A DNA stretch of 33,469 nt, taken from positions 1 to 33,469 of the forward strand of contig LCKG01000007.1 in the NCBI GenBank assembly GCA_001001285.1, given 5' to 3'. A program made the translations under genes and the position numbers. Origin of the DNA: Parcubacteria group bacterium GW2011_GWC1_45_13. Its GTDB lineage: Bacteria; Patescibacteriota; Minisyncoccia; UBA11713; 2-01-FULL-45-33. Shown here in pieces: positions 1 through 33,469 of this stretch (position 1 is its first letter; each line of letters begins with the position of its first letter). The notes under the pieces are model-generated. The model was not told the DNA's origin, made no database searches, and worked only from the letters and a program-made list of their open reading frames with translations.

Positions 1-1
1 A

Positions 2-967
2 ATAGCGATTAACGGATTTGGGAGGATAGGGAGGTCGTTTTTCAAAGCCGCGTACGGAATGCCCGATTTTGGTATTGTAGCGATTAACGACTTGGCGGAC
101 GAAAAAACGCTTAGATATCTTTTGAAATACGACTCGGTTTACGGGCGTTATTTAAAGGAGCCGCATGGCGTCCAATTTTTGGCGGAAAAAGATCCGGCTA
201 AGCTCCCGTGGAAAAAATTAGGAATTGACGTTGTTGTGGAATCCTCCGGTTTTTTTACAACTTCGGAAAAAGCCAAAGTGCATTTGGATGCTGGGGCAAA
301 GCGGGTGGTGATTACAGCCCCCGCTACAGGCGACGTTGTGACCGCGCTTGTGGGAGTAAATGATGATATTTTTGCAAACAATAAACATCCTTTAACTTGC
401 AACGCTTCATGCACTACAAATTCTGTGGCGCCGGTTCTTAAAATTCTTTTGGAAAATTTCGGAATAAAAAAAGCCGCGATGACGACTGTGCATGGCTACA
501 CGGCGACTCAAAAATTAGTGGATGGGCCGGATGCCAAAGATCCGCGCCGCGGGCGGGCTGCGGCGATAAATATTGTCCCCTCCACCACTGGCGCGGCGGA
601 GGCGGTGATTCAATCAATTCCGGAGCTTGCAGAAAAATTCCAGTCAGAATCAATTCGCGTGCCGGTGATTACCGGCTCTATCAGCGTTACCACTGCGCTT
701 GTTGAGAAAAAAACTACGCGCGAGGCGGTAAATGATGTTTTCAAAAAAGAAGCGGCGAAACCCCGCTGGGCGCATGTTTTAAAAGTCACCGAAGACCCAA
801 TTGTTGTCACAGACATAGTCGGCGAGCCCTACGGCGCGATAATAGATGCAACACTTACTCAAGTTTTAGGCGATGACCTAGTCAAAATTTTTAGCTGGTA
901 CGACAACGAAGCCGGTTACACCGCAACATTAGTGGAGCATGTGAGGAGAGTTGCCGAATCGTTATGA
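2..967 (+). CDS. gap: Glyceraldehyde-3-phosphate dehydrogenase, 5'-truncated by window edge
   Basis: Frame is open from base 2 (IAINGFGRIGRSFFKAAYG...) and joins the listed ORF. Contains catalytic NASCTTNSVAPV and WYDNEAGY motifs. Confidence 0.97.
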   Translation: MAINGFGRIGRSFFKAAYGMPDFGIVAINDLADEKTLRYLLKYDSVYGRYLKEPHGVQFLAEKDPAKLPWKKLGIDVVVESSGFFTTSEKAKVHLDAGAKRVVITAPATGDVVTALVGVNDDIFANNKHPLTCNASCTTNSVAPVLKILLENFGIKKAAMTTVHGYTATQKLVDGPDAKDPRRGRAAAINIVPSTTGAAEAVIQSIPELAEKFQSESIRVPVITGSISVTTALVEKKTTREAVNDVFKKEAAKPRWAHVLKVTEDPIVVTDIVGEPYGAIIDATLTQVLGDDLVKIFSWYDNEAGYTATLVEHVRRVAESL

Positions 968-1001
968 AAATCTACATCGGGGCGGATCATGCGGGGTTTG
1001 A
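962..1001 (+). repeat. Left copy of exact 40-bp direct repeat (5' end of rpiB)
   Basis: ttatgaaaatctacatcggggcggatcatgcggggtttga is identical to 1890-1929. Confidence 0.97.
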
Positions 1002-1014
1002 ATTTTGGGACTAA
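964..1014 (+). pseudogene. Vestigial rpiB 5' fragment (MKIYIGADHAGFEFWD*)
   Basis: First 12 codons match intact rpiB at 1892, then diverge to a stop. The ATG overlaps the gap stop codon (ATGA). Confidence 0.85.
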
Positions 1015-1026
1015 AAATGCTACTAT
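998..1026 (+). promoter_or_regulatory. Candidate promoter for the AbiEii module
   Basis: TTGAAT (998-1003), N17, TACTAT (1021-1026), 6 nt to ATG 1033. A small dyad ATGCTA-ctat-TAGCAT lies at 1017-1032. Confidence 0.5.
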
Positions 1027-1032
1027 TAGCAT

Positions 1033-1242
1033 ATGTACAATTGGTCAGTTGATGAAAAACAGCTTAAAAAATACCCCGAACAGTACAAAATCTGGAAACT
1101 TGAGCAGATGATAAACTGGGGCTTGGGCGGAGAAAAGCTTGACGAAAAACTATTGCGTAAATACTGGCGCAAACTTTTTATGGACAGTCTGACGCGTAAG
1201 TATCTTGTTTTTTTGTTATGGCAAAAGAAGTCAAGATATTAA
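1033..1242 (+). CDS. Small hypothetical protein, putative partner/antitoxin of the downstream nucleotidyltransferase
   Basis: 69-aa ORF overlapping the start of the next gene by 25 bp; two-gene arrangement inside the inserted segment. Confidence 0.65.
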   Translation: MYNWSVDEKQLKKYPEQYKIWKLEQMINWGLGGEKLDEKLLRKYWRKLFMDSLTRKYLVFLLWQKKSRY

Positions 1243-1889
1243 CCAAAGAGCAGGAACTGTTTTTAGAGTTGGCTGGGAAGTCGAAACAAATTTCCCGCAA
1301 TTTTTATTTTACCGGAGGCACGCCTCTTTCGGCGTTTTATTTACAGCACCGATTGTCAGAGGATATCGATTTATTCATTGAATCGGAAAAAGTGCCAATT
1401 TTATCCATCAGAAACTTTATTCGTAGCATTCAGCCAAAACTTGGCGTATCTGAATTCGATTACCGTCAATTTCTCGGTTTGCACTCGTTCCAGCTATATT
1501 TTTCGAAAACAAATATTCTGAAAGTTGATTTCAATTACTATCCATTTCCAAGGATTGAGAAAGGAATAAAATATAAAAACATTGAAGTGGATAGCATTCT
1601 GGATATTGCGGTGAACAAGGTGCATACTATTGCGATGAAGCCGCGTGCCCGTGATTTTATAGATATTTATTTTATAATTAAAGAAAAAGGATATAGATTT
1701 AACGATTTGCTGAAAAAAGCAAAGATTAAATTTGATTGGCATATTGACCCGTTGCAACTCGGGTCGCGCTTGCTTATGGCGAAAGAAGTTAAAGATTTCC
1801 CTAGAATGATAAAGCATATTCAGCCGCAGGAATGGCAAAGGTTTTTCTTGGAAGAGGCCAAAAAACTAAAATCAGAGATATTAAAGTAA
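1218..1889 (+). CDS. Nucleotidyltransferase AbiEii/AbiGii toxin-like protein
   Basis: FYFTGGTPLSAFYLQHRLSEDIDLF nucleotidyltransferase motif; C-terminal RARDFIDIYFI typical of the family. Confidence 0.88.
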   Translation: MAKEVKILTKEQELFLELAGKSKQISRNFYFTGGTPLSAFYLQHRLSEDIDLFIESEKVPILSIRNFIRSIQPKLGVSEFDYRQFLGLHSFQLYFSKTNILKVDFNYYPFPRIEKGIKYKNIEVDSILDIAVNKVHTIAMKPRARDFIDIYFIIKEKGYRFNDLLKKAKIKFDWHIDPLQLGSRLLMAKEVKDFPRMIKHIQPQEWQRFFLEEAKKLKSEILK

Positions 1890-1929
1890 TTATGAAAATC
1901 TACATCGGGGCGGATCATGCGGGGTTTGA
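1890..1929 (+). repeat. Right copy of exact 40-bp direct repeat, forming the 5' end of intact rpiB
   Basis: Identical to 962-1001. Confidence 0.97.
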
Positions 1930-2374
1930 GTTAAAAGAAACTCTAAAAAAGTTTCTTTTAGAGTTAGGCCACGAAGTTGAAGACAAGGGCGCGTTTAAAT
2001 ATGAACCGGAGGATGATTATCCGGATTTCGTTTTTCCGGTCGCTGAAGCTGTGGCCGAAGGCTCCGAGCAGGGTCAAGGAGCGAAAGTTCGAGGGATAGT
2101 TATCGGCGGTTCCGGTCAAGGAGAAGCAATGTGCGCGAACCGTGTAAAAGGCGTACGCGCGGCAGTTTACTACGGGGGTGACTTCGAAATTGTGCGGCTT
2201 TCTAGAGCGCACAATAATGCGAACGTTTTGGCATTGGGCGCGCGAATGATGGACGATGAACTTGCTAAAAAGGCGGTAAAATTGTGGCTGGAGACGCCGT
2301 TTGACGGTGGGCCTGCCTCGCCTGACGGCGGTCAAGGCGGGCGGCACGAAAGACGCATCAGTAAATTGGACTAA
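1892..2374 (+). CDS. rpiB: Ribose-5-phosphate isomerase B
   Basis: MKIYIGADHAGFELK, GGSGQGEAMCANRVKGVRAA, HNNANVLALGAR. The listed ORF start at 1832 is upstream read-through. Confidence 0.93.
   Translation: MKIYIGADHAGFELKETLKKFLLELGHEVEDKGAFKYEPEDDYPDFVFPVAEAVAEGSEQGQGAKVRGIVIGGSGQGEAMCANRVKGVRAAVYYGGDFEIVRLSRAHNNANVLALGARMMDDELAKKAVKLWLETPFDGGPASPDGGQGGRHERRISKLD
2311..2342 (+). repeat. In-frame palindromic element in rpiB (GCCTGCCT...AGGCGGGC, long form)
   Basis: gcctgcctcgcctgacggcggtcaaggcgggc; encodes part of DGGPASPDGGQGG between ETPF and HERRI. Related to the copy at 31906-31934. Confidence 0.8.
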
Positions 2375-2442
2375 ATTATTCACAGCTGGATTTGGAGGCG
2401 GTTGTGCTATGTTGAAAAAGAGCCTTCGGCTCTCGAAATTCA

Positions 2443-4110
2443 ATGACGAGCCCAAGGTTTATTTTTGTTATAGGGGGGGTGATGTCCGGAATCGGTAAGG
2501 GCATTACTACCGCGTCCGTCGCCAGGATTTTAAAATCCAAAGGTTTTCGCGCCACTTGCGTCAAAATTGACCCTTATCTCAATGTAGACGCGGGGACCAT
2601 GAACCCCACAGAGCATGGGGAAGTTTTTGTTACTGAAGACGGCATGGAGACGGACCAGGATCTCGGAAACTACGAAAGATTTTTGGGCGAAAATATTCTT
2701 TCTTACAATTACATGACCTCCGGGTCGGTGTATCTTTCGGTAATAGAGCGGGAACGCGCTTTGGGGTATGGCGGAAGATGTGTGGAAACAGTGCCACATA
2801 TTCCGGAGGAAGTGATAAGGAGGCTCTCGCTAGCAGGGAAAAAAGCGAAAGCCGATTTTGTTTTGGTGGAAATTGGCGGCACCGTCGGGGAGTACCAAAA
2901 TTTAGTATACTTGGAAGCCGCGCGCATGCTGCATCTTAAAAATCCGAATAACGTCATATTTATTTTGGTAAGCTATCTGCCCGTGCCGAAGCAAATCGGG
3001 GAGATGAAGACCAAGCCAACGCAATACGCGGTACATTCTTTAAACGCGGCCGGCATCCAGCCGGATTTTATTATCGCCAGGTCCGAATTGCCCTTGGATG
3101 AACCGCGCAAGAAAAAGCTTTCCGTGTTTTGCAATGTCGGACCTGGAGATATTATTTCCGCTCCCGATATTGAGAATATCTATCAGGTGCCTGTTAATTT
3201 TGAAAAGGATAAATTGGGTTTGAAAATTTTAGCCAAATTCGGCATGGATGGGAAAAAGCGGGATTTGGCCGATTGGTCGCGTGTTCTCCGCCGGGCGCTT
3301 TTTTCAAAAAAAGAAATCAAAATCGGCATTGTAGGCAAATATTTCAATACTGGCAAATTTACTCTTTCCGATTCTTATATTTCGGTGATTGAAGCGATTA
3401 AGCAAGCCAGCTGGCATTTGGGACTCTGTCCGAAAATTTTATGGCTGGACGCCGAGTCTTATGAAAAAGATTCCAGAAAAATGCGCGGGGAGTTGCAGGA
3501 ACTTGACGGCATAATCGTACCGGGAGGTTTTGGAGAGAGAGGCGTGAACGGGAAAATTAAAGCGATAGAATTCGCACGGAAAAACAGTAAGCCCTTTTTC
3601 GGGCTTTGCTACGGCATGCAGCTCGCGGTTATAGAGTTTGCCAGAAATGTCGCCGGAATGCATGGCGCGCACACTACTGAAGTAAATCCTCGAACAAAGT
3701 ATCCCGTGATTGATCTGATGCAGGAACAAAAAGCGAAAATTTTCGCGAAAAAATTGGGAGGCACGATGCGTTTGGGCGCTTACGCCTGCCGTTTGTCGGA
3801 TAAAACAATCGCCAAAGCTGCGTATGGCCTGCCTGCCGGCAAGGCAGGCGCGCGTACGGTGTATGAACGCCACCGCCACAGGTACGAATTTAACAGCGCC
3901 TTAAGAAAAGTTCTGGAATCAAAAGGGCTCGTTGTTTCCGGCGTGAATCCTGAAAGTGGGCTGGTTGAAATTATAGAGCTTAAAAATCATCCTTTTTTTC
4001 TTGGCACGCAATTCCACCCGGAATTTAAATCAAGATTTTTGAATCCTCACCCGTTATTTTCAGTTTTTATCAAAGCGGCATATAAAGTTAAACAACAAAA
4101 GCATGGTTGA
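2443..4110 (+). CDS. pyrG: CTP synthase
   Basis: GGVMSGIGKGITTASVARIL, KIDPYLNVDAGTMNPTEHGEVFV, GLCYGMQLA glutaminase motif, ERHRHRYEFN. Confidence 0.97.
   Translation: MTSPRFIFVIGGVMSGIGKGITTASVARILKSKGFRATCVKIDPYLNVDAGTMNPTEHGEVFVTEDGMETDQDLGNYERFLGENILSYNYMTSGSVYLSVIERERALGYGGRCVETVPHIPEEVIRRLSLAGKKAKADFVLVEIGGTVGEYQNLVYLEAARMLHLKNPNNVIFILVSYLPVPKQIGEMKTKPTQYAVHSLNAAGIQPDFIIARSELPLDEPRKKKLSVFCNVGPGDIISAPDIENIYQVPVNFEKDKLGLKILAKFGMDGKKRDLADWSRVLRRALFSKKEIKIGIVGKYFNTGKFTLSDSYISVIEAIKQASWHLGLCPKILWLDAESYEKDSRKMRGELQELDGIIVPGGFGERGVNGKIKAIEFARKNSKPFFGLCYGMQLAVIEFARNVAGMHGAHTTEVNPRTKYPVIDLMQEQKAKIFAKKLGGTMRLGAYACRLSDKTIAKAAYGLPAGKAGARTVYERHRHRYEFNSALRKVLESKGLVVSGVNPESGLVEIIELKNHPFFLGTQFHPEFKSRFLNPHPLFSVFIKAAYKVKQQKHG
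3828..3848 (-). repeat. In-frame 21-bp palindromic element in pyrG
   Basis: cctgcctgccggcaaggcagg; its reverse complement CCTGCCTTGCCGGCAGGCAGG differs by 1 base from 20162-20182. Encodes LPAGKAG. Confidence 0.88.
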
Positions 4111-4597
4111 GATTATCCCATCCATCAACGTTTCAGACTTTGATGAGCTAAAAAAGCGGATAAAAAAAGTTGAACCATACTTCAAATGGGCGCATTTGGA
4201 TGTTTCGGACGGGGTTTTCACAAAACATGTAAGCTGGCATGATCCGAAAGACTTGGTTGGGCTTAAAACCAAGCTGAAATTGGAGGTTCATTTAATGATT
4301 GACCGGCCGGAAAGGACAATTGAGGAATGGCTGATAAAACCGGTCTCGCGGGTTATTTTTCATCAGGAAGCCACAAAAGATCACCGGCTTTTGATAGATA
4401 AAATTCAGGGGCATGTACGGCACGTCTGCCCGGAGTGTATAATAGAAGTTGACGGCGGAGTGAATAAACGCGTCGCCGCCAGATGCATTAAAGAGGGCGC
4501 GAATTTATTGGTCGCCGGCAAAGCAATTTTTGATCCGCCAACTGGCGGAAAAAACATTAAAAAAGTAATCGCAGAATTAAAAAATGCCGCATCTTAA
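4103..4597 (+). CDS. Ribulose-phosphate 3-epimerase-like protein, shorter than typical
   Basis: IIPSINVSDFDEL, HLDVSDGVFT, EVHLMI, IEVDGGVN, GANLLVAGKAIF; 164 aa, apparently lacking a mid-barrel segment. Confidence 0.85.
   Translation: MVEIIPSINVSDFDELKKRIKKVEPYFKWAHLDVSDGVFTKHVSWHDPKDLVGLKTKLKLEVHLMIDRPERTIEEWLIKPVSRVIFHQEATKDHRLLIDKIQGHVRHVCPECIIEVDGGVNKRVAARCIKEGANLLVAGKAIFDPPTGGKNIKKVIAELKNAAS
4534..4549 (+). repeat. In-frame 16-bp palindrome TCCGCCAACTGGCGGA in rpe-like gene
   Basis: TCCGCCA-AC-TGGCGGA; encodes the PPTGG loop. Same form as 14102-14117. Confidence 0.7.
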
Positions 4598-4952
4598 ATT
4601 GGTATTGTTTTGTCTAAGCTTATTACCATTGATTCTCGGTATTGTTTTATTTAATCACGGACAAGGGTTTGATAATGATGATGCATTCATCATCTTTTTA
4701 GCAGAGGCATTAATAGGCTTTTTATTAATTAATTTATTTTTCTATTTCAATTCATATCTGATGTCATTTGTGCTTTCGCTGGGTTTATATGTAATTCTAT
4801 ATTTTGTCTTTACCGCCGATCCCAACGGAGATGAGTTTGCTGTAGGGATAAGTTTGTTGATTTATCCTGTTTTAGTTGCAGTATTGTGTTTAATTTTCGC
4901 TTGCTATAAGTTTTTTAATTTTTTAAAGTCAAGGAATCGGGCGGGCGAGTAA
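4584..4952 (+). CDS. Small multi-pass membrane protein, unknown function
   Basis: 122-aa hydrophobic ORF overlapping the upstream gene's end. Confidence 0.65.
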   Translation: MPHLKLVLFCLSLLPLILGIVLFNHGQGFDNDDAFIIFLAEALIGFLLINLFFYFNSYLMSFVLSLGLYVILYFVFTADPNGDEFAVGISLLIYPVLVAVLCLIFACYKFFNFLKSRNRAGE

Positions 4953-4964
4953 AACGAAATTTCT

Positions 4965-5825
4965 ATGAGCCATTTGCACGAAGATAAAATAAAATTTTTG
5001 GAGGAAAAAGCGAATGCCGTAAGGCAGTCCATTATTGAGATGTTGGTGGAGGCGGGAAGCGGGCATACCGCCGGGCCTTTGGGGATGGCGGATGTTTTTA
5101 CCGCTTTTTATTTTCACATTTTAAATCACAACCCCAAAAAACCGTATTGGGAGGAAAGAGACCGCCTGATTTTATCCAATGGGCATATTTGCCCCGTGAG
5201 ATATGCCGCAATGGCGCACGCGGGATATTTTCCGCTGGAAGAATTAAAGACATTAAGAAAATTGGGAACGCGTCTTCAAGGGCATCCTCATCGCACCGCT
5301 TTGCCCGGAGTTGAGACGACTTCCGGTCCGTTGGGCTCCGGCCTTAGCCAGGCATCGGGATACGCTTACGGCGCGAAAATGGATAACAGAAAATTTAAAG
5401 TTTATTGTTTTATGTCCGACGGCGAACAGCAAGCCGGAAATACCTGGGAAGCCGCTATGTTCTCCGGGAAATACAAATTAAATAATCTGATCGGGCTTAT
5501 TGACCGTAACAATATCCAAATTGACGGCATGACGGAAGATATCATGCCTTTGGAGCCCCTCCGCGCAAAATACGAAGCATTCAACTGGCACGTTTTGGAA
5601 ATTGACGGGCATAATTTTGAGGAAATTGTGAACGCGGTTGAAGAGGCTAAGGCGATCTATGAAAAACCAACCGTCATTATTTCGCACAACATTCCGGGCA
5701 AAGGAATTAAAGAAATAGAGTTTGATTACAAATGGCATGGCATCCCGCCCAATAAAGAGCAGGCCGCAAAATTTTTAGCCGAGCTCCGAACATTAGGAGG
5801 AAAAATAAAATCTGAACACGAGTAA
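4965..5825 (+). CDS. Transketolase, N-terminal subunit
   Basis: GHTAGPLGMADVFTAFYFHIL, GSGLSQASGYAYGAKM, TPP-binding MSDGEQQAGNTWEAAMFSGKYKLNNLIGLIDRNNIQIDG. Confidence 0.95.
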   Translation: MSHLHEDKIKFLEEKANAVRQSIIEMLVEAGSGHTAGPLGMADVFTAFYFHILNHNPKKPYWEERDRLILSNGHICPVRYAAMAHAGYFPLEELKTLRKLGTRLQGHPHRTALPGVETTSGPLGSGLSQASGYAYGAKMDNRKFKVYCFMSDGEQQAGNTWEAAMFSGKYKLNNLIGLIDRNNIQIDGMTEDIMPLEPLRAKYEAFNWHVLEIDGHNFEEIVNAVEEAKAIYEKPTVIISHNIPGKGIKEIEFDYKWHGIPPNKEQAAKFLAELRTLGGKIKSEHE

Positions 5826-5826
5826 C

Positions 5827-6831
5827 ATGCCAATAAATCCGAAAGTAAAATTAGTTGAGAATGTTTTGGAGAAAGCGAAGATTGAGCAGGCACCGACGCG
5901 GAAGGGCTACGGTGAGGGGCTTTTGGCTGCCGGTGAGGCAAACGAAAAAGTAGTCGCGCTCTGCGCTGATCTCACCGAATCAACCCAGATGCATCTTTTT
6001 GCCAAAAAATTCCCGCAAAGATTTATTGAGATGGGCGTGGCTGAACAAAACCTGGCGACTGTCGCCGCGGGGCTGGCAAACTATGGGAAAATTCCGTTCA
6101 TTTCTTCCTACGCGATGTTTTCCCCGGGGAGAAACTGGGAGCAGATTAGGACAACGATTTGCTATAACGAAGTTTCTGTGAAAATTGCCGGATCGCACGC
6201 CGGAGTATCGGTTGGGCCGGACGGCGCGACTCATCAGGCGATTGAAGATATCGCTCTTATGCGGCCGATTCCAAATATGACGGTTATTAATCCGTGCGAC
6301 GCGCATGAGGCGAAAAAAGCAACGATGGCGGCAGTTGGTGTAAATGGGCCGGTTTATCTTCGTTTTGCCAGGGAAAAAACGCCTGTGTTTACGACTTCAG
6401 AGACGCCGTTTGAAGTTGGTAAAGCGGAAATTTTCTGGGATGCCGGCGGAAAGTTAGATGTTGCCGTTATTGCTTGCGGTCCGCTTGTGCACAATGCTAT
6501 TTTAGCCGCGGCGGACTTGGAAAAAGAGGGCATTAAAATTCGCGTAATAAACAACCATACAATAAAACCGATGGATGAGAAAACGATTATTGAAGCCGCG
6601 CGAGATGCCGGTGCTGTTGTAACTGTTGAAGAGCATCAAGTGCAAGGCGGCATGGGTTCCGCCGTAGCCGAAGTGCTTGCTAAAAATTATCCCGTGCCAA
6701 TTGAATTTGTCGGCGTGCAGAACCGTTTTGGAGAAAGCGGTACGCCAAATGAACTCATTGAACACTTCGGTATGGGCGTCTCGCATATTAAAGAGGCTGT
6801 TAAGAAAGTTTTAAAAAGAAAGACAAAATAA
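5827..6831 (+). CDS. Transketolase, C-terminal subunit
   Basis: RKGYGEGLLAAGEANEKVVALCADLTEST, ERFIEMGVAEQNLATVAAGLA, VEEHQVQGGMGSAVAEVL, NRFGESG. Confidence 0.95.
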   Translation: MPINPKVKLVENVLEKAKIEQAPTRKGYGEGLLAAGEANEKVVALCADLTESTQMHLFAKKFPQRFIEMGVAEQNLATVAAGLANYGKIPFISSYAMFSPGRNWEQIRTTICYNEVSVKIAGSHAGVSVGPDGATHQAIEDIALMRPIPNMTVINPCDAHEAKKATMAAVGVNGPVYLRFAREKTPVFTTSETPFEVGKAEIFWDAGGKLDVAVIACGPLVHNAILAAADLEKEGIKIRVINNHTIKPMDEKTIIEAARDAGAVVTVEEHQVQGGMGSAVAEVLAKNYPVPIEFVGVQNRFGESGTPNELIEHFGMGVSHIKEAVKKVLKRKTK

Positions 6832-6837
6832 ACCAAT

Positions 6838-7827
6838 ATGAGACAATATGATTTTATAGCGATAGGAGATACGGTTACCGACGCGTTTATAAGATTAAAA
6901 GACGCGTCGGTGCATTGCAATATTGATAAAGAAAAGTGCGAGATTTGCCTGCGTTTTAAAGATAAAATTCCTTACGAGGAGGTTTATGTCGTGTCGGCAG
7001 TTGGGAACGCCGCCAACGCCTCGGTGGTTGCCGCTAGATTGGGACTTCAAAGCGCGCTTATTTCCAATATCGGAGACGATTATTTCGGTGAAGAAGCTCT
7101 GGGTGCTCTAAAAAAGGAAAATGTCGGCGCGGAATTTGTGACGGTAAACAACGGCAAAAAAACAAATTATCATTATGTGCTTTGGTACGAAGATGACAGG
7201 ACAATTTTGATAAAACATCAGGAATACGATTACCGCTTACCCTATTTCAACGACCCAAAATGGGTTTATTTTTCTTCTATGGGCGAAAATTCTATGCCGT
7301 TTCATGAAGTTTTTGAAAAATATATGAGCGAGCACCCGAATGTAAAACTGGCTTTCCAGCCAGGGACTTATCAGATGAAATTTGGGAGAAAAAAACTCGC
7401 CGGTATCTATAGGCGAACAGATGTTTTTATTTCCAATAAAGAAGAAACGCAAAGGATTTTGGAAGTCGGCGAACCGGACGTTAAAAAATTAATGAAAGGC
7501 ATAATGGAGCTGGGCCCCAAAATTGCGGTAGTTACTGATGGCACAGAAGGAGCCTATGCTTACGATGGGAAATCCGCTTGGTTTATGCCTCCTTATCCCG
7601 ATCCAAAGCCGCCTTATGAAAGAACTGGCGCCGGTGACGCGTTTTCCTCCACTTTTGTAGTTGCGCTTTGCCTCGGGCTTTCCGTGCAGGACGCTCTCCG
7701 CTGGGCGCCGATAAACTCCATGTCGGTGGTGCAGTATGTTGGGGCAAGAGAAGGTCTTTTAACCCGGTATAAATTAGAAAAATATTTATCCGAAGCCCCA
7801 GCCGATTATATTCCCAAATTAATATGA
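6838..7827 (+). CDS. PfkB-family carbohydrate kinase
   Basis: N-terminal AIGDTVTDAFI, GNAANASVVAARLG, C-terminal PfkB signature RTGAGDAFSSTFV. Confidence 0.93.
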   Translation: MRQYDFIAIGDTVTDAFIRLKDASVHCNIDKEKCEICLRFKDKIPYEEVYVVSAVGNAANASVVAARLGLQSALISNIGDDYFGEEALGALKKENVGAEFVTVNNGKKTNYHYVLWYEDDRTILIKHQEYDYRLPYFNDPKWVYFSSMGENSMPFHEVFEKYMSEHPNVKLAFQPGTYQMKFGRKKLAGIYRRTDVFISNKEETQRILEVGEPDVKKLMKGIMELGPKIAVVTDGTEGAYAYDGKSAWFMPPYPDPKPPYERTGAGDAFSSTFVVALCLGLSVQDALRWAPINSMSVVQYVGAREGLLTRYKLEKYLSEAPADYIPKLI

Positions 7828-8687
7828 AGTTAAAAGATTATTTGGAAAAAGCACTGGCGGAGGGTTGGGCGACGGGGCATTTTAACGTTTCTGAATCAGA
7901 CCAGTTTCGGGCGATTACCGAAGCCGCTAAAGAATTAAATACTATAGCGATTGTCGGCACATCGGAAGGAGAAGCGAAGCATTTAGGCTATTTTGAGGCC
8001 GTTGCGCTAAGAGACGCCTTTAGAAAAGAACTAGGCATTCCGGTTTTTTTAAATTCAGACCATCATAAAAGCGTGGAAGCTGCGGAAAAAGCGGTGGATG
8101 CGGGGTATGATTCAATTCATATTGACCTATCCGCCGAGCCGTACAAAAAAAATATTTCATGGACAAAAGAGGTTGTTGAATACGCGAAAAAGAAAAACCC
8201 GGAGATAAGTGTTGAGGGCGAGCTGGGATATTTAAGAGGGGAGTCAAAAATCCAAAAAGAAAAAATAATAATCAGGCCGGAAGATTTGACCAATCCGGAC
8301 ACAGCTAAAGATTTTGTTTCGCGCACTGGTGTTGACCGCCTTGCGGTCGCGGTAGGAAATATCCACGGCCTTTCCATGGATGAGCCGGCGCTGGATATTG
8401 AAAGAATAAAAAAAATAAGGGAAGCCGTGCCGAAAAATGTGGCGCTGGTGCTCCATGGCGGCTCCGGAATACCGGATGGGCAGATTAGAGCGGCGATAGA
8501 GGTGGGTATCGCGAATATCCACATCAATACCGATATCCGCGTGGCTTACGCCGAAGCTTTGCGCGAAGAATTTTCCAAAAACCCCGATGAAACCGCGCCG
8601 TATAAATTTGATTCATCCGCGCGCGAAGCCGTCAAAAAAATCGTAAAAGAAAAACTGGAATTATTCGGCGCGAAAAATAGGATATAA
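7824..8687 (+). CDS. Class II fructose/tagatose-bisphosphate aldolase
   Basis: GHFNVSESDQFRAI, NSDHHKSVEAA, VEGELGY, VLHGGSGIPDGQI, GIANIHINTDIRVAY. Confidence 0.93.
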   Translation: MKLKDYLEKALAEGWATGHFNVSESDQFRAITEAAKELNTIAIVGTSEGEAKHLGYFEAVALRDAFRKELGIPVFLNSDHHKSVEAAEKAVDAGYDSIHIDLSAEPYKKNISWTKEVVEYAKKKNPEISVEGELGYLRGESKIQKEKIIIRPEDLTNPDTAKDFVSRTGVDRLAVAVGNIHGLSMDEPALDIERIKKIREAVPKNVALVLHGGSGIPDGQIRAAIEVGIANIHINTDIRVAYAEALREEFSKNPDETAPYKFDSSAREAVKKIVKEKLELFGAKNRI

Positions 8688-8718
8688 AAAAATTATCTAT
8701 AACCTACTATTTTTGTCA

Positions 8719-8762
8719 ATGATACACTGAATCTATACGATCGGATAATTTCAGTGTATCAT
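8719..8762. promoter_or_regulatory. Inverted repeat upstream of PaaX/Cas2-like gene (candidate operator)
   Basis: ATGATACACTGAA (8719-8731) / TTCAGTGTATCAT (8750-8762), centre contains ACGATCGG. The right arm contains a possible -10 (TATCAT, 8757-8762) 8 nt before ATG 8771. Confidence 0.7.
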
Positions 8763-8770
8763 GAAATTAT

Positions 8771-9313
8771 ATGCGAAAAAGAATAATATATGAACCAACT
8801 TTATCTGATACCGCGCTTTTAATACTCGGTGGAGCAAGTAAAATTTTTATTGAATCATTTTGGCCGCATCCCTACTACCATACTTTTTGTGAATACGCCA
8901 ACAAACGTTCTTTTCGTAATGCCATTGATCGTCTAGAAAGCCGCGACTTAATAGTTGGTGAAAGGCGGAAAAGCGGGCGAGTAGCGTTTTCTCTTACAAA
9001 AAGGGGCCAACAATTAGCAGATAGGATTTTTCTTAAACTAAAACTGGCTAAAGCTGGGAAGTGGGATGGCAAGTGGCGGCTTTTAATTTTTGATATTCCG
9101 GAGCGTATTCGTACGCAGCGGGATTTTTTCAGAAAGGAATTGCAGGATTTTGGATTTTACCAACTTCAAAAAAGTGTTTGGGCGTATCCTTATCCGCTAC
9201 CTAAAGATTTCTTTGATTTATGGAAAGATTTTAATCTGGATAATCATTTAATAGCAATAGAATCCGCGAAAATTATTGAAGATGAAAATTTACGCAACTT
9301 TTTTAGTCTTTAA
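8771..9313 (+). CDS. PaaX-like transcriptional regulator with C-terminal Cas2-like fold
   Basis: Winged-helix N-terminus (FRNAIDRLESRDLIVGERRKSGRVAFSLTKRGQQLADRI), then KWDGKWRLLIFDIPERIRTQRDFFRKELQDFGFYQLQKSVWAYPY. Confidence 0.85.
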   Translation: MRKRIIYEPTLSDTALLILGGASKIFIESFWPHPYYHTFCEYANKRSFRNAIDRLESRDLIVGERRKSGRVAFSLTKRGQQLADRIFLKLKLAKAGKWDGKWRLLIFDIPERIRTQRDFFRKELQDFGFYQLQKSVWAYPYPLPKDFFDLWKDFNLDNHLIAIESAKIIEDENLRNFFSL

Positions 9314-9314
9314 T

Positions 9315-9356
9315 ATACATATACTGTTTTCTCACGATCGGAAGAAAACGATGTAT
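9315..9356. repeat. Inverted repeat downstream of PaaX/Cas2-like gene
   Basis: ATACAT-atact-GTTTTCT-cacgatcgga-AGAAAAC-g-ATGTAT; shares the ACGATCGG centre with 8719-8762. Confidence 0.65.
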
Positions 9357-9390
9357 CGTTATTTTATCGTATTATAAATTTTAAAATAAA

Positions 9391-9420
9391 ATAAAAACTG
9401 CCGAGAAGCTTTTCGGCAGT
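9391..9420 (-). terminator. Rho-independent terminator for the 9443-9697 gene
   Basis: Minus strand ACTGCCGAaaagcttcTCGGCAGT followed by TTTTTAT. Confidence 0.8.
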
Positions 9421-9442
9421 ATACAGACTTTGTTATTTAAAT

Positions 9443-9697
9443 TTATCTGTCAAAAACGAAACCGTTTTTAAGAATCATTTTTGACAATTGTTTCTGCCAG
9501 GTCAGCCTTTCAGGGCATTTTTTAAGCGCTACTAGCTTTCGTGCGTTGTGCATAATGATATCACGGAGCATCTTTTTTGCTTCAGATAATCCATTTGATG
9601 AGTTTATGCCAACTAAGACATCTGTGTCTGGACAAAAGACCTTAAGTAGGCCATTTTCTTTTGTCACTACCAGCGACAACATAATTTTTCTTTTCAT
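9443..9697 (-). CDS. Small hypothetical protein, possibly HicB-like fold
   Basis: 84-aa ORF with GGGAGGG Shine-Dalgarno upstream of ATG and a terminator downstream. HicB resemblance is weak. Confidence 0.65.
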   Translation of the reverse strand: MKRKIMLSLVVTKENGLLKVFCPDTDVLVGINSSNGLSEAKKMLRDIIMHNARKLVALKKCPERLTWQKQLSKMILKNGFVFDR

Positions 9698-9784
9698 TAT
9701 ATTCCCTCCCTATATTGTAAGCTAGCATAGCCATATTTTTTGTCAATACTCGTATTTTAAAGACAAAAGATTTAAAATAAGGAC

Positions 9785-10756
9785 ATGCCGAAAATATTTG
9801 TGACCAGAAAAATACCGGAGGCGGGGATAAAAAAATTAAAATCCGCCGGATATGAAGTGGAGGTAAATCCGGCTGATAAAGTGCTCGCGAAGGACGAGCT
9901 GGTTTCAGTTTTAAAAACCGGTAAATATGACGCTGTGTTGGCTCTCTTAACCGATAAATTGGACGCCGATGTTTTTGAAGTGGCAAAAGGAAGCGTCAAA
10001 ATTTTCGCAAACATGGCTGTGGGTTTTGATAATGTGGATGTTGAGGCGTCTAAAAAAGCGGGGATTATGGTTTCAAACACCCCGGGAGTTTTGACCGATA
10101 CCGTCGCCGAGCATACTTTTGCTTTGATGCTCGCGATCGCGCATAGGATTTCTGAAGCCGACCGTTTCGCGCGCGCCGGGCAGTTCAAGGGCTGGGAACC
10201 AATGATGCTTTTGGGAACGGATTTTTCTTACAAAACCGTGGGAATTTTAGGTTTAGGGAGAATAGGTTCTAGAGTTGCGCACCATGCCGCGAAGGGATTT
10301 AACGCGCACGTGATTTATTATGATGTGAAAAGAAATTTAGATTTTGAGGCCGAATTTCAAGCGGAGTTCCGGCCGACTATTGAAGAGATTTTAAAAGAAG
10401 CGGATTTTGTTTCCATTCACGTCCCGCTTTTGCCCTCAACATACCACTTAATAAATGCCGAGCGGCTCCGAATGATGAAACCTACGGCTTACCTTGTAAA
10501 TACCTCGCGCGGGCCGGTTATTGATGAAAAAGCATTGGCAGAGGCGTTGAAAGCAAAAATCATCAAAGGAGCGGCGATCGACGTTTTTGAACATGAACCC
10601 GCTATTCATCCTGACTTGCTGGATTTAGACAACGTGATTTTAACCCCGCACATCGCCTCTGCTACAGAAGAAACCCGCGCAAAAATGGCGGAACTCGCCG
10701 CCGAAAATATCATTGTGGCTCTTTCCGGCAAAGAACCACCGAATTTGATTAAATAA
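9785..10756 (+). CDS. D-isomer-specific 2-hydroxyacid dehydrogenase (glyoxylate/hydroxypyruvate reductase-like)
   Basis: GILGLGRIGSRVAHHAAKGF, FVSIHVPLLPSTYHLINAERLRMMKPTAYLVNTSRGPVIDEKAL, VILTPHIASATEETR. Confidence 0.95.
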   Translation: MPKIFVTRKIPEAGIKKLKSAGYEVEVNPADKVLAKDELVSVLKTGKYDAVLALLTDKLDADVFEVAKGSVKIFANMAVGFDNVDVEASKKAGIMVSNTPGVLTDTVAEHTFALMLAIAHRISEADRFARAGQFKGWEPMMLLGTDFSYKTVGILGLGRIGSRVAHHAAKGFNAHVIYYDVKRNLDFEAEFQAEFRPTIEEILKEADFVSIHVPLLPSTYHLINAERLRMMKPTAYLVNTSRGPVIDEKALAEALKAKIIKGAAIDVFEHEPAIHPDLLDLDNVILTPHIASATEETRAKMAELAAENIIVALSGKEPPNLIK

Positions 10757-10797
10757 AAAATGCCGGGTTCCGTAGAACCCAGCCGCGGTGGCATTTT
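10755..10797. terminator. Bidirectional terminator-like hairpin between convergent genes
   Basis: AAAAATGCC..GGGTTCcgtaGAACCC..GGCATTTT; A-tract on the left arm, T-tract on the right. Confidence 0.65.
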
Positions 10798-10801
10798 GCC
10801 G

Positions 10802-11284
10802 TTATCGGCCTTGTAGTTGGAGCTGGCCCTGGCCTTGCGAGTTCCAGTTGCTTTGTCCTTGTCCTTGGGACTGTAAATTGAAATTGCTTTGGCCTTGGCT
10901 TTGCCCTTGTCCTTGCCCCTGATATTGCTCGTTGCCGCTCCCGACGACGTTGACACTGATGTCAGGATGTCTGACTGCCATAGCTCCAACCGCACCCGCA
11001 GCCAGAGCGGTAGCGGGACCAACGCCTTTCAAGACATCGGAGGTTAATGATGAACCGGTGGCATAATAGGCGCTTTCTTTTTCGCAAGGCTTAGACTCTG
11101 GACATCTGAAAGATTCTAAAGCGATGAGCTTAGGCCCATCCTGCCCCTCTGTGCCTACCTGCACATAATGCCTCTCGCTACCATCGGGCAGCTTAGCGCT
11201 GCCAAGGTTTCTAACCCCGGATACGCACCCTCCCAAAAACAGACTCATCAAACCTACCGCCAGAAGCCTTTTTAGCTTCATCAT
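10802..11284 (-). CDS. Lipoprotein with Gln/Gly/Asn/Ser-rich C-terminal low-complexity tail
   Basis: MMKLKRLLAVGLMSLFLGGC lipobox; AAGGAGGG Shine-Dalgarno upstream of ATG at 11284; tail QGQGQGQSQGQSNFNLQSQGQGQSNWNSQGQGQLQLQGR. Confidence 0.85.
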   Translation of the reverse strand: MMKLKRLLAVGLMSLFLGGCVSGVRNLGSAKLPDGSERHYVQVGTEGQDGPKLIALESFRCPESKPCEKESAYYATGSSLTSDVLKGVGPATALAAGAVGAMAVRHPDISVNVVGSGNEQYQGQGQGQSQGQSNFNLQSQGQGQSNWNSQGQGQLQLQGR

Positions 11285-11356
11285 AATCAAACCCTCCTTT
11301 GACACAAATTTTCAAACGTCTTAATCTTACACCTATTGATAATTGTTGTCAATAGC

Positions 11357-11385
11357 TTGCAAAAATAGTTTAAACCGGATATGAT
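11357..11385 (+). promoter_or_regulatory. Candidate rplY promoter
   Basis: TTGCAA (11357-11362), N17, TATGAT (11380-11385), 7 nt to ATG 11393. Confidence 0.6.
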
Positions 11386-11392
11386 TTACATT

Positions 11393-12070
11393 ATGCAATC
11401 AATTGTCGCTGAAAAGCGCGATATTTTGGGTAAAAAAGTGAGGAACCTGCGCAAGCAGGGCTTTTTGCCTGCGGTGGTTTACGGCGGGGGAAAGAGCGCC
11501 GAACCCATTACTATAAAAGAATCCGAGTTTCTTAAACTTTGGAAATCGGCTGGAGAATCAACCGTAGTAGAATTGGATATCGGCAAAGAAAAAAAGAATG
11601 TTTTGATACACGACGTTGACATTGACCCAATAAAAGACAATCCGACTCACGTCGATTTTTACGTGGTGGACATGACCAAAAAAATTCATGTGGACGTGGC
11701 GCTAGAATTTATCGGCGAATCCGACGCGGTTAAGATCGGCGGAATTTTAGTGAAAGTTTTACATTCGCTTAAAGTTGAAGCTTTGCCTAAAGATTTGCCG
11801 CACTCAATTTCAATAGATATTTCGCGTTTAAAAGCCGCGGGGGATTCTATTATGGTTAAGGACGTAAAAATACCAAAAGAAGTCAAAGTTTCGGATAATC
11901 CAGAGGAAACCGTAGCGATGGTTGAAGCCCCGCGCGCCGAAGAAGAAAAAGAAGTGGAAGAAACTGCCACGCCGTCTTTGGAATCCATTGAAGTGGTTGG
12001 TAAAAAACCCAAGGTTGAAGCGAAAGAAACAACCGAGGACGAAAAATCCGCCTCCTCAAAAAATGAGTAA
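11393..12070 (+). CDS. rplY: 50S ribosomal protein L25 (CTC family)
   Basis: QSIVAEKRDILGKKVRNLRKQGFLPAVVYG, VLIHDVDIDPIKDNPTHVDFY. The ORF-track start at 11381 falls inside the -10 box, so 11393 is preferred. Confidence 0.92.
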   Translation: MQSIVAEKRDILGKKVRNLRKQGFLPAVVYGGGKSAEPITIKESEFLKLWKSAGESTVVELDIGKEKKNVLIHDVDIDPIKDNPTHVDFYVVDMTKKIHVDVALEFIGESDAVKIGGILVKVLHSLKVEALPKDLPHSISIDISRLKAAGDSIMVKDVKIPKEVKVSDNPEETVAMVEAPRAEEEKEVEETATPSLESIEVVGKKPKVEAKETTEDEKSASSKNE

Positions 12071-13364
12071 TCTAATAAATTTAGCGAACTTTTTTTTATT
12101 ATTTATTTCACTCGCTCACGCGCAGGTAGATCCGTCGTTGGTTACTTCTCGTCGGGCAGAGCTGGAGGCGCAGTTAAAAGACTACGAAGCACAGATTGAT
12201 CAGTATCAGGATCTTATTCAGACTAAAAAGCAAGAGGCAGATTCGCTATCGCGCGAAATCGCTATCTTGAATGCAGAAATTTCAAAAGCCACGTTGGAAA
12301 TAAAAGCCAGGAATTTAAATATTCAAAATTTAGTAAGCGATATAAATCAAAAATCAAAAAACATAGACGAGCTTTCCGTGGAAATCCAAAACGCCAGAGG
12401 CTTTATTGAGGAATTTTTAAGAAAAATCCGCCAAAACGACAATTTTTCTGCCTTGGAATTGGCTTTGATTTATAACAATGTTTCGCAGTTTTTTGGAGAG
12501 TTGCAGTCAATAGATAATCTGCAAACCTCGCTACAGCAAGCGCTTACCAAATTCAGCAATTTAAAAATAGAAGAGCAAAAAGCCAAAGATGATTTGGAGG
12601 CGCAAAAACAAGAAGAATTGGAATTGAAAACTTTGCAGGAGCTTCAGAAAAAAACTTTGGAGCAAAATAATAAAACCAAACAGCAATTGCTCAAAGAAAC
12701 CAAGGGTAAGGAATCGGAATACCAAAAAGTTTTAAAAGATAAGCAAAAAAATGCCGCCAATATCCGGAGCCAACTTTTTTTGCTTGTGGGCTCGCCGTCA
12801 ATTCCGTTTGAGCGCGCCATTGAATACGCCAATTTGGCCGAAAAATTTACCGGCGTGCGCCCGGCGTTTCTTTTGGGAATAATTACGGAGGAATCAAACC
12901 TTGGCCAAAATGTCGGCAAAGGAAATTGGAAAATAGATTTGTCTAATTACAGATGCGCTGGCCAGAAAACGGCATTTTTGCAAATTACTTCTGAACTGGG
13001 ATTGGATCCTGATTTGATGCCGGTTTCCAAAAAAAGCTGGTACGGATATTGCGGTGGAGCAATGGGGCCGGCGCAATTTATGCCTATAACTTGGCAAGGA
13101 TATAAAAAAAACATAGCCAAAATTACCGGAAATAACCCTCCATCACCTTGGGACCCAAAAGACGCTTTCATGGGGGCGGCTTTGCTTTTAAGGGACAACG
13201 GAGCAAAAGCTGGTAATTATAAAGCCGAGTGGACTGCCGCAATGAAATATCTCGCGGGGGTCAATTGGAATAAAAAAGCGTATCGTTTCTACGGCGACGA
13301 TGTCCTCGCGATTGCCACAAAATATCAGGAGCAGATTGATTTGCTCCAGCTCGCTTTTAGATAA
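12063..13364 (+). CDS. Secreted coiled-coil protein with C-terminal lytic transglycosylase domain
   Basis: Signal peptide (LANFFLLFISLAHAQ), long coiled coil, then LLGIITEESNLGQNVG...CGGAMGPAQFMPITWQGYKK...PWDPKDAFMGAALLLRDNGA. Confidence 0.88.
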   Translation: MSNLINLANFFLLFISLAHAQVDPSLVTSRRAELEAQLKDYEAQIDQYQDLIQTKKQEADSLSREIAILNAEISKATLEIKARNLNIQNLVSDINQKSKNIDELSVEIQNARGFIEEFLRKIRQNDNFSALELALIYNNVSQFFGELQSIDNLQTSLQQALTKFSNLKIEEQKAKDDLEAQKQEELELKTLQELQKKTLEQNNKTKQQLLKETKGKESEYQKVLKDKQKNAANIRSQLFLLVGSPSIPFERAIEYANLAEKFTGVRPAFLLGIITEESNLGQNVGKGNWKIDLSNYRCAGQKTAFLQITSELGLDPDLMPVSKKSWYGYCGGAMGPAQFMPITWQGYKKNIAKITGNNPPSPWDPKDAFMGAALLLRDNGAKAGNYKAEWTAAMKYLAGVNWNKKAYRFYGDDVLAIATKYQEQIDLLQLAFR

Positions 13365-13372
13365 AATAAGCC

Positions 13373-14326
13373 TTATTTTTTAAACGACTCAATAATTTGG
13401 TCCAGATTGCCGGAGATTATGTTTTGAATATTGTGCCAGGACTTGTTTAATCGGTGGTCAGTGACGCGGTCCTGCAAAAAATTATATGTCCTGATTTTTT
13501 CGGAGCGGTCGGCCGTGCCGATTTGCTCTTTTCTTTCTTTACTTACCGCTGCCTCTTCTTTTCTTATTTTTTCGTCCAAAAGCTTGGCGCGCAAAATTTC
13601 CAAAGCGCGTTCGCGATTCGCCAGCTGGCTTCTTTCCGTCCGCGAGGATATCACAATCCCCGTTGGTTTATGAAGAACTCTTACGGCCGTTTCAACTTTA
13701 TTTACGTTTTGTCCTCCTGGCCCGCCGGCTCTGGAAAATGACACTTCCAAATCCGCTTCTTTAATCTCAATTTCCTTGGCTTCGGCGAAAGGTAAAATTG
13801 CCACCGATGCCGTGGAGGTGTGTATTCTTCCGGATTTTTCCGTTGCCGGAACACGTTGGATGCGGTGCACGCCCGATTCGTATTTCAAAGCGTCATAAAC
13901 ATTTTTTCCGCGGAGTTCCGCGACAATTTCTTTATATCCTCCCAAATCATTTTTTGATTCGTCCAAAGTCATGAATGCCCAGTTCTTTTTCGCGGAATAG
14001 GCTTGATACATTCTGAATAAATCCGTGGCAAAAAGCGCGGCTTCGTCTCCTCCTGCCCCCGCGCGAATTTCCAGAATGGCTTTATTTCTTTCGGCGTCCT
14101 TTCCGCCGGCCGGCGGAGTTAAAATAGTTTTTAGTTTTTCCTCAATATCTTTTTTTCTGCCATTATCCGCTTTTTCGTATTCATCCGCCATGACTTTCAA
14201 TTTTGAAAGTTCTCCGAATCTGGCGATTTTTTCTCGAGGCCATTTAAAACTTTCCGCTACGCCCATTTCCAGCACGTCGTATTCCTTGAGGGCTTCCCCA
14301 AGTTTTTTTTGAATATCCTGGTTCAT
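13373..14326 (-). CDS. prfA: Peptide chain release factor 1
   Basis: [28 protein letters not shown] (PAT), [19 protein letters not shown] (GGQ). Confidence 0.96.
14102..14117. repeat. In-frame 16-bp palindrome TCCGCCGGCCGGCGGA in prfA
   Basis: Perfect palindrome; encodes the PPAGG loop before [15 protein letters not shown]. Confidence 0.75.
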
Positions 14327-14329
14327 AAG

Positions 14330-14551
14330 TTATTTTTTTCCGCCTGATTTTTTAGCTTTGGCCGCCCGCGACTTGAATTTTTCAACTCGGCCGGCCGCGT
14401 CCACCAACTTTTCCTTGCCGGTGTAGAATGGATGGCAATTGGAGCAGATTTCAACGGTTATTTTTTCCTTAGTTGAGCCGACGGAAAAAACCGCGCCGCA
14501 AGCGCATTCTATTTTGGCTTTATGATATTTTGGATGTATTTCAGCTTTCAT
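14330..14551 (-). CDS. rpmE: 50S ribosomal protein L31, Zn-binding type
   Basis: [59 protein letters not shown]. Confidence 0.96.
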
Positions 14552-14558
14552 AAAAACC

Positions 14559-14587
14559 AGTTTAACATATCAGCCTTGCCATCGCAA
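14559..14587 (-). promoter_or_regulatory. Candidate rpmE promoter
   Basis: Minus strand TTGCGA (14582-14587), N17, TAAACT (14559-14564), 7 nt to ATG at 14551. Confidence 0.6.
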
Positions 14588-14604
14588 CAATTTTTGTTTA
14601 TACT
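14576..14604 (+). promoter_or_regulatory. Candidate rpsB promoter
   Basis: TTGCCA (14576-14581), N17, TATACT (14599-14604), 9 nt to ATG 14614. Confidence 0.65.
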
Positions 14605-14613
14605 CGATATATT

Positions 14614-15339
14614 ATGGAAATTACGGAAAATACCGAAATTGAGACTCTTTTTGCCGCGGGGGCACATGTTGGATATTCCAAAACGCGTCGGCACCCCAGC
14701 ATGAAGGAATTTATTTTTGGCACCAGAAATAATATTGAGATTTTTGATCTTGGCAAAACTCTGGCCAATTTAAAAACAGCGGAAGAGTTTTTAAAGTTGT
14801 TGGGCAGGGAAGGTAAGGCCGTTCTTTGGGTCGGCTCCAAACCGCCGGCAAGTCGGTTTATCAGGGAAGCGGCTAAAAAAACCGGAATGCCGTATGTTGC
14901 GGAAAGGTGGCTGGGCGGCACTTTGACTAATTTTAAGGTTTTTGAAGGGCGCTTGGCACATTTGGCCAAATTGGAAACTGAAGAAATGTCGGGCGGATTT
15001 GAAAAATATTCCAAAAAAGAAAAACTTCTCAAGACGATAGAAATCAGAAAACTTGGCAGAATGTTTGAGGGGTTAAAAAACGTAAAATCTTTGCCGCAAG
15101 CCTTGATTATTGTTGACCCGGGAGAAGAAAAAACGGCTTTATCCGAAGCCCACAGGAAAAATATTCCCGTGGTTGCTATATTAAACGTGGATTGTGACCC
15201 CCAAAATATAAAATATACTATTCCGGCTAACGACAATTCTTCGGCCGTGATTTCGCTGATATTAAGTAAACTCGCTACGGCCTATGAAGCCGGCCTTGCG
15301 GAGAAACAAGCCGAAAAACAAATAGAAAAACCAGTATGA
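14614..15339 (+). CDS. rpsB: 30S ribosomal protein S2
   Basis: GAHVGYSKTRRHPSMKEFIFGTRNNIEIFDL, YVAERWLGGTLTNF, PVVAILNVDCDPQNIKYTIPANDNS. Confidence 0.96.
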   Translation: MEITENTEIETLFAAGAHVGYSKTRRHPSMKEFIFGTRNNIEIFDLGKTLANLKTAEEFLKLLGREGKAVLWVGSKPPASRFIREAAKKTGMPYVAERWLGGTLTNFKVFEGRLAHLAKLETEEMSGGFEKYSKKEKLLKTIEIRKLGRMFEGLKNVKSLPQALIIVDPGEEKTALSEAHRKNIPVVAILNVDCDPQNIKYTIPANDNSSAVISLILSKLATAYEAGLAEKQAEKQIEKPV

Positions 15340-15788
15340 CCATATCCAGCGATTTGGTAAAACGTCTTAGAGAGACAACCGGCGCGTCCATGGTGCTTTG
15401 TAAAAAGATTTTGGAAGAAGCCGGCGGAGATTTGGAGCTGGCTTCGGCGCTTATTTTAAAATCGTCTGAAGGCTTGGCAGTCAAAAAAAGCGAACGAGAA
15501 ACCGGCGCTGGGATTGTGGAAGCATACATCCATGCTGGGGGGAAAGTGGGCGTGCTTTTGGAGCTCCGGTGTGAGACCGATTTTGTGGCAAGAAACCAGG
15601 AATTTAAATCTTTGGCGCATGAGATGGCTTTGCATATCGCAGGCATGAACCCGGAGAATATTAAATTAATGCTCGCCCAGCTCTACGTTAAAGACCAGTC
15701 AATGACGGTTGAAGAGTTGATAAAACGGGCTACCGCCAAATTCGGCGAAAAAATAGAAGTGGCCAGATTCGTAAGATACGAGCTTTAA
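15336..15788 (+). CDS. tsf: Elongation factor Ts, short form
   Basis: LVKRLRETTGASMVLCKKILEEAGGDLELA, VLLELRCETDFVARNQEFKSLAHEMALHIA; 150 aa, follows rpsB. Confidence 0.94.
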   Translation: MTISSDLVKRLRETTGASMVLCKKILEEAGGDLELASALILKSSEGLAVKKSERETGAGIVEAYIHAGGKVGVLLELRCETDFVARNQEFKSLAHEMALHIAGMNPENIKLMLAQLYVKDQSMTVEELIKRATAKFGEKIEVARFVRYEL

Positions 15789-15791
15789 AAT

Positions 15792-16157
15792 ATGATTTTT
15801 TATTCCATAATTTTGTTTCTAAGCGTTGGTGGAATTTTAGCGATTATCCGCAGAAACCGCGATGAATTTGTAGCGTTTAATTTCGCCGAATTTATGGAGG
15901 GATTGGTGGCCGACGCCGTAGCGCTCTGGCACTCTCGCCTTCGCGACCAGTCGTTCACATTTCTGGAAAAGCGTTTGAGGGAAGCTAGAATCTGGGTTTT
16001 AAAAACCGAAAGCATGCTTTTTCGCACGGCGCACAAACTCCGCGGGATAAAAGAAAGAAATGGAAATGGAAATAACGAAAACGGGAACAACGGAAATGGC
16101 GGAGGCAAGGATGGCAATGGGAATGGTCACGGAGATAACGCAGACCTAAATCGTTAA
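15792..16157 (+). CDS. Hypothetical protein, N-terminal TM helix and Asn/Gly-rich tail
   Basis: MIFYSIILFLSVGGILAII...RNGNGNNENGNNGNGGGKDGNGNGHGDN. Confidence 0.65.
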   Translation: MIFYSIILFLSVGGILAIIRRNRDEFVAFNFAEFMEGLVADAVALWHSRLRDQSFTFLEKRLREARIWVLKTESMLFRTAHKLRGIKERNGNGNNENGNNGNGGGKDGNGNGHGDNADLNR

Positions 16158-16228
16158 GCCGGAGAGAGGACTTGAACCTCCAACCTACGGTTTACAAAAC
16201 CGTTGCTCTGCCATTGAGCTACTCCGGC
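16158..16228 (-). tRNA. tRNA-Thr(TGT)
   Basis: Reverse complement GCCGGAGTAGCTCAATGGCAGAGCAACGGTTTTGTAAACCGTAGGTTGGAGGTTCAAGTCCTCTCTCCGGC; 7-bp acceptor, anticodon TGT, no encoded CCA. Confidence 0.95.
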
Positions 16229-16332
16229 AATTTTTTAATTTTACACTATTTTTTAAAATAATCAACTTAAAATTGCTTAAATCAAATTTGTAATCTGACA
16301 GCTATAGCGCTGAAAATGCAAATTACACATAG

Positions 16333-16361
16333 TTGCAAAAAATTAAAAAGTTGTGTATAAT
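16333..16361 (+). promoter_or_regulatory. Candidate promoter for the DUF5667-like gene
   Basis: TTGCAA (16333-16338), N17, TATAAT (16356-16361), 8 nt to ATG 16370. Confidence 0.65.
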
Positions 16362-16369
16362 AAAGCTTA

Positions 16370-18295
16370 ATGAAAAAGCTCTCTTTTGTTGTTTCTTTTT
16401 TGCTTTTAACGGCTGTTTTTACGGCTCCTCTTTCCGTCTCGGCAGCCGAAAGCGCGGGGATTAAACCCGGCAGTTTTTTCTACGGTTTTGTCACCACTTT
16501 TGAGAAAGTAAACCTATTTTTTACTTTCAATCCCGAGAAAAAAGCGGAAAAAGCTCTAAAATACGCCGAAAAGCGGCTCGCCGAAGCCGAGGCTGTTGCT
16601 GGAGATAAAAATTCAGACGCTGTTAAAACCGCAATTTCCGGTTATGAAACAAACATCGCTCTCGCGGCCGAGGCGTCAAAAAAAGTTAAGGACGAAACCA
16701 AGGCCGAAAACCTCCTTAATTTAATCGCGGACAACGCTTCAAAACACCAAACAATTCTGTCGGATGTCTTATCTAAAGTCCCCGACGAAGCCAAAGAAGC
16801 AATAACAAAAGCAATTGAAACAAGCCGTAAAGGCCAAGAGGAGGCAATACAAAAAATCGCCGAATTAAAGCAGGAAGTCGCGGGGCTTAAACAGGAGGTC
16901 GCAGAATTAAAAAAACAGCAAAGCACGGAATCCGCCACTTCTCAAAAGATTGGCGCGGAGAGCCCACCAACGAGCATTAAAGAATTAAAAAAAGAGATTG
17001 AGGAGCTAAAAAAACAAGCCGCAGAGAAAGAAGAGCGTGAAAAACAGGCAACAACCCCAACTACTCCAACCCAGCCTGCTGTCAAAGTTCCAGTATCACA
17101 AACAGAAATTAAAGCAAAAGAACAAGCTGTTACCTTAACCAACTCTCTCGGAATATCTTATACTTTTGACGACCCGATGATTAATAAACAAAGAGTCCGG
17201 GACTTGATTGGTATTGGCTTCGTTGTGACTAAAGGTGAGCTCCCAGAGGGAATAATAATTAAACCCGTTGAAACTCTACCGCCCATGCCGACTCCAATAC
17301 CTACCACAATTTCTACCCTAATACCAACAGCTACGCCAACACCTACTCCAACTCTGACCCCAACCCCAACTCCGACTCCAACGCCCACCCCGACTCCTAT
17401 GCCAACGCCTACACTGACTCCAACTGATAATTTACTTGTTAATATTGAACAGGTGTCTTTCCAAGATCTGGCGAATTCTGGTTATAACATAAGTTATCCA
17501 GATTATTTTGCTGCGTTCAGAGTTACATGCGATGAATCGATTATTTTAAACAACTTTAGTTTTATTTTTAACAACCCTAACTCACTCGCACGACTTTATA
17601 ATGTAGATCTTGCTGGTACTAATATTCCAGTAATAGCGCCCGGTAATACTGTTATATTTAATGGCGAAAAAAATTGTGATCCAAATTCTAGTCCTAACTA
17701 TAAAGTTTTGATGCTTAAATCGTATTCGAGTGAGGCTGGTTGGAATATAGTGTTTAACTCGGTTGCCGTAAAACGAAAATATTTTCCGTCTCTTCCTATA
17801 ACTTTAACTGGGCTGCCAATTAATGTTTTACCAAGAGATAGAATCCTTAAATTGGCATTACTGTCCTCTACTTTATCTGGATTAATACCCCCAAGCTCAT
17901 ATGGAAGTCCCACCATATTAAAACTTGGGCTCACAAGCGATTATACAAACTTATCAATAAATAGCGTGAAATTGTTACTTGTTGGTGAGACATTTTTTGA
18001 TGGTGGAAATTCAAAAAATGTTAATGTTTCTGTTAGTGAAAACAACACATATATTATTAAACAACAACCATTTGAATCAGGCATTACAAGTACTTACACT
18101 TACGGTAACCCAGGTTATCAATACGATATTGGATCTAAATCATACACCATTATAGATGTACAGCTTAGTTTAGTGGGTGCAAAGCCGGGCACAAAATGGA
18201 ATGCTACTCTTCTCGATATAGAATTTATAGACAAAAACACCGGTTCAAAAATCAATGAAACCGGTTTACCTATAAGTAATGAAATTGGGTACTAA
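16370..18295 (+). CDS. Secreted DUF5667-like protein with coiled coil, Thr-Pro linker and C-terminal extracellular region
   Basis: Signal peptide; PGSFFYGFVTTFEKVNLFFTFNPEKKAEKALKYAEKRLAEAEAV; TPTPTPTPTP linker near aa 325-355; uncharacterised C-terminus. Confidence 0.8.
   Translation: MKKLSFVVSFLLLTAVFTAPLSVSAAESAGIKPGSFFYGFVTTFEKVNLFFTFNPEKKAEKALKYAEKRLAEAEAVAGDKNSDAVKTAISGYETNIALAAEASKKVKDETKAENLLNLIADNASKHQTILSDVLSKVPDEAKEAITKAIETSRKGQEEAIQKIAELKQEVAGLKQEVAELKKQQSTESATSQKIGAESPPTSIKELKKEIEELKKQAAEKEEREKQATTPTTPTQPAVKVPVSQTEIKAKEQAVTLTNSLGISYTFDDPMINKQRVRDLIGIGFVVTKGELPEGIIIKPVETLPPMPTPIPTTISTLIPTATPTPTPTLTPTPTPTPTPTPTPMPTPTLTPTDNLLVNIEQVSFQDLANSGYNISYPDYFAAFRVTCDESIILNNFSFIFNNPNSLARLYNVDLAGTNIPVIAPGNTVIFNGEKNCDPNSSPNYKVLMLKSYSSEAGWNIVFNSVAVKRKYFPSLPITLTGLPINVLPRDRILKLALLSSTLSGLIPPSSYGSPTILKLGLTSDYTNLSINSVKLLLVGETFFDGGNSKNVNVSVSENNTYIIKQQPFESGITSTYTYGNPGYQYDIGSKSYTIIDVQLSLVGAKPGTKWNATLLDIEFIDKNTGSKINETGLPISNEIGY
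17332..17424 (+). repeat. Thr-Pro-encoding microsatellite-like tract
   Basis: ctccaactctgaccccaaccccaactccgactccaacgcccacc... encodes (TP)n within the 16370 CDS. Confidence 0.85.
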
Positions 18296-18369
18296 ATCGA
18301 ATAAATTTCTATCATGGACCAGCTCAAAGAAAAATGCTTGAGCAGTAATTACTGAAACATACTTTTCAT

Positions 18370-19236
18370 ATGACGCTAATTGCCGGACAACTTTTTTTCC
18401 AAGGTTTAGTACTGATTGCTGACAGTAGAGCCAGCACTATCAAAAATGGGAAAATTGTTCCTTGGAGAGACAATACCCAGAAGATATTTCTTCTTTCGAG
18501 CCACTTGGGTATTGGTTTTGCGGGAGACATAGAATTTGCTGGTAGCATAATTAGCTTTTTAAGTAGCCAAATAGAAAAAAGGCCACTCTTGAGGAATTTA
18601 CATGTTTTTTATAGCAAAGGACCCAAGCTCATAAGATACGCGTACAAAATTCTATCGGAAAAAACTGGGGAAAAAAGACCAGTTGGATTTATTGTCGCGT
18701 CTCTTGACCCAAACAGACCGGAACCAATAAAAAATGAAATCGGACAGATAACTGGGCATATCGGCATTTACGATAAAAAACTATTTAAAATTTCATTTCC
18801 GGAAGATTCTTTTGAAGAAGCAAAATTAATTTTAATGCCATCTTTGGTTTTAGGTAGTGGAGAGCCTGCTGTAAGAGGGAAAGAGGATTCACTCAAGAAA
18901 TTATTATTTTGTTCAGCAATGAATTCTTTATATTTTCAAGCATTTCTTATAGATTTGATTTTGAGGAGAAAGATCAAAGAATTAGGCATAGATACGGTTG
19001 GTGGTTTGTCACAAATACTAATAATTGAGCCAAAAAGCTCAGGCTTTTTGCAGTACAAAGGGAAAAGTGACTTAGACGATTCTACGGATATATTAGATAT
19101 AGAGCTTATAATAAAAAATGATAGGTTAGTTCAACACAATTTAATTACCGGCAAAGAAACCCCTTTGCTTTTTCCGCCGGAAGTGATGAAAATCAAAGAT
19201 CCAGAATCTGATTTATTTGCGGATTTAGACAGCTAA
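18370..19236 (+). CDS. Putative Ntn-hydrolase, proteasome-beta/HslV-like
   Basis: M-TLIAGQLFFQGLVLIADSRAST...DNTQKIFLLSSHLGIGFAGDIEFAGSIISFLSSQI. With Thr2 as T1: D17, R19 and K37 (proteasome-like spacing). Confidence 0.55.
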   Translation: MTLIAGQLFFQGLVLIADSRASTIKNGKIVPWRDNTQKIFLLSSHLGIGFAGDIEFAGSIISFLSSQIEKRPLLRNLHVFYSKGPKLIRYAYKILSEKTGEKRPVGFIVASLDPNRPEPIKNEIGQITGHIGIYDKKLFKISFPEDSFEEAKLILMPSLVLGSGEPAVRGKEDSLKKLLFCSAMNSLYFQAFLIDLILRRKIKELGIDTVGGLSQILIIEPKSSGFLQYKGKSDLDDSTDILDIELIIKNDRLVQHNLITGKETPLLFPPEVMKIKDPESDLFADLDS

Positions 19237-19361
19237 TACTTTGCGTTTTTACAGAAAGTTCAAAAATTATCACTTTAAACATAGATTTTCTTCTTTCCGC
19301 AACCGTTTTTCCAGCGGGCGGGGAAAAATTAAGGGAAAATCCAACGGCTCAACGGGCAGAA

Positions 19362-19598
19362 TTATTTAAGGGCATCCCAAATTTCGGATTCTTGAAAGCC
19401 CCATTCCATCATCTTTTTAAATATTTTCATATTCAAAAATTTATGGAGTTTATGCTGAATAGTATATTTTGCATCAGTTTTAGGATGTTTAACCAAACAA
19501 TGACTGCCGTCCCCTCTCCTGCAGTCAACCAACAGACCAAGTTTTCTGCAAGCCCTCAACCAATCTCGCTGCTTCAAATCTGAAAATCCTCCTTGCAT
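19362..19598 (-). CDS. HicA-like mRNA interferase toxin
   Basis: LKQRDWLRACRKLGLLVDCRRGDGSHCLVKHPKTDAKYTIQHKLHKFLNMKIFKKMMEWG; GSH motif; next to a HicB-like gene. Confidence 0.75.
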   Translation of the reverse strand: MQGGFSDLKQRDWLRACRKLGLLVDCRRGDGSHCLVKHPKTDAKYTIQHKLHKFLNMKIFKKMMEWGFQESEIWDALK

Positions 19599-19600
19599 AT

Positions 19601-19960
19601 CTATCTCGTGACATATACTTTCGTGGTATATACTTTTTGCTCAATCGTAACTGGCTCATTATTCATCCTAACTAAATCATAATTAACCAAGTACGGAGGA
19701 ATTTCAAAATAAGTAAAAACAGCGCCTTTGATAACCCGACTTATTTCCTTCACATCATTACCTCCCGTAAGAATACCGTCGATATTTGTTGATTCGGCAG
19801 TCCAGCTTCCGTCCGGATAATGTTCAATTGTAAAACTTATTTCTTTTAATTCGTTCATTTTTTTTAACATAGCTAAAACAACGGGGTTTTGATTTTCGTG
19901 AAAATCAACTCCGTATTTCTTCACTAATTGACTTATATTAAAAATTGCTCTAGTAAACAT
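19601..19960 (-). CDS. HicB-like antitoxin
   Basis: ISFTIEHYPDGSWTAESTNIDGILTGGNDVKEISRVIKGAVFTYFEIP. Minus-strand TATAAT (19972-19977) lies 11 nt before ATG. Confidence 0.7.
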   Translation of the reverse strand: MFTRAIFNISQLVKKYGVDFHENQNPVVLAMLKKMNELKEISFTIEHYPDGSWTAESTNIDGILTGGNDVKEISRVIKGAVFTYFEIPPYLVNYDLVRMNNEPVTIEQKVYTTKVYVTR

Positions 19961-20042
19961 TCTTTTGCTTTATTATAGCATGAAATAATTAAGATATCCA
20001 CATAACTGTTTTCAAGTCTATTCATAGCATTTATATATTCCT

Positions 20043-20070
20043 TTGTCCAGACCCACTTTTTTGCTATAAT
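20043..20070 (+). promoter_or_regulatory. Candidate ndh promoter
   Basis: TTGTCC (20043-20048), N16, TATAAT (20065-20070), 7 nt to ATG 20078. Confidence 0.55.
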
Positions 20071-20077
20071 TTTTTAT

Positions 20078-21193
20078 ATGGTCCACGAAATTGTAATTGT
20101 CGGCGGGGGGTTGGGGGGAGTGAGAGTGGCAAAAATTTTGGCAAAATGGGGTGGAGGCGGCCCTGCCTCGCCGGCAGGCAGGCACCATATTAATATTACT
20201 TTAATAGATAAAAGCCGCTACCATACTTTTTATCCCAATCTCTACGAGGTGGCGACGGCGCATATTCCGGAAGTTTTTGGGCACATGCCGCTCGATTTTT
20301 TTAATTTGAAATCTTCAGTCATTTATCCTTTGGAGGATATTTTTTTGGACGATTTGAATGTTTCTGTCTTGGAAGACGAAGTCATCGGAGTGGATTTTAA
20401 AACAAACAAAATCAGGCTGAAAAAGTTTCCTGCCCATAACTATAATTTTTTGGTGCTGGCCGCCGGCAGTGAAACGAATTATTTTAATATCGCCGGCATG
20501 AGCCCAAACGCTTTTCCCTTGAAGGGCTTTTTTGACGCTTTGGAAGTCAGGAATGCCGTTGACGAAGTTTTTTTCAGGGCGCCGAAAAATCATATAGTGA
20601 AAATTGCCATCGGAGGTGGGGGGTTCACCGGATGCGAGCTGGCCGGGGAGCTAATCGGCTACATGAAAAAACTTGCGCTGGTTCATGGCCGCCCCGAATA
20701 TTATGGAGAGTGTCTGATTATTGAAGCTACCGAAAATCTTTTGGGAGGCGCGAGCCCGGCGCTCCGAAAAAAGGCCAAAGCAAGACTGGAAAAAAACGCT
20801 TGTGTGGCGGTGGATAAAAATCTCCGCGTTCTGCCTTACGAAAATGTTTTCGGTGTGGGGGATATTACTTATTGCGTTGACGAAGCCACCGGAAAATCTT
20901 TACCGATGACGGCGTCGGTCGCCATCCGCGAAGCCAAATATACCGCGGAAAATATAAAGCGGATGATTTTAAAAAAACCACTCATAAACTACAAACCGCA
21001 TCACGCTGGATTTATTATTCCTTTGGGCGGCAAATACGCCCTTCTCGAAAGCCACGGCTTGCGTATAGCGGGAATAATTCCGTGGCTTGTCAAACAAACC
21101 ACCTCGCTTCATTACTGGGCCACGCTGGTCGGATGGATGAAAGCTTTTAGGCTGTGGAAAAAGGGACTTGAAGTTTATTTAATGAATGATTAA
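20078..21193 (+). CDS. Type II NADH dehydrogenase-like FAD oxidoreductase
   Basis: IVIVGGGLGGVRVAKIL, YHTFYPNLYEVATA, IGGGGFTGCELAGEL, NVFGVGDIT, TASVAIREAKYTAENI; apparently lacks a segment before LRVLPYENVFGVGD. Confidence 0.88.
   Translation: MVHEIVIVGGGLGGVRVAKILAKWGGGGPASPAGRHHINITLIDKSRYHTFYPNLYEVATAHIPEVFGHMPLDFFNLKSSVIYPLEDIFLDDLNVSVLEDEVIGVDFKTNKIRLKKFPAHNYNFLVLAAGSETNYFNIAGMSPNAFPLKGFFDALEVRNAVDEVFFRAPKNHIVKIAIGGGGFTGCELAGELIGYMKKLALVHGRPEYYGECLIIEATENLLGGASPALRKKAKARLEKNACVAVDKNLRVLPYENVFGVGDITYCVDEATGKSLPMTASVAIREAKYTAENIKRMILKKPLINYKPHHAGFIIPLGGKYALLESHGLRIAGIIPWLVKQTTSLHYWATLVGWMKAFRLWKKGLEVYLMND
20162..20182 (+). repeat. In-frame 21-bp palindromic element in ndh
   Basis: CCTGCCTCGCCGGCAGGCAGG; encodes PASPAGR within KWGGGGPASPAGRHHINITLIDK. 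Confidence 0.88.
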
Positions 21194-21219
21194 AATCGGA
21201 CTATAATAGTCCGATTTTA
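21191..21219. promoter_or_regulatory. Perfect 13-bp dyad with central TATAAT upstream of Rrf2-like gene (operator/promoter or terminator)
   Basis: TAAAATCGGACTA-TAA-TAGTCCGATTTTA. TATAAT at 21202-21207; left arm includes the ndh stop codon. Confidence 0.7.
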
Positions 21220-21223
21220 GTTT

Positions 21224-21502
21224 ATGGCAAAGAAATTTGATTATGGGATTGTTTTAATTGAGCGTCTCAAATTGGCTGAAGATGGGTATTTAAACGCGAA
21301 AAGCGTGGCAAAAAAGCATGGCTTGCCGGAGGCCTATATGGAAAAAGTGGCGCAGGAACTTCGACGAGCCGGATGGCTTGAGGCGCGTCGTGGCATCGGC
21401 GGAGGATACAAACTTATAAAAAAAGATTTTGAGATTTTTGAGCTGATTAATTTTTTTGAAAGGCCTTATAATATTTGCCCAATAACGAGATTGCAAAAAT
21501 GA
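21224..21502 (+). CDS. Rrf2-family transcriptional regulator, truncated C-terminus
   Basis: FDYGIVLIERLKLAEDGYLNAKSVAKKHGLPEAYMEKVAQELRRAGWLEARRGIGGGYKLIK; next to cysteine desulfurase. Confidence 0.87.
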   Translation: MAKKFDYGIVLIERLKLAEDGYLNAKSVAKKHGLPEAYMEKVAQELRRAGWLEARRGIGGGYKLIKKDFEIFELINFFERPYNICPITRLQK

Positions 21503-22812
21503 AACGGGTTTATTTAGATCACGCGGCTACAACTCCCTTGGACGTTCGCGTAAAAAACGCGATGGAGCCTTTTTGGCGCGAAGATTTTGGCAATGCCGGA
21601 GGGCTTTATGAAGAGGGTCGTCTTGCGAAAAATTTCTTATCACAATTTCGCGAAACAATTGCGAAACTCATCGGCGCGCGCGCTGACGAAATTATTTTTA
21701 CTTCAGGCGGAACCGAATCGGATAACTTGGCAATTTTTGGCGTGGCCGCCGCAATTGCGCCTCGCTCCTCAACACTCGGTGTTGAATCCCCAAAAACACC
21801 GAGTGTTTTCCCGCGAGGCGCTCACATAATAACAACCAAATTTGAACACCATGCCGTTTTAGAGCCATGTCAGCAGTTAGTCAAAGAGGGTTTTGACGTA
21901 ACTTTTTTGGATGTCGGCGAATACGGCTTAATAAATTCCGAAGACGTCCGTAAAGCTTTACGCCCGGAGACGATTTTGGTTTCTATAATGTACGCGAATA
22001 ATGAAATTGGTACGATTCAGCCAATCGCGGAGATCGGAAAAATTATTAAGGAATTCAGAGAATTAAAAAGGAAGAGTTACCCCCTGTTTCATACCGACGC
22101 TTGCCAAGCGGCGGGGTATTTGGATTTAACTGTGAATAATCTTGGCGTTGATTTAATGACGATTAACGGCTCAAAAATTTACGGGCCGAAAGGAATCGGA
22201 TTTTTATACAAGCGCGCAGGAGTAAAAATAAAACCGCAGATTATCGGCGGGGGACAGGAAATGCGGATGCGCTCGGGCACGGAGCCGATGGCTTTGATTG
22301 CGGGGTTGGCAATGGCGCTTGAGATAGTGCAAGCAGAAAAAGAATCGGAATCTAACCGGCTTGCGCCTCTAAGGGATTATTTTATAGAACAACTGATGAA
22401 CAAAATTCCGAAAGTTGTTTTAAACGGCCATCCCGCAAAACGGCTTCCAAACAATGTAAATATTTCTATTTTGGATATAGAGGGCGAGGCGCTGGTGCTT
22501 TATCTGGACGCGAAAGGAATTTCTTTTTCAACCGGTTCGGCCTGCACGTCTGAATCGCTGGAGCCGTCGCACGTTATTTTGGCTTTAGGCAAACCTTATG
22601 AATTCGCGCACGCGTCGATGCGCTTTACAATGGGCCGCGGAACGGTCAAGGAAAATTTGGATTATGTTTTGGGCGAATTACCGAACGCGGTAGAATGGCT
22701 CCGCAAAGTTTCGCCTTTAAATCTTGAGCTTGGCGCGAAAACTATGTCCCATCCCGAAGCTTTCGCCGGAGAAAATTTAAGAGTTAAAGCAAGATCAAAA
22801 AGTTACAAATGA
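21499..22812 (+). CDS. Cysteine desulfurase (NifS/IscS)
   Basis: VYLDHAATTPLD, FTSGGTESDNLAIFG, HTDACQAAGYLDL, STGSACTSESLEPSHVILALG. ATG 21499 overlaps the Rrf2 stop (ATGA). Confidence 0.96.
   Translation: MKRVYLDHAATTPLDVRVKNAMEPFWREDFGNAGGLYEEGRLAKNFLSQFRETIAKLIGARADEIIFTSGGTESDNLAIFGVAAAIAPRSSTLGVESPKTPSVFPRGAHIITTKFEHHAVLEPCQQLVKEGFDVTFLDVGEYGLINSEDVRKALRPETILVSIMYANNEIGTIQPIAEIGKIIKEFRELKRKSYPLFHTDACQAAGYLDLTVNNLGVDLMTINGSKIYGPKGIGFLYKRAGVKIKPQIIGGGQEMRMRSGTEPMALIAGLAMALEIVQAEKESESNRLAPLRDYFIEQLMNKIPKVVLNGHPAKRLPNNVNISILDIEGEALVLYLDAKGISFSTGSACTSESLEPSHVILALGKPYEFAHASMRFTMGRGTVKENLDYVLGELPNAVEWLRKVSPLNLELGAKTMSHPEAFAGENLRVKARSKSYK
21757..21821. repeat. In-frame 65-bp nested palindrome in the cysteine desulfurase gene
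   Basis: Outer GCGCCTCGC/GCGAGGCGC, inner AACACTCGGTGTT/AACACCGAGTGTT (exact 13-bp arms); encodes APRSSTLGVESPKTPSVFPRGA. Confidence 0.88.
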
Positions 22813-23456
22813 AAGACATAGATGTAATAAACCAGTATACTGGTGAAAAATGGTATTATTCGAATATCGTAAAAGAGCATTTTTTTAATCCAAGGAATTT
22901 GCTTTGGGAGCGGCCAGAAAATGAAAACGAATATGACGCTCACGGAATGGTGGGTTCTCCCGCTTGCGGAGATATGATGGAAATGTGGCTCAAAGTTGAT
23001 AAAGCAACGGAGCGCGTTAAGGATTTAAAATGGAAAACATTCGGATGTGCTTCGGCAATAGCAGCGACTTCTATGTTTTCGGTGATGGTTACTGAAAACG
23101 GCGGCTTGCCGATTGACGGGGCGTTAAAAGTTCGGCCTCAAGACGTTATGCTACGCTTGGGAGGCCTCCCGAACCGCAAAATTCACTGCTCGGTCTTGGC
23201 GGACAAAGCGTTTCAGAAGACCGCCAACGATTATTTCCGGCGTTGCGGCAAGTTTGATAAAATAATCGTAGAAGGCGCGCGGGTTGTTGACGCGAGGCTC
23301 AATATTACCGACAAAGATATTGAGGAGGCCGTTTTGGAGGGAGCGCAAAATTTGGAAGACGTCCAAAAAAAATTAAAAGTCGGCATCGGCTCCCCGGAAA
23401 TAATAACAGAGGTTGAGCAATTAATCCGATTTTATAAAGATAAATATTATGGATAA
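22809..23456 (+). CDS. IscU/NifU N-terminal Fe-S scaffold protein
   Basis: Three scaffold Cys contexts: GSPACGDMMEMWLKV, WKTFGCASAIAATSM, NRKIHCSVLADKAF. Confidence 0.93.
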   Translation: MKDIDVINQYTGEKWYYSNIVKEHFFNPRNLLWERPENENEYDAHGMVGSPACGDMMEMWLKVDKATERVKDLKWKTFGCASAIAATSMFSVMVTENGGLPIDGALKVRPQDVMLRLGGLPNRKIHCSVLADKAFQKTANDYFRRCGKFDKIIVEGARVVDARLNITDKDIEEAVLEGAQNLEDVQKKLKVGIGSPEIITEVEQLIRFYKDKYYG

Positions 23457-23679
23457 AAAAATTGCGAAAATTTATGTGGATAGGGAGCTTTGCATTGGGG
23501 CGGCGAGTTGCGTTGCCATCGCCCCGGGGGTTTTTGCGCTGGACGGTGAAAATAAGGCTTATGTGGTAAATGACAAAGGCACGGACGACGAAACCATTCT
23601 CTTGGCGGCGCAGAGCTGCCCGACCCGGGCTATAATTTTATATGACGAAGAAGGCAATCAAATATGGCCAGAGAAATAA
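23449..23679 (+). CDS. Single-cluster ferredoxin
   Basis: VDRELCIGAASCVAIAPGVFALDGENKAYV...AAQSCPTRAIIL; three Cys pattern Cx5C...CP. Confidence 0.9.
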   Translation: MDKKIAKIYVDRELCIGAASCVAIAPGVFALDGENKAYVVNDKGTDDETILLAAQSCPTRAIILYDEEGNQIWPEK

Positions 23680-24266
23680 AAAAACTTAAATACACCGAGC
23701 TGGACGGCATTTCCGAAAAGCAATTGCGTGAGCACCACGATGTGCTTTATGCCGGATATGTCAAAAAAATAGGGGAGATTGAGGAAAAATTAAAAAGCGT
23801 TGATTTGTCTTCCGCTAACGCGACTTATTCCGATTTGCGGGAGTTAAAAGTGGAGGAAACTTTCGCTCTAAACGGCGTTAAATTACACGAGGGTTATTTT
23901 GATAACATGGTAAATGCAGGCAGTCCTGCATCCGGCAAAATTATGGAGATGATTACGCGCGATTTCGGCTCCTATGAAAATTGGGAGCGTGAATTTAAAG
24001 CGATGGGGCTTTGTGCGCGCGGCTGGGTTGTTTTGGGGTACGATTTGGACGAGAAAAGGTTAAAAAATATCCTTTGTGATTCGCATAACCAAGATGCGCC
24101 ATGGAACATGATCGCGCTTCTTATTATGGACGTCTACGAGCACGCGTATTTTATTGATTACGCCACTGCACGCAAGGCCTACATTGAGGCGTTTTTTAAA
24201 AATATTGATTGGCAGTATATAGACCGCCGCATTTCCGAACACAGCTTGTTTTTTTTGAAAAAATGA
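23664..24266 (+). CDS. Fe/Mn superoxide dismutase-like protein
   Basis: LREHHDVLYAGYVKK, NGVKLHEGYFDNM, ITRDFGSYENWEREFKAMGL, ARGWVVLGYD, MDVYEHAYFIDYATARKAYIEAFFKNIDW. Confidence 0.9.
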   Translation: MAREIKKLKYTELDGISEKQLREHHDVLYAGYVKKIGEIEEKLKSVDLSSANATYSDLRELKVEETFALNGVKLHEGYFDNMVNAGSPASGKIMEMITRDFGSYENWEREFKAMGLCARGWVVLGYDLDEKRLKNILCDSHNQDAPWNMIALLIMDVYEHAYFIDYATARKAYIEAFFKNIDWQYIDRRISEHSLFFLKK

Positions 24267-24490
24267 TTGAGGAGAAAATTAAGCAAATTTTAGAAAAAGA
24301 GATAAAGCCGATGCTGAAATTGCATCTGGGTTCTTTGGATTTTGTCGGGTTTGAAAACGGCGTGGTCTCGGTGCGGTTTCAGGGAACCTGCAAGGGCTGT
24401 CCGCTTTCCAATTTAACTTTAAAAACCGGCATTGAAGCTTTGCTTAAAGAAAAAATTCCGGCAGTTGAAAAAGTAGAAGCAGTTGATTAA
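24263..24490 (+). CDS. NifU C-terminal (Nfu-type) Fe-S carrier
   Basis: EIKPMLKLHLGSLDFVGFENGVVSVRFQGTCKGCPLSNLTLKTGIEALLKEKIPAVEKVEAV; CxxC present. ATG 24263 preferred over 24209. Confidence 0.92.
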   Translation: MIEEKIKQILEKEIKPMLKLHLGSLDFVGFENGVVSVRFQGTCKGCPLSNLTLKTGIEALLKEKIPAVEKVEAVD

Positions 24491-24493
24491 AAT
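24465..24493 (+). promoter_or_regulatory. Candidate htrA promoter
   Basis: TTGAAA (24465-24470), N17, TAAAAT (24488-24493), 6 nt to ATG 24500. Confidence 0.55.
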
Positions 24494-24499
24494 AAATCT

Positions 24500-25735
24500 A
24501 TGAACGACATGACAAAACATCAGCTTGTCCTTTTGGTGCTTTTGGTCAGCTTCGTGACGGCTTTGGTTACGGGTATTGTAGCGGTTACTTTGATAAACCA
24601 AGCGCCGCCTCCGATTACCCAGACAATTCAGAGAGTTATAGAAAAAACAATTGGCGTTTTGCCGGAGCCTTTGAAAAAAGACGAAAAGCAGGAGTTAGAA
24701 TTAAACGCTCTATCGCGCGATGTTTTAATTGAAGATATCGCGCGAAGGGTCTCTCCGGCTGTGGTCAGTGTTGTGGCCACCAAAGATATTCCGATAATTG
24801 AGCGGTATTTCGTAAGTCCGTTCTCAAGCGATGACCCTTTTCAGCAATTTTTTCCGGATTTACTGGTACCGCAATATCGCCAAAAAGGCACGGAAAAAGC
24901 ACAGGTCTCTTCCGGAAGCGGTTTTTTTGTTTCGCAAGACGGTTTTTTATTGACCAACAGGCACGTGGTTGAAGATCCGGAAGCGGATTATTCTGTGATT
25001 ACAAATGATAATAAAAAACTGAAAGCAAAAGTCGTGGCCAGGGACAAGATTAACGATATGGCCGTGCTGAAAGTTGAGGGCGAATCGTCAGCCGGCGGCT
25101 TTGTTTCAATTCCGTTAGGGGATTCCGAGAACGTTTCAATCGGGCAGACGGCTATCGCCATAGGCAACGCTTTGGGGGAATTTCAAAACACCGTCTCTGT
25201 GGGAGTGGTCTCTGGTTTAAGACGCACTATCATAGCTTCCGGACTTGCCTCCGGTCCCGAGGAACTTTCGCAGGTGATACAAACGGACGCGGCCATCAAT
25301 TTGGGGAATTCCGGTGGGCCACTTTTGAATTTAAAAGGTGAAGTAGTCGGTTTAAACACTGCGAAAGCCCAAGGAGCCGAAAATATAGGATTTTCCATTC
25401 CCATAAATCAATTAAAACGGGCATTAAACGACACCAGGGTCAATGGCCGGATTATAAATCCTTATATTGGTGTTAGGTATATTTTGACGGATAAAGGCGC
25501 TTTGGTGGGGGCCGGAGCCAACGGAGAGGATGCAGTTCAATTGAATTCCCCGGCTTCCAAAGCGGGAATAAAAGAAGGCGATATTATTTTGGAATTAGGT
25601 GGAGTAAAAATCACGCGCGAAAATCCTCTGAATAAATTAATCCAACAGCGAAGCGTTGGCGACAAAGTGACTCTAAAAATTCAGCGCGGAAACAACCAAA
25701 TAAAAATTGACTTAGTTTTGGAAGAAAGAAAGTGA
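24500..25735 (+). CDS. HtrA/DegP-family trypsin-like serine protease with PDZ domain
   Basis: N-terminal TM; LLTNRHVVE (His), NDMAVLKV (Asp), NLGNSGGPLLN (Ser); C-terminal PDZ. Confidence 0.95.
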   Translation: MNDMTKHQLVLLVLLVSFVTALVTGIVAVTLINQAPPPITQTIQRVIEKTIGVLPEPLKKDEKQELELNALSRDVLIEDIARRVSPAVVSVVATKDIPIIERYFVSPFSSDDPFQQFFPDLLVPQYRQKGTEKAQVSSGSGFFVSQDGFLLTNRHVVEDPEADYSVITNDNKKLKAKVVARDKINDMAVLKVEGESSAGGFVSIPLGDSENVSIGQTAIAIGNALGEFQNTVSVGVVSGLRRTIIASGLASGPEELSQVIQTDAAINLGNSGGPLLNLKGEVVGLNTAKAQGAENIGFSIPINQLKRALNDTRVNGRIINPYIGVRYILTDKGALVGAGANGEDAVQLNSPASKAGIKEGDIILELGGVKITRENPLNKLIQQRSVGDKVTLKIQRGNNQIKIDLVLEERK

Positions 25736-25790
25736 ATATAGAAAATAAAAAAAGGGCCTATCAATCTTGACAAGCCCACAGCACAAAAAG

Positions 25791-26099
25791 CTATGAGGTG
25801 CGCGCATTTTCTGTTGTTTGTGGAAGGAACTTTATTGAAAGATATGTTTTAAAAAAAGAACGTAGAAAATTGAAAGCTTCCTTGGATGCATCGGCTTTCT
25901 GAATGCTGATTTGTTTGCAGAGAGTTCCTGCCAAATCGTATGCCGCATGCTGGAGACAACGATGGTCTTCATGTTCATCGTATACCAGGATCACCGCCGA
26001 ATTGGCATGACACACTGGATCAACTAGACTATATTCCATAATCAGCCATATAAAATCACATTCCTCCCTCGACCTTTCAGACTTCACTGTTGGTAGCAT
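25791..26099 (-). CDS. Hypothetical protein
   Basis: 102-aa ORF with strong Shine-Dalgarno AAGGAGGTG upstream of ATG at 26099; no family recognised. Confidence 0.65.
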   Translation of the reverse strand: MLPTVKSERSREECDFIWLIMEYSLVDPVCHANSAVILVYDEHEDHRCLQHAAYDLAGTLCKQISIQKADASKEAFNFLRSFFKTYLSIKFLPQTTENARTS

Positions 26100-26163
26100 A
26101 ATCGCACCTCCTTAAGGCTTGATTTTCCTGATTTTTATGCTAGCATAAAGTTAATAAAAAACC

Positions 26164-28851
26164 ATGCCTCCATACGGACAATTTACAATTAAAGCTCAAG
26201 AAGCCTTGAAAAGAGCCCATGAGCTGGCAATAGAGCGTGGCGGGAGCCAAATAGACGCCATGCATCTTTTGGCTGCTTTGCTTTTGCAAGAAGACGGCGT
26301 TATACCATCCCTATTGGATAAATTGGAAACCGACCAAGCCAATTTGGTAGATTTAGTTATGGGCGAACTGGATAATACTTTGCGCACCAATATTCTTTCG
26401 CCTTCGCATCAGATTTATTTGACGCCTGAGCTGGCAAGGGTTTTGGAGGAGGCCCACAAATCCGCCTCATTTCTGAAAGACGAATTTATCTCAACCGAAC
26501 ATTTATTTTTGGGGATTTTGGAGGCTCCATCCAGAGCCCGCGAAATTTTGGGGCGTTTTTCTTTAAACCGCGAGATGATTTTAAGGGCGCTCGCGGACAT
26601 CAGGGGCTCGCAAAGAGTGACAGATGTTGAGCCGGAAAATAAATACAGGGCTCTGGAAAAATACGCCAGAAATTTAACGCGATTAGCACGCGAGGATAAA
26701 CTAGACCCAGTTATCGGCAGAGACGAGGAAATCCGGCGCGTCATGCAGGTGCTTTCACGAAGAACGAAAAACAACCCCGTGCTCATCGGTGAAGCCGGAG
26801 TGGGGAAAACCGCTATTGTTGAAGGCCTGGCCAGTCGCATCGCCTCCGGAGATGTGCCCGAAACGCTTAAAGACAAAGAATTAATTTCGCTGGATTTGGG
26901 GGCGCTGGTGGCCGGCACAAAATACCGCGGCGAATTTGAAGAAAGATTAAAGGCGGTGATGAAAGAATTGGAGCGCGCCGCCGGCAAAGTCCTGCTTTTT
27001 ATTGACGAGGTGCATACTCTAGTGGGCGCGGGCGCGGCCGAAGGCGCTATGGACGCTTCTAACATGTTAAAACCCGCTCTTGCCCGCGGAGAGCTTCACG
27101 CCATTGGCGCTACGACCATTAAAGAATATCAAAAATACATAGAAAAAGACGCGGCTTTGGCACGCAGGTTCCAGCCGGTTTTGGTTGACGAGCCTTCGCT
27201 GGAGGATACCGTGTCAATTCTTCGCGGAATTAAAAATAAATACGAACTTCATCACGGCATCAAAATCACTGATGCTGCTATTACCACGGCGGTGAATCTT
27301 TCGGCGCGCTACATCACTGACCGTTTTTTGCCGGATAAAGCGATTGATTTGATAGATGAAGCCGCGTCTTCTTTAAGGCTCCAGATGGACAGCATGCCGG
27401 ATGAGTTGGAGCACACCCGACGAGAAGTCATGAAATTGGAAATTGAAAAGGAGGCTCTGAAAAAAGAGGAATCCAATCCGGAGGCAAAACAAAAAATCCG
27501 CAAAATCCAAAAACAAATTGACGAATTAAAAGAGGAAACCGCTGGACTGGAGATGCGCTGGAAGCATGAGAAGGAAACGATTGATGCCATCCGTCAATTA
27601 AAAAAAGATTTGGAAATTTTTCGCCAGGAATCGGACGCGGCCGAGCGCCGCGGAGATTTAGCAAAAGTGGCCGAGATAAGATATGGCCGGATTCCCGAAT
27701 CGGAAAAAATGCTTTACGCCGAAGAGGGGAAATTACGAAAAATTCAGGGCACTCGCCGCATTTTGCGTGAAGAAATTACCGAAGAAGACATCGCCGACAT
27801 AGTTTCCAGGTGGACCGGCATACCGGTCAGGCGCATGCTGGAATCGGAAGCCAAAAAACTTTTAAGAATGGAGGAGGAACTTAAAAAACGGGTGATCGGG
27901 CAGGCCGAAGCCATAGAAAAAATTTCGCAGGCAATCCGCAGGTCGCGCGCGGGCATCGCGGATGAAAAGCGGCCAATCGGCTCCTTTATGTTTTTGGGAC
28001 CGACCGGCGTGGGAAAAACCGAGCTGGCTTTGACTTTATCAGAATTTCTTTTCAATGACGAAAAAGCGCTGGTGCGTGTAGATATGTCGGAATATATGGA
28101 GCGGCACGCCGTTTCCAAATTTATCGGCTCGCCCCCCGGCTATGTCGGCTACGAAGAAGCGGGGAATTTGACCGAAACCATACGTCACCGACCTTACGCT
28201 GTTTTACTTTTTGATGAAATTGAAAAAGCACATCCGGAAGTTTTCAACATTATGCTTCAGATTTTGGACAACGGCACGCTCACGGACGCCAAGGGCAGGC
28301 ACGTGAATTTTAAAAACACAGTTATAATCATGACTTCCAACATCGGCGGGGAATTTATCCGCGAGATGGGGAGCTTGGGGTTCGTCGGTGGGGCGGTTGA
28401 CCGTGTGAAAAAAGAAGACGACTTGAAAACCAAAATTTTGCGCTCTTTGGAACAGCATTATCGGCCTGAATTTTTAAACAGATTGGACGAGGTGATTATT
28501 TTCAATTCGCTCCAGCCGGAAGAGCTCAAGCAGATTGCGAAAATTCAGATTGCCAGGCTTACCGAAAGAATCAGCGCGCGAGGCATATCTGTTTCCGTCA
28601 ATAAATCAGCGGAGGATGCGCTGGCGAAAGAAGGCTACGACCCTAATTATGGCGCGCGTCCTTTGAGGCGGCTTATTCAAAACAAAATTTTAAATCCTTT
28701 GGCGGAGAAAATAATTTCAAAACAGATAAAAGAAGGGGATACAGCTTTGGTTGATTTCCGCTCCGGCGCGTTTGTGATTGAGGTTAAAAAACTTCTCTCG
28801 GCTTTGCCGAAAAAGGAAAAGGACAAAAAAGTTAAAATTACAACTACTTAA
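26164..28851 (+). CDS. ClpB/ClpC-family AAA+ ATPase
   Basis: Clp_N repeats, [15 protein letters not shown] and [16 protein letters not shown] Walker A motifs, coiled-coil middle domain, [11 protein letters not shown]. Confidence 0.95.
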
Positions 28852-28856
28852 TTTTT

Positions 28857-28940
28857 GCGCAGGGAAGGATTCGAACCTTCGTAGCCCTTCCGGGCGCGCG
28901 GTTTACAGCCGCGTGCGATTGACCACTCCGCCACCTGCGC
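28857..28940 (-). tRNA. tRNA-Tyr(GTA)
   Basis: Long variable arm; anticodon loop CTGTAAA; acceptor GCGCAGG/CCTGCGC. Confidence 0.95.
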
Positions 28941-28986
28941 GAATAGTTGTATTATAAACGAATTTATGAAAAAATAAAAGACGCAT

Positions 28987-29058
28987 GCCGATGTAGCTCA
29001 GCGGTAGAGCAACTCCATGGTAAGGAGTAGGTCGTGGGTTCAATTCCCACCATCGGCT
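28987..29058 (+). tRNA. tRNA-Thr(GGT)
   Basis: GCCGATGTAGCTCAGCGGTAGAGCAACTCCATGGTAAGGAGTAGGTCGTGGGTTCAATTCCCACCATCGGCT; anticodon GGT. Confidence 0.95.
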
Positions 29059-29062
29059 TAAT

Positions 29063-30343
29063 TTATATTAAACTCAAAATTTTATCAAAGATTTTTTTGG
29101 CGGTATTTTCTTCTGCGAGCCGGGCGCGGTATTCTTCGGGAACGCAAACGCGGAGCGCCGCGTATGAACGGCCGTATTCTTCCATATTTTTATAATGCGC
29201 CGGATAGGCGGTTTTAAGCTGAAAGGGCCCTTGGGGGCTGTAAATTTTTATGTCTCCTCCTTTGAATCTATCCGCGCGCACGATCGGCGCAATAAGCACG
29301 TCATATGGCGGGATGCCCGCGATTTCCGCGACCGTGCTTTCCATTTCCAGCAGTTTTTCAGGATTTTTTTCCTGGAAGTTCGGAGAAGCAATAAACCGCT
29401 CTATTATTTCCGCGTCCACCCCGAAAACATTGATTGGTTTTCCGGCAACCAGACGGGCTTCAGTAAATTCTTTATGGCGTAGAACTATGGTTTCTTTGAA
29501 AACATTATTATTCATAAAAAGCGAGAAAAGCCGCTCCACGAGCGGATTTTTTGAGGCCTGAAGCTTGCCCAAGAGCTCAAAATCACGCATGCCCATAAGG
29601 TCGCTGTTTTTTAATGAGCCGTCTTTAATCAGCGCGTAAGCCATTTTCTGCATCATCCGCTGGGCGATGACCGATTTTTTCCGGAGATAGACGCTCTTGT
29701 ACATTTTTATGTAAAAATCCTGGACTTCTTTGGCAACGTCTATTACTTTCGGGTCAATAACCAACTCATTGTTTATAAAATAAATATGGTTTACCAGGTA
29801 GCTGACGCCTGAAAGCTTGCCGACATTTGTCATAAGGCCGTCGCGCTCCAAATAATCCAGCTTTTCTGTGCCTATGTTTTTATCGTGCACGGCGAGATGC
29901 AGGGGATTTTTATTCGCGAAAATATCCTTAAAAAGCCGGAAATCAATTCCGCACGCTTCTATTTCTTTTTTTAATTTATCAATCAAGCGCAGTCCCTGCT
30001 CGTTGTTGTCGTACGGGCAGAGGGGCTCGGTGACATGCGAGAAAGCGGGGTGGCCGATGTCGTGGAAAAGCGCGAAGCCGTTGACCGCGCGTGCCTCCTC
30101 TTTGGATATAAGGTTCAAATCAATCCATTTTTTGGTGAGCTCTGCGGTCAGCGCGTAGGCGCCGTAGGAATGTGCCTGGCGCGTGTGCGTTGCCATAGGA
30201 AAAGTCATATAGCTTGCCCCCAGCTGGTATTTGAAAGCCAGCGCCTGGAACTCCGCGGTCTGTACCATCGGCAAAACCGGCCGGATGTCTATAATTCCGC
30301 GAATAGGGTCGGAGACTACTTTTGGGCTTATAATCTTTTCCAC
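29063..30343 (-). CDS. HD-domain phosphohydrolase (GTG start)
   Basis: RQAHSYGAYALTAELTKK, FALFHDIGHPAFSHVTEPL, KLDYLERDGLMTNVG. Confidence 0.9.
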   Translation of the reverse strand: MEKIISPKVVSDPIRGIIDIRPVLPMVQTAEFQALAFKYQLGASYMTFPMATHTRQAHSYGAYALTAELTKKWIDLNLISKEEARAVNGFALFHDIGHPAFSHVTEPLCPYDNNEQGLRLIDKLKKEIEACGIDFRLFKDIFANKNPLHLAVHDKNIGTEKLDYLERDGLMTNVGKLSGVSYLVNHIYFINNELVIDPKVIDVAKEVQDFYIKMYKSVYLRKKSVIAQRMMQKMAYALIKDGSLKNSDLMGMRDFELLGKLQASKNPLVERLFSLFMNNNVFKETIVLRHKEFTEARLVAGKPINVFGVDAEIIERFIASPNFQEKNPEKLLEMESTVAEIAGIPPYDVLIAPIVRADRFKGGDIKIYSPQGPFQLKTAYPAHYKNMEEYGRSYAALRVCVPEEYRARLAEENTAKKIFDKILSLI

Positions 30344-30366
30344 CTTTTAATGTTAAAATATAATAG

Positions 30367-31365
30367 ATGTTTTGGAAAATTCTTATTCTCTTGGCGCTTA
30401 TTGTCGCACTGCTTACTTTAAGCGTTCCCGGAAAACAAAATTTAGAATACGGCGCGACTTTTTCGCAAAAATTTTCGGAGGAGCTGAATGGTGGCTCCGA
30501 CGCGAAGGTCGGAGCAGGCTGGAAGCAAAATTATCTAGCGATTTTAGATGATTTAAAAATAAAAGATTTGCGCCTAGTGGCATATTGGGATTTGATAGAA
30601 CCTGCGGAAGGCCAATTTGATTTTAAGGATTTGGATTGGCAGATTAATGAAGCTGAAAAACGCGGGGCGAAAATTATTTTAGCAATGGGGCTGAAGGTGC
30701 CGCGCTGGCCGGAGTGCCATATTCCTGATTGGGCGAAAGGGAGAGACGCGTCTGCGCGTGCGGGGCGGCTTATTAAATACGAAGAGATATTGATAAATCG
30801 CTATAAAGACAACAAAGCTGTCTGGGCATGGCAAGTGGAAAACGAACCCTATTTTCCTTTCGGAGATTGTAAAATTGTCCCGCCGGCAATTTTAAACGCG
30901 GAAATAAAACAGGTGAAAGCGCTAGACAGTAGGCCAATTGTTTTAACCGACGCCGGCGAATTGGGGTTCGCTTGGCCGTATCTTGCCGCGAAGTCTGACA
31001 TTTTTGGGACAACACTATATAGATACATAAATAACAGATTTTTAGGCGATATCCGTTATTCGCTTATTCCTGCTTATTATTTTAGAATCAAAGCATTGTG
31101 GGCTGGCAAAATTTTGGGCAAACAGATTTTAATTTCAGAATTGCAGGCCGAGCCATGGGTCTCGGAATCATTGGCAAGGGTTCCGCTGGAAAAGCAGGAG
31201 AAAACCATGAACCCGGAAATTTTCAAAGAGATTATTAACTACGCTGAACGCTCTGGGTTTCCCAAAGCATATCTCTGGGGCGCAGAATGGTGGTATTGGA
31301 TGAAAGAAAAACAAGGGAGGCCGGAGATGTGGGAGGCGGCGCGAAACGCAATTTCCAATTTATGA
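30367..31365 (+). CDS. Membrane-anchored glycoside hydrolase-like (TIM-barrel) protein
   Basis: N-terminal TM; LRLVAYWDLIEPAEGQFDFKDLDWQINEAEKRGAKIILAMGLKVPRWPECHIPDWA; AWQVENEPYFPFG; ISELQAEPW. Confidence 0.75.
   Translation: MFWKILILLALIVALLTLSVPGKQNLEYGATFSQKFSEELNGGSDAKVGAGWKQNYLAILDDLKIKDLRLVAYWDLIEPAEGQFDFKDLDWQINEAEKRGAKIILAMGLKVPRWPECHIPDWAKGRDASARAGRLIKYEEILINRYKDNKAVWAWQVENEPYFPFGDCKIVPPAILNAEIKQVKALDSRPIVLTDAGELGFAWPYLAAKSDIFGTTLYRYINNRFLGDIRYSLIPAYYFRIKALWAGKILGKQILISELQAEPWVSESLARVPLEKQEKTMNPEIFKEIINYAERSGFPKAYLWGAEWWYWMKEKQGRPEMWEAARNAISNL
30494..30515 (+). repeat. In-frame palindrome GCTCCGAC-gcgaag-GTCGGAGC
   Basis: Exact 8-bp arms; encodes part of NGGSDAKVGAGW between FSEEL and KQNYLAIL. 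Confidence 0.7.
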
Positions 31366-31381
31366 TTTTTAATTTTCAAAA

Positions 31382-32572
31382 ATGAAGTTAGAATTTCCAA
31401 AAAACTTTCTTTGGGGAGCGGCGACTTCAGCTCATCAGGTGGAGGGGGGGAATCATAACGACTGGAGCGAATGGGAAAAAGCTACGGGGAACGAGGAGTC
31501 CGGTCGAGCGTGTGACCATTATAATCGTTTCCGCGAGGATTTTGATATCGCGAAACAGCTTGGCCAGAATACCCACCGTTTTTCTATTGAATGGTCGCGC
31601 ATTGAGCCGGAAGAGGGGAGGTTTGATGAAAAAGAAATCGCGCATTATCAGGAAGCAATTAACGTTTTGCGAGAACGGGGGATAGAGCCCTTTGTAACGC
31701 TCTGGCACTGGACTTTGCCAATTTGGGTTGCCAAACAAGGCGGCTGGGAGAACAAGAAAACGATTGACGACTTCGCGCGCTATTGCGACAAAATCGTACG
31801 ATCCCTGTCTGCCGACGAGGCAGGGTTAAAAAGTGTCGCATATTGGATTACGCTAAACGAGCCTGAGATATACACAATGAATAGTTATTTGCGCGGTAAA
31901 TGGCCGCCTGCCTCGCCGACGAGTCAAGGCGGGCCACAGAAAAAATCGTTTTTTAAATTCTTGAAAGTTTATAGAAATTTAGCCAATGCGCACAAGAAAG
32001 CTTACACCGTAATTCATTCCACTTGGGTGTCGGACACCCAAGTGGGTATTGCAAAAAATAATTCTTATTTTGAGGGCTGGCTGGCCCCGATTTTGAATTG
32101 GGGCTGGAATAATTGGTTTTTAAATAGAATCAGCCAACATCAAGATTTTATTGGTCTAAACTATTATTTCCATAACCGCATTAAAGGATTTAAGCTAAAC
32201 CAAAACAACAATAAACAAGTATCTGACATAGGTTGGGAAATTTATCCGGAAGGGATTTATCATGTTTTAAAAGATTTAAAAAAATATAATAAGCCGATTT
32301 ATATAACCGAAAATGGTGTTGCCGACGCAAAAGATATTCATCGTGAAAAATTTATAAAGGAGCACTTGCGATGGGTTCATAAAGCAATTTCAAAAGGCGT
32401 AGATGTAAGAGGTTATTTTTATTGGTCGCTTCTGGACAATTTTGAGTGGGACAAGGGTTTCTGGCCGCGGTTTGGGTTGGTAGAGATGGATTACAAAACC
32501 ATGGAACGCCGCGTTCGCCCAAGCGCCTATGAATACGCCAAAATAGTCAAAGAAAACGGGTTTGAGATATAG
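31382..32572 (+). CDS. Glycoside hydrolase family 1 (beta-glucosidase-like)
   Basis: FPKNFLWGAATSAHQVEGGNHNDWSEWE, THRFSIEWSRIEPEEG, YWITLNEP, IYITENGVADA, GYFYWSLLDNFEWDKGFWPRFGLVEMD. Confidence 0.96.
   Translation: MKLEFPKNFLWGAATSAHQVEGGNHNDWSEWEKATGNEESGRACDHYNRFREDFDIAKQLGQNTHRFSIEWSRIEPEEGRFDEKEIAHYQEAINVLRERGIEPFVTLWHWTLPIWVAKQGGWENKKTIDDFARYCDKIVRSLSADEAGLKSVAYWITLNEPEIYTMNSYLRGKWPPASPTSQGGPQKKSFFKFLKVYRNLANAHKKAYTVIHSTWVSDTQVGIAKNNSYFEGWLAPILNWGWNNWFLNRISQHQDFIGLNYYFHNRIKGFKLNQNNNKQVSDIGWEIYPEGIYHVLKDLKKYNKPIYITENGVADAKDIHREKFIKEHLRWVHKAISKGVDVRGYFYWSLLDNFEWDKGFWPRFGLVEMDYKTMERRVRPSAYEYAKIVKENGFEI
31804..31824 (-). repeat. In-frame 21-bp palindromic element in GH1 gene
   Basis: Reverse complement CCTGCCTCGTCGGCAGACAGG matches 20162-20182 with 2 differences; encodes LSADEAG. 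Confidence 0.85.
31906..31934 (+). repeat. In-frame palindromic element in GH1 gene (long form)
   Basis: gcctgcctcgccgacgagtcaaggcgggc; same ends as 2311-2342; encodes PASPTSQGGP. Confidence 0.82.
32019..32045. repeat. In-frame 27-bp near-perfect palindrome in GH1 gene
   Basis: CCACTTGGGTGTC-G-GACACCCAAGTGG; encodes STWVSDTQVG. Confidence 0.82.
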
Positions 32573-32585
32573 CCAGTTTGTCCAC

Positions 32586-32613
32586 TTGACGCCGTTTTTC
32601 TGACGAGTATACT
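32586..32613 (+). promoter_or_regulatory. Candidate rRNA operon promoter
   Basis: TTGACG (32586-32591), N16, TATACT (32608-32613). Confidence 0.6.
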
Positions 32614-32689
32614 GGAGGTATTATCGGTTAATATATTTATATGGCAGGAGGATATGATGAAATATAAATAGTTTGAAAAGTTAAAGCAA

Positions 32690-32725
32690 AACCACGATTG
32701 TTTCTTTGCGGAGATAATCGTGGTT
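32690..32725 (+). promoter_or_regulatory. Hairpin in the rRNA leader region (attenuator/terminator-like)
   Basis: aACCACGATT...AATCGTGGTt followed by ctgtttta; overlaps an alternative GGTTCTG/CAGAGCC pairing. Confidence 0.5.
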
Positions 32726-32778
32726 CTGTTTTATACAGAGCCAGAAAGAGAACCTTGAAAATTTAGAAAATTAAGTCC

Positions 32779-33024
32779 CGAAAAACAAGGAGCGAAAGCG
32801 ACTATGTTTTTCGTGGATCCCGACATTGCTTTTAGCAATCGTCGGGGCATCAATCAGTAATCTTTGAGTCCGCCTTCAGTCGCTACGCGACTTTCGGCGA
32901 GACTCTAAATTTCGCAGCCACGCTTTGCGTGGGCGAAATTTGAGCATTTTTTCTTTTGTCCCGTTCGAGTTTTGTTTGCGCGCAAGCGCAACCACAAAAC
33001 TCAGAACCCCGCCAAAGGCGGGGT
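32779..33024 (+). promoter_or_regulatory. Array of six consecutive hairpins in the 16S rRNA leader
   Basis: Stems at 32779-32813, 32819-32846, 32866-32905, 32907-32941, 32967-33002 and 33006-33024. Confidence 0.75.

Positions 33025-33469
<445 letters not shown>

Follow-up and report, generated by a model that had tools for sequence, protein, structure and literature searches.

A candidate stand-alone proteasome-like Ntn hydrolase from a variable genomic hotspot in Patescibacteria

Stand-alone relatives of the proteasome

In the proteasome family, catalysis relies on the attack of Thr1, which is helped by Asp17 and Lys33. Besides the well-known members, Fuchs, Alva and Lupas described in 2021 22 types of new stand-alone, uncharacterised proteasome homologs, whose genomic context was uninformative on function and some of which may use housekeeping factors (PMC8665760). 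Connectase, which lacks helices H1 and H2 and carries a two-helix insertion between strands S3 and S4, provides evidence that members of this family can ligate (PMC8665760). The window analysed here, i.e., the whole stretch of 33,469 nucleotides of contig LCKG01000007.1 from Parcubacteria group bacterium GW2011_GWC1_45_13, encodes a 288-aa protein that appears to be one more stand-alone proteasome-like Ntn-hydrolase candidate and a member of a known, almost uncharacterised family.

The gene and its predicted active site

The gene and the residues of its predicted active site are as follows (L047 and L058 are the two full-length relatives described below):

18370..19236, plus strand: gene for the proteasome-like Ntn-hydrolase candidate, 288 aa, with the ATG directly before the nucleophile Thr and no propeptide
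18373..18375, plus strand: Thr2 (Thr1 of the mature protein), predicted to be the nucleophile; kept as Thr in L058, with Ser at this position in L047
18421..18423, plus strand: Asp18 (Asp17), invariant in the alignment of the protein with its two relatives and in a 7-member alignment
18427..18429, plus strand: Arg20 (Arg19), invariant in the alignment of the protein with its two relatives
18481..18483, plus strand: Lys38 (corresponding to Lys33), invariant in both alignments
18523..18525, plus strand: Gly52 (corresponding to Gly47 of the oxyanion hole); conserved in L058 but replaced by Ser in L047
18856..18861, plus strand: Ser163-Gly164 in a GSG motif (corresponding to Ser129-Gly130 in the alignments)
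18991..19005, plus strand: Asp208-Thr-Val-Gly-Gly motif, the counterpart of the Asp166...GlyGly region, with a spacing one residue shorter than in Thermoplasma beta
19060..19233, plus strand: C-terminal extension formed by residues 231-288, which can also be recognised in L047 and L058 and for which beta strands are predicted at low confidence

The open reading frame is real and intact, and its position and length are exactly those given in the first-pass annotation. Its ATG is the first possible start, being preceded by an in-frame stop and then by 7 sense codons that include no ATG, GTG or TTG. Scans for promoters and terminators returned no signal above the shuffle level. Thr1, Asp17 and Arg19, numbered after removal of the Met, were found where that annotation had placed them, as was the Lys at mature position 37, which aligns with Lys33 of proteasome beta. 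The block that had been likened to a G-x-AG-x-x-D-A helix is also present, except that its Asp is missing and Phe56 stands in its place. To the residues listed earlier, the alignments add Gly52, Ser163-Gly164 and Asp208-x-x-Gly-Gly as further active-site counterparts, so that, judging from the sequence, the active site looks intact.

The spacing of these elements differs to some extent from that in Thermoplasma beta: the S2-S3 loop is ~4 residues longer and the distance from the GSG motif to the Asp is ~8 residues longer. Between S5 and S6, there is an insertion of ~16 residues that is longer still in L047, while L058 lacks it. The C-terminal extension noticed previously is indeed there, comprising ~58 aa, and can be recognised in both full-length relatives.

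These features bear on the possibility that the protein, instead of being a protease, works like connectase as a specific ligase or transpeptidase. Both are stand-alone Ntn enzymes of the same family with the same catalytic residues, no partner of the 288-aa protein was found in its host genome, and connectase itself offers a precedent (PMC8665760). However, the H1/H2 region that connectase lacks is aligned in the 288-aa protein, and the segment between S3 and S4 is a short turn from which a connectase-like insertion is absent. A ligase of this kind is a fairly unlikely identity for the protein.

Relatives and family membership

The only Pfam match of the 288-aa protein was to the Proteasome family (PF00227), with an E value of 0.0011 and a score of 19.1 bits, below the gathering score of 22.4; in NCBIfam, it matched the archaeal proteasome beta model with an E value of 0.0075. 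These direct matches are suggestive, not conclusive. Two full-length relatives were found. One (L047/L032, 28-29% identity) comes from Candidatus Levybacteria CG2_30_37_29 (genome G554), a member of the same phylum; the other (L058, 25% identity) comes from genome G508, where the similarity covers the N-terminal region of a protein of 569 aa. The residues invariant across all three proteins are Gly6, Asp18, Ser19, Arg20, Asp34, Lys38, Gly162, Gly164, Asp208, Gly211, Gly212, Gln215 and Ile216. The first-pass annotation had singled out conservation of the Thr, Asp and Lys in orthologues as a check; both relatives retain the Asp, the Lys and the Gly motifs, whereas the residue after Met1 is Thr in the window protein and L058 and Ser in L047.

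Profile comparison gave a much clearer result. A three-member profile, built from the window protein and its relatives from G554 and G508, was aligned by hhalign with a second profile, in which 20 proteasome-like sequences from bacteria of the same class were combined with Thermoplasma PsmB and E. coli HslV (22 in all). The match had a probability of 98.7% and an E value of 2.4e-16 over 196 columns, and it superposed the nucleophile, Asp17, Lys33, Gly47, and the GSG and GG motifs. When used alone against the 22-sequence profile, the 288-aa protein scored 62.8 (96.1%, E value of 3.2e-9), compared with a maximum of 27.9 over 100 composition shuffles and 17.7 over 30 other ORFs of the window, which puts the match beyond chance. 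AlphaFold2 run on a two-sequence input returned a pLDDT of only 32.6 for the 288-aa protein, so the fold is assigned from sequence profiles only. Taken together, the ORF, the residues and the profile match bear out the initial description of a long, stand-alone, proteasome-like candidate with an intact-looking active site.

The weak similarity to the well-known members of the family and the small number of relatives could be taken to suggest that the homolog is decaying or has lost its activity, or that its function is structural. Against this, the catalytic residues are kept at only 25-29% identity, which indicates selection on those residues, and the reading frame is intact; such a reading is decidedly unlikely.

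Beyond bacterial chromosomes, tblastn found no relative of the 288-aa protein in phages and, among plasmids, a single weak one from Salmonella, a protein of 346 aa that matches over the first 71 residues. This hypothetical protein with a proteasome-like N-terminus (L057, positions 4001-5041) is encoded on the Salmonella enterica plasmid pRSE21 and was seen on only two near-identical plasmids. Two matches (L025 and L087) were dropped because a proteasome-like ORF was absent at either locus, and most rows of the relative search with E values of 0.01-0.1 were dropped as chance. The 569-aa protein of L058 (positions 4895-6604, minus strand) is itself a fusion, in which the proteasome-like domain is followed by ~300 residues with a weak match to DUF6941; its gene adjoins a DUF4365 gene.

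Comparison with the described branches

In a per-group profile comparison, the nearest group consisted of short stand-alone proteins from the same class that begin with M-T-L (97.8%), followed by the proteins that the leading gene of tandem proteasome pairs encodes (97.5%). Farther away were the LexA-associated proteins (92.7%), the Salmonella plasmid protein (89.5%) and a protein from G562 (87.3%). PsmB (39.2%) and HslV (2.3%) were far, albeit these figures are weakened by the small size of the profiles (two and one sequences).

The first-pass annotation had suggested a new branch related to HslV or Anbu. The relationship to HslV did not hold up: the profile probability of 2.3% falls to 0.3% when HslV is compared with the 288-aa protein alone, the NCBIfam HslV models do not match the protein, and HslU was not found in the host genome. 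The N-terminal Thr and the absence of an alpha partner are shared with HslV, but the 288-aa protein is ~110 residues longer than E. coli HslV. Similarly to Anbu, it is a stand-alone bacterial homolog with an M-T start, no propeptide and an extended C-terminus. However, the extension of Anbu is the coiled-coil helix H5, whereas here (comparing by description only) a low-confidence model predicts strands rather than a helix, and matches to solved structures in the PDB, up to an E value of 10, were proteasome alpha and beta chains, with neither Anbu nor HslV among them. That the protein forms a new branch of HslV or Anbu is highly improbable, HslV being the firmer rejection of the two. As for the novelty of the branch, the protein is indeed stand-alone and proteasome-like, but the claim is weaker than it sounds, as 22 uncharacterised subfamilies had already been described (PMC8665760).

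Proteasome beta subunits (PF00227; PrcB/PsmB) share with the 288-aa protein the catalytic residues and an alignment over the whole domain. Unlike them, it has a longer C-terminus and scores below the Pfam cut-off, and neither an alpha subunit nor a Pup ligase was found in the host genome. The protein fits the stand-alone kind of homolog reported by Fuchs et al., in which it is placed by their description, not by their sequences. In particular, it resembles group II (the WPH-linked types PMI, PHD, FC, GPH and DAH) in being stand-alone without an AAA+ partner, in having Thr/Ser right after the Met, in the Asp17/Lys33/Gly47 set, in the extra C-terminal elements and in its sporadic distribution (PMC8665760). 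With the types again compared by description, neither the large H3/H4 insertion of PMI-2 to PMI-6 nor the S3/S4 insertion of PMI-5 and PMI-6 is apparent, the distance from GSG to the Asp exceeding that of Thermoplasma beta by only ~8 residues.

Genomic setting

The gene lies in a variable hotspot with the following features:

16158..20077, no strand: variable hotspot, bounded by the conserved 121-aa ORF that follows tsf and by a Pyr_redox_2 gene
16370..18295, plus strand: DUF5667 gene whose product has a coiled coil and Pro-Thr repeats, separated by 74 bp from the 288-aa gene downstream on the same strand
19362..19598, minus strand: HicA-like toxin gene (PF07927, E value of 0.0056, below the cut-off), convergent with the 288-aa gene
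19601..19960, minus strand: 119-aa ORF next to the HicA-like gene; only its position is HicB-like, and it has no Pfam or NCBIfam matches

The order rpsB, tsf, an ORF of 100-120 aa and Pyr_redox_2 is kept in most genomes of the family, with the variable stretch located between the last two genes. In G003, this stretch is only 127 bp long; in other sister genomes, it carries PemK/MazF-type (G002 and G008), NYN (G006) or LPD3-like (G001) genes, and in the window, it carries the DUF5667 gene, the 288-aa gene and the HicA-like pair. The DUF5667 gene is a resident of the hotspot, with relatives in sister genomes. The 288-aa gene was absent from all 9 other genomes of the same family that were searched, including relatives from the same genus. 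Its GC content is 0.356 (0.311 at third codon positions), and the values for this gene together with the HicA-like pair are 0.33-0.38, versus ~0.43-0.50 in most flanking housekeeping genes. The site is an AT-rich cargo hotspot, and this setting makes acquisition the simplest reading of the origin of the gene. On the whole, the 288-aa protein is probably a stand-alone proteasome-like Ntn hydrolase whose gene this Patescibacteria genome acquired as accessory hotspot cargo.

The EF-Ts encoded in the window (15336-15788) is only 150 aa long, its EF_TS domain match covering 76 of 204 positions. It is equally short (150 aa) in G001 and G002, as opposed to 195 aa in G003, G007 and G008.

Partners and predicted mode of action

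The host assembly comprises 755,799 bases in 28 contigs and is 95% complete. The 288-aa protein is its single match to PF00227; no alpha-type partner was detected, and neither a Pup ligase (PF03136) nor HslU was found in this assembly, the HslU model giving only partial, below-cut-off matches to two other AAA+ genes. Given this completeness and the number of contigs, a partner gene could be missing from the assembly. One of the two weak matches is the following gene of the window:

26164-28851: Clp-type AAA+ gene, ~7 kb from the 288-aa gene and not in an operon with it

Thus, the earlier statement that there is no neighbouring ATPase stands for a dedicated partner and has to be qualified by the presence of this gene in the window.

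A ring-forming degradative protease, i.e., a two-ring particle of the HslV/BPH type that makes use of a housekeeping AAA+ protein, for instance this Clp-type ATPase, would be in keeping with the intact-looking active site and with the suggested use of housekeeping factors by some homologs (PMC8665760). Nevertheless, the AAA+ gene lies outside any shared operon, the C-terminal extension and the S5/S6 insertion may hinder ring packing, and the HslV profile match is poor. Such an assembly is quite unlikely, given also the sporadic distribution.

If the protein is, as preferred here, a stand-alone hydrolase, methionine aminopeptidase would remove Met1, and the exposed Thr1 could then serve as the nucleophile, helped by Asp17 and Lys33. 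The candidate enzyme can be expected to act on a particular substrate, cleaving (or transferring) its peptide bonds with no unfoldase of its own, with the C-terminal extension possibly contributing to substrate choice or assembly. As no unfoldase was found, the substrate is likely to be an unfolded segment or a specific partner.

As to the biological role, a guess from context is that the gene most likely is an accessory one whose function lies close to those of the toxin-antitoxin and defence-type genes around it. A HEPN_AbiV gene is found beside L047 and a DUF4365 gene beside L058, which, along with the setting in the window, suggests accessory and possibly defence-related work, judging from few loci and their raw counts. 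No PADLOC family matches the 288-aa protein. Two loci with different stand-alone proteasome-like genes, L047 (7852-8244) and L059 (8858-9250), encode nearby the same 130-aa Cys/His-rich protein with a weak Phage_Mu_F match.

A second subfamily paired with LexA-type genes

A stand-alone homolog of 308-338 aa that begins with MSL-INxTTxEG was identified at 8 loci (in G264, G073, G558, G349, G374, G530, G354 and G345). This LexA-associated subfamily is distinct from that of the window protein. In 6 of the 8 (L060, L090, L091, L093, L094 and L097), a LexA-type DNA-binding gene is located directly upstream; five of these genes were scanned, with E values from 4e-12 to 0.021, and the one in G073 is, by eye, a close homolog of that in G264. 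Restriction-modification genes are found nearby in 5 of these 6, and in L094 the LexA-type gene and the homolog are embedded in a type I hsdM/S/R operon. At five loci, genes for methylases and/or restriction enzymes occur within ~6 kb:

G264: EcoRI-type methylase and GmrSD
G073: D12 methylase
G349: methylase and ResIII
G374: methylase and TdeIII endonuclease
G345: HsdM/S/R surrounding the homolog

A tentative scheme, possible rather than probable, is that stand-alone proteasome-like Ntn hydrolases recur in mobile defence and toxin-antitoxin islands of Patescibacteria. One subfamily would be a protease coupled to a LexA-type repressor in restriction-modification loci, forming a split switch similar to that of phage CI, and the subfamily of the window protein would be related to it but independent, serving loci of the toxin-antitoxin or defence type. 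In contrast to the 2021 survey (PMC8665760), several stand-alone homologs of these small-genome bacteria do have neighbours that are informative (toxin-antitoxin-like, HEPN, DUF4365 and restriction-modification genes). If this holds, a large group of uncharacterised enzymes would gain a role that can be tested, and small stand-alone enzymes, perhaps with no need for an ATPase, would become available for simple biochemistry.

Pup-proteasome loci in related genomes

Several loci from relatives within the class (L062, L063, L066, L068 and similar ones) contain tandem proteasome-like pairs beside genes for Pup ligase (PF03136) and AAA proteins of the proteasomal ATPase type. Small Pup-like ORFs end with GGQ in L063 (8430-8669) and with GGE in L066 (13338-13553). 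As Pup-proteasome loci of Patescibacteria with small genomes, these look complete. In G170, a gene that clearly encodes a proteasome beta subunit (179.5 bits; L073, positions 6864-7568) was also seen, on an 8-kb contig with a second PF00227 match at its end; these genes may represent contamination or transfer.
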